The notes below the pieces were generated by a model. It searched no databases. It was not told the origin of the DNA and saw only the letters and a list, made by a program, of their open reading frames with translations. From Melioribacter roseus P3M-2 (GTDB lineage: Bacteria; Bacteroidota; Ignavibacteria; Ignavibacteriales; Melioribacteraceae), in NCBI RefSeq assembly GCF_000279145.1, contig NC_018178.1, positions 248,001 through 312,000 of the forward strand: a stretch of DNA of 64,000 bases, given 5' to 3'. A program made the translations under genes and the position numbers. Positions 1 through 64,000 of this stretch are shown here, piece by piece. Every line of letters starts with the position of its first letter. Position 1 is the first letter of the stretch.

Positions 1-361
1 TCCAAACCGTTTCCGACTGAGGTTCAACTCCGCCAACCGCGCAAAACAATGCGATGGCGCCATCCAAAACTCTCAAAGAACGTTCGACTTCTACCGTAAA
101 ATCGACGTGTCCCGGAGTATCAATAATATTTATTTGATGCCCCGCCCACATAGTAGTTGTAGCGGCGCTTGTAATCGTAATACCTCTTTCTTTTTCCTGC
201 TCCATCCAGTCCATCGTTGCAGCGCCGTCGTGGACTTCGCCAATTCGATGCACTTTACCGGTATAGAACAAAATTCTCTCGGTCGTCGTAGTCTTACCGG
301 CGTCGATATGAGCCATAATGCCGATATTTCTAACCTTACTTATTTCAACTCTTTTAGACAT
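1..361 (-). CDS. fusA: Elongation factor G, N-terminal part (cut by window edge)
   Basis: Translation elongation factor G, the GTPase that moves tRNAs and mRNA through the ribosome. Only the first 120 codons are in the window; the gene continues past base 1. The start ATG is at 359-361. The N-terminus reads [20 protein letters not shown], followed by the P-loop [15 protein letters not shown], the switch I region [11 protein letters not shown], and the G3 motif DTPGHVDF. It is the third gene after rpsL and rpsG, the standard str-operon order. The start and family are secure; the rest of the protein cannot be judged. Confidence 0.97.
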
Positions 362-381
362 AATTTATCGAATTACTCCTT

Positions 382-849
382 TCACCATTTAAAGTGAGCA
401 AAAGCTTTATTTGCTTCCGCCATTCTGTGTGTATCGTCTTTTTTCTTAACCGAACTACCTTCGCCGTTGTAAGCGGCAATTAATTCCGCAGCCAGTTTCA
501 AAGCCATCGATTTATCCTTGCGATCGCGCGCATAAGTTCTCAGCCATCTCAAAGCCAAAGCCATTCTTCTTTCCGGTCTAACTTCCATCGGCACCTGATA
601 CGTTGCACCGCCGACTCTGCGGCTTCTAACTTCCACCAACGGAGAAACATTCTGAACCGCTTTTTTGAACACCTCTAGCGCCGGCTTTTTCGTACGTTGT
701 TCAATAATATCGAAACTGTCATAAACAATTCTTCTGGCTGTGGATTTTTTGCCGTCCCACATAATATAATTGATAAACTTGGATACCAGCACGTCGTTAT
801 AACGCGGATCCGGTTTAAGATATCTTTTTTCTGCTCTTCTCTTTCTCAT
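382..849 (-). CDS. rpsG: 30S ribosomal protein S7
   Basis: Small-subunit protein S7, which nucleates assembly of the 16S rRNA 3' domain and lies at the E/P tRNA sites. The 155-residue length is normal for the family. It begins [19 protein letters not shown] and carries the conserved [20 protein letters not shown] and [10 protein letters not shown] segments. The start lies 2 bp after the rpsL stop codon, so translation is probably coupled to rpsL. I see no strong Shine-Dalgarno site of its own. Confidence 0.98.
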
Positions 850-851
850 AG

Positions 852-1229
852 TTATTTAGCTTTTGGTTTTTTGGTTCCGTATTTCGACCTGCCTTGTTTT
901 CTGTCTTCAACGCCGCTTGTGTCGAGCGTGCCTCTGATAATATGATATCTAACGCCAGGCAAGTCTTTAACTCTTCCGCCTCTTATTAATACAATCGAGT
1001 GTTCCTGAAGATTGTGTCCTTCACCCGGAATATAAGCCGTAACTTCGATACCGTTACTCAGCCTTACCCTGGCTACTTTTCTAAGAGCCGAGTTAGGTTT
1101 CTTGGGCGTAGTAGTATAAACTCTAGTGCAAACGCCGCGCTTTTGAGGACAAGCTTCTAAAGCAGGCGCTTTATTTTTAGAGGTTACTACCTCTCTTCCT
1201 TTTCTAACCAACTGGTTTATCGTTGGCAC
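852..1229 (-). CDS. rpsL: 30S ribosomal protein S12
   Basis: Decoding-centre protein S12, 125 residues. Contains the [18 protein letters not shown] and [10 protein letters not shown] segments that hold the classical streptomycin-resistance positions; both lysines (in PKKPN and in GRVKDLPG) are the wild-type residue. The start codon is GTG at 1227-1229, about 6 nt downstream of a GGAGGA Shine-Dalgarno sequence; no better start is nearby. First gene of the rpsL-rpsG-fusA unit, with its own candidate promoter just upstream. Confidence 0.98.
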
Positions 1230-1276
1230 GTAAATCCTCCAAGTCTATTTCACTTTAATAAAAAATTCAGACTCAA

Positions 1277-1305
1277 AATTTATTGATAATAAATTCAATT
1301 GTCAA
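1277..1305 (-). promoter_or_regulatory. Sigma-70-type promoter for rpsL-rpsG-fusA
   Basis: On the minus strand the rpoC-rpsL gap contains TTGACA (1300-1305), a 17-bp spacer and TAAATT (1277-1282), about 50 bp before the rpsL start. The -35 box is a perfect consensus. It would let the str operon be transcribed independently of read-through from rpoC. Promoter activity is inferred from sequence only. Confidence 0.65.
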
Positions 1306-1324
1306 GTTAAGTCTATAAGAAATA

Positions 1325-4300
1325 TTAATTTATCGACTCTTTTTCTTCTACTTTTTGGTCTTCTTTCTCTTTTTCTTCTTCGGTAGCCAAAATTATGTTT
1401 CTGTATTTTTTCAAGCCTGTGCCTGCCGGTATGAGATGCCCCATAACGACGTTTTCTTTCAAGCCGATCAAATAGTCTGTTCTTGCTTCAACGGCCGCAT
1501 TAGTTAGAACCTTGGTGGTCTCCTGGAAAGAAGCAGCCGAAATGAAGCTTTCGGTAGAAAGAGCCGCCTGGGTAATACCCAACAGAATATTATCGAATGT
1601 TGCAGGTTCGGCGTCGCGTACTTTCATCGGTTTCTTTCCTTTCCTGTTCAGATCCGCATTGACTTCTCTGTATTTTGAACGCGTTATCAACTGTCCTTCT
1701 TTGAAACGCGACTGACCGGGGTCGATTATATAGACCATATTCTTGATTCTTTCGTTCTCTTCGATAACTTTATTTCTGTCTTCAAGACTTTCTTCGATGA
1801 AATTGGTGTCGCCCGACGAAATAATACGCAACTTCTGCAGCATTTGTTTAACGATAACCTCGATATGCTTGTCGTTAATTTTCACGCCTTGCAGACGGTA
1901 AACATCCTGAATTTCGTTCACAAGGTATTCCTGCACTGCATTTGTACCTTTGATCTTCAATATGTCGTGAGGGTTAACGGGTCCGTCGGTAATCTTTTCG
2001 CCTGCCGGAATCTCGTCGCCTTCCTGAACGAGCACGTGTTTTCCGTACGGCACGGAGTATACTTTTTGGACAGAACCGTCGAACGATTCCACTATAATTT
2101 CACGCGAGCCTCTTTTTCTAGCGCCGAATTTAACCCTTCCTTCGATTTCCGACACAATTGCAGGATCGTGTGGACTTCTGGCTTCGAAAAGCTCAGTAAC
2201 CCTTGGCAAACCGCCTGTGATATCTCTCGTTTTAACGGCAGATTTTGAAATCTTAGCCAGAACGGTTCCGGCCTGAATTACCTCGCCTTCTTCAACGGAG
2301 AGATATGCCCGAGTGGGCAGGTTAAATACTTTTTCGTTCCCTTTTGAATCCCTTATTAAAATACTCGGCGTAAGATTCTTGTCTTTCGTTTCAATAACAA
2401 CTTTTTGAACGTGACCGGTTTGTTCGTCCGCAACCTGCTGATAAGTAACATTATCGACCAAATCGACGAACACAACAGTACCGCCAATATCGGAGATGAT
2501 AACGGAGTTATAAGGGTCGTGATTATAAAGCGGAGTGCCTTTTCCCACATCCTGTCCGTCGTCTACCATCAGTTCCGCTCCGTAAGGAATTTCATACCGT
2601 TTGATTTGCCTGTTGTCGTTATCGACAATTCCGATAGCGCCTCGTCTTCCGATAACTACTTTTACAGTACCGAATACGTCGTTTTTCTCTACGTAATTAA
2701 TTTTGTCGTATTTTACTTTACCAGCGACGTTTGTTTCAACCTGCGACTGACTTGCGATACGCGAAGACGTACCTCCGAAGTGGAATGTACGAAGAGTAAG
2801 CTGAGTGCCAGGTTCGCCGATTGATTGAGCTGCAATTATACCGACCGATTCTCCGATTTCCACGAGTTGCCCCGTAGTCAGGTTTCTTCCGTAACATTTT
2901 GCGCATACTCCCTGGCGGGCTTCGCAAGTAAGGACTGTCCTTATATATACCTGTTCGATATTAGCTTCGTCTATTTTTTCCGCTTTTTCTTCGGTTATCA
3001 TTTCACCTGCTTCAACAATAAGCTCGTCTGTTCTGGGATCATAAACGTCCTCCTGGGCGACACGACCGGTAATGCGTTCGGCGAGAGGTTCGCGTTCCAA
3101 TTCGACATCTTTCAATGCCGTAATATATACGCCGCGGATTGTGCCGCAATCCTCTTCCGTTACGATAACATCCTGGGCAACGTCAGTCAATCTTCTGGTA
3201 AGGTAACCTGCGTCCGCAGTTTTAAGAGCCGTATCGGCAAGTCCTTTACGAGCGCCGTGAGTGGAGATGAAGTATTCCAATACGGAAAGACCTTCCTTGA
3301 AGTTAGCCACAATCGGATTTTCAATAATTTCGCCCGATTGTCCCGAAAGACTCTTTTGGGGTTTCTGCATCAGACCGCGCATGCCGGCAAGCTGGCGCAC
3401 CTGTTCTTGCGAACCGCGGGCTCCCGAATCGACCATCATGTGGAGCGAATTAAACCCGTTCTGATCGTTTTTGATTCTTTCCATCAGCGAACGGGCGACG
3501 TTATTTGTCGTAAATGTCCAGATATCGATAATCTTATTGTACCTTTCGGCGTCCGTAATGAGACCCTGTTCGTGTTCGTTGAGGACTCCCATTACTTTCT
3601 TGTTTGCTTCTTCAATTAATTTTGATTTTTCATCGGGTATTATCATATCGCTGAAACTGATCGAAATACCCGCAGCGGTAGCGTATCTGTAGCCTAAATC
3701 TTTAACGTCGTCGATAAATTTGGCGGTAACTTCGTTTCCGAGCTTCATGAACATCTTATAAATAAGACCGCTGAAAATCTTTTTAACCAGCAACTCGTTG
3801 ATAAAGCCCATTTCTCTCGGGACGATCTGATTGAATATCACGCGTCCCACAGTTGTTTCTATAAATTCGCCTTCATATTTCAATTTAATTTTTGCATGGA
3901 GGTCGACTGCTTTTGTGTTGTATGCAATAAGAACTTCTTCCATGCTGCCGAAAATCATGCCTTCGCCTTTTGCGCCCGGCATAAATTTAGTCAAGTAATA
4001 ACATCCAAGAACTATATCCTGAGTGGGAATCACAATCGGCATACCGTTCTGAGGCGAAAGGATATTATGAGAACTGAGCATTAAAATCGAGGCTTCGAGT
4101 TGAGCTTCGTAAGAAAGCGGAACGTGTACAGCCATCTGGTCGCCGTCGAAGTCGGCATTGAACGCCGTACAAACCATCGGGTGCAGCTGAATGGCTTTGC
4201 CGTCGATCAAAATGGGCTGAAATGCTTGAATACCCAAACGGTGCAATGTAGGAGCGCGGTTCAACAATACCGGATGGCCTTCGATTAATTTTTCCAGAAT

Positions 4301-5563
4301 TTCCCAGATAATCGGTTCTTTTCTGTCGACCGCTTTTCTTGCGCTTTTAACGGTTTTATAGTGACCCCGTTCCATTAATTTTCGTATGATGAACGGTTTA
4401 AATAATTCTACAGCCATATCTTTCGGCAAACCGCATTGATGCAGTTTCAATTCCGGACCGACAACGATAACCGAACGGCCCGAATAGTCGACTCTTTTGC
4501 CCAAAAGATTCTGACGGAAGCGGCCCTGTTTCCCTTTGAGCATGTCGCTCAAAGATTTGAGCGGGCGGTTGCCGTCGCTTCTAACGGCGCTGGATCTTCT
4601 CGAATTGTCGAAAAGAGCGTCGACCGCTTCCTGAAGCATTCTCTTTTCGTTGCGGAGAATTACTTCGGGAGCTTTGATATCTATTAATCTTTTGAGACGA
4701 TTATTTCTGATAATAACGCGACGATACAAATCATTCAAATCGCTCGTTGCAAAACGACCGCCTTCCAAAGGCACCAAAGGTCTGAGCTCGGGCGGTATAA
4801 CGGGAATTACGCTCAGCACCATCCATTCTGGTTTGTTCGGAACTTTTCCTTCGTGTTCTCTGAAAGCTTCGAGAACTCTGAGGCGTTTGAGAATGTCGTT
4901 TCTCTTTTGCTGCGAAGTTTCTTCAGCCAGTTGGGCTTTTAATTCTCTGAATGTAGCTTCAATATCGATGCTTTTGAGAAGTTCTTTAACGGCTTCGCCG
5001 CCGATTTTAGCCACAAATTTTTTCGGATCGTCGTCTTCGAGCGCGTCGTTATCGTGAGGCAGCGATTGTACGATTTCATAATACTGATCTTCGGAAATCA
5101 AGTCTTTTCTTTGAAGTCCCGTTGGACCTGGATTCAGAACCACATACGATTCATAGTAGATAACTCTTTCGAGTTCTTTCGTGGTCATTCCGATAATATT
5201 TCCGATTTTGGAAGGGAGAGCTTTGAAGAACCAGATGTGTACTACAGGAACAGCCAGAGCGATATGCCCCATGCGTTCTCGTCTGACGGATTTCAACGTA
5301 ACTTCAACGCCGCAACGATCGCATACAATTCCTTTATACCTAATGCCTTTATACTTGCCGCAGGCGCATTCCCAGTCTTTTACCGGGCCGAATATTTTTT
5401 CGCAGAAGAGTCCGTCTTTTTCGGGACGGAACGACCTGTAATTAATCGTTTCGGGCTTGGTTACCTCGCCATGTGAGCGCGAAAGAATATCATCCGGACT
5501 AGCAAGGCTTATAGTCAATCGTTCTATATTTCTTACTTTTGTTTCTTGAAATTTAGCTGCCAT
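1325..5563 (-). CDS. rpoC: DNA-directed RNA polymerase subunit beta'
   Basis: Largest RNA polymerase subunit, forming the active-centre cleft with RpoB. Visible landmarks are the N-terminal zinc-binding cysteines (CACGKYKG and CDRCGVEV), the catalytic metal site [12 protein letters not shown], the bridge-helix/trigger-loop region around [18 protein letters not shown], and the second zinc site [17 protein letters not shown] 18 bp further upstream stays in frame, but it falls inside the AAGGAG Shine-Dalgarno that fits the ATG at 5563, giving MAAKFQETK and 1412 residues. Ends in an acidic/lysine-rich tail. Lies 48 bp after rpoB. Confidence 0.99.
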
Positions 5564-5611
5564 AAATAATTTCTCCTTCAAACTTTTATTAATATAATCT
5601 CACACGGTTAA

Positions 5612-8600
5612 TCAATTAATTTTGATATTCAGACCCAGACCTTGCAATTCCTTAATCATAACATTGAAGGCTTCCGGAATATTGGGGTCCGGAATGTTTT
5701 CGCCTTTAACAATAGCTTCGTAAGTCTTAGCTCTGCCTGTTACATCGTCGCTTTTAACCGTCAAGATTTCCTGAAGCACGTGAGCAGCGCCATATCCTTC
5801 GAGAGCCCACACTTCCATTTCACCGAATCTCTGTCCGCCGAACTGAGCTTTACCGCCTAAGGGCTGTTGAGTAATAAGCGAGTAAGGTCCAATCGAACGG
5901 GCATGAATTTTATCGTCGACCATATGACCGAGTTTCATCATATAAATATACCCGCAGGTTACTTTCTGATGGAAACGTTCGCCTGTGCGTCCGTCGTAAA
6001 GCCAGGTTTTGCTTCCTTCGGAAAGTTCGGCTTTCTTGAGCCATTCTTCCACGTCGTTAACGCCTGCGCCGTCGAAAATCGGGGTCTCGAACTTAACGCC
6101 GAGTTTCTTTCCTACCCAGCCGAGAGCTGTTTCATATAACTGTCCGATATTCATACGGGAAGGCACGCCCAGCGGATTGAGAACTATGTCGACCGGAGTG
6201 CCGTCTTCGTGATAGGGCATATCTTCAACGGGAACAACCTTTGCAACAACGCCTTTGTTACCGTGTCTGCCCGCCATTTTATCGCCAACCTGAATTTTTC
6301 TCTTCTTGGCAACGTATACTTTGGCAAGCTGAGTAATTCCCGGAGGCAGTTCGTCGCCCGATTGAATTTTGAGGCGTTCTCTCTTGAAATCTTCTTCAAT
6401 TTCGGCAAGGAGTCCGAAATAATTCGAGAAGAGTTTTTTAATCAATTCATTTGTCTTAGGTTTATCGAACCAATCTTTTGTATAATCGAGTTTTGTTACG
6501 TCGTCCATTTCGGAAAAAGTCGATTCTTTGATGGCAGTTCCGCTGCGAATTACAACGCTGCCATCCAGATCGCGAATGCCGGTTGTAGTTTTTCCAAGCG
6601 TCAAAGCGGTCAGCTTTTCGACTAATTTATTGTAATAAGCGTCTTTTTTGCGTTGATATTCGAGATCGAGAGTTTCGAGTTGTTTTTTCTCGAGCTTTTT
6701 CGCTTCGGCGTCTTTTTTCTTTCTGCTGAAGAGACGCGTTTTAATAACGACGCCTTTGAGTCCCGGAGGCGCTTTAAGAGAAGCGTCTTTTACGTCGCCG
6801 GCTTTGTCTCCGAATATTGCTTTCAAAAGTTTTTCTTCCGGAGTTGGATCTGATTCGCCTTTAGGAGTAATTTTACCGATAAGGATATCTCCTTCTTTAA
6901 CTTCTGCGCCTTCTCTTATAATACCGTTTTCGTCCAGATCCTTGGTGGCTTCTTCGCTAACGTTAGGTATATCTCTCGTCAGTTCTTCCTGACCGCGTTT
7001 GGTCTCGCGCACCTGAAGTTCGAATTCTTCAATATGAATCGAAGTAAATACGTCGTCGGCAACGAGGCGTTCGCTAATTATTATAGCGTCCTCAAAGTTA
7101 TATCCGCGCCAGGGCATGAATGCAACGGAAATATTTCTGCCGAGCGCCAGTTCTCCGTTTTCAACCGAAGGACCGTCTGCCAGTATATCTCCTTTTTTAA
7201 CTCTTTGTCCCGACACTACACGCGGCTTTTGATTGAAACAAGTTTCCTGGTTCGTGCCGGCAAACTTTGTCAATTTATATTCAACTTTTCTTTCGCTGTC
7301 AAAACTTACAAGAGCTTCGTCTTCCGCCAAATCGGTATCGTAAGCGACAATAATTTTTTCTGCGTCGGCAAATTCTACAATGCCGTTTTTTTCGGCGACA
7401 ATAACGGCTCTGGAATCGCGAGCGACTTTATATTCCATTCCGGTTCCGACAATCGGCGCTTCCGGCACTAACAACGGCACCGCTTGGCGTTGCATGTTCG
7501 AACCCATCAATGCGCGGTTAGCGTCGTCGTGCTCGAGGAACGGTATCAGAGAAGCCGCCGCGCTAACTATTTGAGCCGGAGCCACGTCCATATACTGAAC
7601 TTCGCTCGGCGGCACTACGGGATATTCGTCTTTCAAGCGGCATTTTACTCTGTCGAGTATGAATCTGCCCTGCTCGTCGATCGGAGCGTTTGCCTGAGCA
7701 ATAATGTATTGATCTTCCTGATCCGCGCTCAAATATTCTATCTGATTTGTAACTCTTCCGTCCTTAACTTTACGATAAGGAGTTTCGAGGAATCCGTAAT
7801 GGTTTACTCTTGCATAAATTGTCAACGACGATATAAGACCGATATTGGGACCTTCGGGCGTTTCGATCGGACAGAGTCGTCCGTAATGCGAATGGTGAAC
7901 GTCGCGCACTTCGAATCCGGCGCGTTCTCTAGTAAGTCCTCCAGGTCCGAGAGCGGAGATTCTCCTCTTATGAGTTATTTCGGAAAGAGGATTCGTTTGA
8001 TCCATAAATTGGGACAACTGGTTCGTACCGAAAAACGCATTGATAACGCTGCTGACCGTTCTGGCATTGACCAGGTCCTGAGGCTGCATATTTTCGTTAT
8101 CGCGCATGTTCATGCGTTCTTTGATTGTACGAGCCATTCTGGCGAGTCCGATATTATATTGCTGCTGAAGCTGCTCGCCGATTGTTCTAACTCGTCTGTT
8201 GCCCAGATGGTCGATGTCGTCAACGCTTACGTTTCCGTTCTTGAGCATAATAATGTTTTTCATAATGGCAACGATATCTTCAACAGTCAACACTCTAACG
8301 CTTTCATCGACATTCAAACCGAGCTTATCGTTCATTCTGAAACGGCCTACATCGCCCAGATCGTATCTCTTGTCGTTAAAAAATAGCTTGTCGAGAAGCC
8401 CAAGGGCGGTTTCGATATCTGGAGCTTCGCCCGTTCTTAATTGTCTGTAGATTGCAAATAGAGCTTCTTCTTTGGTTTTTGCAGTATCTTTTTTAAGTGT
8501 ATTTATAATAAGGTCTTGTTCAACTGAAGTTTCGGAGGTTATTAGTTTAACTACCTGCAGCGTGGACTTTTTAATATTATCGATAATTTCTTCGTTCAAT

Positions 8601-9391
8601 TCTTCGTCTTTCGAAACGTAAATCTCTCCAGTTTGCAAATCGATAACATCGTCTGCGGCAATACGTCCGGAGTGGACTTCCGGGTCAAGTTTTTTAACAG
8701 CAACTTCTTCGATTAAATTGAAAAGATTCAGAATCTGTTCGTCGGTTTCGTAACCCAGCGCTCTCAACAGAGTAGTAGAAGGGAATTTCTTCCTTCTGTC
8801 GATATAAACATAAAGTATATTGTTAATGTCTGTGGCAAATTCGACCCACGAACCTCTGAATGGAATAATACGAGCGGAATAGATCGGCGTTCCGTTCGGA
8901 TGGAATGTTTGAGCAAATGCAACGCCCGGCGAGCGGTGGAGCTGACTGACAATAACGCGTTCGGCTCCGTTAATGACGAACGTACCTTTTTCAGTCATAA
9001 AAGGCAAGTTGCCGAGATATACTTCCTGCTCGACTGTATTGATAAACTCTTCGGTTTCGCTGTCTTTGGTTGAAAGTCGCAATTTTGCTTTCAGAGGCGC
9101 CGAATAGGTCAATCCTCTTTCCTCGCACTCGGCTATCGAGAAGCGTGGCTTTTCGATGTGATATTCGATAAAATCGAGTCGATAAAATTCTTTATTGTCG
9201 AGAATGGGAAAATTTTGATTGAAAACAGCCTGCAGTCCTTTGTTTTCTCTCTGTGAAGGCGGCACTGAAAGCTGTAAGAATTCCTCAAACGATTCAAGTT
9301 GAATATTCAACAAATCTGGCACTTTAAGAGCAGGCGAAATCTTACCAAACGTAATGCGTCCGTTAATTTTATTTATCTTTTGTTTTTCCAA
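5612..9391 (-). CDS. rpoB: DNA-directed RNA polymerase subunit beta
   Basis: Second-largest RNA polymerase subunit, 1259 residues. The rifampicin-binding region is recognisable as [31 protein letters not shown] in short overlapping blocks ([20 protein letters not shown]), with the usual sensitive-type residues. The C-terminal blocks [13 protein letters not shown] and [20 protein letters not shown] are present. It starts with MEKQKINK after an AGG-containing leader. Preceded by a hairpin in the rplL-rpoB gap and followed by rpoC. Confidence 0.99.
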
Positions 9392-9436
9392 TCCTAACCT
9401 CCGATGATTTATTAGGCTCTTTCAATAAATGAAAGA

Positions 9437-9469
9437 AAGTGGTAACCCGGGAATTCCGTTTTACCACTT
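9437..9469 (-). promoter_or_regulatory. Intergenic hairpin between rplL and rpoB
   Basis: AAGTGGTAA and TTACCACTT form a perfect 9-bp stem around an inner CGGGAATTCCG palindrome in the rplL-rpoB gap. There is no run of T on the minus strand directly after it, so it is not a textbook terminator. Its position matches the attenuator / RNase III processing region known between rplL and rpoB in other bacteria. The role here is inferred. Confidence 0.5.
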
Positions 9470-9505
9470 CAAAAATTAATATGATTTTCCAGGAAAATCG
9501 TATAA

Positions 9506-9886
9506 TTACTTAATTGTGACTGTAGCGCCGGCTTCTTCCAATTCCTTCTTGATTTTTTCGGCTTCTTCTTTGGAAACGCCTTCTTTAATCGGTTTCGGAG
9601 CGCTGTCAACCAGATCTTTTGCTTCTTTGAGTCCGAGAGAAGTATGAGCGCGGACAACTTTAATAACGTTAATTTTGGTGGCGCCTGCGCTTTCAAGAAT
9701 AACGTCGAATTCAGTTTTTTCTTCTGCAGGAGCTGCGTCGCCGCCTGCAGCTACTCCGCCGGCCATAACAACAGGAGCTGCGGCGGTAACGCCGAATTCG
9801 TCTTCGAGAGCTTTCTTTAATTCTGCCGCTTCAACAAGCGTAAGGGCTTTGATTTTTTCAACAATTTCTGCAATTTTTTCTGACAT
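9506..9886 (-). CDS. rplL: 50S ribosomal protein L7/L12
   Basis: Stalk protein that recruits translation GTPases and is present in several copies per ribosome. It has 126 residues: an N-terminal dimerisation domain ([20 protein letters not shown]), an Ala/Gly-rich hinge around residues 33-55, and a C-terminal domain with the factor-binding segment [20 protein letters not shown]. It follows rplJ with a 37-bp gap, the usual order for the stalk pair. Confidence 0.98.
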
Positions 9887-9923
9887 TTTTATATCTCCTA
9901 TTTCTTAATTATAATCTTAAAAA

Positions 9924-10445
9924 TTATGCTGCTTTTTTCTTGGAAATCTCGTCAACAAGGCTGACTATGTCGCGCATAACCGCATTGATTGCGCCGACGA
10001 TTCCTGAAGCCGGGGAGTTTATACTTCCGATAATTCCGGCAATCAACTCTTCCTTGGACGGCATCGAAGCCAATGTGTTCAACTGGTCGGCGGGGTAGAA
10101 ATTCGATTCGAGGTAGCATCCTTTGAACTGGAATTTGCCGGTTTCATCAAAATATTTTTTGATGATTTTAGCCGGCGCAACAAAATTTTCTCCTGCGAAC
10201 GCCACTCCCGTCATACCGACGAATTGATCATAAAGCTGTTCGTAACCGCCTAAATCTTCGAGGGCTTTTTTGAAGAGAGTATTTTTGAATACCTTGTAAG
10301 TAACGCCTTCTTTTTTGAATGTGGAACGGAGTTTATTGATATCTTCAACATTAACTCCTTTGTAATCCACTAAGTAGATTGCCGTAGAATTACTTACAAG
10401 TTCTTTAATCTGCTCTACGACCTCGTATTTTTTCGCTTTTTTCAT
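9924..10445 (-). CDS. rplJ: 50S ribosomal protein L10
   Basis: Stalk base protein that anchors L7/L12 dimers and, in species where this has been tested, represses its own mRNA. Two adjacent ATG codons occur; the second (10445) sits 4 nt after GGGAG and is preferred, giving 173 residues beginning MKKAKKYEVVEQ. The C-terminal helix that binds L7/L12 is present (GIVGAINAVMRDIVSLVDEI). A terminator-like hairpin precedes it. Confidence 0.97.
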   Translation of the reverse strand: MKKAKKYEVVEQIKELVSNSTAIYLVDYKGVNVEDINKLRSTFKKEGVTYKVFKNTLFKKALEDLGGYEQLYDQFVGMTGVAFAGENFVAPAKIIKKYFDETGKFQFKGCYLESNFYPADQLNTLASMPSKEELIAGIIGSINSPASGIVGAINAVMRDIVSLVDEISKKKAA

Positions 10446-10490
10446 CATTCTCCCGTATCAGTTATTACATCGTTCGGCTTAAGAAGCATT

Positions 10491-10520
10491 TATAAATAAA
10501 ACCCGTATAGAAATACGGGT
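10491..10520 (-). terminator. Terminator-like hairpin between rplA and rplJ
   Basis: ACCCGTAT and ATACGGGT form a perfect 8-bp stem with a 4-nt loop (10501-10520). On the minus strand a T-rich tail, TTTATTT, follows. It lies after the rplA stop and before rplJ, so it may attenuate or separate the L11-L1 and L10-L12 messages. Whether it terminates fully or partially is unknown. Confidence 0.6.
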
Positions 10521-10536
10521 GAGTGCGTAATCTTTG

Positions 10537-11232
10537 TTATGTGGAAGCCACTTCGTCTTTGCTTATTTTCAAGCCGGGTCCCATTGTAGAAGACAAGTAG
10601 ATACTTTTAATATATTGACCCTTAGCCGAAGCAGGCTTCATTTTTACAATTGTATTGAGAAAAGCTCTGGCATTATCGACAAGTTTGTCGGTATCAAAGG
10701 AAATTTTGCCGAGCGGAGTATGAACAATACCGGCTTTGTCGACGCGGAATTCGATTTTACCGGCTTTAACTTCTTTTACCGCCTGGGCGACATCCTGAGT
10801 AACAGTGCCGCTTTTCGGATTGGGCATGAGCCCTTTCGGACCCAGAATTTTGCCTAATTTACCCAATTCAGCCATGCTATCGGGCGTAGCAATCACAACG
10901 TCGACGTCAGCCCAACCTTCTTTAATTTTCTCTAAATATTCTTCGAATCCGGCATAATCCGCTCCAGCGTCCAAAGCTTCCTGCGCTTTCGAGCCTTTGG
11001 CGATAACAAGAACTTTGACATCTTTTCCCGTTCCGTGGGGAAGAGAGACAGTGCCTCTTACCATCTGGTCGGCATGTCTCGGGTCGACGCCCAATCTGAT
11101 AGCGCAGTCGAGAGTTTCGTCAAATTTTACCTTCGAAAGCTCTTTCAATTTATCGATCGCTTCCTTCAAAGTATATTCTTTCTGAGCTTCGACTTTCTCC
11201 TTTATAGACTTCATTCTTTTTGAAACTTTCAT
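10537..11232 (-). CDS. rplA: 50S ribosomal protein L1
   Basis: L1-stalk protein that binds 23S rRNA and helps release deacylated tRNA. The ATG at 11232 ([13 protein letters not shown]) gives 231 residues, the typical family length. A GTG 12 bp upstream is in frame but less likely. Signature blocks are [20 protein letters not shown] and [16 protein letters not shown]. It lies 24 bp after rplK. Confidence 0.98.
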
Positions 11233-11256
11233 AATGTCATCCACTATAAGTTTTTA

Positions 11257-11682
11257 TTATTCTTCTACTGTAATTCCCATGCTTCTTGCGGTGCCGGCAA
11301 TCATGCTCATAGCATGTTCGATATCGTGAGCATTCAAGTCGGGCATTTTCAATTCTGCAATTTCGCGTAATTGATCTTTTGTAACTTTTCCAACTTTGGT
11401 TTTATTCGGTTCAGGCGAACCTTTGTCGAGTTTCAAAGCCTTTTTGAGAAGCACTGCCGCAGGAGGCGTTTTGGTAATAAACGTAAATGATTTATCTGTA
11501 TAGACAGTAATAACTACCGGGATGATTAATCCCTGTTTGTCGGCGGTTTTAGCGTTAAACTGTTTACAAAATTCCATAATATTAACGCCTTTTTGACCCA
11601 GCGCGGGGCCTACCGGCGGCGAAGGATTAGCCTGTCCTCCGGGAATCTGCAGCTTGATATAACCTTCTACTTTCTTTGCCAT
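11257..11682 (-). CDS. rplK: 50S ribosomal protein L11
   Basis: GTPase-centre protein L11, 141 residues, needed for factor binding and the stringent response. The N-terminal block [20 protein letters not shown] holds the conserved proline loop, and the C-terminal rRNA-binding domain ends in [13 protein letters not shown]. It lies 13 bp after nusG in the secE-nusG-rplKAJL order. Confidence 0.98.
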
Positions 11683-11695
11683 TGTTCTACCTTAA

Positions 11696-12241
11696 TTATT
11701 TCTCTAATTCTGCTTGAGCAAAGTCAATTTCGACGGGCGTTTTACGCCCGAAAATCGAAACCATGACCTTTATTTTCATTTTTTCTTCGTTAACTTCTTC
11801 AACAATTCCCGAAAAATTATTAAACGGACCGTCGATGATTTTGACGTAATCTCCGGCTCGGAATAAAGTTTCGGTGCGTTCGGTATCCTCGTCTTTCGAA
11901 ATTCTGCCTACAATTCTCTTTACTTCGTCGGGCTGCAAGGGAATCGGCGTTTTTTGCGAACCCAAAAAACCCATTACCGACGGGGTGTTCAAAATAAAGT
12001 CTTTAACTTTAGCGTCCAGGTCGGCGCATAAAAGTATATAGCCGGGAAAGAAATTCTTTTTCTTCGTTTTCTTCTTTCCGTCTTTTACTTCAAAAACTTT
12101 TTCCGTCGGAACGAGAACTTCATGAATCCGGGCTCTTAAATAGTCATTATCCTCGAGCTCGTTTTCTATCAGTGTTTTTACCTTGTTTTCGTGTCCCGAA
12201 AAAGTTCTGACTACATACCATTTACCTAACTGGGCGTCCAA
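11696..12241 (-). CDS. nusG: Transcription termination/antitermination factor NusG
   Basis: NusG, 181 residues, binds RNA polymerase and couples it to Rho or to the ribosome. The N-terminal NGN domain begins KWYVVRTFSGHENKVKTLIE and contains FFPGYILL. The C-terminal KOW motif is GDYVKIIDGPFNNFSGIVEE. A short lysine-rich insertion (EVKDGKKKTKKKNFFPGY) precedes the FPGY block. It starts 2 bp after the secE stop, so the two are probably translationally coupled. Confidence 0.98.
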   Translation of the reverse strand: MDAQLGKWYVVRTFSGHENKVKTLIENELEDNDYLRARIHEVLVPTEKVFEVKDGKKKTKKKNFFPGYILLCADLDAKVKDFILNTPSVMGFLGSQKTPIPLQPDEVKRIVGRISKDEDTERTETLFRAGDYVKIIDGPFNNFSGIVEEVNEEKMKIKVMVSIFGRKTPVEIDFAQAELEK

Positions 12242-12243
12242 TT

Positions 12244-12426
12244 CTAAAAGATTCCTTTTAATATTTGATTAAGAGACATATCGATAGCATACGTAAAAAG
12301 CGCTAAAATCAAGCATACAACGACCACAACTACAGTAGAATCTTTCAATTCTTCTTTTGTAGGCCAGGTGACTTTTTTCATCTCCTTGACGACGTCATTA
12401 ACAAAGTTGATAATTTTTTCTTTCAT
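12244..12426 (-). CDS. secE: Protein translocase subunit SecE
   Basis: Minimal 60-residue SecE with one transmembrane segment (about residues 30-50, VVVVVVCLILALFTYAID). It clamps SecY in the inner membrane. The cytoplasmic amphipathic helix contains the conserved EMKKVTWPTKEEL motif. It sits between tRNA-Trp and nusG, the arrangement found in many bacteria. Confidence 0.97.
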   Translation of the reverse strand: MKEKIINFVNDVVKEMKKVTWPTKEELKDSTVVVVVVCLILALFTYAIDMSLNQILKGIF

Positions 12427-12448
12427 AATTGCACACTTTTATGGCTAG

Positions 12449-12521
<73 letters not shown>

Positions 12522-12522
12522 A

Positions 12523-12690
12523 TTATTTAGTTTCCTTAAATATTACGTGTTTTCTAACAACCGGGTCGTACTTTTTGTATTCTACGCGGCCAGGGTGATT
12601 TCTTTTATTTTTTGTTGTAGTATAACGATATCCGGTTCCAGCAGAGCTTTCCAATACTATGATTTGTCTGATATTTTTTGCTTTGGCCAT
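12523..12690 (-). CDS. rpmG: 50S ribosomal protein L33
   Basis: 55-residue L33, starting [16 protein letters not shown] at 12690. The frame stays open upstream into tRNA-Thr, but that part is tRNA sequence, not coding. The C-terminus [16 protein letters not shown] is typical. The protein lacks the paired zinc-binding cysteines found in some L33 forms, so it is the C-minus type. It is embedded between tRNA-Thr and tRNA-Trp and was probably co-transcribed with them. Confidence 0.96.
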
Positions 12691-12755
12691 TTTACTTTGC
12701 TTCAGTTTATTGTTTAATATTTTTAATACAAAAAAGCAGCGGCTTTTTACTCTTG

Positions 12756-12828
<73 letters not shown>

Positions 12829-12902
12829 ATTTCAATTTTTAGGATCAAGTTCCGGTTGACTTTTATTCTTCTACAGTCGACCGATATAAGAAAAAATCCG
12901 AG

Positions 12903-12975
12903 AGCGGGAGACGGGACTCGAACCCGCGACCAACAGCTTGGAAGGCTGTGACTCTACCAACTGAGTTACTCCCGC
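12903..12975 (-). tRNA. tRNA-Gly (anticodon TCC)
   Basis: 73-nt cloverleaf with acceptor GCGGGAG/CTCCCGC, D-arm TAACTCAGTTGGTAGAGT, anticodon loop CTTCCAA and T-loop GGTTCGAGTCC. Discriminator T; CCA not encoded. Second in the Tyr-Gly-Thr cluster. Confidence 0.96.
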
Positions 12976-13109
12976 ATTCAAACAGAAAACAGGAAATCTT
13001 ATTTTCGTTTGAAATGATTTCTTCCGAAAATCCAGATAGAAACATCAATATTTAATGAACATCTAAAATGCAAAAAAAATCCCGATATTTCATACCGAGT
13101 TTTAAGGAG

Positions 13110-13193
13110 TGGGCGGCGAGGGATTCGAACCCCCAAAGGCATTCGCCAACGGATTTACAGTCCGCCCCGGCTCTCCAACTCCGGCGTCCGCCC
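13110..13193 (-). tRNA. tRNA-Tyr (anticodon GTA)
   Basis: 84-nt class II tRNA with a long variable arm. Acceptor GGGCGG pairs with CCGCCC, the anticodon loop is CTGTAAA, and the T-loop is GGTTCGAATCC. Discriminator A; CCA not encoded. First RNA gene of the cluster, just downstream of the candidate promoter. Confidence 0.95.
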
Positions 13194-13232
13194 AGATATA
13201 TCTATCCACATAATGTCAAAAAGCGAGCATCA

Positions 13233-13261
13233 AATATAGGACGCTTTTAAATAAAATGCAA
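13233..13261 (-). promoter_or_regulatory. Promoter for tRNA cluster and secE-nusG operon
   Basis: On the minus strand TTGCAT (13256-13261), a 17-bp spacer and TATATT (13233-13238) precede tRNA-Tyr by about 40 bp. A second TTGACA occurs nearer the tRNA at about 13214-13219, but no good -10 box lies 16-18 bp beyond it. The gap 13194-13381 is otherwise AT-rich, and upstream signals of the divergent proC gene must also lie there. Confidence 0.5.
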
Positions 13262-13381
13262 TATATAGATAGATTTTTCTGCTATTTTAAGTTTTTTACT
13301 AATTAAGAATTCCAAATTTATAAAAATTTTTTTAAAAAATCGCTAAATTTGTATTCACAAATCTTTTAAAAAGGTATAATT

Positions 13382-14194
13382 ATGAAAATCACAATCCTCG
13401 GCTGCGGCAACATGGGTTTGACTTATGCCCGCGCATTTTTACAATATCACAAGACTACATTTGACGACCTGACTTTAATAGCAAAAGACGAAAAACATGC
13501 GACAGAATTAAATTCGATGAAGCTGGGAAAAGTCATAACCGGAATTACGCCCGATGCAATGCAGTGCGATGTTTTAATTCTTGCCGTAAAACCGCAGGAT
13601 TTTATCGGCGTAGCCGGTTCGCTTAAAGGGAAAATCCCCCCCGAAACACTTTTAATTTCGATCCTTGCCGGCGTGAAATTAGACACTCTCCAGGAAAAAC
13701 TCGGACATAAATATATTGTAAGGGCAATGCCTAATATGCCGGCTCAATTCGGCATGGGCATTACGGTATACATTCCTTCATCAGACGCTAACGTGCATCA
13801 TCTCTCGACAGTGGAAAATCTTCTGAATACGACCGGAAGAACTTTCATGATAGAGAATGAAAATTTAATGGACGGAGTTACGGCGCTCAGCGGCAGCGGT
13901 CCGGCTTACTTCTATTATATAGTTAAAATAATGACGGATACGGCGAAGAAAATGGGGTTTGATGAAAGTCTGGCAAATCTACTGGTGATGCATACCATGC
14001 ACGGGGCATTTCATGTAATGAACAATTCGGATACCGGGTTGGATGAACTTATCAGAAAAGTCGCTTCCAAGGGCGGAACGACCGAAGCGGCTTTAAAAAC
14101 AATGAAGGACAATAAATTCGACGAAATTTTCGCAACGGCACTACTTAACGCCGAAAAACGCTCAAAAGAACTTTCGGAATTAAATGGGAAATAA
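13382..14194 (+). CDS. proC: Pyrroline-5-carboxylate reductase
   Basis: Last enzyme of proline synthesis: reduces 1-pyrroline-5-carboxylate to proline with NAD(P)H in the cytoplasm. Its 270 residues fit the family. The N-terminal Rossmann motif is GCGNMG (residues 7-12), followed by VRAMPNMPAQFGMG and the C-terminal dimerisation block VTALSGSGPAYFYYIVK. The Shine-Dalgarno AAAGG lies 9 nt before ATG. It stands alone between divergent and convergent neighbours, with a shared terminator at its 3' end. Confidence 0.97.
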   Translation: MKITILGCGNMGLTYARAFLQYHKTTFDDLTLIAKDEKHATELNSMKLGKVITGITPDAMQCDVLILAVKPQDFIGVAGSLKGKIPPETLLISILAGVKLDTLQEKLGHKYIVRAMPNMPAQFGMGITVYIPSSDANVHHLSTVENLLNTTGRTFMIENENLMDGVTALSGSGPAYFYYIVKIMTDTAKKMGFDESLANLLVMHTMHGAFHVMNNSDTGLDELIRKVASKGGTTEAALKTMKDNKFDEIFATALLNAEKRSKELSELNGK

Positions 14195-14218
14195 GCCCGT
14201 AATTGGGCTTATTTTCCC
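14186..14218. terminator. Bidirectional terminator between proC and cimA
   Basis: GGGAAATAAGCCC and GGGCTTATTTTCCC form a stem of about 13 bp with one bulged base and a 6-nt loop. The proC stop codon lies inside the left arm. The stem is AT-rich at its base and sits between two convergent genes, so it can serve both strands. There is no long T tract outside the stem. Confidence 0.6.
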
Positions 14219-14229
14219 GTTATCGGAAT

Positions 14230-15813
14230 TTATTTTTCGATAAATTGTTTGTTCTTATAGTACTGAAACAGCTTATAGTTGATACTGTCGCTTAAAGCTT
14301 TAAAACTCGCCTCGATAATATTTGTAGACACTCCCACAGTTCCCCAGGCATCCTTACCGTCGCTCGATTCAATCATAACCCTTACTTTCGCTGCGGTGCC
14401 TTCTTTTTCGTCAAGTACTCTCACCTTATAATCTACCAATTTAATGTCGGCGACTTCCGGATAAAATCTGGTAAGAGCTTTGCGAAGCGCTTTATCGAGA
14501 GCATTAACTGGACCGTCGCCGTCCGACGCCGTATGTTCGATTTCGCCGTTTACTTCAATTTTGAGTACCGCTTCGGCATTCGAATGTCCTTCTTCGTCAT
14601 AAAATACATTTACTTTGGAATCAAGTACTTTGAAGAACGGCGAAAATTCATCGGTTTCTGCTCTGAGCAACAATTCGAAAGAAGCTTCCGCGCCGTCGAA
14701 CTGATATCCGTTGTATTCGAGCGATTTTATACGGTTAACAATTTTTTTACTCAGCTCTTTATTGTCTCCTATATCCACTCCGACCTCCTTGGCTTTATAA
14801 CGGACGTTGCTTTGTCCCGACAAATCCGATACCAGCACACGTTGTTTATTACCAACCAATTCCGGCTCGATATGCTCATACATTCTGCTTTCTTTCATAA
14901 CCGCGCTTACATGAACGCCGCCTTTGTGGGCAAAGGCGGATTTGCCCGTAAATGCAGCCCTAGTATTCGGATGGAGATTCATAATTTCGTAGACGTAATT
15001 CGATACCGAAGTCAGACTGGCGAGATTGGATTTTTGATTTGTTTCATAATTCATTTTTAAGATTAAATTCGGAATAATACTGCACAGATTAGCGTTTCCG
15101 CAACGTTCGCCCAATCCGTTGACGGTTCCCTGCACATGACGCGCTCCCGCTCTCACAGCCGCCAGCGAATTTGCAACGGCAAGTTCGGAATCGTTGTGAG
15201 TATGAATGCCGATTTTAACGTCGAATTTTTCCTTAACGGTTTTGGTAATTTCATAGACTTCTTCAGGCAAAGCGCCGCCGTTTGTATCGCATAACACCAG
15301 CGTATCGGCGCCTCCTTTTACCGCCGCCTCAAGCATCTTGAGCGCGAACTCCGGATCGTCTTTAAAACCGTCAAAAAAGTGCTCTGCGTCGAAGATAACC
15401 CTTCTGCCGTGCGATTTCAAATATTTAACCGATTTATAGATAAGTTCCTCGTTTTCGGCGTCCGTCAATCCGAGACCCTTTTGCGAATGAAGTTTCCAGG
15501 TTTTTCCAAAGATCGTAATAATCGGCGTTTCCGAATTAATGAGAGTATTCAAATTGTAATCGGATTCAACGTCTTTAACTGATCTGGCGGTGGAACCGAA
15601 CGCGCATAGTTTGGCGTGTTGAAGATCAAGTTCTTTTGCTTTTTTGAAGAATTCCTCGTCTTTTGGATTACTTCCCGGCCAACCGCCTTCAATAATATCG
15701 ATTCCGAATTCATCGAGTTTTTTTGCAATCAACAACTTGTCCTGAACCGAAAGGTTAACTCCTTCGCCCTGGGTTCCGTCGCGTAATGTAGTATCAAAGA
15801 TTTCTACTAACAT
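14230..15813 (-). CDS. cimA: (R)-citramalate synthase
   Basis: Condenses pyruvate and acetyl-CoA to citramalate, the first step of the threonine-independent route to isoleucine. The DRE-TIM metallolyase barrel begins EIFDTTLRDGTQGEGVNLS, and EGGWPGSNPKDEEFF is a CimA-type signature rather than LeuA. Histidine ligands are in GIHTHNDSELAVAN, and GTVNGLGERCGNANL follows. The C-terminal third is the allosteric LeuA-dimer domain. At 527 residues it fits the long bacterial CimA group. It is last in the ilv-leu operon, where its product is processed by LeuCD and LeuB. Confidence 0.93.
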   Translation of the reverse strand: MLVEIFDTTLRDGTQGEGVNLSVQDKLLIAKKLDEFGIDIIEGGWPGSNPKDEEFFKKAKELDLQHAKLCAFGSTARSVKDVESDYNLNTLINSETPIITIFGKTWKLHSQKGLGLTDAENEELIYKSVKYLKSHGRRVIFDAEHFFDGFKDDPEFALKMLEAAVKGGADTLVLCDTNGGALPEEVYEITKTVKEKFDVKIGIHTHNDSELAVANSLAAVRAGARHVQGTVNGLGERCGNANLCSIIPNLILKMNYETNQKSNLASLTSVSNYVYEIMNLHPNTRAAFTGKSAFAHKGGVHVSAVMKESRMYEHIEPELVGNKQRVLVSDLSGQSNVRYKAKEVGVDIGDNKELSKKIVNRIKSLEYNGYQFDGAEASFELLLRAETDEFSPFFKVLDSKVNVFYDEEGHSNAEAVLKIEVNGEIEHTASDGDGPVNALDKALRKALTRFYPEVADIKLVDYKVRVLDEKEGTAAKVRVMIESSDGKDAWGTVGVSTNIIEASFKALSDSINYKLFQYYKNKQFIEK

Positions 15814-15830
15814 AATTTCTTCCTCTAATT

Positions 15831-16388
15831 TTAAATCATATTATTTTGACGGGCATATTCGAAAATATTTCCCGCTTCGATGATCGGCAATATATCTCCC
15901 AGCGGTCTGAGCTGGTAGGTTTCGTTTTTAGTTAGATTCCGCAATGTATTCCCGTTAAGATCCAATTCGAGCTCGTCTCCAGTTTCGATTTTATCGTTAA
16001 GTTTTTGGGATGTTTCATACGGCACAACAAAGCCGCCGTCGACACAGTTGCGATAAAATATTCTGGCATACGATTCGGCGATTATTGCTTTGGCTCCGGC
16101 AACCTGAAGCGCAAAAGGAGCGTGCTCGCGGGACGAACCGCATCCGAAGTTCGAACCGCCGATAATAATCTGATATTTTGTTTGATATTGCCCTTCATCA
16201 ACAAAAGGAATGCCGCCTTTGGGTAAACCGGATTGACTCAAAGGCACGCCGGAAAGCGCAAATCTTCCGTAATTTTTAGATTCTTCCGGATCGCTTAAAC
16301 TGTAGACCAGATGCTCGGCGGGAATAATCTGGTCGGTGTCTATATTGTCTCCAAGCACAAATGCTCTGCCTTTAATTATTTTTTCCAT
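15831..16388 (-). CDS. leuD: 3-isopropylmalate dehydratase small subunit
   Basis: Small subunit of isopropylmalate (and citramalate) isomerase. ATG at 16388 gives MEKIIKGRAFVLGDNIDTDQ and 185 residues. The frame is open further upstream, but only as an out-of-frame read of leuC. The swivel-domain signature GSNFGCGSSREHAPFAL is complete. It starts 20 bp after leuC and is needed with it for activity. Confidence 0.97.
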   Translation of the reverse strand: MEKIIKGRAFVLGDNIDTDQIIPAEHLVYSLSDPEESKNYGRFALSGVPLSQSGLPKGGIPFVDEGQYQTKYQIIIGGSNFGCGSSREHAPFALQVAGAKAIIAESYARIFYRNCVDGGFVVPYETSQKLNDKIETGDELELDLNGNTLRNLTKNETYQLRPLGDILPIIEAGNIFEYARQNNMI

Positions 16389-16408
16389 TTTTATTCTCTG
16401 TAATTTTT

Positions 16409-17704
16409 TTATAAAAATTCTCTCGGATCTGTAATTACGCCAGTCACTGCAGAAGCCGCAACGGTTAAAGGCGACGCAAGAAAGACTTCGGATTTTTTGC
16501 TGCCCATTCTGCCGGGGAAATTTCGGTTGGTAGTCGAAATAACTACTTCGCCGTCTGCAGCTCTTCCCACAGTGTCGGCCGGTCCGCCCAAACAAGCAGC
16601 GCACGACGACTGTGCAATAACACAGCCGGCTTTTTCAAAAATTTCTTTCAACGTTATTCCGTTGATTGTTTCCACTTCGAGTTGCTGCGCCACATAAGTA
16701 CTGCCAGGCACTATAAAAGTCGGGGTCTTAACTTCATTGCCGAAAATAATTTTTGCAGCGTTGTAAAAATCCGTTAACTTACCGCCGGTACACGAGCCGA
16801 TATAACATTTGGTCAATTTTCTGCCCGCTACATTTCTGACGGTATCCCTGTTATCCGGACTATGCGGCTTGGCGACCAACGGTTCAATTTCATTCACATT
16901 ATAACGATAGACCTCCCTGTATTTTGCGTCGGGGTCGCTTTCGAAAATTTCGTACGGCTTGTCAGTTCTTTCTCTAACGTATTTTTCAGTTACTTCGTCG
17001 GCTTTAATAATGCCGTTCATGGCGCCGGCTTCGATTGCCATATTCGTCAGGGTCATTCTTTCGTCCATTTGCATTGAAAAGATAGCTTCGCCGTCGAATT
17101 CCAAAGCCCTGTAGGTGCCGCCGTCGGTTGTAATGTCTCCGAGTATCATCAAAATCAAATCTTTTGCAGTCAAATATTCCGGCATATTGCCTTCGAATAT
17201 AAATTTGAGCGATTCGGGCACTTTTTCCCAAATTTTTCCCGTTCCGAGAATAAATGCGGCGTCTGTATTTCCAACGCCCGTCGAAAACATGCCGAAGGCG
17301 CCGGATGTACATGTGTGCGAATCTGTTCCGAACAATACGGTTCCGGGCAGATTATAACCTTCTTCCGCAAGCGCAATATGGCATACTCCTTTGTAACGGT
17401 CGGTGCCTACGTCGTAATAATTCGGCACGTCATATTCGCTTGCAAATTCTCTCAGGATATTAACGTTGCGATTAGCCTGAGGATTTTTGGTAAATATATA
17501 ATGGTCGGGAAAGATGACCAGTTTTTCTTTGTCCCAAATTTTCGCTTTATCCCCGAATTCTCTTTTCCAGATTTCGATCGTCGGCGGACCGCATACATCG
17601 TGAGTCATCAAAACATCCACATTGAGCCATATACTTTCGCCGGGTTCAACTCTTTTTTTGCCGGCGGATTTAGCCATAATTTTTTCGGTTATAGTCATGC
17701 CCAT
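16409..17704 (-). CDS. leuC: 3-isopropylmalate dehydratase large subunit
   Basis: Aconitase-family catalytic subunit, 431 residues. The [4Fe-4S] ligands are visible in CYIGSCTGGKLTD and SSCAACLGG, with the active-site block GTDSHTCTSGAFGMFSTGVG near residue 125. Starts MGMTITEKIMAKSAGKK with TAAGGAA upstream. The length and sequence fit the shorter HacA/LeuC2-type subunit rather than the roughly 465-residue proteobacterial LeuC, which suits dual use of isopropylmalate and citramalate. That dual role is an inference from gene context. Confidence 0.95.
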   Translation of the reverse strand: MGMTITEKIMAKSAGKKRVEPGESIWLNVDVLMTHDVCGPPTIEIWKREFGDKAKIWDKEKLVIFPDHYIFTKNPQANRNVNILREFASEYDVPNYYDVGTDRYKGVCHIALAEEGYNLPGTVLFGTDSHTCTSGAFGMFSTGVGNTDAAFILGTGKIWEKVPESLKFIFEGNMPEYLTAKDLILMILGDITTDGGTYRALEFDGEAIFSMQMDERMTLTNMAIEAGAMNGIIKADEVTEKYVRERTDKPYEIFESDPDAKYREVYRYNVNEIEPLVAKPHSPDNRDTVRNVAGRKLTKCYIGSCTGGKLTDFYNAAKIIFGNEVKTPTFIVPGSTYVAQQLEVETINGITLKEIFEKAGCVIAQSSCAACLGGPADTVGRAADGEVVISTTNRNFPGRMGSKKSEVFLASPLTVAASAVTGVITDPREFL

Positions 17705-17718
17705 AATTTATTTCCTTA

Positions 17719-19299
17719 TTAAATTACTTCCGAAATTGATTCGTTATTTTTAGGTGAAGTTTGATTTAAATATTTTTCTTTTTGATTCAACGCGCTTAAA
17801 TAAGCTTTTGCGCTCGCTTCAATTATATCGGTCGAAATGCCTCTTCCCATAAAGGATTTATTGCCGCTGCGGATTCTGATAATAACTTCGCCCATAGCTT
17901 CGCGTCCCGACGTAACCGATCGCACCTGATAGGATTCCACTTCGGAATTTATTGAAAGAGCGCGTTCGATTGCATTAAAAACAGCGTCTACCGGACCGTC
18001 GCCGGTTGCCGATTCCGAATAAATTTCGCCATTATAATTAATTTTCACTACCGCATTCGGAATAAGATTGGTACCGGCATTAACCTGAATATACTCAAGT
18101 TCATAGATACCGTTATCTTTTTGTATTTCGTCCCCCATCAGCATTCTGAGATCGTCGTCAAAAACTTCTTTCTTTTTATCAGCCAACTCGGTAAAAGCTT
18201 TGTAGACATTCTGGAGTTCTTCGTCGGTCACTTTATAGCCAAGTTCCTGAAGCCGTACTTTAAGACCGTGCCTTCCGGAATGTCTACCCAGTACAATGTT
18301 ATTTTTCGGAATACCGACGCTTTCGGGGGTCATAATTTCGTATGTTTCGCGGCTTTTAAGAACTCCGTCCTGGTGAATTCCTGACTCGTGCGCGAATGCG
18401 TTTTCTCCCACTATCGCTTTATTGCGCTGCACAAGCAGCCCGGTAAAGGCTGAAACCATTTTGCTTGTATTGTAAATCTCTTTTGTATTGATATCGGTAT
18501 AAAAATCGAGCAGGTCTTTCCTTACGTTAAGAGCCATGACGAACTCTTCCAGAGAAGCATTTCCCGCTCTTTCTCCAATTCCGTTTATGGTGCATTCAAC
18601 CTGTCGCGCTCCGCTTTGAACCGCCGCAATCGAATTGGCTACCGCAAGCCCCAAATCGTTATGACAGTGCACGCTTATGATTGCTTTTTCAATATTTTTA
18701 ACCCTTTTTTTCAATTCGGCTATTTTAGCGGCAAATTCGAACGGGAGCGTATAACCGGTTGTATCGGGAATATTAACCGTAGTGGCTCCGGCTTCGATTG
18801 CAGCCTCTATTACTTCGGCGAGGTAACCGATATCGGTTCTGCCCGCGTCTTCGGCGGAAAATTCAACGTCGTCCGTAAAAGTTTTTGCGTAAGCCACTGC
18901 GTCGTACGACATTTTAATTATTGTCCGCCGTTTTTCTTCCAGAGTTTTTCCGTAACGCTCGTGTCCGAACTTTCCCAGAATGTGATAGTCGGAAGTGCTC
19001 GAAAAAGTATGAATTCTTTTTCGCGGAGCGGGCGCCAAAGCTTCGGCTGCCGCTTTAATGTCTTTTTCGTTTGCACGCGACAAAGCAGCAATAATGCAAT
19101 CGACTTCTTCGGCGATCCGTTTTACAGCTTCGAATTGCGCCGGCGATGAAATCGGAAATCCCGCTTCGATTACGTCAACATTTAGTTTAGCGAGTTGATG
19201 CGCTATTTCGACTTTCTCGTGAACGTTCAATGACGCGCCGGGCGATTGTTCGCCGTCTCTCAATGTTGTATCGAAAATCAGTATTTTATTGTCTTTCAT
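17719..19299 (-). CDS. leuA: 2-isopropylmalate synthase
   Basis: Commits 2-ketoisovalerate and acetyl-CoA to leucine synthesis. ATG at 19299 follows GGAGA and gives MKDNKILIFDTTLRDGEQSP and 526 residues. Extending the frame upstream would overlap leuB. The catalytic barrel has SVHCHNDLGLAVANSIAAV and GAGNASLEE-like (GERAGNASLEEFVMA) motifs. The C-terminal allosteric domain includes GDGPVDAVFNAIERAL, indicating probable leucine feedback. Confidence 0.97.
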   Translation of the reverse strand: MKDNKILIFDTTLRDGEQSPGASLNVHEKVEIAHQLAKLNVDVIEAGFPISSPAQFEAVKRIAEEVDCIIAALSRANEKDIKAAAEALAPAPRKRIHTFSSTSDYHILGKFGHERYGKTLEEKRRTIIKMSYDAVAYAKTFTDDVEFSAEDAGRTDIGYLAEVIEAAIEAGATTVNIPDTTGYTLPFEFAAKIAELKKRVKNIEKAIISVHCHNDLGLAVANSIAAVQSGARQVECTINGIGERAGNASLEEFVMALNVRKDLLDFYTDINTKEIYNTSKMVSAFTGLLVQRNKAIVGENAFAHESGIHQDGVLKSRETYEIMTPESVGIPKNNIVLGRHSGRHGLKVRLQELGYKVTDEELQNVYKAFTELADKKKEVFDDDLRMLMGDEIQKDNGIYELEYIQVNAGTNLIPNAVVKINYNGEIYSESATGDGPVDAVFNAIERALSINSEVESYQVRSVTSGREAMGEVIIRIRSGNKSFMGRGISTDIIEASAKAYLSALNQKEKYLNQTSPKNNESISEVI

Positions 19300-19324
19300 T
19301 TTTAGTTCTCCGCTAATATCTTCC

Positions 19325-20419
19325 TCATAATGTAAAAACATTGATAGCCTGAGTAGCCACAATCTTTTCAAATTCTTCTATAATTAAATTTGTCATCTCT
19401 TCAGTAGTAACGAGTTTATCGCCTTCTTTAAAGATGTCCTTAGTTCTGTATCCTTTCGACAAAACGTTTTCGATCGAATTTTCGATAATTTCGGAAGCTT
19501 TGTCCATTTGGAAAGAATATTTAAGCATCATGGCAGCCGACGAAATTGCGGCAATCGGATTAGCAATGCCTTTTCCGGCAATGTCCGGAGCGCTGCCGTG
19601 AACGGGTTCGTAGAGCGCATATTTGGTTCCGAGGCTGGCCGAAGGCAACATACCCAAACTTCCGGTTATCATTGCCGCTATATCGCTCAGTATATCCCCG
19701 AACAGATTCGAAGTCAAAATGACGTCGAATTGTTTCGGGTCTCTTACGATTTGCATAGCCGCATTGTCCACATACATATGGTTCAATTGAACGTCCGGAT
19801 AGTCCTTGCGGACTTCCACGACTACTTTTCTCCAGAATTGCGAGACCTCCAGCACGTTTGCTTTATCGACGGATGCGACTCTTTTATTCCGCTGTCTGGC
19901 AAATTCGAATGCTTTGCGAGCAATTCTTTCTACTTCTTCTTTCGTGTAAATCATTGTATTAAAGCCCTTCTCGTCGTCATAACCGCGAGGTTCGCCGAAA
20001 TAGATGCCTCCGGTAAGTTCCCTAAGAATCAGGACATCGGTTCCTTTAAGAACGTCGGCTTTAAGCGAAGAATTTTCGAGCATCGAATTATAGACACGCG
20101 CCGGTCTCAAATTCGCAAACAGACCCAGAGCTTTTCTCAATTTGAGCAGAGCGGCTTCGGGTTTAAGGTGATGCTCGAGATTTTCCCAGTCGGGTCCGCC
20201 TACGGCTCCAAGGAAAACCACGTCGGAGCTGTAACATACGTCGAGAGTTTCATCGGTCAATGGGGTTTTGAATTTATCGTAAGAAGACCCGCCGATTAAC
20301 GCTGTTTTGAATTCAAATTCGGTATTAAATTTTTCTCCGGCAATTTTCAATACTTTTACGGCTGCGTTTACGACTTCCGGGCCGATGCCGTCGCCCGGCA
20401 GCAATGCTATCCGATACAT
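19325..20419 (-). CDS. leuB: 3-isopropylmalate dehydrogenase
   Basis: NAD-dependent oxidative decarboxylase of the leucine pathway, which also acts on 3-methylmalate in the citramalate route. 364 residues: MYRIALLPGDGIGPEVVNAA at the start, arginine-rich LFANLRPARVY, ELTGGIYFGEPRG, the metal site NLFGDILSDIAAMITGSLG and the NAD-specifying block EPVHGSAPDIAGKGIANP. It sits between ilvC and leuA with short gaps. Confidence 0.97.
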   Translation of the reverse strand: MYRIALLPGDGIGPEVVNAAVKVLKIAGEKFNTEFEFKTALIGGSSYDKFKTPLTDETLDVCYSSDVVFLGAVGGPDWENLEHHLKPEAALLKLRKALGLFANLRPARVYNSMLENSSLKADVLKGTDVLILRELTGGIYFGEPRGYDDEKGFNTMIYTKEEVERIARKAFEFARQRNKRVASVDKANVLEVSQFWRKVVVEVRKDYPDVQLNHMYVDNAAMQIVRDPKQFDVILTSNLFGDILSDIAAMITGSLGMLPSASLGTKYALYEPVHGSAPDIAGKGIANPIAAISSAAMMLKYSFQMDKASEIIENSIENVLSKGYRTKDIFKEGDKLVTTEEMTNLIIEEFEKIVATQAINVFTL

Positions 20420-20430
20420 AATTTCCCCTT

Positions 20431-21423
20431 TTAATTTTTTTTGAGCCAGCTCATCATACTGCGTAATTTGGCTCCTATTTTTTCAATTGGATGTTCCTGG
20501 TTTTCTTTTCTCAATTTGTTTAACGTCGGTTGACCATTTTTATTTTCTTCAATCCATTCCTCGGCAAATTTACCGCTTTGAATTTCGCTCAGAATTTCTT
20601 TCATAACTTTTTTAGTATCGCTGTTAATAACTCTTGTGCCTCTGGTCATCCCGCCGTATTCGGCAGTATCGCTCACCGAATAATTCATGCGCGTAAGACC
20701 GCCTTCGTAGTAGAGGTCGACAATCAATTTAAGTTCGTGCATACATTCGAAATAAGCCAGTTCTGCAGGATAACCCGCTTCAACTAAAGTTTCGAAGCCC
20801 GCTTTGATCAGCTCGGCAGATCCGCCGCACAGAACGGCTTGTTCACCGAACAGGTCTGTTTCGGTTTCGTCTTTGAAAGTAGTTTCGATAACGCCTGCGC
20901 GAGTACCTCCTATTCCTTTTGCCCAGGTTAAGGCTTTATCGCGCGCCTGTCCGGAAAAGTCCTGATGAATAGCAATCAAACAGGGAGTGCCGCTGCCTTC
21001 CTGAAAAGTACGGCGGACCAGGTGTCCCGGCCCTTTCGGAGCGATCATTATAACATCGATATTTTCCGGAGGGACAATCTGTTTGTAATGAATATTAAAG
21101 CCGTGGGCAAAAGCCAGAGTTTTGCCTTCGCTTAAAAAAGGTTTGATTTGGCTTTCATAAACTTCTTTTTGATTCTGATCCGGCAATAAAATCATAATAA
21201 CGTCAGCCCAATTCGCGGCTTCGTCAACGGTAAATACTTTGAGACCGGCTTCTTCGGCTTCTTTCCATCTGGATGATGATTTTCTCAAACCGACACCCAC
21301 ATCCATTCCGCTGTCTTTCAGATTGAGAGCATGAGCGTGTCCCTGACTGCCGTATCCCATTACTGCAATATTTTTCCCTTTTAGTATGTCCAGATTTGCA
21401 TCCTGGTCGTAATAGACTTTCAT
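20431..21423 (-). CDS. ilvC: Ketol-acid reductoisomerase
   Basis: Class I (short) KARI of 330 residues: isomerises and reduces acetolactate or acetohydroxybutyrate. The Rossmann glycine motif is [17 protein letters not shown]. The phosphate-binding loop LRKSSSRW carries serines and arginine, as in NADPH-using enzymes. The metal-binding [12 protein letters not shown] and C-terminal knotted helices are intact. Its start overlaps the ilvN stop by 4 bp (ATGA arrangement), implying coupled translation. Confidence 0.98.
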
Positions 21424-21959
21424 TTTTTATCTCCGTTAATTTTTTTATGGTCGTCCTCTTTTTCCTTGGGTAGTTTTCTAATTTGTTCACCGCGTCGTAA
21501 AACGACCGTGCCCGAACGCGCAATCTCTTTAATTCCAAAGGGTTCGAGAACGTTAATGGCAGCGTCGATTTTATCAGGCGGGCCTGTAATTTCAAGCATA
21601 ATTGTTCTGTTGTTAATATCGACGACATTTCCCCTGAAAATTTCACAAATATCGATAATTTCAGAACGTGTGCCTTTTTGATAGTAAACGGTAATCAGCA
21701 TCAATTCGCGCTGCACTTTCGGTTGATGCGTCATGTCGATAATTTTTATCGTGTCTATCAATCTGTTCAATTGCTTTACAATCTGCTCTATAACTTTGTC
21801 TTCGCCTTCCGTAACGATAGTCATTCTCGATACAGTAGGATCTTCGGTTTCGCCGATGGAAATCGAATGAATATTGTATCCTTTAGCGCTGAACATTGTA
21901 ACGACTCTGTTGAAAGCGCCGAATTTGTTTTCTACGAGCGCTGATATTATATGCATCAT
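21420..21959 (-). CDS. ilvN: Acetolactate synthase small (regulatory) subunit
   Basis: Regulatory subunit of acetohydroxyacid synthase, 179 residues, with an N-terminal ACT domain ([21 protein letters not shown]) that binds valine in characterised homologues and a C-terminal domain from about residue 85. It overlaps ilvC by 4 bp and follows ilvB after 1 bp, so large and small subunits are probably made in balance. The C-terminus is lysine-rich and slightly longer than usual. Confidence 0.96.
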
Positions 21960-21960
21960 T

Positions 21961-23703
21961 TTAGATCATCTCCTTTGGATCTAATCTACGGATAATCATA
22001 TCGCTAATTGAAGCTCCCGCGGGCACAATGGGAAAGACCATGTCTTCCTTGGCTACTTTGAATTCAACCATAACGGGACCGTCATTATGGTCGAGCATTT
22101 CCCTGAGCAGAGACTCGACATTATGAGGACTATCGGTCGAATACGCCTTTACACCGAAAGCTTCAGCTACTTTTACAAAATCTGGATTACTGTCCGAGAG
22201 ATCGGTAAAACTGAATTTTTCGGCATGGAAAAGCTCCTGCCATTGCCGCACCATTCCGAGGAAACTGTTATTAAGGACAATAATTTTAATCGGCAGTTTG
22301 TAATAAACTGCGGTTGCCAATTCCTGAATATTCATCTGGAAGCCGCCGTCTCCGTTAATTGAAATTACGGGGCGGTCTTTTACACCGAAAGCGACTCCGA
22401 TGGCGGCGGGAAGAGCAAAACCCATAGTTCCCAAACCGCCGCTGGTTATATGAGAGCGAGGATGATTAAACTTATAATATTGCGCCGTCCACATTTGATT
22501 TTGACCTACGTCAGTAACTACTACGGCTTCTCCTTTGGTAAGTTCGGATAATTTTTCAATTACAAATTGAGCTCTCAATCTGCCGTCGGACATATCGTAT
22601 TCGAGCGGACACTCTTTTTTCCATTTATTAATTTGTTCCCACCATTCGTCGAGGTCGGGCTTACGCGTAATTTCCGAGGCAAGTTCAGCCATTACATGTT
22701 TAACGTCGCCAACTATCGGCAAATCGACTACGATGTTTTTGTCTATGCAAGTCGGGTCGATGTCGACGTGAATTTTGTATGCATTGCGGGCAAACGTTTC
22801 TACTTTTCCAGTCACCCGGTCGTCGAATCGAGCGCCCAGCGAAATGAGTAAATCGCAGTTATTGACCGCTTGATTTGCCCAGTAAGTGCCGTGCATTCCG
22901 AGCATACCGAGCGATTGAGGGTCGGTGCCCGGGAATGCGCCCAAGCCCTGTAATGTCATTGTAACGGGCAAATTATTCTCTTTGGCAAGGAGATACAATT
23001 CCCTGTTGCCGCCGGACATAATAACGCCTCCGCCTACATAAAGCAATGGTCTTTTTGCTTTTTGAATCATCATAGCGGCTTTTTTAATTTGATTTTGATG
23101 ACCGAATACTTTCGGCTTGTAGCCTTTAAGGTCTATTTTATCGGGGTAATGAAATTCTGTTATGTTGTTGATTACATTTTTAGGTAAATCGACAACCACC
23201 GGTCCGGGTCTGCCGGTCGAAGCGATATAAAACGCCTGTCTGATAGTAGGGGCTAATTCCGAAATATCTCTTACAAGAAAATTGTGTTTTGTTATCGGTC
23301 TGGTAATACCGCAAATATCGGCTTCCTGAAAAGCGTCGTTGCCGATTAAATGCGTGGGCACCTGTCCGGTAAAAACAACTATCGGCACAGAATCCATATA
23401 AGCGTCCGTAATACCCGTAACCGTATTAGTGGCGCCGGGTCCTGAGGTTACGAGAACGACTCCGACTTTGCCCGTTGCTTTTGCGTACCCTTCGGCCATG
23501 TGAGTTGCGCCTTGTTCGTGTCGCACCAGTATGTGTTTCAAAAAGTCGATATCATAGAGTCTTTCGTAGATAGGCAAAACCGCGCCGCCGGGATATCCAA
23601 AGACGTATTCTACGCCTTCCCTTTTAAGGCATTCAAAGAAAATATCAGCCCCGGACATTTTATTTTTTTGGTATTCATAATTACCCCTTTCATTGATTTT
23701 CAT
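21961..23703 (-). CDS. ilvB: Acetolactate synthase large (catalytic) subunit
   Basis: Thiamine-diphosphate enzyme making acetolactate or acetohydroxybutyrate. It has [19 protein letters not shown] near the N-terminus, the FAD/central domain, and the ThDP motif [18 protein letters not shown] about 430 residues in. The start is uncertain: ATG at 23703 overlaps the ilvD stop by 14 bp and gives 580 residues. ATG at 23658 ([15 protein letters not shown]) is closer to family N-termini, but no Shine-Dalgarno lies at the right spacing for either. Confidence 0.97.
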
Positions 23704-25378
23704 TTATACTTAAAATTGCGCCAGTATTGGCAGAAGTAACCATTTTGGAATAACGCGCCAAATAACCTTTTCTGATTTTCGGCTCGAACGGAGGAAGTTC
23801 AGCCAGTCTCCTTTCGATTTCTTCCTGGCTAAGCTCCACGTTCAGCTTGTAATTAGGGATATCAATCGAAATAATATCGCCGTTTCTCAATGCAGCGATA
23901 GGACCTCTTACGGCGGCTTCCGGCGAAATATGACCGATACAAGCTCCTCTGGTGCCTCCCGAGAATCTTCCGTCGGTTATCAAAGCGACCTTATCTCCCA
24001 AGCCCATTCCCATTATTTCGCTTGTGGGAGCCAGCATTTCGGGCATTCCCGGTCCGCCTTTAGGTCCTTCGTACCTGATAACAACCACATCCCCCGCTTT
24101 AATTTTTCCGTTTCTTATTCCTTCCAGAGCTTCGTCCTGCGAGTCGAAAATAACCGCCGGTCCGCGGTGGACTAACATTTTTGGGTCTACGGCGCCGGTT
24201 TTTACGACCGAACCGTTAGGAGCCAGGTTACCGAACAATACAGCCAATCCGCCGGTCTTGCTAAACGGGTTGTCGACGGTTCTAATTACATTTTCGTCTT
24301 TAATTTCTGCGCCCGCTATATTTTCGCCGAGAGTTTTTCCCGTAACAGTAGGCGAATCGAGATAGAGTAATCCGTCTATTTTCGAAATTTCATTCAGTAT
24401 TGCCGATATTCCTCCGGCTCTGTCCACATCTTCCATATGCACGCTTTTTGTCGCAGGCGAAACTTTACAAATATAAGGCGCTCTTTGAGCCAGTTTATTT
24501 AATTCATCCAGTTCAAAATCGATTTCGGCTTCGTTGGCGATTGCCAAAGTATGCAAGACGGTATTTGTGCTTCCGCCCATTGCCATGTCCAATGCAAAAG
24601 CATTAACGATCGATTTCTTTGTAATAATATCTCTTGGTTTCAAATCTTTATTTATCAGGTCGATAATTTTAGAGGCAGCCTGTTTTGCAAGTTCATGTCT
24701 TTTGGGATCGACTGCGAGAATCGAACCGTTGCCGGGCAAAGCAATTCCAAGCGCTTCCATGAGGCAGTTCATTGAATTGGCGGTAAACATGCCGCTGCAA
24801 GAGCCGCAAGTGGGGCATGCAAAATTTTCCAATTCTTTCAATTTGTCGTCGTTAATTTCACCGGTCGAATATTTTCCGACTCCTTCAAAAACCGAAATCA
24901 AATCGACCACGTCGCCCGAGGGAGTGTATCCCGCTTTCATTGGTCCGCCGGAAATAAAAATAGTGGGGATATTGAGTCTAACCGCAGCCATCAGCATGCC
25001 GGGCACAATTTTATCGCAATTCGGGATGCAGATCAAACCGTCGAGGCGATGAGCTTCGGCTACCGTTTCTACGCTGTCTGCAATTAATTCTCTGCTGGCA
25101 AGCGAATACCGCATTCCGATATGTCCCATTGCAATGCCGTCGTCGACTCCGATAGTATTGAATTCAAACGGAACGCCGCCTGCTTTGCGCACTTCCTCTT
25201 TAACTATTCGTCCAAACTCTTGAAGGTGCACATGTCCGGGAATTAAATCGATATAAGAATTGCACACGCCGATGAACGGCTTGTTAAAATCCTCGTCGGA
25301 TTTAATTACGCCTGTGGCTTTCAATAAACTTCTGTGCGGCGCTTTATCGAAACCTTTTTTGATTAAATCGGATCTCAT
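23690..25378 (-). CDS. ilvD: Dihydroxy-acid dehydratase
   Basis: Fe-S dehydratase shared by the valine and isoleucine pathways, 562 residues. Cluster-binding cysteines are visible in [25 protein letters not shown] and [19 protein letters not shown]. The catalytic C-terminal block is [20 protein letters not shown]. It is first in the nine-gene operon; ATG at 25378 follows GAGG by 7 nt. The 117 bp between the leader-peptide stop and this start hold alternative hairpins, so expression is probably controlled there. Confidence 0.97.
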
Positions 25379-25421
25379 CTCAATCCTCTAACTTTTAATA
25401 AAATATAACTTTAGATATACC

Positions 25422-25555
25422 TTTAGGGTTTTAGTCAATCCCTAAATTATCTTAAAAATTATATTATGTTATTGTTAGGGATTGACTAAATATTATTACC
25501 CTAGTATAATCACTAGGCTAATAATATTGATAATAATTAGATTAATAATCCCTAG
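25422..25555 (-). promoter_or_regulatory. Attenuator-like alternative hairpins upstream of ilvD
   Basis: Several mutually exclusive pairings are visible on the minus-strand transcript. (a) CCTAGT/ACTAGG, a 6-bp stem with 6-nt loop at 25500-25517, at the end of the leader ORF. (b) A perfect 16-bp inverted repeat: TTTAGTCAATCCCTAA (minus sense, 25475-25490) with TTAGGGATTGACTAAA (25430-25445). (c) TTTAGGG/CCCTAAA, 7 bp, 25422-25428 with 25440-25446, sharing the distal arm of b. (d) TAGGGATT in the leader ORF (25547-25554) can pair with the proximal arm of b. No T-run follows b or c, so a classical intrinsic terminator is not evident. The dyad could also be a protein operator. Confidence 0.6.
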
Positions 25556-25666
25556 AAGGTTAGTATCTAAAGATGAGTTAAAAGAAACACTAAGGCTGTC
25601 GATAGCGTGTGCTTGTGGCCCGCCGGATATTTGATTGGTTGTAATATGTTTATTATGTTCAGCCAT
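25496..25666 (-). CDS. Probable branched-chain amino acid leader peptide
   Basis: 56-codon ORF starting ATG at 25666, about 6 nt from the predicted transcript start. It begins MAEHNKHITTNQISGGPQAH and ends IINLIIINIISLVIILG, with 10 Ile, 3 Leu and 1 Val among the last 17 residues. It lies directly upstream of the ilv-leu-cimA operon. I see no Shine-Dalgarno, only GAG 2 nt before ATG. No known protein family is recognised. The composition, place and downstream hairpins fit a ribosome-stalling leader like IlvL or LeuL, but it has a longer N-terminal part than those peptides. The frame is also open further upstream to 25759, but that region precedes the promoter. Confidence 0.72.
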   Translation of the reverse strand: MAEHNKHITTNQISGGPQAHAIDSLSVSFNSSLDTNLLGIINLIIINIISLVIILG

Positions 25667-25678
25667 AACTCGAATGCA

Positions 25679-25707
25679 ATTATAAGTTATAATTGATTCG
25701 ATGTCAA
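25679..25707 (-). promoter_or_regulatory. Consensus sigma-70 promoter of the ilv-leu-cimA operon
   Basis: On the minus strand, TTGACA (25702-25707), exactly 17 bp, then TATAAT (25679-25684): a perfect match to the sigma-70 consensus. The expected start of transcription is near 25671-25673, only about 6 nt before the leader ATG. The remaining gap to hom (25708-25836) holds a possible plus-strand -10, TATAAT at 25729-25734, with no good -35. Confidence 0.8.
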
Positions 25708-25836
25708 GTTTTTTCTGAAAAAATATTGTATAATTATTCGCCGCCATGCATACCATCATACGGGATGTCTGTTTTTTTGGATTAATGAATCAAGAAAGTT
25801 ATTTTTGCATTCAATCATTTAACGAGAAAGAAAATT

Positions 25837-26856
25837 ATGAAACAAAAAATCGCACTTATCGGTTTTGGAACGGTAGCGCAGGGGTTGTGCGAAATACTTA
25901 TAAACAAGAAAAACGAACTTGCAAAAAAATACAACTACCGATACGAGATTGTGGCGGTAAGCGATCTCAGATTCGGCTCCGTATATAATCCGGACGGACT
26001 CAACCTGAAACGGCTGCTGAAAGAAGTAAAAGAAAAAGGTAAATTTATCAAAGACCGTGTTGATTGGAGCGCCATTGAAACGATTGAGAAGTCGAATTCA
26101 GACGTCGTTTGCGAACTTGCGTATACTAATTTGAAAGACGGACAACCTGCAATAAAGCATTGCGAGACCGCCTTCAAAAACAAGAAACACGTAGTTACAA
26201 GCAATAAAGGTCCCGCAGCCCTTGCATATCGAAGGCTAAAAAGACTAGCAGATAAAAACGGCGTGAAATTTATGATCGAAGGAACCGTCCTAAGCGGCAC
26301 GCCCGTTCTGAACCTTGCAGAAGGACCGTTGGCAGGCAACAAAATTATTTCCGCCAAAGGAATTCTCAACGGCACTACAAATTATATTCTGACTAAGATG
26401 GAAGAAGGGATGAGCTATGAAGACGCGCTAAAGGAAGCTCAAAAGCTAGGATATGCCGAAGCCGACCCCACTAACGACGTCAAAGGTTACGACGCACGAG
26501 CAAAAATAACAATTCTGGCAAATGTATTAATGAACGTAAATCTCAACATGGCGGAAGTAAAATGTAAAGGCATTACAAAAATCACCCTGAAAGAAATAGC
26601 GGAGGCAAAGAAGAAAAACGCAAGATGGAAATTAATCGGCTCGGTCGAAAATAAGAACGGCAAAATTAAGGCATACGTAAAACCCGAGTTAATTCCTCTC
26701 GATCATCCGCTTGCCGGAGTTATGGGTTCTACGAACGCGCTGACGTTTACAACCGACTTGCTGGGAGACGTAACCATAGTAGGCAAAGGCGCCGGTAAAA
26801 TCGAAACGGGATTTTCTATTCTGACCGATCTTCTCGCATTAAATAATTCGGAATAA
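25837..26856 (+). CDS. hom: Homoserine dehydrogenase
   Basis: Reduces aspartate semialdehyde to homoserine for threonine and methionine synthesis. 339 residues without the C-terminal ACT domain seen in longer enzymes, so allosteric control by threonine is not evident. It has an N-terminal Rossmann motif GFGTVAQGL, VVTSNKGPAALAY, the catalytic block GILNGTTNYILTKMEEG and DPTNDVKGYDARAKI. ATG at 25837 follows GAGAAAG. It is divergent from the ilv operon and shares its intergenic region, which might allow joint amino-acid control. Confidence 0.94.
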   Translation: MKQKIALIGFGTVAQGLCEILINKKNELAKKYNYRYEIVAVSDLRFGSVYNPDGLNLKRLLKEVKEKGKFIKDRVDWSAIETIEKSNSDVVCELAYTNLKDGQPAIKHCETAFKNKKHVVTSNKGPAALAYRRLKRLADKNGVKFMIEGTVLSGTPVLNLAEGPLAGNKIISAKGILNGTTNYILTKMEEGMSYEDALKEAQKLGYAEADPTNDVKGYDARAKITILANVLMNVNLNMAEVKCKGITKITLKEIAEAKKKNARWKLIGSVENKNGKIKAYVKPELIPLDHPLAGVMGSTNALTFTTDLLGDVTIVGKGAGKIETGFSILTDLLALNNSE

Positions 26857-27098
26857 TTTATCCGAACTATATTATTATAAGTTAATGCTATCGATGCAAA
26901 TTGAAAACTTTGCAATGATATTGTAAAAATCAATAATCATCGAATTATATTTCTTTAATTACTAACAAAAGTAGATTCACATCTCATATTAAACCCTTTA
27001 CAACTTTATAAAGCCATACACAACATTTCGCTTTAATCCATTCAGCTTCTTACGATAATGAAAATGGCAAAAAGCTTAAAAGTCATATAGGAGAAGCA

Positions 27099-28313
27099 AT
27101 GAAAAAAATAATCCGTTTATTTGTAATTAGCCTGTTAATTTTGCCCGGCGCGCTTTTATCTCAAAATAATAATTGGGGCGTCGATTTTCACGGTTTCGTG
27201 AAGACAGATTTCTTCTACGATACACATGAAGTAATAACCGCCCGTGAAGGACATTTTCTATTATATCCTTCGAACGACAAATACGACGTCAACGGTAAAA
27301 TAATTAACGACCGGGGTTCATTTAACATACTTTCAATACAGACGCGTTTAACCGGGAAAATCACAGCCCCCGATGTGCTGGGTGCAAAAACCGGCGGAAT
27401 TATTGAAGGCGCGTTCTTCGGTCATTCCGAAGGCGATATTAACGGTTTTAGGTTACGTCACGCATTTGTAAAACTTGAATGGGAAAATACTTCGTTGCTT
27501 GCCGGCCAATACTGGCATCCGATGTTTGTAACGGAAGTATTTCCCGACGTAGTCTCTTTTAATACCGGAGCGCCGTTTCAACCGTTCTCCAGGAATCCGC
27601 AGCTTCGTATAACTCAGAAAGTCGGTATTTCCAGGTTTATATTTGCAGCTTATTCTCAAAGAGATTTTGCCAGTCCCGGTCCCGAGGGGAGCTCATCGAT
27701 TTATTTAAGAAACTCCGGCATTCCCGGGCTTCATTTTCAGGCTTCTTTTAATATCGATAATCTTCTTTTGGGAGCGGGCATCGATTATAAATCGCTACTG
27801 CCGGAGAAAGCTTCGGAAAATAACTTCTATTCAGACAACAAAGTTCAGAGCTTCTCGGCAGTTGCATTCGGAAAACTTACGAGCGGCGATTTTACCGCTA
27901 AACTTGAAGGCGTTTACGGTCAAAATCTATTCGATCTGTTAATGCTGGGAGGTTATGCGGTTAATGAAACGGATATTAACTCGGGAGTTAAAAATTTTAC
28001 TAATCTGAATATCTATTCCGTTTGGACGGATTTGAGCTACGGTAAAGACGTTCAGATTGGTCTGTTCGCAGGGTACACGCAAAACAACGGAGCGGAAAAT
28101 AACGTTACCGCATACTATTCACGAGGTTCAAATATCGATTACGTTTATCGCATTTCTCCGCGCGTTGTATTTAATTCGGGCAAGCTCAGAATCGCGGGCG
28201 AAGTTGAATACACTGTCGCAGCATACGGTACAACCGGCTCCGAAGGAAAGGTTTACGACAGCAAAGAAATTGCAAATCTGAGAGTACTAACGGGAATTTA
28301 TTTATTCTTTTGA
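27099..28313 (+). CDS. Porin-like outer-membrane beta-barrel protein
   Basis: 404-residue protein with a signal peptide (MKKIIRLFVISLLILPGALL, cleavage near LLSQ) and alternating hydrophobic/polar strands ending in a terminal aromatic residue (GIYLFF), as in outer-membrane barrels. Segments such as GFVKTDFFYDT, RLRHAFVKLEW and LAGQYWHPMF resemble DcaP-like or Bacteroidota porins; the substrate is unknown. The Shine-Dalgarno AGGAG is 6 nt before ATG. The 242 bp after hom contain only a weak TGCAAA/TTTGCA stem (near 26896) and AT-rich sequence. Followed closely by the chemoreceptor gene. Confidence 0.75.
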   Translation: MKKIIRLFVISLLILPGALLSQNNNWGVDFHGFVKTDFFYDTHEVITAREGHFLLYPSNDKYDVNGKIINDRGSFNILSIQTRLTGKITAPDVLGAKTGGIIEGAFFGHSEGDINGFRLRHAFVKLEWENTSLLAGQYWHPMFVTEVFPDVVSFNTGAPFQPFSRNPQLRITQKVGISRFIFAAYSQRDFASPGPEGSSSIYLRNSGIPGLHFQASFNIDNLLLGAGIDYKSLLPEKASENNFYSDNKVQSFSAVAFGKLTSGDFTAKLEGVYGQNLFDLLMLGGYAVNETDINSGVKNFTNLNIYSVWTDLSYGKDVQIGLFAGYTQNNGAENNVTAYYSRGSNIDYVYRISPRVVFNSGKLRIAGEVEYTVAAYGTTGSEGKVYDSKEIANLRVLTGIYLFF

Positions 28314-28346
28314 AATTATTTAATAACAATATAAACGGAAGAAAAA

Positions 28347-30299
28347 ATGAAACTCATTAAATTCAACGATTGGAAAGTGTTTTATAAAATCATTTCCCTA
28401 TCGTTCGTAATCTTATTTACAATTTATCTTGTTTTCTTTTTGTTTCTGCTGCCGACAATAAGCGATACTCTTTATACCAATAAAAAAGAAAACGTAAAAC
28501 ACACAGTCGAAGTCGCTTATAATATTCTTCAAAAAGAATATCAACTTTATCAAAGAGGCATTCTTAGCGAAGAAGAAGCCAAACAAAACGCGATTGAGCT
28601 CGTTCAGGATCTGCGATACAATGAAAACGAATATTTCTGGATTAATGACTTCTCGCCCCGTATGGTTATGCATCCCATTAAGAAAGAAATGAACGGACAG
28701 GATCTGAGCAGCTACAAAGACCCGGACGGAGTGCAACTCTTCGTGAAGATGGCTGAAGTTGCCAAGCGAGAAGGCGAAGGCTATGTAAATTACAGATGGA
28801 GTAAACCCGGATTTTCCGAACCAGTCCCCAAAATATCATTTGTAAAAGGGATGAAAGAGTGGGGCTGGATAGTGGGCAGCGGAATTTATGTTGACGATGT
28901 GGAAGCGGAGATTGCCGACATTCGATTCCATTTTATCCAGATTCTAATTTTCGCTTCGATCGGTTCGCTAATTTTCGGTTACTATATTGCAAAGAAAATT
29001 TCCACCCCGCTGAATAAGCTGAGCGCGGCAGCGGAAAAAGTCGCCGAAGGGGACGTAAATGTAACTGTGGATATTAATACCAAAGACGAATTGGGTAACC
29101 TTGCCAATGATTTTAATAGAATGGTTAACAATATTCGCAAATCGATTCAAGAAATCGAACTGAAGAGCAAAGAAGCAGAAGAAGCCGCTTCGGAAGCCGA
29201 AAAAGCGAAACAGCTTGTTGAAGCTCAACAAAAATATCTCGCCGACAGTACAAAGGTGCTACTGGAAAGTATGGACAAATTTGCCGAAGGCGATCTTACT
29301 GTCGAAGTTGTTCCGGAGAAGGAGGACGACGACATAGGAAAGCTATTCAAGGGATTTAATAAAGCCGTTAAAAATATCACTAATTTAATCAACAACATTA
29401 TTCAGGCTGTTGAAGCAACCGCCAGCGCCAGCAATCAAATATCGTCCAGCACCGAAGAGATGGCTGCAGGCGCGCAGGAAGTAAGCTCTCAAACAAACGA
29501 CGTTGTCAGCGCCGTAGAACAGGTAACTAAAACAATTATTGACATTTCACGAAATTCGAACACGGCATCGGAGATTGCAAGGCGCACGGGCGACGCCGCT
29601 CTCGAAGGCGGAAGAGCAGTAGAAAATACCATAGTCGGGACTCAGAATATTGCGAATGCCGTAACTAAATCGGCGAAAATAATTAATGAACTGGGTAAGA
29701 ACAGCGAGCAGATCGGACAGATCGTACTCGTAATCGACGAAATCGCCGACCAGACAAATTTACTTGCGCTAAATGCGGCTATCGAAGCCGCCCGCGCCGG
29801 CGAACAAGGCAGAGGCTTCGCCGTCGTTGCAGACGAAGTCCGTAAGCTTGCAGAAAGAACTACCAAAGCAACCAAAGAAATAACCGATATGATACGCAAA
29901 ATACAGCACGATACAAAAGAGGCGGTCAGTTCAATGAACGAAGGCACTAATGAAGTCCAAAAAGGAAGAGAATTGGCCGAACAGGCAGGTAAAACCATAA
30001 AACAAATTATAGAAGAAGCAAAAAGCAATGCGGATATTGCCACTCAGGTAGCCGCCGCCACAGAAGAGCTTTCGTCTGCCGCCGAACAAATAGGCAAAAA
30101 TATGGAAGGTATCAATACAGTCACACAACAGACTGCCGACGGAATTCATCAGATAGCCAAAGCTACAGAAGATCTAAGCCGTCTAACCGACAAGCTGCAA
30201 AATCTAATATCCCTTTTTAAAATAAGCGAATACGATAAATCGTTAGAAAAACCCGGACATTTAATCGGCAGCAACCGGAATATTTTCGCTCTCGAATAA
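28347..30299 (+). CDS. Methyl-accepting chemotaxis protein with single Cache domain
   Basis: 650-residue transmembrane chemoreceptor. TM1 about residues 13-36; periplasmic Cache_2-type sensor about 38-190 ([19 protein letters not shown] and [14 protein letters not shown]-like end); TM2 about 194-212; HAMP about 213-267; coiled coil; second HAMP-like unit about 290-350 ([19 protein letters not shown]). The cytoplasmic signalling domain has the hairpin tip [38 protein letters not shown]. The Glu-rich methylation helices are plausible. No other che genes are in the window. The ligand is unknown; Cache_2 domains often bind small organic acids. Confidence 0.93.
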
Positions 30300-30323
30300 T
30301 ATGCGAATCATGGCCTCCCCAAG

Positions 30324-30361
30324 GAAACCCGTTCGGTTTATAGAAGAACGGGTTTCTTTTT
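30324..30361 (+). terminator. Rho-independent terminator of the chemoreceptor gene
   Basis: GAAACCCGTTC (30324-30334) and GAACGGGTTTC (30346-30356) form a perfect 11-bp stem with an 11-nt loop, followed by T5 on the plus strand. The right arm also encodes the last codons of the convergent kinase gene (KKPVLL), so the element lies inside coding sequence. On the minus strand no T-run follows, so it is one-directional. Confidence 0.85.
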
Positions 30362-33300
30362 AAATACCAATCTGAAAAGGGAACCTTTCCCTTTTTCACT
30401 TTCTACTTCGATCGATATATTGTTGATTTCGCAATATCTTTTAACCAGAGCCAGTCCTAAACCGTTCCCTTCGTAAGTTCTGGTATATCCCCTTTCTTCC
30501 TGAGTAAAAGGCTTAAAGATATCGGCAATAAACTCCCGGCTCATTCCGATTCCCGTATCTCTTACTTGCGCTGTCAATTCGCCTTCGTAATTTCTGTCGA
30601 TTATAATATCGATTTTCCCTTTATGCGTATATTTGATTGCATTATCCATTAAATTTGCAAAGATCTGAGTAATGCTGTACTCGTCACCGATAAGTTTTGT
30701 ATCCTCAACCAAACAATCGAGATAGAGCCCGAGATTTTTATTTTTTGCCTGTGTTTTGAATTCTTCAATTATTTTATTAAGAATATCCGTTTTCAAATCT
30801 ATTGTTCTAAAAATCGGTTTATAAGAATTTGTCTGTATTTCGGACATGTTAAGTATCAGGTCGATAGTACGCATAATGCGTTTAACCGAAAGGTCAATAC
30901 CGTCAAAGAGCTCGCATGCCGTTGCGTCAATCTGGTTGCATAAGTCTTCCCTGATAAGGCTAAGATTTCCGATAATCACATTTATCGGAGTTCTTATTTC
31001 ATGCGACATCTGGGAAAGGAATTCTGTCTTAATTTTTTCAGAAACTTCCGCTTCTTCTTTGGCTTTAATTAATTCTTCAACCATTTTTTTCTTTTCCGTA
31101 ATATCTTCTTTGACGGCTACAAAGTGAGTAATATTTTCATTGTTATCGAATACTGGAGAAATCGAAGCCGATTCCCAATAGAGTTCCCCGTTTTTCTTTT
31201 TGTTCAGTATTTCGCCGTGCCATTCTTCGCCGCTTAAAATTGTATTCCACAAATTTTCATAAAAAAAAGAATCGTGATAGCCTGATTTTAGAACATTGGG
31301 TTTAAGTCCGATTACTTCTTCTTTTTCGTAGCCGGTTACTTCGCAGAATTTTTCGTTAACATATTGGATAAATCCGTTTGTGTCGGTAATAACAACTGAT
31401 GCGGGGCTTTGCTCGACGGCGCGAAGCAATTTACGTAATTCTTCTTCCGACCTTTTTCTATCCGTAATATTTCTCACAACAACGACCAGGTTTTCCTTAT
31501 CGCTGCAAGCCATACGCGCTTCATAATACTGAACGCTGCCTGCCAGCGTCAGCGCGTATTCGAATGTCTGAATGGTTCCGAGTTCAAGCGTTTTTTCAAT
31601 GTTACGGAATATCATTTCGGAGACTTCCTTCGGCAATATATCTTTTAGATTCTTTCCAATAATATTATTCCGTCTTGTGTATAAGTCGCTGTCCGAAGGA
31701 GCTTTGTAATCGATAAAGTTGCCTTTTGCGTCGATTAGAAAAACCATATCGGGAATTGCATCCAGAATAGCTCTGTTTTTCGATTCGCTTTCGCGAAGAG
31801 ATTCTTCGTATTTCTTTTTACTTGTTTCGGTTTCGATATATTCGACGGCAAAAGAAATATCCTCAGCCAATTCGTCAAAAAGTTTTAATTCTGCTTCGTC
31901 AAAAAAATCCGTTTCGGCGGCGTAGATATTGAATGCGCCGATTGTTTTACCGAATATTTTGATTGGGAAAGAGCCGACGGAATTATAGCCGCTTTTCAAA
32001 GCTTTTTCTCTCCAGGGCAGCATAGATAAATCTTCGGCAATATTATTTACAATAGCTCTTACTCCTTTGTCTATAACCCTCCCGAAGGGTCCTTGTTTTT
32101 CCTTATCGTCATTAAGATTTATAGACAGACTATCGAGGTAGTCTTTGGAATCCCCTGCAAAGGCGACGGGTATCACTTTGTTGTTTTTTTCTTCTCGGAT
32201 GCCCACCCAGGCTAACTTGAAGTTGCCTTTTTCGACAGCGATACGGCACGCTTCCTCTAGTAAAATCTGCTTGTCTTTCACACGAACGATAACTTCGTTA
32301 ATACTGCTCAGAACGGCATAAACCCGATTTAATTTTTTAATCTCTCTTTCGGATTTTTTTCGTTCTGTAATATCGTAGAGATATCCTTTAAGCTGTATTA
32401 AATTTCCTTTATCGTCAAATTCTCCGACAATGTTTTCCACTACATTTATTTCCTTACCGTCCTTCCTTAGAACGGTAATTTCGTAGTTTTCCAATTTCTT
32501 TTTGGCTTTCAATTCATTAAGAAGTTTGAATCGGTCTTCCGGATTTTTGTATAACGACAACAAATTGGTTTGCATCAATTCATCCATCGAATCGAAACCG
32601 AGTATATTTGCCAAAGCCGGATTGACCAGAATAAATTTACCTTCCGGAGTCGAGATAAAATCTCCGGTAAGGTCGTCCATAACTAGTCGTCTGAATTTTT
32701 CCTCGCTTTCTGCAAGCAGCATCTGAGTTTTTTTGGCTTCTGTAATGTCTCTGGTAATCGAAAGGATATGCGGTTCGCCGTTAATAGTGATTAAGGAAGC
32801 GGACATAAGAGCTGTTTTCAGGCTTCCGTCCTTGCATCGGAAAATCGACTCCAGATTAGATACGTATCCGTATTTTTTTAATCCGTCAATTAACTTTTCC
32901 CGGTCGGAAGGAATAGCCCATATATCAATTTCGGAGGATAGTTTACCGATAACATTCTCTTTCGTGTATCCGGTTAGCCTGGTAAAACCCCGGTTAATAT
33001 CGACGTAAGCGCCGTCGAGCTTATTAATATTTACTGCGTCGGGACTTGTAAGAAACGCCGCGCGATATTTTTCTTCGCTTTCTTTCAGTTTTTCTTCGGC
33101 GGCAATTTTTTCCAGCTTAATTTCTTTCAGTTTCAGCGCCTCGCTGACCGCAAAAGGAAGACGAATAATATTTTCCTTTATCACATAATCCCAAGCCCCT
33201 TGTTTCATGCATTCGACAGCAATCTCTTCGTTCATAGAGCCAGTCAAAACAATAAAAGGCGTCGCCGGAGTTTCTTTAATAGCAATTTTAAGCGCGTTCA

Positions 33301-33526
33301 TTCCATCGAAATTAGGCATTTTATAATCGGAGATAATAATATCCGGCGCGAACTCTTTAAGTTCTTTTCTGTACTCTCTTTCCGTTTCAACAGTCCGATA
33401 AATAAAAGATAAGCCGGCTTTTTTAAGCGTTCGTTCCGCTAGTTCCACATCGGTAGGTAAATCTTCAATAAAAAGAATTTTTATTTTTTTTGCATTTTTG
33501 CCTCGGTTATAAAAAGACACCGTCAA
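30338..33526 (-). CDS. REC-PAS-GAF-PAS hybrid sensor histidine kinase
   Basis: 1062-residue soluble kinase. Order: REC receiver about 15-135 with phospho-acceptor Asp67 (DIIISDYKMPNFDG), PAS about 150-265, PAS about 275-390, GAF about 405-560, PAS about 575-690, PAS about 700-815, HisKA with SQMSHEIRTPINVI near 840, and HATPase with NAIKYTHKG, DTGIGMS and EGNGLGLALVKRY. No membrane segment. The only in-frame starts before REC are TTG 33526 or GTG 33520, without a Shine-Dalgarno. A better start, ATG 33493-33495 five nt after GAGG, is one base out of frame ahead of an A8 tract. Third gene of a two-component cluster; the ligand is unknown. Confidence 0.9.
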   Translation of the reverse strand: MTVSFYNRGKNAKKIKILFIEDLPTDVELAERTLKKAGLSFIYRTVETEREYRKELKEFAPDIIISDYKMPNFDGMNALKIAIKETPATPFIVLTGSMNEEIAVECMKQGAWDYVIKENIIRLPFAVSEALKLKEIKLEKIAAEEKLKESEEKYRAAFLTSPDAVNINKLDGAYVDINRGFTRLTGYTKENVIGKLSSEIDIWAIPSDREKLIDGLKKYGYVSNLESIFRCKDGSLKTALMSASLITINGEPHILSITRDITEAKKTQMLLAESEEKFRRLVMDDLTGDFISTPEGKFILVNPALANILGFDSMDELMQTNLLSLYKNPEDRFKLLNELKAKKKLENYEITVLRKDGKEINVVENIVGEFDDKGNLIQLKGYLYDITERKKSEREIKKLNRVYAVLSSINEVIVRVKDKQILLEEACRIAVEKGNFKLAWVGIREEKNNKVIPVAFAGDSKDYLDSLSINLNDDKEKQGPFGRVIDKGVRAIVNNIAEDLSMLPWREKALKSGYNSVGSFPIKIFGKTIGAFNIYAAETDFFDEAELKLFDELAEDISFAVEYIETETSKKKYEESLRESESKNRAILDAIPDMVFLIDAKGNFIDYKAPSDSDLYTRRNNIIGKNLKDILPKEVSEMIFRNIEKTLELGTIQTFEYALTLAGSVQYYEARMACSDKENLVVVVRNITDRKRSEEELRKLLRAVEQSPASVVITDTNGFIQYVNEKFCEVTGYEKEEVIGLKPNVLKSGYHDSFFYENLWNTILSGEEWHGEILNKKKNGELYWESASISPVFDNNENITHFVAVKEDITEKKKMVEELIKAKEEAEVSEKIKTEFLSQMSHEIRTPINVIIGNLSLIREDLCNQIDATACELFDGIDLSVKRIMRTIDLILNMSEIQTNSYKPIFRTIDLKTDILNKIIEEFKTQAKNKNLGLYLDCLVEDTKLIGDEYSITQIFANLMDNAIKYTHKGKIDIIIDRNYEGELTAQVRDTGIGMSREFIADIFKPFTQEERGYTRTYEGNGLGLALVKRYCEINNISIEVESEKGKGSLFRLVFKKKPVLL

Positions 33527-33579
33527 TTAGGAGAAGCAATGAGGTTTATATATAACATACTTAAACTGTCATTAGTTTA

Positions 33580-34023
33580 TTAATCGGACGGAAGCCTGTT
33601 CAGAAGCAGCCAGTACATTCCGACCTGCCTAACCGATTCTACAAACTGTTCGAAATCGACCGGTTTTTTGATATAGCTGTTGACGCCTAGCTTATAGCTT
33701 TCTATCATATCTTTTTCCTGGTCGGAAGAAGTCATTACGATAACCGGAATAATTTTTTTATCCGGGTCGCTTTTCAAAGCTTTAAGAACTTCGAGTCCGT
33801 CTACCTTGGGCAGTTTAAGATCGAGCAGAATAATTTTTGGGGTGTTATTGGGATTCCTTTTCGCGTATTTATTCCTGCAATAGAGAAAATCGAGAGCTTC
33901 CTCGCCGTCATTAACTACGTAAATGTGATTGGCAATGCCGTTCTTTTTTAGCGCTCTCAGAGTAAGTTCTATATCATTCTGATTATCCTCGATAAGCAGG
34001 ATATCAACAGGTTGCGCATCCAT
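33580..34023 (-). CDS. Single-domain response regulator (Rcp1-like)
   Basis: 147-residue stand-alone receiver. ATG at 34023 follows AGGGAGGG; the longer open frame upstream overlaps the kinase gene. Acidic pocket IEDNQNDIE, phospho-acceptor Asp68 (ILLDLKLPKVDG), TSS switch (VIVMTSSDQEKDM) and KKPVDFEQF are present. No output domain. The family resembles receivers partnered with multi-PAS or phytochrome-type kinases, and it lies 31 bp after such a kinase, so the two probably form a phosphorelay pair. The downstream target may be the REC-first kinase or something outside the window. Confidence 0.93.
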   Translation of the reverse strand: MDAQPVDILLIEDNQNDIELTLRALKKNGIANHIYVVNDGEEALDFLYCRNKYAKRNPNNTPKIILLDLKLPKVDGLEVLKALKSDPDKKIIPVIVMTSSDQEKDMIESYKLGVNSYIKKPVDFEQFVESVRQVGMYWLLLNRLPSD

Positions 34024-34054
34024 TTTTTCCCTCCCTAATAATTTTTTTTCTGAT

Positions 34055-37000
34055 TTATCCGAGATAGAAATAAAACGTTGACCCTTTCCCCGGCTCCGAT
34101 TCAGCCCACATATCGCCGTCGTGCCGGCTAACAATTCGCTTTGCAATTGCAAGCCCTACTCCGGTGCCGGAAAATTCCGTCTCGGTATGCAAGCGCTGAA
34201 AGACTCCGAAAAGTTTATTGTAATACTTCATCTCGAATCCTGCGCCGTTGTCTTTTATCCAGTAAACAATTCTATCTTTGTCGGGCATGCTTCCGATTTC
34301 AATAACGGGATTATCCTTTTTAGAAGAGAATTTAATTGCATTGGAAATAAGATTTGACCACAATTGACGCATCATTGTAGGATCTCCGTGTGCATCGGGC
34401 ATATCGTAGATATTTAAAGTTATATTTGCCCTCTCCCATTCGGACGTCAGTTCGTAGTAAATTGAATTTACGAGGGTTTGCATATCAATTCTCGTTTTTT
34501 TCAATTGGTGCCTGCTTACTCTCGAAAAAGCCAGGATATCGTCGATAAGTTGGCTCATTTTTTTTGTGTTATCTCTTACGACGTTCAAAATTCTCAAACC
34601 CTCCTCGTCCAGCGCCGTAGAATAATCCTCAATTAATATTTTGGAAAACCCGTCGATTGCCCTTAAAGGCGCCCTCAGGTCGTGAGATACCGAATAGGAA
34701 AAGGCTTCGAGTTCTTTATTGGCGTTTTCAAGTTCGGCTGTTCTTTCTTTCACTTTTATTTCGAGTTCGAGATTAAGCTGTTTAATTTTTTCTTCGGCAA
34801 GTTTCCTGTCTGTTATATCGAGTACTGTGCCTAGCAGTCTTACCGGTTTGCCGTTTTCATCCTTAATCAATTCGGCTCTGTTATTAAGCCAAACAATTTT
34901 TCCGTCGGGTCGAATAATCCTGTGATCGATGTTATAGTCCTTAATTCCTTTGGCAGCCAATTCCAGATTTTGATTTACCATGTCGATGTCGTCGGGATGA
35001 ACAACTTTATTAATGAATTCGGCAACATTAACCGTGTCTTCCGGAACGCCGTAGATTCGGTTGATTTCGGGCGACAGATAAAGTTCGTTAGTCGTCAAAT
35101 CCCAGTCGATGAATCCGAAACTGGCTATTTCTCCTGCTTTAAGAAGACGCCGATGAAGTCTTTTTATTTCATCCTGAGCTTTTTTTCTGTAAGTGATAAC
35201 TTCCGAAAAAAGAATAATGCCGCCTATTTCGCCGTGGAGTTCGTACCACGGGTGAATTTCCCATTTAATCCAATCGACCTTACCGTCGAGCCGCGGGAAA
35301 GGTTCTTCTTCCGATTTTTCTACAGTTCCCTTCAGGCACCTCTGATAAAATTTTTTCCAGTGGTCCGGTATTTCCGGAAAGACCTCGTAATGAGATTTAC
35401 CGATAATATTCTTATCCTTAATTTCGTAGTCTTCGAGAAAGCGGCGGCTTACGGCAATGTAATTCATATTTCTATCGAACATAGCGATTGCTGCAGGCGA
35501 ATATTCGATAAAAAGTTTTAGCAGTTGCCGATTCCTCAATATTTTTTCTTCGCTAATTTTTCTATAGGTAATATCTGTATGCGAGCCGAACATCAGTAAA
35601 GGTTTGCCTTCGTTGTCCCATTCAATTACTTTACCGCGGTCAAGTACCCATACCCAATTGCCGTTTTTGTGTTTCATTCGGAATTCGCATTCATAGAAAT
35701 CGATTTTACCTTCGAAATGAGCTTTTAAAGTATTTTCAATTTTGGGCAGGTCTTCCGGATTGGCAGCCCACTTGAACGTGTCATAGGTGGTTGGTAAAAG
35801 CTCGTCTAATTTATAACCGATAATTTCAGCCCATCTCTCGTTAACTATTATTTCGCCGCTTTTAATATTCCATTCCCATGAGCCGATATTTGTGGCTCTG
35901 ATTATATTTTCAAGTTTCCTGCTTCTCAGCTTTAATTGTTCCTCGTTTTTTTTCCGTTCAGATATATCCTGAAAGAAAATTGCAATTCCCTCTTCGGTAG
36001 GCTGGATTCTGTTTTCGAACCATTTATCATACGGGGGATAATATTCTTCCATTTTGATGAATATTTTCTCCCGCATTGCTTTTTCATAATTCAGATGAAA
36101 GGGTTGTCCGACTCCTTCGGGAAATTCAGTCCAGATATGTTTACCAATCATATCGACGGGATTTCTATTAAAAATTTCCCCGGCTTTTCGGTTCATATAT
36201 GTATAACGCCAATTTTTATCGAGCGAAACAAAGGCATCGCTCATGTTTTCAAGAACATCGACCAAACGATCGTGAGCTTTTTGAAGATTTTCTTCCGCTT
36301 CTTTACGTTCGGTAATATCAATAAGATGTGTAATAAAATAGAGAGGCAGTCCCTGCGCGTCTTTTATTAAAACAGAAGATACATCGGCCCATAAAACGGA
36401 ACCGTCCTTACGCACGTATCTTTTTTCAAAACTTATTTCCTGTTCTCCGTAACAAAAAGCCTTATTTAGATTTTTTTCGCTTTTTTTAATATCGTCGCCA
36501 TAAGTAACTTCAAAAAAATTTTTAGATAAAATTTCTTCCCTTTCATAACCAAGGAGAGAGCAGAATTTATTATTTACACTCAGAAATTTTCCGTCGGGGG
36601 CGACGATACATATTCCTGCCGCAGAATTCTCGAATATATTTCTGAAAAGCGATTCATTTTCGGCAAACTCGCTGTCGAAAGCGTATTTTTTCCCGACATA
36701 CTCAATCAACAGTCCAGTGCAAGCAGTAATCAGGGGAAACAAAATTAAAGCGATAACTGCCGCAGGCACAAACCGATTATAAGCGCCGGGAAGAAAAAAA
36801 GAAAGCGATAGAATGCCCGCCTGAATTGCAAACGCATAGAAATAAAGTTTTCCAAACTCGTATTTATATTGTTTTTTTGTAAAAAGAAAATCGGCGACTA
36901 TTCCCGAAACAGCTATAAATAATACTATTCCTACTTCTAAATAAAATGATGTTCCATCAACAAACCAGGAAGCAATCGCCGCGAGAGTTCCCGCCAAAAT

Positions 37001-37246
37001 AATAGATACAGGTCCGTAAAAGAGAGCGCAAATGCTCAACAGTGCTACAGAGCCATCAAACCTCAATCCGCCCGGCAAGTTCAATACGTTTAATAAAGAA
37101 ATTGCGGCGGCAATTCCATAAACAAGTCCGACAATCAGTTGCTTCTCAATACTATTTTGTTTTGGATTTACTTTTATTATGGCGGACAGCAGAATCGCAA
37201 TTACAAAAGAGGCTAAAACAGATATTGACCGCTCAATCCACATCAT
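34055..37246 (-). CDS. Membrane multi-PAS sensor histidine kinase with 5TM LytS-type input
   Basis: 1063 residues. The N-terminal 190 residues hold about five to six hydrophobic segments with NVLNLPGGLRFDGSVALLSI and SIILAGTLAAIASWF, resembling the 5TMR-LYT receptor module. Five PAS/PAC units follow, each ending in an ITERK/ISERK-like PAC motif (about 198-315, 325-440, 450-570, 575-695, 705-825), then a coiled coil, HisKA with SYSVSHDLRAPLRAIDGF, and HATPase with NLISNAIKFSS, DNGAGF and GTGVGLAIAKRI. A GGGGAT motif precedes tandem ATG codons. The kinase type is that of the Rcp1-partnered family; the signal is unknown. The 174 bp upstream hold no clear element. Confidence 0.92.
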   Translation of the reverse strand: MMWIERSISVLASFVIAILLSAIIKVNPKQNSIEKQLIVGLVYGIAAAISLLNVLNLPGGLRFDGSVALLSICALFYGPVSIILAGTLAAIASWFVDGTSFYLEVGIVLFIAVSGIVADFLFTKKQYKYEFGKLYFYAFAIQAGILSLSFFLPGAYNRFVPAAVIALILFPLITACTGLLIEYVGKKYAFDSEFAENESLFRNIFENSAAGICIVAPDGKFLSVNNKFCSLLGYEREEILSKNFFEVTYGDDIKKSEKNLNKAFCYGEQEISFEKRYVRKDGSVLWADVSSVLIKDAQGLPLYFITHLIDITERKEAEENLQKAHDRLVDVLENMSDAFVSLDKNWRYTYMNRKAGEIFNRNPVDMIGKHIWTEFPEGVGQPFHLNYEKAMREKIFIKMEEYYPPYDKWFENRIQPTEEGIAIFFQDISERKKNEEQLKLRSRKLENIIRATNIGSWEWNIKSGEIIVNERWAEIIGYKLDELLPTTYDTFKWAANPEDLPKIENTLKAHFEGKIDFYECEFRMKHKNGNWVWVLDRGKVIEWDNEGKPLLMFGSHTDITYRKISEEKILRNRQLLKLFIEYSPAAIAMFDRNMNYIAVSRRFLEDYEIKDKNIIGKSHYEVFPEIPDHWKKFYQRCLKGTVEKSEEEPFPRLDGKVDWIKWEIHPWYELHGEIGGIILFSEVITYRKKAQDEIKRLHRRLLKAGEIASFGFIDWDLTTNELYLSPEINRIYGVPEDTVNVAEFINKVVHPDDIDMVNQNLELAAKGIKDYNIDHRIIRPDGKIVWLNNRAELIKDENGKPVRLLGTVLDITDRKLAEEKIKQLNLELEIKVKERTAELENANKELEAFSYSVSHDLRAPLRAIDGFSKILIEDYSTALDEEGLRILNVVRDNTKKMSQLIDDILAFSRVSRHQLKKTRIDMQTLVNSIYYELTSEWERANITLNIYDMPDAHGDPTMMRQLWSNLISNAIKFSSKKDNPVIEIGSMPDKDRIVYWIKDNGAGFEMKYYNKLFGVFQRLHTETEFSGTGVGLAIAKRIVSRHDGDMWAESEPGKGSTFYFYLG

Positions 37247-37420
37247 ATCCCCATACTAAAATTAACGAAGTTTATCTGCAGAATCGTCAGCTCATCCGAA
37301 CACTAACTACCTTTTAACTTAATTAGTTTAATGGAAACAATCAATATATTTATTTATTAAGTCGGACAATTTAGCTTAATAAATCGATCAAAGCGGATAT
37401 TATATTTTATAAAAGAGAAA

Positions 37421-37792
37421 TTAAGAAAAACTATGTCCGAACGGAGTGAGTGAAAGCGAGGCGAGTTTCAAATGCTGTTTGGCAAACGGGATGCCGATTA
37501 TAGTTATGGCGCAGAGAACGGCAAAAATAAAATGAGTAATCGAGATTACTATTCCGCCAGTTACAATCCACAATAAATTCATAAAAGTTGAAATACATCC
37601 GCTTCCTCTCTCGGTTTGCACGACGTCCTTACCGAACGGAAGCAATGCAAGAAGAGACAGTTTTATTGCCTGTATTCCGAAAGGAATCCCAATAATTGTA
37701 ACGCACAAGAACAATCCCGCGATTAAATACTCAACAAAGAGAACTATTCCCCCGCCTATAACAATCCATAAAAGATTTCCTATTAATCTCAT
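37421..37792 (-). CDS. YccF-domain inner-membrane protein
   Basis: 123 residues with two tandem copies of the YccF repeat: NLLWIVIGGGIVLFVEYLIA... and NLLWIVTGGIVISITHFIFA..., each followed by TIIGIPF and an LLPFG/LTPFG ending. Each copy has two hydrophobic segments, so four membrane spans are likely. The family is widespread and its function is not established. It lies about 75 bp downstream of tmRNA on the same strand. Confidence 0.88.
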   Translation of the reverse strand: MRLIGNLLWIVIGGGIVLFVEYLIAGLFLCVTIIGIPFGIQAIKLSLLALLPFGKDVVQTERGSGCISTFMNLLWIVTGGIVISITHFIFAVLCAITIIGIPFAKQHLKLASLSLTPFGHSFS

Positions 37793-37867
37793 GAAAATAT
37801 TCTTCCGTTTTTTTTGGATTGTTAGACGCAGGGATGGGAATTATGTTTTGAAATGCAATAAAAAAAT

Positions 37868-38226
37868 TGGTGGAGGTGCGGGGAGTCGAACCCCGGTCCG
37901 AAGCTACATTTCAGTGAACGTCTACACACATAGTCTGTCTTTGTTTTGTCTCGTTCCGGTCGGATTGACAGACAAATCCTCCCGAAACCAGTCCGTTAGA
38001 AATTCGCCTTGCCTGCACGGACACTCGGCTCGGCTATCGCACCTGAACGGCGTTCTTTCAAATCCCGGCGCGAGGGGACTTGAAGAACGGCTGCCATTTT
38101 TTAATTAGGCAGCTAAAGCGTAATTATATTCGCCATTTACTTTTTTTACCGTCGTTTTACGTGTCTACGGCAACACGGTGTGCAGTTCAAAGAACGTATA
38201 GCTCCGTCGAAGCCAGTATCACCCCC
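37868..38226 (-). ncRNA. ssrA: Transfer-messenger RNA (tmRNA)
   Basis: 359-nt one-piece tmRNA that rescues stalled ribosomes. The 5' end GGGGGTG pairs with CACCTCC, followed by an encoded CCA at the 3' end. The 5' TGATACTGGCTTCGACGG and 3' GGTTCGACTCCCCGCACC blocks are canonical. The tag reading frame is 38105-38140: VNGEYNYALAA then TAA if the resume codon is GTA, or NGEYNYALAA if it is the following AAT. The ALAA end is the protease degron. T7 directly after CCA probably serves in termination. Confidence 0.96.
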
Positions 38227-38231
38227 ATAAA

Positions 38232-38771
38232 TTATTTTTTCCAGATAATTTCCGGGGCGCCGTCAATTTTATTACAATAACGAGCCAGAACAAATAATAA
38301 ATCGGAAAGGCGGTTCAAATATACTAAAACCGGGTTCTTTATTTCAACCGTCTTCATCAGAGCAGCCGTTTCCCTTTCGGCTCTTCTGCAAACCGTCCTG
38401 GCATAATGCAGCAGAGCTCCGGCTCTGCTTCCCCCGGGTAAAATGAAATTTTTCAGTACAGGCAAACGCTCTTCAAATTTGTCGATCAAACTTTCCAGTC
38501 GTTCAGCCTTAGCCGTATCGAATCGATCTATTTTAACTTTTGAATCCGCGGGGGTCGCCAGATCTACTCCAACTTCAAATAACTCGGCCTGTATACCGCG
38601 CAGAACCTCGAGAAGTTCCGGATTTTCGATTTCGGCGGCAGCCAATCCCAGCAAAGAATTCAATTCGTCGACCGTGCCATAAGCATTCAAGCGTTGATCG
38701 TCTTTAAATACTCTTTCGCCGCCCAGCAAAGAAGTCGTGCCTTTATCGCCCGTTTTTGTATAAATTTTCAT
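38232..38771 (-). CDS. Cob(I)alamin adenosyltransferase, PduO type
   Basis: 179-residue ATP:corrinoid adenosyltransferase that makes adenosylcobalamin in the cytoplasm. Signature N-terminus MKIYTKTGDKGTTSLLGGERV, then DELNSLLGLA and the C-terminal RTVCRRAERETAAL and YLNRLSDLLFVLARY blocks are all present. It starts 3 bp after ygfZ and ends 5 bp before tmRNA. No riboswitch-like sequence or other B12 genes lie nearby. A salvage role is likely. Confidence 0.95.
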   Translation of the reverse strand: MKIYTKTGDKGTTSLLGGERVFKDDQRLNAYGTVDELNSLLGLAAAEIENPELLEVLRGIQAELFEVGVDLATPADSKVKIDRFDTAKAERLESLIDKFEERLPVLKNFILPGGSRAGALLHYARTVCRRAERETAALMKTVEIKNPVLVYLNRLSDLLFVLARYCNKIDGAPEIIWKK

Positions 38772-38774
38772 TTG

Positions 38775-39773
38775 TCAATCAAAATTCCTAACCGCAATTT
38801 CAACTTCTTTTCCTTCATAAGAAATATAAAGAGGATTGTCGTCCAGATATTTTTTCTTTACAACCGCAAGCCCGTAAAATTCGCCGTCTACATTTATGCC
38901 GCTTGTAATAATTCCTGCAAATTCTCCGGAGTTATAGATGTCGTAAGACTTTTCCGGCATATTCGCTTCGATTTTCACTCCGATCAATTTTTTCTGGACT
39001 TTATCGTATGTGTCGAGTCGCGCGATAACTTCCTGTCCGATATAACACCCTTTGGTAAAACTTATTTCATCAGTCAATCCAACTTCGTGCGGATTAAATT
39101 CTAACGTAATTTCATTTCTGCCGGGCAACCCGTGTAATATGCAATAATATTTGAATGCCTCGTCGCTTACAAATCCGAAATCGAAGACGCTTTTATTTGC
39201 ATTTAGGTATTCAACAAACTGATTGTATTGATTTGATTTTACAATTACTTTATAAAAAGTTTGTCCTTTTTCAACGCAACGGAACAATACTGTGTCGAAT
39301 CCCGACGTCTGGGTAACAATCAAATTTTTGTCGTCGAGAGAAGTAAACTCCTGTCCGAAAATCAGAGATAAATACGAAGCGCTTTGCTGCCCTGTAATTG
39401 TAATCACTTTATAATCGTTTGTAAGGTCTTCGGTTTTTATGTCTTCGGTAATAATATATTTATTAATCCAGCTCAGCAGTTTTTTGTCGGGATCGTTTTG
39501 CCCGACCAGCCAGAAAAAATCCGTTATGTAAAGAAAAATCGTCCTGTCAACGAATCTTCCCTTATCATTTAAAAAAAGCGTTCTTATTTTCGCGCCGGGC
39601 ATCAAACCTTTCACGTCGTTCGTGGAAACTCTGTGAATGAAATCGAGCGTGTCCTTTCCCGTCAGTTTAATAATATTTTCTTCGAGGACTACGGCTCCTG
39701 CGCCGTAGCGGAGTAAATTATATTCTTCCTTAATATTTTCAGGCATCTTTCTTTTTTCCGTCTCAATAAACAT
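38775..39773 (-). CDS. ygfZ: YgfZ/GcvT-domain folate-binding protein
   Basis: 332 residues. The YgfZ signature KGCYIGQEVIARLDTYDKVQ is intact, with the GcvT-like fold before it (LTGKDTLDFIHRVSTNDVKG). In E. coli YgfZ supports repair and assembly of some Fe-S enzymes using tetrahydrofolate. The start may be ATG 39773 (MFIETEKRKM) or the internal ATG at 39746 (MPENIKEEYN), which follows AAGAAAG; neither is decisive. Coupled to the downstream adenosyltransferase by a 3-bp gap. Confidence 0.88.
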   Translation of the reverse strand: MFIETEKRKMPENIKEEYNLLRYGAGAVVLEENIIKLTGKDTLDFIHRVSTNDVKGLMPGAKIRTLFLNDKGRFVDRTIFLYITDFFWLVGQNDPDKKLLSWINKYIITEDIKTEDLTNDYKVITITGQQSASYLSLIFGQEFTSLDDKNLIVTQTSGFDTVLFRCVEKGQTFYKVIVKSNQYNQFVEYLNANKSVFDFGFVSDEAFKYYCILHGLPGRNEITLEFNPHEVGLTDEISFTKGCYIGQEVIARLDTYDKVQKKLIGVKIEANMPEKSYDIYNSGEFAGIITSGINVDGEFYGLAVVKKKYLDDNPLYISYEGKEVEIAVRNFD

Positions 39774-39801
39774 AGGCAGCCGTTATTTGTTACAGTTTAA
39801 C

Positions 39802-40629
39802 TCAATATTTGCGGAACCAACGCGGATTTACCTTGGTAACGTAAAGTTGTTTTTTTTCGTTCCAATAGAAAGGTATTGAATCGCGCACCCGAATTCTGAG
39901 CGAGTCTTCGATAAATCTGTATTCGTAATAATCGGGATATTTATCATTATTAATGTTGGCAAGCGTTCTTTTATGAACAATTCCGACGTAGGTTTCGAGT
40001 AAATGCGGGGGCTTACGCCAACCGTCGATCATAAAGAAATTATATTTCCTGTGTCCCGAAATAATTCCGTCTTCATAAAAGAGCTCTACATATTTAATAT
40101 TCTTCGGTTTCCAAGTTTTGATCGACATTTTACTGAAGCCGCCGTGAATAGGAACTTCGGCTTCCCAAATTTTCTCGAAGTTATTGTCGGCGCATTCAAA
40201 TAGCGTCAAATAAAAGAAAGCAGTGCCGAGTTTGGTGCTGTCGAGATTGATAAAACTCGATTCGTATCCCTGTACGTTTTTTCTTTCGACGAACCTTTCG
40301 GATTCTTTGGAACGCACGATTAAAGTCAGTATGAAATTTCCCCCGTCTTTAAAATAAATTATAGCCGGTTTGGGAATTCCGTAAATAGTAGAAGGTTCGT
40401 TTTGCAGAATATACGTTCCGGGGGGATAATTATCCATAATATACTCATGGAGCGCTATGGTATCGCACGGGAACCTGTTTTCGGCTCTTTCTTTTTCTAC
40501 TTCGAGATTATATTCCCTTATTTCTTTTTCTTTGCCCGAAGAAGTCGCAGCGTCTTCCCCTTCTCTCTGTTCGGAAGTGCAAGCGACAATAAATATCAAC
40601 GAAACGATTAAATATTTTACTAACTTCAT
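39802..40629 (-). CDS. Hypothetical lipoprotein
   Basis: 275 residues with a lipoprotein signal peptide: MKLVKYLIVSLIFIVACTS, with Cys17 as the lipid site. A charged linker (residues 20-50, EKEIREYNLEVEKERAE) leads to a compact domain with no family I recognise. Features include YPPGTYILQNEP, GGFSKMSIKTWKP and a C-terminal DKYPDYYEYRFIEDSLRIRV that resembles a short FG-GAP/VCBS-like strand. Its ATG overlaps the peptidase stop by one base (TAATG), so the two are co-translated. Location outer or inner membrane, facing the periplasm; function unknown. Confidence 0.7.
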   Translation of the reverse strand: MKLVKYLIVSLIFIVACTSEQREGEDAATSSGKEKEIREYNLEVEKERAENRFPCDTIALHEYIMDNYPPGTYILQNEPSTIYGIPKPAIIYFKDGGNFILTLIVRSKESERFVERKNVQGYESSFINLDSTKLGTAFFYLTLFECADNNFEKIWEAEVPIHGGFSKMSIKTWKPKNIKYVELFYEDGIISGHRKYNFFMIDGWRKPPHLLETYVGIVHKRTLANINNDKYPDYYEYRFIEDSLRIRVRDSIPFYWNEKKQLYVTKVNPRWFRKY

Positions 40630-42002
40630 TATCCTTTCATTTCCGAAAATTCTTTCAAAAAGTATGCTGAAGCAATCATACCTTTTTTTAAATTAGCGAG
40701 CTCAAAATGCTCGTTCGGCGAATGGATATTGTCGGTATCAAGTCCCAGTCCCATTAAGATTGCCGGGGCTTTCAATTGATTCATAAATTCGACCACAATA
40801 GGAATCGAGCCGCCTTCGCGTGTAAAAACGGCTTTTTTACCGAATGCTTTCGAGACCGCTTTAGCCGCGGTTTGCACGGCTTTGTCTTCCAGCGGCACTA
40901 CTACAGGATAGCCGTAATGAATCATTTTTACGTCAACTTTTATTCCCTCCGGAGCCAGACTTTTGACATACTTTGTAAAATCCGCGGCAATTTTTTGTGG
41001 ATTCTGATTCGGAACAAGGCGCATGCTTATTTTTGCAGAGGCTTTAGACGGTATAATAGTTTTTGCTCCTTCTCCCGTAAAACCTCCTACAATTCCGTTG
41101 CAGTCGAGAGTAGGTCTTACCCATAGTCGTTCCAAAGTCGTATAACCCTTTTCTCCCGCCAAAGCTTTCACGCCCAATTCCTTTGCAAATTTCGCGTCGG
41201 AAAATTTCAGACGCCTGAAATTTTCTTTTTCCGCCTTACTCAATCTCAGTACGTCTTTATAAAAGTTCGGCACCGTAACCCTGCCGTTCTTGTCGTGCAA
41301 CTTTGCAATCATCTTTGCGAGTTCGTTAACTGGGTTGGCGACTGCGCCGCCGAAACTACCCGAATGGAGGTCTGCTTTAGGCCCGGAAAATTCGACTTCC
41401 ATATAAAGGAGTCCGCGTAAGCCGTATGTAATCGTCGGCACGCCGGGAGCGTACATGCTCGTATCGGAAATTAATATTGCGTCGCATTTAAGAAGTTCTT
41501 TGTGTTTCGAAATAAATTTGGACAAACTGCCGCTGCCGATTTCCTCCTCTCCTTCAATCAAAAATTTAACATTGACCGGCGGCGCGCCGTAATTCTTAAA
41601 GAAAGCTTCGACGCTTTTGATATGAGCAAACTGTTGACCTTTATTGTCGTTTGCTCCCCTCCCCCATAATTTTCCTTTTTCAATCTTCGGTTCGAACGGC
41701 GGAAAAGACCATTTCTCGATCGGATCGACGGGCTGTACGTCGTAATGACCGTAAATGAGCACAGTGGGCTTGTCCGGAGCGCCGATCCATTGACCGTAAA
41801 CTATCGGATGTTTTTCCGTACTGAATACCTCAACGTTAGTCAAACCGATATTTCTCAGTTTGTTGGCAAGAAATTCAGCGCATTTGACCATATCTTTACT
41901 ATGTTCAGGCGATGTGCTGATGCTGGGAATACGCAGGTATTCTTTTAATTCTTCCAAAGAATTGTCAAAATTCGTATTCAAGTGTTTGATTATATTTTCC
42001 AC
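40629..42002 (-). CDS. M20-family dipeptidase/metallopeptidase
   Basis: 457-residue zinc peptidase of the M20A dipeptidase group. Metal-binding blocks: IYGHYDVQPVDP (His-Asp), GRGANDNKGQQFAH (bridging Asp), LIEGEEEIGSGSL (catalytic and ligand Glu), ISDTSMYAPG, and the C-terminal DNIHSPNEHFEL (His). The dimerisation/lid domain spans about residues 190-350. Family members hydrolyse dipeptides or beta-alanyl peptides; exact substrate unknown. No signal peptide, so cytoplasmic. It is upstream of and coupled to the lipoprotein gene. Confidence 0.93.
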   Translation of the reverse strand: MENIIKHLNTNFDNSLEELKEYLRIPSISTSPEHSKDMVKCAEFLANKLRNIGLTNVEVFSTEKHPIVYGQWIGAPDKPTVLIYGHYDVQPVDPIEKWSFPPFEPKIEKGKLWGRGANDNKGQQFAHIKSVEAFFKNYGAPPVNVKFLIEGEEEIGSGSLSKFISKHKELLKCDAILISDTSMYAPGVPTITYGLRGLLYMEVEFSGPKADLHSGSFGGAVANPVNELAKMIAKLHDKNGRVTVPNFYKDVLRLSKAEKENFRRLKFSDAKFAKELGVKALAGEKGYTTLERLWVRPTLDCNGIVGGFTGEGAKTIIPSKASAKISMRLVPNQNPQKIAADFTKYVKSLAPEGIKVDVKMIHYGYPVVVPLEDKAVQTAAKAVSKAFGKKAVFTREGGSIPIVVEFMNQLKAPAILMGLGLDTDNIHSPNEHFELANLKKGMIASAYFLKEFSEMKG

Positions 42003-42162
42003 GACTCCTCCGGTAGTTTTTCTGCGAGGGGCTTAGAGCCCGTTATCTTATAAACTCAAATTTAACTTACATTACTTCGGGATTCAAGTAAATTAGTAGA
42101 TAAAAAATTTTTATTCTGCCTTTATTTATTGGTAAATTTGAACATCAATAAATTTCCGACAA

Positions 42163-43518
42163 ATGATATTAACAAAATACATATTAAAAAACCATCTTGC
42201 GCCGTTTCTATTTTCGATATTTACTCTAATAGGAATCTTCTTATTACAGTTTTTGATGAAATTCGCCGACCGGTTGGTAGGCAAAGGCCTGGGAATCTGG
42301 ATAATAACAAAGTTGATAGTTTATAACCTTGCATGGATGATAGTGCTTGTGGTTCCAATGTCGGTGTTGGTTGCAACCTTGATGGCTTTCGGAGGTATGG
42401 CGCAGAATAACGAAATTGCGGCGCTCAAAGCCACCGGTATGAGTCTCTACAGAATGATACTGCCTCCATTGGGCGCTTCATTAATTTTAGCCCTGTTTCT
42501 GGTTTATTTCAATAATAATATCTATCCGGATGCAAACCATGCGGCCCGGTTATTAATGGAAGATATCTCGCGCCAGAAACCGACGCTTTCGCTTGTTCCC
42601 GGAGTATTTTCGCAGGATGTGCCGAACTATTCTATTCTTGCACGTGAAATCGACCAGGAAAGCAATATATTGAAAAACATTACTATCTATGATTATTCGA
42701 ATCCTCCCTCGATTAATGTTGTTACAGCCAGGTCGGGTATAATTTATCTTTCCTCCAATCAGAAAAAATTGATTATGGATTTGCATGAAGGGGAAATACA
42801 TGAATTCAACAATTCTAATTGGAATCAGTACAGACGACTCCGTTTTGAGAGACATAAAATTGCAATGCCGGCAGAGCAATTTACTTTCGAACAATCCACG
42901 CCGGGCGGACCTCGCGGCGACCGCGAGCTCGGCGCTCCCCAAATGCTGTCGATCGTCGACAGTCTTCAGAAAATCAGAAACAGATATCTATCGGAACTGG
43001 AAAAAACAATCGCTAAAATTACAGTAACCGAATCGCCGACCGTTACGGATAAAGGAGCCGCTAGATTATTTGACAAAGTTAAACAGAGATTGAACAATAA
43101 CAAAAACATATTGAGAAACGTTCTAAATCGGCTGGATTACAATAAAAAAGAGATTAATCGTTATTGGGTAGAAATTCATAAAAAGTATGCTCTGCCGTTT
43201 GCCTGTATTGTATTTATTTTGATCGGAGCTCCGCTCGGAACAATGACGCGTAAAGGCGGTTTCGGAATGGCGGCGGGCATAAGTCTCGTATTCTTTTTGA
43301 TTTACTGGACATTTTTGATCGGCGGTGAAAAACTTTCCGACCGGGGCTTATTATCCCCTTTCTGGGGTATATGGAGCGCCAATATTTTGCTCGGAATTTT
43401 AGGAATAATACTCACTATCAAAAGCGCAAGAGAAAGAATAGAACTGAAGTTCGACTTCATTAATAAAATATTGCCCAAATCCTGGAAATATAATCCGGAT
43501 GAAAATGAAAATTCTTGA
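42163..43518 (+). CDS. LPS export permease LptF/LptG family (first)
   Basis: 451-residue YjgP/YjgQ-family permease. Six membrane spans are expected: three at residues 10-120 (with VPMSVLVATLMAFGGMAQNNEIAALKATG), a large periplasmic beta-jellyroll domain about 125-340, and three at 345-430 starting FACIVFILIGAPLG. The conserved coupling-helix motif EIAALKATGMSLYRM contacts LptB. With its partner it extracts lipopolysaccharide from the inner membrane. It has a longer periplasmic/linker region (about 240-330) than the partner. Overlaps the next gene by 20 bp. LptF versus LptG cannot be assigned firmly. Confidence 0.9.
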   Translation: MILTKYILKNHLAPFLFSIFTLIGIFLLQFLMKFADRLVGKGLGIWIITKLIVYNLAWMIVLVVPMSVLVATLMAFGGMAQNNEIAALKATGMSLYRMILPPLGASLILALFLVYFNNNIYPDANHAARLLMEDISRQKPTLSLVPGVFSQDVPNYSILAREIDQESNILKNITIYDYSNPPSINVVTARSGIIYLSSNQKKLIMDLHEGEIHEFNNSNWNQYRRLRFERHKIAMPAEQFTFEQSTPGGPRGDRELGAPQMLSIVDSLQKIRNRYLSELEKTIAKITVTESPTVTDKGAARLFDKVKQRLNNNKNILRNVLNRLDYNKKEINRYWVEIHKKYALPFACIVFILIGAPLGTMTRKGGFGMAAGISLVFFLIYWTFLIGGEKLSDRGLLSPFWGIWSANILLGILGIILTIKSARERIELKFDFINKILPKSWKYNPDENENS

Positions 43519-44587
43519 CCGCTATCTGATTAAACAATTTCTGCAATCCGTGTTATTCGGATTGATTACCTTCACGGTGATTTTCGTAATCATCGACATG
43601 ATGGAAAAACTCGGCGATTTTATCGACCAGAATGTCGATGCGAGCATGATAGTTGAATACTACATTGTCTTCATGCCGGAGATAATACGACTCATGACGC
43701 CCGTTGCGGTTTTATTGGCGAGCTTGTTTACAGCGGGTAAAATGTCGAACTTGAACGAGCTTACGGCTATTAAAGCGGCGGGCATAAGTCTCTATCGCTT
43801 TATGACGCCTTTTATTATCACGTCGTTTTTTATTTCGATTCTTCTGGTCTATTTCGGCGGCTACATTGTACCGATGGCAAACAAACACAAAGTTTACATT
43901 GAGCAGACATATCTGAAAAAAGGAATAGTTTATTTCGGAAGCAACATCTACTTTCAGGATACGAAGAACAGAATTGTAACTATCAATCTTTACGACGTAG
44001 CCAACGATCAGGCAAACCAGGTCAGCATACAGGAGTTCGATCCGGACGACGAAACCAAAATCACTAAAAGATACGACGCTTTCAGGATGAAATTCGACAC
44101 ACTGAAAAATCAATGGACGCTGTATAACGGCGTCGAGAGGGAATTCGGTGATACCACGGAAAACGTGAGACGATTTGCAGTCAAAGAATTTCCGGGTTTG
44201 AATTTCAAACCTGAGGACGTTATAAAAAAACAGCGCAAGCCCGAAGAAATGTCGCTCGAAGAGCTAAGAAATTTCGCCGACGAACAAAGGCGTACGGGGA
44301 ACAATCCGATTGCCATCGAAATCGAATATCAGTCGAGAATCTCATTTGCGTTTTCTTGTATTGTCGTGGTTCTCTTCGGCTTGCCGATATCCGCAAATAA
44401 AAGAAGGGGCGGACTGGCGCTCCAATTCGGAATCAATTTATTAATTACGTTTATTTACCTTGTTTTCATGAAAGTAAGTCAGGCTTTCGGAAAGAACGGA
44501 TTGTTAGACCCGTTTTTGACCGCATGGTTTGCAAATTTCGTATTCCTCACAGCGGCAATTTTCAATTTAAGATACGCTTCGAAATAG
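43499..44587 (+). CDS. LPS export permease LptF/LptG family (second)
   Basis: 362-residue partner permease. Coupling motif NLNELTAIKAAGISLYRFM, three N-terminal spans, a periplasmic domain about 120-265, and C-terminal spans beginning FAFSCIVVVLFGLPIS. It starts within the end of the upstream gene: ATG 43499 or 43505 (MKILDRYLIKQFL). The two-gene pair is the normal arrangement; the ATPase LptB is not in the window. It ends 4 bp before the convergent cyclase gene, with no evident terminator in between. Confidence 0.92.
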   Translation: MKMKILDRYLIKQFLQSVLFGLITFTVIFVIIDMMEKLGDFIDQNVDASMIVEYYIVFMPEIIRLMTPVAVLLASLFTAGKMSNLNELTAIKAAGISLYRFMTPFIITSFFISILLVYFGGYIVPMANKHKVYIEQTYLKKGIVYFGSNIYFQDTKNRIVTINLYDVANDQANQVSIQEFDPDDETKITKRYDAFRMKFDTLKNQWTLYNGVEREFGDTTENVRRFAVKEFPGLNFKPEDVIKKQRKPEEMSLEELRNFADEQRRTGNNPIAIEIEYQSRISFAFSCIVVVLFGLPISANKRRGGLALQFGINLLITFIYLVFMKVSQAFGKNGLLDPFLTAWFANFVFLTAAIFNLRYASK

Positions 44588-44591
44588 TTTA

Positions 44592-46802
44592 TTATTTAGA
44601 GGTAAGCTCGAATACGCCGTCCCAATCTTCGGGCGGAGGACTGGAAATATAAAATTCACAACGTTCCGCATAAACTCTCGAAGGATAATCTTTGAGTTGT
44701 TCAAACGCTCTCCGGAAATAATCGCAAGCCGCTTCGAAATTACGCATTTTATACAAAGTCAAACCCTGGAAGTAAAAATCTAGTTTTTCCAATGCAGCCA
44801 TTGCCTCGGCGTCGTCCTTTGTGCTTATCAATTCATAAATTTTTGTAGGCGCCGTTTTACCTTTAACTCTTATAATGTCGAGCTCCCTGACGAGAAAATG
44901 ATCTTTAATCAATTCATATGTCGAGTCGCTAATCATAATATTTGTGCCGTATGCTTTATTGGCGCCCTCGAGCCTCGACGCCAGATTTACGTTATCGCCC
45001 AGCACCGTATAATCGAATCTCTTCGAGCCGCCGATGTTGCCCACGATCGCTTCGCCTGTATTAATTCCGATTCTGATATAAATAGGAATTTCTTCGACCG
45101 ACATCCAATTGTTTCTTAATTCAACAAGGCGTTTTTGCATTTTCAATGCGGCATTGCACGCAAGTAAAGCATGGTCTTTAATTTCTACCGGAGCTCCCCA
45201 GAATGCCATTATCGCATCGCCCAAATATTTGTCGACCGTTCCCTTATGCTCAATTATTATTTCGCTCATCTCGTTTAAGAATTCATTGATATATCCGACC
45301 AGCTCTTCAGGCTGTTTTTTTTCGGAGAACGAAGTAAAATTGGCTATATCGCTAAACATTACCGTAATTTCTTTTCTTTCGCCGCCCAGTCTTAATTTCG
45401 AAGGGTTATTCAATAGCTCGGTAACAATTTCCTTGCTTACATACTGACTGAACATATTTTTAATAACAAGATTTTGCTTTCGCTCGATAATAAAATTATA
45501 CGCGGTAGTCGTAAAATACGACAATACCACCGCCAGCGAGTAAGAGACCACCGGCATAACCAGATGTAACTCGATAAAAATAAAGACCGCTAACCTGTAG
45601 ATAATATATACGCCGCATGCGATAAGGACGAAATTTAATATTTCGTTTACGATACTGTTTTTCAGGTTAAGTTTTCTTACGGCTCCGTTCATTATAAACG
45701 CCAGAAAAGAAATGAGAACCGTAAGGATGAAAACTGCGGCGGCAGATTGTTTGTATAAAAAATCCCGCCACAAAATATTTTGAACAACATTTGCATGAAA
45801 TTCCACGCCGTACATAATGTTGCTTCCCTTCTTTCCTGCCGAGAATGAGACGGGAAGCAGATCTCTGTCTTCAGGCATTGTAGACCCGATAATTACGATT
45901 TTATCTTTAAACATTCCCGAATGCAACAATCCGATATCCGGATCGTCCCAAGTATTGATTTCAACGCCGAGCAATTTTTCGTCTTCCGTTTTATAATTTT
46001 TGTCGTCGAGAACGTCAATCAGATTAACTCTTTTGAATGTGGCGTTGCCCCCGTAAAAATTGATCAGCATACTTTCGCTGTCCCATTTGGGAATCTTTAT
46101 ATCGTCAAGAATAAAAAATCCGGCAGAATCCTTGACCGGATAATTGTATTTTAAATTCTTGAATTTATTTATTATCGCAAAGCCGAAACTCGGAAAAGAT
46201 TTCCCGATTACTTCCGAGCGGACGAAAGGGAAATACCTGCGGTAAACTCCGTCGTTGTCGGAGGGCACCTGTACTATTCCGATGGAACTGTCCACTCCAA
46301 AAAATATATTGCCCAAATTGTAATTTGTTTTAGAGACAAAACTCTTGCCTGATTTCCGCTTGCTTTCGTTCGATATATCGATTTTACCCGCGAGCACAAC
46401 CCTGCCGGATTGTTTTATAGACTCAGCCATTAAAGAATCATTTGAAGGCGAGTAGGAATCCGGATTGGAAAAATTGATATCGATACCGATCGACCTGACG
46501 CCGGCTTTCGAAAGATTATTTACAACGCGCGCAAAAACCGAACGAGGCCAGGGCCATCTTCTCGTTTCTTTCGGTATTTGATCGTAGGCGCTTTGGTTTA
46601 TCTCCAGAAGGATGATATTCGAACTGTCTTTAATATCGATAGCGCCTCTTTCCTGGAATCTCTTGTCGATAAGGCGCAATTCGAGTTCCTTCAGCGGGGA
46701 AATTTCAAAATGCGGTACGTTAGTAATCAGAAATGATAAGACAGCGGAAAGAAACACAATAAGAATTCCGCCCCAAAAATCTTTCTCTTTCTTTTTCTTC
46801 AT
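44592..46802 (-). CDS. CHASE2-domain adenylate cyclase
   Basis: 736 residues. TM1 about 10-27; extracytoplasmic CHASE2 sensor about 30-345 (NIILLEINQSAYDQIPKETR, RRWPWPRSVFARVV, KDKIVIIGSTMPEDRD); three membrane spans about 355-450; class III cyclase about 475-660. Metal aspartates lie in VMFSDIANFTSFSE and KYLGDAIMAFWGAP. The base-recognition pair is Lys (VDKYLGD) and Thr (FDYTVLGDNVNLASR), as in bacterial adenylate rather than guanylate cyclases. A TPR-like tail (about 675-715) follows. Last gene of the Fn3-FecR-barrel cluster; FecR and CHASE2 proteins are often neighbours in other genomes, suggesting an envelope signal converted to cAMP. Confidence 0.92.
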   Translation of the reverse strand: MKKKKEKDFWGGILIVFLSAVLSFLITNVPHFEISPLKELELRLIDKRFQERGAIDIKDSSNIILLEINQSAYDQIPKETRRWPWPRSVFARVVNNLSKAGVRSIGIDINFSNPDSYSPSNDSLMAESIKQSGRVVLAGKIDISNESKRKSGKSFVSKTNYNLGNIFFGVDSSIGIVQVPSDNDGVYRRYFPFVRSEVIGKSFPSFGFAIINKFKNLKYNYPVKDSAGFFILDDIKIPKWDSESMLINFYGGNATFKRVNLIDVLDDKNYKTEDEKLLGVEINTWDDPDIGLLHSGMFKDKIVIIGSTMPEDRDLLPVSFSAGKKGSNIMYGVEFHANVVQNILWRDFLYKQSAAAVFILTVLISFLAFIMNGAVRKLNLKNSIVNEILNFVLIACGVYIIYRLAVFIFIELHLVMPVVSYSLAVVLSYFTTTAYNFIIERKQNLVIKNMFSQYVSKEIVTELLNNPSKLRLGGERKEITVMFSDIANFTSFSEKKQPEELVGYINEFLNEMSEIIIEHKGTVDKYLGDAIMAFWGAPVEIKDHALLACNAALKMQKRLVELRNNWMSVEEIPIYIRIGINTGEAIVGNIGGSKRFDYTVLGDNVNLASRLEGANKAYGTNIMISDSTYELIKDHFLVRELDIIRVKGKTAPTKIYELISTKDDAEAMAALEKLDFYFQGLTLYKMRNFEAACDYFRRAFEQLKDYPSRVYAERCEFYISSPPPEDWDGVFELTSK

Positions 46803-49175
46803 TTAAAAACTGAATCTTGCAGATAAACCGGTTATCGAATTGGTATACTTACCCGGGTAATGGAAAAATCTCGCCTGCAAACCGACGAACAAATTGGCGA
46901 TCAAATTGTAATCCGCAAGCAATTCCACATAATGACGCTTGTAATCCCCGAAACTCGGATTGTAAGAAAACGCAAGCTGTAATCGATCTTCCAGCATTTT
47001 ATATTTTACGCGTCCGAGAAATGAAACGTAATCGTAAGTTGCGTTTTGAAGCTCCGTCGAATTGAATAATATTTGGATCAAGGATGTCAGATTTCTGCTC
47101 CAAAAACTGTTGACCGAAAAGGAAATAGAGTTATAGGTAAGATCATTGTTGAATAATGTTTCATCTTCCCTTTTTTGATTTACAATCGTAAAAGAAACCG
47201 AGTTTCGAACATACAAGTCGAAATTATACGAGACTCCGAGCGATATTCTGTTCGTCTTATCGTTTATCATATAACGATTATATAGAGTGTCGTAGACGTC
47301 TATGCCGTTATTCTTTTTGTAAAGATTGTAAGATAAAGTGATACGCGGGAAATTAATTCTTGGAAAGTAAGATATCGACGTTGAAATGTTGTCGAAATTT
47401 GTCGTAGCTATTTTTGTATTTTGTAAATTATCCTCCAGCTTTTCGAGGCTCAAAGACAAGAAAAGTTGATTATCCAAGAGACGCAGACGGTCGCTTATGT
47501 TAAATCCTCTTATATCCGTTCTCAAATAATTCTGTCCGAACGACTGGAAATCGTTGCCGCGGTAGATATACGAAGCTTTCAAGGTATTATAGAAATAATT
47601 AATGCTTAAGTTGGTTCCCGCCGCAAGCGAAGCAAATTCTTGGGGATTCAGAGGACCGATGTATTCGTTTACGGTAATGAAATTTCCGAGAATATCGCGT
47701 ATGGTTCTGATTTGATCGGGGTCTACGTCGATCGATTTACCCGGTCCGAACACCGAATCGATTCTGGCGTCGTCTATTTCACCGGCAGAAATATCATTGT
47801 TGCTCATACTGAATGCGACCTGCGAATTGAACGTAATGTTTTTATTGTCGAGCGCGAACATCAAGTCGGCGCCGAATACGGCATTTTCCTTCGGGCGCGT
47901 TCCGAACTCAATCGAACCCGGATCGTCCTTACCGTGCAAATACGAAAAACCCAATTGGAAATTTTCGCCTCTGCCGAATGAAGGCCGTATTGAAAATATT
48001 TCTCTTTTGAACGTGCCCAGTTCCACTCTGCCGTAGGAATTGCCGTATTTGAGTTCGTCAATCAGTATTACATTCGAGCCCAGAGGAGCATTTTCCTTTT
48101 GATATGTTTCTATAAGTTTACCTTCAACTCCGCGAGTAATTTCTCCGAAGGAAGTTTGAATGTTAAAAATACCCAGATTAATTTCACCGCTTATTCCTCT
48201 CACCCTCTTGCCGTTTAATATCAACGACGGAAACACGGGATACGTATCGCCCAAATGGAGTTCGAAAATTTCGCCGCCCTCAATTTTAAGGCTAAAACGA
48301 TTATAAGGTTGTAGATAGCTTTTCTCTTCCGAAGTTACATAAAGTTTTCCGTCCACATTCAAGACGCCGTACGAAGCGTTGATAGTCGCATTTACATTGG
48401 AATATTGAGCGCTCGATTCGCTTATGTTTTCCGCTCTCGTTTCCGCGCGTATATTCCCCCTGTACTTGAACTGATTTTCCAGCTGCGCCATTCTCTCGCT
48501 TGAAATCACCTGAATATTACGGACTATTGTATGATAGATATTTCCTTCGTTATCATATATTTCCGCTTTTAGCGTATAATAGCCCGGTTTTAATTCGATA
48601 TTCGCCGAGCCGAGAATAATTAAATCGCCTGCAACAAGCGCATTTGAAGTTACGTCTTCATTATTCAGAAATAATTTTGTTTTCTTAATATCAATTTTAT
48701 CGGACGCCTTCATAAAAGACAAACTAACGAGAAAATTTTCCGGAGTGAGCTTTTCGCCCGGAGCCGGACTTAGCACCAAAATATCTTTATCTTTTTCCGA
48801 CTGCGCCTGCACGGTAACTTGAAGCGGCGGCGTCCCGTCGAGCGCACCCTCAGGATAGGTCTCGGTAGAGCCGTCTTTCAAATAAATAATAATATAATAT
48901 TCTATATACGGGCTTTGCACCGATTCCCCGTCAATATCAGCGTAAGCCGAGTTTCCTTTGATCTCCATTTCTCTGATATTAAATTCATTTTTACCGAATT
49001 GCCTGTATGCAATTTCCATTGAAGAGATATTATCCGAAGAAGCCAAATTGGCGGTAATATTTACGGGAGAATTTTCAATTGCCTGGCTAATCCGTACGTC
49101 TGTAATATAATTACTGACCTGAGCATATATAAAGCTCGCCGACATAAACAACGCTATAAAATATTTTTTATACAT
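46803..49175 (-). CDS. Large outer-membrane beta-barrel protein with Ig-like N-terminus
   Basis: 790 residues from ATG 49175, which follows AAGG at suitable spacing and gives a clean signal peptide (MYKKYFIALFMSASFIYAQ). A second ATG at 49199 overlaps the FecR stop. Residues about 20-130 and 140-230 look like two Ig-like beta domains (ITANLASSDNISSMEIAYRQ; KLFLNNEDVTSNALVAGDLI). The rest is strand-rich with aromatic belts, ending SGLSARFSF, a typical outer-membrane C-terminal strand with terminal Phe. I do not recognise the family. Stop and start of the cyclase are adjacent, so they are co-expressed. Probable outer-membrane partner of the CHASE2 cyclase. Confidence 0.72.
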   Translation of the reverse strand: MYKKYFIALFMSASFIYAQVSNYITDVRISQAIENSPVNITANLASSDNISSMEIAYRQFGKNEFNIREMEIKGNSAYADIDGESVQSPYIEYYIIIYLKDGSTETYPEGALDGTPPLQVTVQAQSEKDKDILVLSPAPGEKLTPENFLVSLSFMKASDKIDIKKTKLFLNNEDVTSNALVAGDLIILGSANIELKPGYYTLKAEIYDNEGNIYHTIVRNIQVISSERMAQLENQFKYRGNIRAETRAENISESSAQYSNVNATINASYGVLNVDGKLYVTSEEKSYLQPYNRFSLKIEGGEIFELHLGDTYPVFPSLILNGKRVRGISGEINLGIFNIQTSFGEITRGVEGKLIETYQKENAPLGSNVILIDELKYGNSYGRVELGTFKREIFSIRPSFGRGENFQLGFSYLHGKDDPGSIEFGTRPKENAVFGADLMFALDNKNITFNSQVAFSMSNNDISAGEIDDARIDSVFGPGKSIDVDPDQIRTIRDILGNFITVNEYIGPLNPQEFASLAAGTNLSINYFYNTLKASYIYRGNDFQSFGQNYLRTDIRGFNISDRLRLLDNQLFLSLSLEKLEDNLQNTKIATTNFDNISTSISYFPRINFPRITLSYNLYKKNNGIDVYDTLYNRYMINDKTNRISLGVSYNFDLYVRNSVSFTIVNQKREDETLFNNDLTYNSISFSVNSFWSRNLTSLIQILFNSTELQNATYDYVSFLGRVKYKMLEDRLQLAFSYNPSFGDYKRHYVELLADYNLIANLFVGLQARFFHYPGKYTNSITGLSARFSF

Positions 49176-49198
49176 GGATATTACCTTGTTATAATTCA

Positions 49199-49918
49199 TT
49201 ATTCTTCAGGAGCGTAGTATTCTATTTCGATTGTGCCTTCGTCAGTTTCAATATAAATTTTCTTAACTGCCGCTTGCTTGGACAAATTAATTTTATTCAT
49301 GTCTTCCTGATTTTGACTGCGGAATTGGAAATTGCCCTCGGGTGTAATAACAACCGTATTGCCTTGATTCAATTGCCCCGTACCGCCCTGAGGTCCGCGG
49401 AAAGAGAGGTCCGCCATTCCGGATTCCAACGACATTGTAAAAGTACTGTCCTCGTCGAATTCAAGAAATCCGTTTGTTCCTCGTATTGAAGCAACAACCG
49501 TTGGAGTAGTAAACCGAAATTCTTCGCCTTCGGACTGCTTGTTAACGTCGAAGCCAATCATACCTCTTTGAATAAAAGCATCCTTGTTTAACTTCCGGTC
49601 TTCCGACGCACCGTAGATATGAAGGATTGAATTTTCGCGCACTCTTAAAAGTCCCGAACCGTCTTTGAATATTACCACCGCCAACGATTTTGAACCTGTT
49701 CTCAACTCGTTGCCGTCCGAAAGAGGCAAACCGATCTTTGCTTCCCGCCATTCGGATTCTTCTTCGCTCAATCGATATGTTACATTGTTAAATGCTTTTT
49801 TAATCAAGGCGATTATTTCTTTTGACTCATCTACAGGCTTACGTTTGTTGTCGCCCTGCCCAGCATTAAATCCGAAAATGAGCGGAGCTATTAATAAAAA
49901 AATAACTTTCAGTCTCAT
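49199..49918 (-). CDS. FecR-domain periplasmic protein
   Basis: 239 residues from ATG 49918, 8 nt after AGGTGAT. N-terminal signal peptide (MRLKVIFLLIAPLIFGFNAG). The FecR domain spans about residues 55-185: LSDGNELRTGSKSLAVVIFK, GSGLLRVRENSILHIYG, VVASIRGTNGFLEFD and GNTVVITPEG. No N-terminal anti-sigma tail and no sigma-factor gene nearby, so it is not a FecIR-type regulator. Stand-alone FecR domains beside CHASE2 proteins are a known association of unknown mechanism. It ends in an acidic tail (TDEGTIEIEYYAPEE). Confidence 0.86.
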   Translation of the reverse strand: MRLKVIFLLIAPLIFGFNAGQGDNKRKPVDESKEIIALIKKAFNNVTYRLSEEESEWREAKIGLPLSDGNELRTGSKSLAVVIFKDGSGLLRVRENSILHIYGASEDRKLNKDAFIQRGMIGFDVNKQSEGEEFRFTTPTVVASIRGTNGFLEFDEDSTFTMSLESGMADLSFRGPQGGTGQLNQGNTVVITPEGNFQFRSQNQEDMNKINLSKQAAVKKIYIETDEGTIEIEYYAPEE

Positions 49919-49923
49919 AGTAA

Positions 49924-50976
49924 TCACCTGTTATTAAAATCTATTGATATAATTGATTGTCCGTTTTGATCGAGATAATCGAGTATAGCATTCAAATCGC
50001 TAAAACCGAGCTGATTACCTTCGGCGTCGAAAATTTTGATTTCATCCGGGCTTATCTCGCCGTTTAGCAATTTATTTACAAATTCGGAGCTTACTTTATT
50101 TTGCAGAAAATTTGCCAATCGCAGGACTTCCGGGTTTACGGGACGAACTGCCGCAGCTCCGCCGCCGGGAGAAGAAGACGTTCTGAAAACCCTCGGCTGA
50201 CTTGCCAACCGTATTACTTCGCCCGCGCCTTCAATTTTAGCCGTAACCGATACCACAATATTAGTGTCCGGTAAAATTTCTCTTGTGGCGCTTTCCGTCA
50301 AATTGATTTGCGTAACGCCGGATTCTACTTCGAGATCGTCTACCAGAGGTTCGCCGGAATTGAGAGCGTCTTCCGGTGTGGCATTTTCATCCATAAAGTT
50401 TGCTCTTATTATATAGCCGCTTGCGCCGATTGACTGATCCCAGGTAACTATTATGCTGCCGATGTCGACTTCTTCATTTTCAAGGGGCGATGTAATTTCA
50501 GGCGGGGTCGGATTCAGAAAAGTAAAGACTCTTTCGTCTTCTGCTTGCTCGCCCGTATTAATTTCAGTTACTCTGAAAAATATGTGAAAAATACCTTTTG
50601 GTTTGCCAATTTTAATTAATTCCTCTTTTAGTTTGTCGTTCGTTATTTCTACTTCTGTCTTAATCTCGCTTTTTTCGATTTCATCATTATAAAAAGTTCT
50701 GGATAGAAACGGCTTCGTGATAAAATATGTCACCTGCTCAAATTCAGTATTAATCTCTCTTTTCCATTCAACAATTCCTTCCACGACAACTTCCGTATTT
50801 TCCGGAAAGATTGAAACTCTCATAATTCGAGGTTGATTGTTAATGTTACCTTCGGGAAAGAAAGCGGCCAGGTCAATAGTAGCGAGGTCCTGAAATACAT
50901 CTAATTGTATGGAGATCCCCTGCTGTGCATTTATAGTTACCGCCAGCAGAAGAGCCAGGAGAATGGTCTTTTTCAT
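49924..50976 (-). CDS. Secreted protein with Fn3-like domain
   Basis: 350 residues with a signal peptide (MKKTILLALLLAVTINAQQG). The middle part, about 165-270, has a fibronectin-III-like layout (TPPEITSPLENEEVDIGSII, then TWDQSIGASGYIIRANF). A Ser/Gly/Ala-rich linker (SSSPGGGAAAVRP) leads to a helical C-terminal segment (about 285-350). No family recognised for the first 150 residues. First gene of the cluster, 6 bp upstream of fecR. Candidate partner for the barrel or the FecR protein; function unknown. Confidence 0.65.
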   Translation of the reverse strand: MKKTILLALLLAVTINAQQGISIQLDVFQDLATIDLAAFFPEGNINNQPRIMRVSIFPENTEVVVEGIVEWKREINTEFEQVTYFITKPFLSRTFYNDEIEKSEIKTEVEITNDKLKEELIKIGKPKGIFHIFFRVTEINTGEQAEDERVFTFLNPTPPEITSPLENEEVDIGSIIVTWDQSIGASGYIIRANFMDENATPEDALNSGEPLVDDLEVESGVTQINLTESATREILPDTNIVVSVTAKIEGAGEVIRLASQPRVFRTSSSPGGGAAAVRPVNPEVLRLANFLQNKVSSEFVNKLLNGEISPDEIKIFDAEGNQLGFSDLNAILDYLDQNGQSIISIDFNNR

Positions 50977-51081
50977 TGCAGCTCCGATTTGTTTTACCAG
51001 CCCTAATTGAGGACAAAATAAAAGTAACTAATTATTTCGATTTCCTCAATCAAAATTTTTTAGAGCCGGTTCGGAGCGGAT

Positions 51082-51405
51082 TTAATTTACTTTGTTTTCC
51101 TTGTCCGGATTAATAAAACCGTACTGGGGGGAAGTGTGCGCGTCGATTCTAATTTCACCGAAACGGGCTTCGAATTTTTCGATATTGTCTTTAAGCGCGC
51201 GCATTAACATTTTTGCATGCTGCGGCGTAGTAATTATTCTGGCAAGCACCTTTGCTTTCGGCACTCCGGGCACAACTCTAGTGAAATCGATTACAAATTC
51301 CGCGGGAGAATGAGTAATTATTGCCAGGTTGGAGTAAATGCCTTCGGCTTCTTTTTCGCCCAATTCGATGTTTATTTGCTGAGGTTTCTTTTCGTTTTGT
51401 TCCAT
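51082..51405 (-). CDS. DUF3467 protein
   Basis: 107 residues matching the DUF3467 pattern: INIELGEKEAEGIYSNLAII, HSPAEFVIDFTRVVPGVPKA and RIITTPQHAKMLMRALKDNI. The family is small, cytoplasmic, widespread in Bacteroidota/Chlorobi and uncharacterised. Lies alone between the TPR gene (its terminator is 51443-51474) and the Fn3-FecR cluster. Confidence 0.85.
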   Translation of the reverse strand: MEQNEKKPQQINIELGEKEAEGIYSNLAIITHSPAEFVIDFTRVVPGVPKAKVLARIITTPQHAKMLMRALKDNIEKFEARFGEIRIDAHTSPQYGFINPDKENKVN

Positions 51406-51442
51406 TGCCGCTCCTGTTTGTAGGGGAGTTTATATTTAAGAG

Positions 51443-51474
51443 GAAAGAAATCCGGGGGAGACAGCCTCCCCCGG
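51443..51474 (-). terminator. Rho-independent terminator after TPR gene
   Basis: CCGGGGGAG and CTCCCCCGG form a perfect 9-bp GC-rich stem (51452-51460 with 51466-51474) and a 5-nt loop. On the minus strand it is followed by the T-rich tail ATTTCTTT. It lies 11 bp after the stop of the TPR gene. Confidence 0.85.
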
Positions 51475-51484
51475 CATAGTAATT

Positions 51485-52651
51485 TTATTGTCTTAGCTGA
51501 TCCGCTTTATTGAAAGCTTCAGCGGATTTTTCTTCGTTACCGAGATTGGCATAAACTTTACCCAATAATTCCCAAATAGTCGCTTCGTTCGGATTTTCTT
51601 CCAGGTATTTTTCAAGATAAGGGATAGCCGCCTGGAATTTTTCTTTAAATTTCGCTTCGTCCACTTCGCCTTTCTCTTCCATTTCTTCGCGTATTTGAGC
51701 TCCCCATCGAATATAGGTTACAGCCAGATTGTAAATCGCATTAGTATAATTCGGGTCGATTTCCACAGCCTTTTTGAAATGCTCTTCCGCGCCCTCGAAA
51801 TCATTGGAATTTAATAAAAGGACAGCCAGGTTATATTGATAAAATTTATTTCCGGGATCTTTTTCAACGCCTTTTTTGAATGCGTCGAGAGCTACGTCGA
51901 GTTTGTTAGCCGAAATGTATGCGTTCGAAAGTCTCAACAATATTTCGTTGTCGTCGGGGAATAAATCCCTTCCCTTTTCTAGCACCGCAATTGCTTTGTC
52001 GAAATATTCGTAAGCTTTAACGCTGTCCTGCTCGTTTTTTGTTTCGTTATACGAATCGAATAACGTGTTGCCCTTTTCTGTATAAATTTGACCTAGCATT
52101 GCGAATGACTCCGCCGAAGATCCCATGGCGGTCAATTTTTCGAGAGGTTCGATTGCATCGTCGATTTTATTCATATTCAGGTAAGTGTATACCAGATTGA
52201 TATAGCCCACCGAGGAATCGGGCTCGCAAAGTATCGAATTGTTGAACTGCTCGGCAGCCTGTTCGAAAAACATTTGCATTGTATCCTGAGCGGCCGCATT
52301 GCTGGCTTTATTGAACAGATTAACTCCTTTGTTGAAACTCGTTGCCCAATAATATTTCTTCGATTCTTCTATCTGACTTTTGAATTTGTCGCTGATTGAT
52401 AAAGATTTATCGAATGCATTTAACATTTCGGGAATGTTGCCTTCTTCGCCGTAAATATATCCCAGAAGGTACCAGCCTTCGTCGCTGTTCGGATTCTTTG
52501 CAATCTCTTTCTGGAGGGCTTCTTTGGCTTTTTCGTATTGTTTTTGATTAATATAAAGCTTTGCGCCTGTCAATTCCGCCGAAGCACACTGAAATGCAGT
52601 AATACCCAAAGCCATTCCCAAAATACTAATAAAAATAAGCGCTTTTTTCAT
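51485..52651 (-). CDS. TPR-repeat exported protein
   Basis: 388 residues with a signal peptide MKKALIFISILGMALGITAF followed by QCAS; Cys22 may be lipidated, but the lipobox (TAFQC) is weak. TPR units cover most of the rest, for example YEKAKEALQKEIAKNPNSDE, FEGAEEHFKKAVEIDPNYTN and IWELLGKVYANLGNEEKSAE. About eight repeats, with acidic surface. Probably a periplasmic scaffold; partner unknown. It has its own promoter candidate and terminator, so is monocistronic. Confidence 0.82.
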   Translation of the reverse strand: MKKALIFISILGMALGITAFQCASAELTGAKLYINQKQYEKAKEALQKEIAKNPNSDEGWYLLGYIYGEEGNIPEMLNAFDKSLSISDKFKSQIEESKKYYWATSFNKGVNLFNKASNAAAQDTMQMFFEQAAEQFNNSILCEPDSSVGYINLVYTYLNMNKIDDAIEPLEKLTAMGSSAESFAMLGQIYTEKGNTLFDSYNETKNEQDSVKAYEYFDKAIAVLEKGRDLFPDDNEILLRLSNAYISANKLDVALDAFKKGVEKDPGNKFYQYNLAVLLLNSNDFEGAEEHFKKAVEIDPNYTNAIYNLAVTYIRWGAQIREEMEEKGEVDEAKFKEKFQAAIPYLEKYLEENPNEATIWELLGKVYANLGNEEKSAEAFNKADQLRQ

Positions 52652-52688
52652 TGATACTCCTGATTTTTATCTTAAATAATACCTCGAA

Positions 52689-52717
52689 AAATAACCAATT
52701 TAGGATTCCTAAGTCAA
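52689..52717 (-). promoter_or_regulatory. Candidate promoter of the TPR gene
   Basis: On the minus strand TTGACT (52712-52717), 17 bp, TTATTT (52689-52694), 38 bp before the TPR start. The spacer contains the palindrome TTAGGAATCCTAA-like TAGGAATCCTA, which could be an operator. The -10 box is a poor match, so confidence is moderate. Confidence 0.4.
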
Positions 52718-52833
52718 GATTTTTTTCAATCCCTTAATTATTGAATTGCCTTTCCCACATACTTCATTTCTTTTGCACGGCAAATTGATTTTAGAGCGTT
52801 AAAAGGATATTTTTGAAACTAAAAGAGGATAAA

Positions 52834-53922
52834 ATGAAAACCGAAGAAATTATAAGAAACGTACCCAAAGTAATGCTTCACGACCACCTGGACGGCGGAT
52901 TGAGACCGCAGACGATTATCGATCTGGCGAAAGAAATAGGATATAAAAAATTACCCACAACCGATCCGTCGGAACTGGCTGAATGGTTCCACCGCGGCGC
53001 CAATAAAGGCAATCTTGTCGAATATCTTCAGGGTTTTGAGCACACATGCACCGTAATGCAAACAAAGGAAGCTCTTAAAAGAGTCGCTTATGAAATGCTC
53101 GAAGATATGAAAAAAGACGGCGTCTGCTACGTCGAAACTCGTTTTGCTCCGGTGTTTCACACGCAAAAAGGTCTTTATTATGAAGACGTTATCGATGCGG
53201 TTCTCGAAGGCTTGGAAGAAGGCAAAAGAGATTTTGGGGTCGGTTACGGTTTGATTTTATGCGGAATGAGAAATATGAAAAACACACTCGAGATTGCCGA
53301 ATTGGCAGTCAATTACAGAAACCAGGGTGTAGTCGGATTCGACCTTGCTGGCGAAGAAGGCGGATATCCTCCCAAAAAGCATCTCGACGCTTTTCAATAT
53401 ATCAAACAGAAAAATTTCAATATCACCATTCACGCAGGAGAGGCGTTCGGCAAAGAATCGATTTGGCAGGCAATTCAAATTTGCGGAGCGCACAGAATCG
53501 GTCACGCTACCCGCCTCGTAGAAGATATTGTTTTTGACAAGGATGGAAACGTAGTGCGACTGGGCGAACTGGCGCAATATATACTCGACACACGACTACC
53601 GCTGGAAATCTGCCTCTTGAGCAATGTCCATACGGGCGCAGTCGACAAACTCGAAAACCATCCGTTCATCATATTATTCCGTGAAAAATTCAGAGTCTTT
53701 CTAAATACAGACGACCGCCTGATGAGCGATACTACTCTTACAAAAGAATACACTATCGCCAGCGAACTGTTCGGTCTTAACCTGGACGATATCGAAAAAC
53801 TCAATATAAATGCGATGAAATCATCCTTTATTCCATACAAGGAACGATTATATTATATTTACAATGTAATTAAACCCGGTTTTCAAAAGATGAGAGAAAA
53901 ACTACTATCATTAAAGGTATAA
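52834..53922 (+). CDS. Adenosine deaminase-family protein
   Basis: 362-residue zinc-dependent amidohydrolase converting adenosine (or adenine) to inosine (hypoxanthine). ATG 52834 follows GAGG by 6 nt; an upstream TTG (52813) is less likely. Metal and catalytic residues are visible: HDHLDGGLRP (two His), TIHAGE (His, Glu), ICLLSNVHTGA and FLNTDDRLMSDTTLTKEY (two Asp). The substrate cannot be told from sequence alone. First gene of a small plus-strand unit with the frameshifted gene and hutU. Confidence 0.93.
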   Translation: MKTEEIIRNVPKVMLHDHLDGGLRPQTIIDLAKEIGYKKLPTTDPSELAEWFHRGANKGNLVEYLQGFEHTCTVMQTKEALKRVAYEMLEDMKKDGVCYVETRFAPVFHTQKGLYYEDVIDAVLEGLEEGKRDFGVGYGLILCGMRNMKNTLEIAELAVNYRNQGVVGFDLAGEEGGYPPKKHLDAFQYIKQKNFNITIHAGEAFGKESIWQAIQICGAHRIGHATRLVEDIVFDKDGNVVRLGELAQYILDTRLPLEICLLSNVHTGAVDKLENHPFIILFREKFRVFLNTDDRLMSDTTLTKEYTIASELFGLNLDDIEKLNINAMKSSFIPYKERLYYIYNVIKPGFQKMREKLLSLKV

Positions 53923-53924
53923 TT

Positions 53925-54262
53925 ATGGCAAAACCGCTATTCAAAAATTATTCTTACGAATTCGACAAAAACGAAAAAAATTATTAATAACATTTTGTAA
54001 AACAATCATTAAGCAGATGTCGACCGACGACAGATTTTACAATGAAATCAAAACCTTCAATTCTCTGCTTCAAAAATTGGAAAGCGACGGCAATCCCGTA
54101 AAGCTTACGAAAGACGAAAAGACAAAACTCGTATTCCGACTGAAAGAAAATGAAAAACATCTTGAAAAGCAGATAAAAAACGCGGGTTTTATAAAAAAAT
54201 GGATTTACAAACCTCTCTACAAACAATATAAAAACATTATAGAGACACATTTTAATGACTGA
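53925..54262 (+). CDS. Small conserved-looking gene interrupted by a -1 frameshift
   Basis: ATG 53925 lies 7 nt after AAAGG, 2 bp after the ada stop. The 0 frame gives only [20 protein letters not shown], stopping at 53987. Reading back one base at GAAAAAAAT (A7 at 53974-53980) continues as [17 protein letters not shown] and on to a stop at 54262, making about 112 residues that are charged and mostly helical. The C-terminal part also has an internal ATG at 54017. The end overlaps the hutU start by 8 bp. The heptamer A-AAA-AAT fits -1 slippage. It may be a programmed shift, a sequencing indel or a decaying gene. Family not recognised. Confidence 0.6.
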
Positions 54263-55913
54263 AAGAATAATCAAAGCGCCTACAGGCACAAAGCTGACCT
54301 GTAAAGGCTGGGTTCAGGAAGCGGCAATGCGCATGCTTATGAACAACCTGGATCCGGAAGTAGCTGAACGACCCGAAGACCTGATAGTCTACGGCGGCTC
54401 GGGCAAAGCTGCCCGCAACTGGGAGAGCTTTGACGCTATTGTTAAAACGCTGAAAGAATTAAACAACGACGAGACTTTATTAATTCAGTCGGGTAAACCG
54501 GCGGCGGTTTTCAGAACCCATGAAAATGCGCCGCGAGTTATCATCTCGAATTCGATGCTTGTTCCCGATTGGGCAACGTGGGACGAATTCAGGCGACTCG
54601 AAGGATTGGGACTAACGATGTACGGTCAAATGACAGCAGGCAGCTGGATTTATATCGGTACGCAGGGAATACTTCAGGGAACATACGAAACTTTTGCCGC
54701 TTGCGCCGACAAATATTTTAACGGTTCTTTATCGGGAAAATTTCTTTTGACTGCCGGACTCGGCGGTATGGGCGGAGCTCAGCCTCTCGCCGCTACTATG
54801 AACGGCGCCGCATTCCTGGGCATCGACGTCGATCCTTCAAGAATTCAAAAACGACTCGATACAGGGTATATCGATAAGATGACTTACGATCTGGATGAAG
54901 CGTTGAAACTTACGCTCGAAGCCAAGGAAAACAAACAAGCGCTCTCCGTCGGGTTGGTCGGCAACGCCGGCGATGTATTACCGGAAATTTTGAAAAGAGA
55001 TATCATTCCAGATATTGTTACCGACCAGACCTCGGCGCACGATACGCTGAACGGCTATGTGCCGATGGGCATGAGTTTGCAAGAAGCATTGAACCTGAGG
55101 AAACAAGACCCGGAAAAATATATTTCGCTGGCAAAGAAAACAATAGTTGAACATGTCAGGGCGTTGCTTGAATTTCAAAGAAGAGGCGCGGTGGCTTTCG
55201 ACTACGGCAACAATATACGCGGCGAAGCGAAAGAAAACGGCGTGGAAAACGCTTTTGACATACCGGGATTCGTACCCGAATACATACGACCCCTGTTTTG
55301 CGACGGCAAAGGTCCCTTCAGATGGGCAGCATTGAGCGGCGATCCCGAAGATATTTACGTTACCGACCAAGCCGTTATCGAAGCGTTTCCCGAAGACAAA
55401 AAGCTCGTTCGCTGGATTGAAATGGCGGGCAAAAAAGTTCACTTTCAAGGTCTACCGGCTCGCATCTGCTGGCTCGGTTACGGGGAAAGAGCCAAAATGG
55501 GAAAAATATTCAACAAGCTTGTCGCTGAAAGAAAAGTAAAGGCTCCGATTGTAATCGGCAGAGACCACCTGGACTGCGGTTCGGTGGCTTCTCCAAATCG
55601 CGAAACGGAAGGAATGAAAGACGGCAGCGACGCTATAGCGGATTGGCCAGTTTTGAACGCGCTGCTGAATGCCATAGGCGGCGCTAGCTGGGTTTCCGTT
55701 CACCACGGAGGAGGAGTCGGCATTGGCAAATCGATTCACGCAGGAATGGTAATAGTTGCAGACGGCACGCCCGAAGCTGAACATCGACTTGAACGGGTTT
55801 TAACTTACGACCCAGGCATGGGAATTGTTCGACATGCCGATGCGGGCTACGAAAGAGCAATTGAAAACGCTTTGAAATTTAATATTAACATTCCGATGAT
55901 TAATAAACGGTAA
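54255..55913 (+). CDS. hutU: Urocanate hydratase (urocanase)
   Basis: Second step of histidine breakdown: urocanate to imidazolonepropionate, using NAD as an electrophile. 552 residues, full length. Landmarks: [30 protein letters not shown], the NAD loop [33 protein letters not shown] and [19 protein letters not shown], the block that includes the conserved cysteine. Other hut genes (hutH, hutI, hutG) are absent from the window. Starts inside the 3' end of the small frameshifted gene. Confidence 0.97.
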
Positions 55914-55941
55914 TCATTAACAAATACAGGATAAATCTAAA

Positions 55942-57129
55942 ATGAAAGTATTAATTGCCGACAAATTTCCCGAGCAGTACATTAAAAAACTCGAGGAAGC
56001 CGGGATTGAAGTGATCTACAATCCGAATCTGGGAGAAAAAGACCTTCCGGAAGCCGCCAGGGAAGTCGATTGCCTTGTAGTGCGTTCAACAGTAGTCAGC
56101 GCAGAGACAATCGAAAAATCGCTGAATCTGAATTTAATCGTTCGGGCAGGCGCAGGAGTAAACAATATCAATATTCCCGCGGCAAACAAAAAAGGAATCT
56201 ACGTGGCAAATTGCCCCGGCAAAAACGCCATAGCGGTAGCCGAACTTGCAATCGGATTAATGATTGCATGCGACAGACGCATCCCTAATAACGTTATCGA
56301 TTTCAGAGAAGGGAAATGGAATAAAGCCGAATATTCGAAAGCTAAGGGATTGCACGGCAGGACGCTTGCAATCGTCGGTTACGGGCATATTGGCAAGGAA
56401 GTAGCCAAACGCGCTCAAGCCCTCGGTATGAACATCTACGCAAAAGATATTTCGAGAATCGAAGGCTACGGAGTTAAAGACTTTTCCGAATTCGATAAAG
56501 TTTTGCCGATTGCCGACGTAGTTTCGGTGCACCTTCCGTCAACTCCGGAAACAAAAGGACTCTTCAACGAAAAAATGTTTAATATGATGAAAGACGGCGC
56601 GATTTTTATTAATACATCCAGGGCAGACGTTGTAGACGAAGACGCCTTGATTAAAGCCGTCAAAGAAAAAAATCTCCGCGTAGGTCTGGACGTTTTCAAA
56701 GACGAACCCGAAGACAAAAAAGGAAGCGTTTCTTCAAAACTTCAAAAGCTCGAGAATGTTTATGTAACGCATCATATAGGAGCGTCGACTGAACAGGCTC
56801 AGAATGCGGTAGCCGAAGAAACAGTAAATATAATTCTCGGCTATATTAAAAGCGGCGTGATTGCACACTGGGTCAACAAAGCTAAAGCTCCCGATACGCA
56901 CTATCAGCTCGTGGTTAAACATTACGACAAACCCGGCGTGCTGGCTTCGGTGCTCGACATTATAAAAGACGGGGACATTAACATCGAAGAGATCGAAAAC
57001 ATTATTTTCGACGGCGGTCTGGTAGCATGTTGTACGATGAAACTTAAAGCTCCTCTCAGCAACGAAATGCTCGAAAAAATCAGAGAAAATCCGAACGTGA
57101 TTACTTATTCTCACGTTATGCTCGATTAA
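55942..57129 (+). CDS. serA: D-3-phosphoglycerate dehydrogenase with C-terminal ACT domain
   Basis: First step of serine synthesis. 395 residues. Substrate-binding VVRSTVVSAETI and VRAGAGVNNINIPAAN, NAD motif GYGHIGKEVAKRA (about residue 150), catalytic Arg/Glu region RVGLDVFKDEPED and catalytic His in THHIGASTEQAQ. The C-terminal 75 residues (HYDKPGVLASVLDIIKDGDI) are an ACT domain, the likely site for serine feedback. Starts 28 bp after hutU. Terminator follows directly. Confidence 0.94.
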   Translation: MKVLIADKFPEQYIKKLEEAGIEVIYNPNLGEKDLPEAAREVDCLVVRSTVVSAETIEKSLNLNLIVRAGAGVNNINIPAANKKGIYVANCPGKNAIAVAELAIGLMIACDRRIPNNVIDFREGKWNKAEYSKAKGLHGRTLAIVGYGHIGKEVAKRAQALGMNIYAKDISRIEGYGVKDFSEFDKVLPIADVVSVHLPSTPETKGLFNEKMFNMMKDGAIFINTSRADVVDEDALIKAVKEKNLRVGLDVFKDEPEDKKGSVSSKLQKLENVYVTHHIGASTEQAQNAVAEETVNIILGYIKSGVIAHWVNKAKAPDTHYQLVVKHYDKPGVLASVLDIIKDGDINIEEIENIIFDGGLVACCTMKLKAPLSNEMLEKIRENPNVITYSHVMLD

Positions 57130-57132
57130 TAT

Positions 57133-57163
57133 AAAAAAGCTGCCCGCGCGGCAGCTTTTTTTT
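57133..57163. terminator. Bidirectional Rho-independent terminator after serA
   Basis: GCTGCC and GGCAGC flank a 5-nt CGCGC loop, with A6 before and T8 after. The A/T flanks extend the stem, and T-runs are present on both strands, so it can stop serA on plus and the MqnA-like gene on minus. Confidence 0.9.
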
Positions 57164-57188
57164 AAAAAAAATTTTTCAGAAGAGCGCT

Positions 57189-57947
57189 TTAAACATATTT
57201 CACGTCAAAAATATCGTCGATTATACCGTGATAGTAAACTAGCTTTATAAGTTCCTGAACAGCCTCGGTCTCGTTGGGAGTCAATTCGTAATAAATCGAA
57301 TTAAAATTGTCCGTTAGGTAATTTTTCACTTCATCGTTTAATTCGAGCGCGTTGATAATATCCTCAAAATTGTCTTCAATCAACGTGTCGATTTTCTTAA
57401 AAGTATTATTAAACTCCTCGAGTTTCTCACTGTTCTTTGAAACCAGCAGATAGTTGACATAGGGCAAGTTAAGAAGGTCGGATATTTCATCCGCCAGGCT
57501 GAGTCCTATTTTGAATTTACCGTCGACGAAATTTTCGTTGCCCGCTATAAGATAATCTTTCTCGGGGTCGATTTCACGAGACGTATCCAGTATAATTTCC
57601 GGAGTTACAGAATAGCGTTCCTCGAAAAGCATATTCGAAATCAACGCTTCGTTTACGGATATGTCGCCTCGAAGATGAATTTTATCGACAGTTCTTTCGC
57701 CTTTAACAAAATAGAGATATGCCGAAGACAATATGCCGTCGAATGATATTCCGATTTTAGAAGACACAAAGAGTTCTTTATTGTTAACTAATTCGAGCGT
57801 GGGAACGAGTCCGATACTATCTTTGTCGTTCAGAATATTTTTTACCACCATCGGCGAAGGAGAAGAAATGACATTATAATTCTGTTTAACCGAGGGTTCG
57901 TTCGAAAAAATCTGAATAAAGATATTATTTGGCGCGTATAAGTTCAT
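57189..57947 (-). CDS. MqnA-like periplasmic-binding-fold protein
   Basis: 252 residues. The segment DSIGLVPTLELVNNKELFVSS, then GISFDGILSSAYLYFVKGER and a DISVNEALISNMLFEERY segment, resembles the chorismate dehydratase MqnA (first step of futalosine menaquinone synthesis). The LNALPL-type N-terminus of MqnA is not obvious, and no other mqn gene is nearby. ATG 57947 lacks a Shine-Dalgarno, and the rplS terminator lies immediately upstream. It may be a divergent MqnA or a related substrate-binding protein. Identification is tentative. Confidence 0.5.
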   Translation of the reverse strand: MNLYAPNNIFIQIFSNEPSVKQNYNVISSPSPMVVKNILNDKDSIGLVPTLELVNNKELFVSSKIGISFDGILSSAYLYFVKGERTVDKIHLRGDISVNEALISNMLFEERYSVTPEIILDTSREIDPEKDYLIAGNENFVDGKFKIGLSLADEISDLLNLPYVNYLLVSKNSEKLEEFNNTFKKIDTLIEDNFEDIINALELNDEVKNYLTDNFNSIYYELTPNETEAVQELIKLVYYHGIIDDIFDVKYV

Positions 57948-57953
57948 AGCATA

Positions 57954-57984
57954 GATAAAAAAAGCCGCTCATCAAGCGGCTTTT
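57954..57984 (-). terminator. Rho-independent terminator after rplS
   Basis: AAAAGCCGCT and AGCGGCTTTT form a 10-bp stem with a 5-nt loop (57960-57984), followed on the minus strand by T-rich sequence to about 57954. Ends the ffh-rpsP-rplS operon 11 bp after the rplS stop. Confidence 0.88.
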
Positions 57985-57995
57985 CTTTTTTAATA

Positions 57996-58343
57996 TTATC
58001 TGACATTCTTGCTTTTAATTTTAGCGGCTTTACCCGACAAATTGCGCAGGTAATAAAGTTTAGCGCGTCTTACTCTGCCTTGTCGAATTACTTCGATTTT
58101 GGCAATTCTGGGCGAATTGAAGGCGAAGATTCTTTCGACGCCAACGCCGCTTGCAATTTTGCGCACCGTAAAAGTTTTAGCGGCGCCGGAGCCGCGTACG
58201 TTGATGACGTCTCCTTCGAAAGGCTGAATTCTTTCTTTGTCGCCTTCAATAACTCTTACGTGTACTTTAATACGGTCTCCGCTTCTGAATTCGGGTATGT
58301 CGGTTCGTAACTGTTCAGCTGTCAGTTCTTTTATCTTATCCAT
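57996..58343 (-). CDS. rplS: 50S ribosomal protein L19
   Basis: 115 residues, at the 30S-50S interface. Begins [20 protein letters not shown]; contains [20 protein letters not shown] and [20 protein letters not shown]; ends [20 protein letters not shown]. Its Shine-Dalgarno GGAG (ATGGAGTAGCAATG) lies inside the last codons of the -1-frame trmD, supporting the extended trmD reading. Confidence 0.98.
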
Positions 58344-58345
58344 TG

Positions 58346-59025
58346 CTACTCCATATTATTTATTTTTTTCCATTTTTCCGTTAAAATTTTCGACTGCTCT
58401 TCTTTCCACGTCTTAATTTTTTTTCGTTGCCGGAGCGTAATACTTCGGGCACTTCCATTCCTCTATAGACTGCCGGGCGCGTATAATAAGGAGCTTCGAT
58501 AATGTCCCCGTCCATGAGCGAGTCGTTCAATGCCGATTCGCTGTCGTTTAAAACTCCCGGAATCAAACGCACAACCGAATCGATTATGACCAGCGCCGCA
58601 ATTTCGCCGCCCGTCAAGACATAATTGCCGATTGAAATCTCATCAGTGGCAAATTTCTGTCTTACACGGTCGTCGATTCCTTTATAATGACCGGCAATAA
58701 TCATAATGTTATTAGCCAGCGAAAATTTATTGGCAAGTTTCTGGTCGTAAAACCTGCCGCCGGGAGTAGGAAATATGATATGGTCATATTTTCGCTGGTC
58801 CAGTAATTTTTCAATACATTCAAAGAACGGTTCCGGTTTAAGAAGCATGCCGGGTCCGCCGCCAAAGGGCTTATCGTCTATCTGTTTATGCTTGTCGTAA
58901 GCATAATCGCGCAGATTATGGACGTAAATTTCAACTTTTTTCCGATCCTGGGCTCGCTTCAGAATACTCGTATTCAAAGGGCTCGTAAGAGAATCGGGCA
59001 CCGCCGATATAACGTCAATCCTCAT
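58346..59025 (-). CDS. trmD: tRNA (guanine-N1)-methyltransferase, frameshifted near the 3' end
   Basis: Methylates G37 next to the anticodon using S-adenosylmethionine. The SPOUT knot region is intact: [49 protein letters not shown] and the following helix. The 0 frame ends early at 58381 with [18 protein letters not shown] -1 shift at the A8 tract (58417-58424) instead gives [20 protein letters not shown] and a stop at 58346, matching the normal TrmD C-terminus (SGNH-I-W-EEQS type) and ending 2 bp before rplS. About 226 residues that way. Start 59025 ([13 protein letters not shown]) or 59031, overlapping rimM. Confidence 0.9.
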
Positions 59026-59548
59026 TGTCATAGAGCAAATCGCTGTCGTCTGTTAAATCGAGTCTTTTGTTAACAGCATCAAATTTTTTAATGTAATCTT
59101 TAAGAGCCGGAAGAAGAATTTCTTTTCCGGCGCTGTCTTTAATTACATAAACGTCGTTAGATTTAAGAACCCATACGTCTTCAATGACTCCTACAAAAAG
59201 ACCCGCCCGGTAGACTTTACTACCAATCAAGTCATGGATGAAGAAAGTAAAATCGTCGAGTTCTACTTTGTTTTCTTCATCAACGTATAAACTCTTGCCA
59301 ATAAACAAAGCCGCATCCTCAGCCGTATCGAAGCCTTTTAATTTCAGCAAGACACGGTCATCCTCAACCACACAGTCTTCGACGTCGAAACGTTTAACGT
59401 TGCCGAAAAATTCAGCATAAACGTAATCGAGGTCGAAAAATCTCTCAATAAAATCGGAATAGGAATCTACCGCAAAAAATCCTTGCTCGTCCGCAACGGA
59501 TTTAACAACAGCAATCAAGATTAAATCATTCACCGAAGGATGTTGCAT
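59015..59548 (-). CDS. rimM: 16S rRNA processing protein RimM
   Basis: Ribosome maturation factor acting with S19 on the 30S head. 177 residues: an N-terminal RimM beta-barrel (about 1-90, with LIAVVKSVADEQGFFAVDSY) and a C-terminal PRC-barrel (about 95-170, VYRAGLFVGVIEDVWVLKSN). Diverged from enterobacterial RimM, but the operon position between khpA and trmD is diagnostic. Overlaps trmD by about 11 bp. Confidence 0.9.
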   Translation of the reverse strand: MQHPSVNDLILIAVVKSVADEQGFFAVDSYSDFIERFFDLDYVYAEFFGNVKRFDVEDCVVEDDRVLLKLKGFDTAEDAALFIGKSLYVDEENKVELDDFTFFIHDLIGSKVYRAGLFVGVIEDVWVLKSNDVYVIKDSAGKEILLPALKDYIKKFDAVNKRLDLTDDSDLLYDNED

Positions 59549-59562
59549 CCAGCAGCAAACGA

Positions 59563-59796
59563 TTAATCCAAGATTTTCAATATAGCGCGTTTTCCTTCTT
59601 TGGCAGCGATAGCTGTCAGCAATGTACGCATTGCTTGAGCAGTTTTTCCCTGTTTTCCGATTACCTTACCGACATCTTCGGCGCCGACTTTAAGAGTAAG
59701 CTCGATAGTCTTTTCGTCGGGAGTGGATTCTTCCAACTGTACAGTATCGGGATTGTCCACAAGGTGCTTTGCGATAAATTCAATAAATTCCTTCAT
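59563..59796 (-). CDS. khpA: KH-domain RNA-binding protein KhpA
   Basis: 77 residues forming one KH domain with the GxxG loop in VGKVIGKQGKTAQAMRTLL. In other bacteria KhpA (YlqC) pairs with KhpB/Jag and affects envelope and division functions through RNA binding. It sits between rpsP and rimM, the usual place. Confidence 0.94.
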   Translation of the reverse strand: MKEFIEFIAKHLVDNPDTVQLEESTPDEKTIELTLKVGAEDVGKVIGKQGKTAQAMRTLLTAIAAKEGKRAILKILD

Positions 59797-59865
59797 GAGA
59801 GTACCTATAATATTGGTAAATAACGGGTACCTAATTTAGAGCGCCTGTCCCCAATTTCATCGGAT

Positions 59866-60309
59866 TCAGGCTTCTTCGGAAGCAGTACCCTGTGCTTCCT
59901 GCGAATCTTCAGATTTAACTTCTTCCGACTTAGTTTCTTCTTTTTTCGACTTAGCTGATTTCTTGCTCAATTTAGCTTCCAAACCGACTTGTTTCATTTT
60001 TTTCCATTCTTCGAGTTTCGCTTCGATTTCCTGTTCAGACAGTCCTTTTTTCTGGAGCTGTCTTTTCAAGAAAATTCCCTGAGCAGAAAGCAGATTGCGA
60101 ACCGTTGTAGTCGGTTGCGCTCCGACATTCAGCCAGTAGAGAGCGCGTTCTTCTTTTATTTCAACTGCAGCCGGTTCAGTTTTGGGATTATAAGTTCCAA
60201 TAGCTTCGATAAATTTACCGTCTCTCGGTGATCTCGAATCGGCAGCTACAACTTTGTAGATTGGCTGCCTTTTTTTTCCCATTCGTTTCAGTCTTAATTT
60301 AACCGCCAA
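59866..60309 (-). CDS. rpsP: 30S ribosomal protein S16 with long acidic/basic tail
   Basis: 147 residues: a normal S16 core of about 80 ([59 protein letters not shown]) plus a 60-residue tail rich in Lys, Glu and Ser. Tails like this are frequent in Bacteroidota/Chlorobi relatives. An A8 tract in codons 4-6 (GGAAAAAAAAGG) stays in frame here, a useful contrast with trmD. Confidence 0.96.
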
Positions 60310-60331
60310 TTTATTTATTCCTCCTTTATGT

Positions 60332-61666
60332 TTAATTTAATCCAAATTTTTTCAAATTCAACATCCCCCTGCCGCCGCTTTGTTTATTGATCATCTTGAT
60401 CATTTTCTGCATTTCGTTAAACTGCTTTATCAGCCGATTGACGTCCTGAATAGTGTTGCCGCTTCCGCGCGCTATTCTTTTGCGGCGACTGCCGTTGAGA
60501 ATTTTCGGATTGCGGCGCTCTTCTTTAGTCATCGACTGAATTATCGATTCAACTTTTACCAATTGTTTATCGTCGATATCCGCATTTTTAATTGCCGAAC
60601 CGACGCCGGGTATCATTGAAATTATCGATTTCAAAGAACCCATTTTTTTTAGCATCTTAATTTGTTTCAAAAAATCGTCGAAGTCAAATTTATTTGCCAT
60701 TAATTTTTTCTGCAGCTCTTCGGCTTCCTTTTCGTCGACCTGCTGTTGAGCCTTTTCGACGAGCGATACAATATCCCCTTTACCGAGGATTCTGGAAGCC
60801 AGCCTGTCGGGATAAAAGACTTCGATCGAATCGAGCTTTTCGCCTGCGCTAACAAATTTCACCGGACGATCTACGACTGCCCGAATCGAAAGGACGCATC
60901 CTCCCCGCGAATCGCCGTCCAGTTTTGTAATTACAATTCCGTCGAAATCGACTTTTTCATGAAAAGCCTTGGCTGAATTAACCGCATCCTGACCTGTCAT
61001 TGAATCGACGACGAAGAGAGTTTCGGTCGGATTAACCTTTGCTTTAATAGCGGCTGCTTCCCGCATCATTTCTTCGTCAATATGCAATCTTCCGGCCGTG
61101 TCGATAATAACGGTATTTAATTTATTCTGCCTGGCATATTCAAGCGCATCTTCGGCAATTTTTACCGGATCCTTGCTGTCGTCAATTGAAAATACCGGAA
61201 CATCGATCTGTTTGCCGAGAATTTTCAACTGATTAACAGCCGCAGGACGGTAAACGTCGGCAGCAACTAAAAGAACATCGCGTTTCTTACTTTTCAACAA
61301 CCTGGCTAACTTGGCGCTAAAGGTCGTCTTACCGCATCCCTGAAGACCGATCAGCATAATTGTCGTAATACCGGAGGGATTTAATTTAATTTCCGCTCCG
61401 TTGCCGCCAAGCAGCCGGGTCAATTCATCGTATATAATCTTGGTTATAAGCTGACCGGGAGTAATCGAAGTAAGCACTTCTTTCCCAAGAGCCTTAACCT
61501 TGACATCTTCAATAAATTGCTTTGCAACCTTATAATTAACGTCGGCATCCAAAAGAACACGACGAATTTCCCGAAGAGTTTCGGAAATATTTTCTTCGGT
61601 CAACCGTCCCTGTCCGGTTACTTTCTTTAATACCCGTTCGAATTTTTCAGTCAGTTCTTCGAGCAT
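60332..61666 (-). CDS. ffh: Signal recognition particle protein Ffh
   Basis: SRP GTPase that targets nascent membrane proteins. ATG 61666 gives [20 protein letters not shown] and 444 residues; a TTG two codons earlier is weaker. G1 [15 protein letters not shown] (cysteine where Ser or Ala is more usual), G3 [11 protein letters not shown]4 [10 protein letters not shown]. The methionine-rich M domain follows (about 325-440), with [20 protein letters not shown] and [13 protein letters not shown]. First gene of the ffh-rpsP-khpA-rimM-trmD-rplS operon. Confidence 0.98.
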
Positions 61667-61745
61667 GTTCAATCAACTCTCATTAAGATAATAAAAAGGT
61701 AATGAATATCAAACTAATTCGGTTCCGGCATCTATTCTAACGGGT

Positions 61746-62627
61746 TTATCCTTCTTTAAGCGCATTAGCTCCGGATACAATTTCAATAATCTCTCGTGTA
61801 ATAGTAGCCTGACGTTCCTTATTATATGTAATCTGTAAGCTTCTTATCAATTCTTTGGCATTTTCGGTAGCCATATCCATGGCCGTCATTCTTGCGCCCA
61901 ACTCCGCAGCGTACGATTCGAGCAGTACTTTCCACATTTGCGAATTGAGATGTTTGGGCAGCAATGAATTTATAATGCCCGATTTATCCGGTTCGTATAT
62001 ATATTCAGCCGCTTTAACTTCGTGATTTTCTTCGGCAAAAGGCGTTATGGGCAGTAATTGTTCCGCAACGGTTTTTTGCTGAATAATCGATCTGAATTCG
62101 TTGTAAACAACCACAACCCTGTCGATTTGCCCGTTGATAAATTTATGAGTCAATTCTTTAATCAAGCCGGAAGCAAATTCAAATTTCAAGCGTGAAAAAA
62201 TTCCGGGGTGAGCTCCAGCCACGTTGTAATTCCGCTTTTTGAAATAATCGAGCCCTTTCTTACCCACGCAATAAAGCTCAAGTTTACCTTCGTCGTAGTA
62301 TGTTTTGTAATCGTCGTGAATTAAGTCTTCGGCGGTTCGGATCACATTCATATTAAAACTTCCGCAAAGTCCTCTGTCGGATGTAACTACAACAAACGCC
62401 ACATTTTCGACTTTGCGCTCGGTCAATAACGGGTGGCTGAAATTCTTTTCGATATTTAAGAGGTGCGACAACACTTCGGAAATTTTGCGCGAATACGGGC
62501 GCGCATTTATTATATTTTCCTGCGCACGACGCAGACGCGCCGCAGCGACCATTTTCATGGCTTTGGTTATCTGCTGCGTACTTTTTACGCCGACAATTCT
62601 TCTTTTTATGTCCCTAAGCGTTGCCAT
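61746..62627 (-). CDS. atpG: ATP synthase gamma subunit
   Basis: Central rotor shaft of F1 ATP synthase, 293 residues. N-terminal helix MATLRDIKRRIVGVKSTQQI, FVVVTSDRGLCGSFNMNVIR and the C-terminal helix GARMTAMDMATENAKELIRS with ITREIIEIVSGANAL are typical. It follows atpA with a 9-bp gap; no atpD or atpC follows, since ffh comes next, so the F1 genes are split between loci. Confidence 0.97.
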   Translation of the reverse strand: MATLRDIKRRIVGVKSTQQITKAMKMVAAARLRRAQENIINARPYSRKISEVLSHLLNIEKNFSHPLLTERKVENVAFVVVTSDRGLCGSFNMNVIRTAEDLIHDDYKTYYDEGKLELYCVGKKGLDYFKKRNYNVAGAHPGIFSRLKFEFASGLIKELTHKFINGQIDRVVVVYNEFRSIIQQKTVAEQLLPITPFAEENHEVKAAEYIYEPDKSGIINSLLPKHLNSQMWKVLLESYAAELGARMTAMDMATENAKELIRSLQITYNKERQATITREIIEIVSGANALKEG

Positions 62628-62636
62628 TCTTTAGAA

Positions 62637-64000
<1,364 letters not shown>

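Follow-up and report, generated by a model that had tools for sequence, protein, structure and literature searches.

The leu, ilv, trp and his leaders of Proteobacteria are the classical leader-peptide systems. The leader that we describe here, ahead of an ilv-leu-cimA operon of Melioribacter roseus P3M-2, shares with them the regulatory codons and the alternatives of the 1:2, 2:3 and 3:4 kind, but it has no 3:4 intrinsic terminator and its strongest stem is the 2:3-like one. Its rare CUA leucine codons parallel those of leuL. In erm translational attenuation, a ribosome stalled on the leader ORF alters the structure near the downstream ribosome binding site (RBS); erm attenuation responds to an antibiotic and not to an amino acid, and its RNA is different from the present leader.

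A survey of 2010 stated that, until the Firmicutes case which it reported itself, leader-peptide systems had been demonstrated in Proteobacteria and Actinobacteria only (PMC2965389). The ilvB-II, ilvB-OMG and ilvB RNA motifs are known from Corynebacterium and others (PMC10272879). These motifs have in common with the present leader an upstream ORF (uORF) rich in branched-chain amino acids before ilv genes, lengths in multiples of three, and translation that selects between stems (PMC10272879). The uORF of ilvB-II is usually 15-17 codons long, and the P2 of this motif, with its U-run, serves as an intrinsic terminator (PMC10272879). Neither a U stretch after P2 nor a uORF of that length is found here. 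The uORF of the present leader has about 44-59 codons, its start is structured (P0), its stem P1 adjoins the RBS, there is no terminator, and the leader lies mostly before ilvD, in other phyla and without an Rfam match. In the actinobacterial LEU element before leuA, a Leu codon run pairs with the Shine-Dalgarno (SD) sequence, and a pseudoknot has been proposed (PMC1262725). The present leader shares with it a leader ORF, a base stem joining the codon-run and SD regions, alternative folds and the lack of a terminator (PMC1262725). Unlike in the LEU element, however, the codons just before the Ile run pair with a segment just upstream of the SD, and the base stem flanks the codon run and the SD rather than including them. 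In plan, the LEU element is the nearest of these systems, the likeness being one of layout.

In a literature search that covered mainly openly accessible papers, no description for Ignavibacteria was found. The leader would extend leader-ORF control by amino acids to Ignavibacteria and, by the labels of MAGs, to Calditrichota and KSB1; a divergent form occurs in Marinimicrobia. Because it lacks a terminator, on which many searches depend, terminator-based scans would have overlooked it.

Organization of the leader and the operon

The window is the whole stretch of DNA analysed, 64,000 nucleotides of contig NC_018178.1. On its minus strand, a promoter is followed by a 56-codon ORF, a perfect 16-bp inverted repeat and an operon of nine genes in the order ilvD-B-N-C-leuB-A-C-D-cimA by Pfam assignment (Table 1). 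An earlier reading made from the sequence only had named a consensus promoter and a nine-gene ilv-leu-cimA operon; the promoter was confirmed on the minus strand with its spacer of 17, and Pfam agrees with the operon, the ninth gene encoding a cimA-like HMGL/LeuA_dimer protein. The same reading had placed the element at 25422-25707. The element is real, but its supported extent, 25707-25378, is larger and takes in everything between the promoter and the start of ilvD; the RNA leader ahead of the operon is about 290 bases long. Nearly all relatives have TTGACA and a TATAAT-like box just before the leader ATG. The transcript is predicted to start at about 25672, which would place the leader ATG a few bases from the 5′ end.

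Table 1 Features of the leader and operon in the window
Feature	Position	Strand	Evidence
Promoter, -35 TTGACA 25707-25702, -10 TATAAT 25684-25679, spacer 17	25679..25707	(-)	sequence; relatives
Leader ORF, 56 codons + TAA (ATG 25666, stop TAA 25498-25496)	25496..25666	(-)	frame, stop, codon patterns
Regulatory Ile/Leu/Val codons 40-55 of leader ORF	25549-25502	(-)	sequence
P0 stem, GGCTG 25664-25660 with CAGCC 25598-25594	25594..25664	(-)	partner swap
P1 base stem, 5′ arm: CTTTAGATA 25572-25564, ACCTT 25560-25556, TAGGG 25554-25550	25409..25572	(-)	partner swap
P1 base stem, 3′ arm: CCCTAAAGGT 25428-25419, TATCTAAAG 25417-25409		(-)	partner swap
P2 (d:e) hairpin, perfect 16 bp: TTTAGTCAATCCCTAA 25490-25475 with TTAGGGATTGACTAAA 25445-25430	25430..25490	(-)	partner swap, covariation
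b:d alternative, TAGGGATT 25554-25547 with AATCCCTA 25483-25476	25476..25554	(-)	z = -5.8
e:f alternative hairpin, TTTAGGG 25446-25440 with CCCTAAA 25428-25422	25422..25446	(-)	z = -3.3
g:i alternative hairpin by RBS, TCTAA 25415-25411 with TTAGA 25391-25387	25387..25415	(-)	z = -3.4
Shine-Dalgarno AGAGG of ilvD	25385..25389	(-)	sequence
ilvD, first structural gene (ATG 25378)	23690..25378	(-)	Pfam PF00920/PF24877
ilvB, ilvN, ilvC, leuB, leuA, leuC, leuD, cimA-like: operon remainder	14230..23703	(-)	Pfam

The leader ORF encodes a peptide of 56 aa (MAEHNKHITTNQISGGPQAHAIDSLSVSFNSSLDTNLLGIINLIIINIISLVIILG) with the C-terminal end IINLIIINIISLVIILG. This Ile/Leu/Val-rich end had been pointed out before, and it recurs in all 35 comparable loci. 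Among 50 leaders, Ile, Leu and Val account for 75% of the codon run when it is read in frame 0, and for 38% and 8% in the two other frames; stop codons number 0 in frame 0 against 123 and 47. The run directly follows codons 32-39 (the P1 5′ arm) and is rich in rare codons: CTA makes up 56% of Leu codons in leader runs and 7% in neighbouring genes, while for ATT among Ile codons the values are 87% and 53%. These frame, stop-codon and rare-codon patterns indicate that the leader ORF is translated. Segment b was located partly via the peptide motif; a distance from b to the stop in multiples of three is therefore not independent evidence. The frame comparison and the codon bias are independent. 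The leader thus has what leader-peptide attenuation generally involves, a short translated ORF rich in codons for the amino acids of its operon.

Conservation and distribution

The leader was present in all 35 loci of this ilvD type within the order of the host, divergent families included. These loci share one plan, in which a promoter and a near-leaderless start precede an ORF ending approximately in S-L-D-x-L-L-G-I, followed by the Ile/Leu/Val run. On the 3′ side of the run, GTCAATCCC and GGGGTTGACC enclose a loop poor in G, and a segment similar to TATCTGAAG and then the SD follow. Across genera, both the stems and the end of the ORF are kept and covary, which is the conservation that the sequence-only reading had proposed as its check; their recurrence in all 35 comparable loci is more than chance. 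A covariance model of the 3′ part of the leader found matches in 34 of 294 genomes of the class, from 21 genera. Six genomes, in which an ilvD of a distant type located elsewhere was the only one detected, have a leader copy before ilvB, and one further genome has a copy before leuB-leuA-leuCD. In a sister family the plan is the same with different sequences, P0 having -11.8 to -16.9 kcal/mol and d:e -27 to -33 kcal/mol. Matches were found as well in MAGs labelled Calditrichota and KSB1, and MAGs labelled Marinimicrobia have an Ile/Leu-rich leader of a divergent form. As judged from these sequences, the leader is conserved over many genera and probably several phyla.

RNA helices

Helices were evaluated by a partner-swap test, in which each arm was tried against the partner from the same leader and against those from other leaders (40-41 non-redundant leaders), and by a stricter control in which the partner was swapped with that of the nearest relative. 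Control pairings gave z values between -2.5 and +2.0. The pairings b:e, a:i, c:g, c:e, X:g and Y:g were null in the partner swap.

P0 lies immediately at the start codon of the leader ORF (z = -9.8, 41 leaders; p = 0.004 in the control with the nearest relative). It has 5 bp in this genus and 7-10 bp in most relatives, and it was also found in the second family type. P1, formed by a+b joined to f+g, joins codons 32-39 to a stretch immediately before the ilvD SD (z = -10.2, mean -17.9 versus -12.3 kcal/mol, 40 leaders; nearest-relative control p = 0.008), and a:g alone gave z = -7.1. P2, with its G-poor, A/T-rich loop, gave z = -9.4; two-sided changes were present at 8 of 13 alignment pairs, and 0 of 500 shuffles attained the observed scores on pairs, cells or covariation. 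The unconstrained MFE fold of the window leader contains both P1 and P2. Among the alternatives, b:d excludes P2 and the upper part of P1, e:f excludes P2 and P1, and g:i overlaps the SD. Since the controls reach -2.5, e:f, b:f (z = -3.6) and g:i, which is barely beyond that worst control, are weakly supported. Under the nearest-relative control P2, b:d, e:f and g:i were not significant, and P0 and P1 alone remained significant.

The sequence-only reading had described the 16-bp repeat, which is P2 and whose arms covary, and the competing segment TAGGGATT, and both hold; P0 and P1 had not been reported as such. It had also regarded the long N-terminal extension of the ORF as unusual, an extension that the conserved stem P0 at the ORF start accounts for. 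In the window, arm d (CAATCCCTAAC, 25484-25474) can in addition pair with the ilvD SD region (GTTAGAGGATTG, 25392-25381) at -15.9 kcal/mol. As a general feature this pairing was rejected (z = -2.0 across relatives).

Ribosome position and proposed mechanism

With an assumed footprint size, a ribosome whose A-site is at the first Ile/Leu codon covers about 85% of the P1 5′ arm, and one at the last Ile/Leu codon or at the stop covers 0%. In 47 leaders, the median distance between the 3′ end of P1 and the start codon that follows is 20 nt (IQR 17-23.5). From this coverage and this tight spacing, we infer that P1 reports the position of the ribosome and that its closure by the RBS is the repressed state. 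On comparative and geometric grounds, the leader thus has mutually exclusive folds set by ribosome position. Folding of 35 leaders with the ribosome footprint blocked gave no consistent change in SD accessibility by ribosome position.

The best reading of these data is a variant of ribosome-mediated attenuation with a translational or Rho-dependent output. As a whole, the explanation that we favour, with a probability of roughly 0.6, is that the leader senses the supply of branched-chain aminoacyl-tRNA through ribosome position and is repressed when P1 is closed. The sensing part is very probable, and the direction and level of the output are proposed tentatively. Under starvation, the ribosome would halt at the first Leu/Ile codons and cover the P1 5′ arm, the RBS-proximal base stem could not close, and the operon would be expressed. 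When charged tRNA is plentiful, the ribosome would run to the stop codon and leave, P1 and P2 (which caps P1) would fold into a closed rod against the RBS of ilvD, and expression would fall through hindered initiation and/or ensuing polarity (Rho). Transcription of its 3′ arm would allow P0 to form, and P0 would then restrict later rounds of initiation on the leader, leaving the decision to the pioneer ribosome. In this model b:d and e:f would serve as alternative folds. Counting against the mechanism are the length of P0 in this genus, just 5 bp, the SD accessibility that did not follow ribosome position in folding, the opposite sign suggested by g:i, and the lack of significance of P2, b:d, e:f and g:i under the nearest-relative control. 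The P1 stem would be a directly testable link from ribosome position to the RBS.

Alternative explanations

No conserved U-run follows any stem in the 35 leaders, and 27 of the 35 lack a run of at least four T after the e:f hairpin. The missing T-run had been noticed in the window and is general among these leaders. Therefore, the leader is not a classical IlvL/LeuL attenuator. Neither an intrinsic terminator nor a match to an Rfam leader family, both of which mark the classical type, was found: Rfam gave no match at the gathering score, and chance hits to microRNA families were the only ones at E up to 1. The idea of leader-peptide attenuation itself is borne out by the ORF end, the covarying stems and the CTA enrichment, but not in its classical form with an intrinsic terminator.

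A U-run after e:f or P1 is not a general feature, and a Rho-dependent output must therefore be taken seriously as a rival. The classical logic of 1:2, 2:3 and 3:4 would then be carried by b:d, d:e and e:f, with Rho-dependent instead of intrinsic termination. A ribosome at the stop codon, which lies about 5 nt upstream of d, would cover d; e:f would form, the d-e linker, visibly G-poor, would be exposed as a loading site for Rho, and RNA polymerase would stop short of ilvD. A ribosome stalled at the Ile codons would cover b, so that d:e would form and transcription would continue. The absence of a U-run and the existence of three mutually exclusive pairings with some support are consistent with this logic. 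However, d:e greatly exceeds b:d and e:f in strength (mean duplex energy -19 versus about -9 kcal/mol), whereas classical attenuators show the opposite order. This logic also gives no role to P1 or to its fixed distance from the RBS, and Rho sites are not demonstrable from sequence. We consider such a switch unlikely.

In a translational switch of opposite sign, g would be an anti-SD (g:i). The formation of P1 would remove g and expose the SD (ON), and frequent translation of the leader would open P1 and let g close the SD (OFF). The swap value of g:i (z = -3.4) points in this direction, although one control pairing attains z = -2.5 and g:i is missing from many leaders. The long spacers between g and the SD often contain an extra hairpin by eye. 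In folding, blocking g opened the SD with an effect that was modest against a shuffled-g control, opening of the SD costing 3.3 kcal/mol with native g and 2.2 kcal/mol with shuffled g (21/28, p = 9e-4). These folding models suggest that g may act as a partial anti-SD in many leaders, which would give an output of the opposite sign. Nevertheless, a stall at the first Ile codons would then open P1 and shut the SD, whereas a biosynthetic operon calls for the opposite response, and we regard this switch as improbable.

A further reading, in which P1 is the stem of an intrinsic terminator and the U-rich tract beyond g provides the U-run, is very improbable. Within 12 nt after the a:g helix, a T run of at least four is present in 14 of the 35 leaders and one of at least five in 8, but the remaining leaders have no such T run and the U-run is not conserved; the P1 base is A+U-rich and its 5′ arm lies about 140 nt upstream. 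A DNA operator, with the perfect dyad of the window bound by a repressor, or chance repeats beside an untranslated ORF, is scarcely credible. The loop varies, the two arms change together into quite dissimilar sequences without losing their complementarity, and the spacing differs by tens of bases; moreover, the controls of the partner swap are null, and both the reading frame and the codon bias are under constraint. The dyad operator had been left as an option in the sequence-only reading.

Taking up again the sensing of ribosome position by P1, one may tentatively see in these leaders a class of the FCB group, a view that is possible but on balance doubtful. Its members would be long leader genes that are structured throughout, with the stems of the RNA overlying the coding sequence along the entire ORF. 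Here P0 would restrict reading to the pioneer ribosome, P1 would report its halt, the translation of the operon would be set without a terminator, and a displaced ilvD start could become a second, tandem leader.

Tandem and divergent leaders

The six genomes without this ilvD at the locus (L083, L084, L085, L086, L087 and L088) keep its SD and start, followed by an open ORF of 45-67 codons that lies about 10-240 nt downstream of the leader element. By eye, the N-terminus of this ORF resembles that of IlvD in five of the six (VRSDSKYTGYYQTSKRS), the ORFs with such an N-terminus having 56-67 codons. In at least two copies, L083 and L084, the ORF ends in an Ile/Leu run (NIIILNIISRLIILSI and NINIIIILSIIILSI), and in L083 the run of this second ORF is followed by an inverted repeat (GCATCTAAG/CTTAGATGC). 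These sequences suggest that the displaced ilvD start became a second, tandem leader.

Four loci from Marinimicrobia-labelled MAGs (L107, L109, L111 and L141) have, ahead of ilvD, a leader that ends in LLILVIIGLxV(L/Q)xx; its stop is followed by a GAC(G/A)GCGGAGA segment, and its stems are unlike those of the main type. At L106, from a MAG labelled KSB1, P2 is separated from ilvD by an inserted 24-bp inverted repeat made of GGTGAGTTGTGAGT-like units, about 88-205 nt past the leader stop. L091 (G024:C37) contains at about 893-978 a second leader copy without the Ile/Leu run, apparently decayed or repurposed. It precedes an ORF of 1518 aa that resembles the large subunit of glutamate synthase. 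Finally, upstream of a distant (45% identical) ilvD in G003, locus L024 encodes two tandem short leader peptides, MKTIKNILVLIISIIIIQ and MKNFSLINIILLIIVIIIPGYWE, each followed by a hairpin with a T-run, that is, classical attenuators in the same bacterial family.
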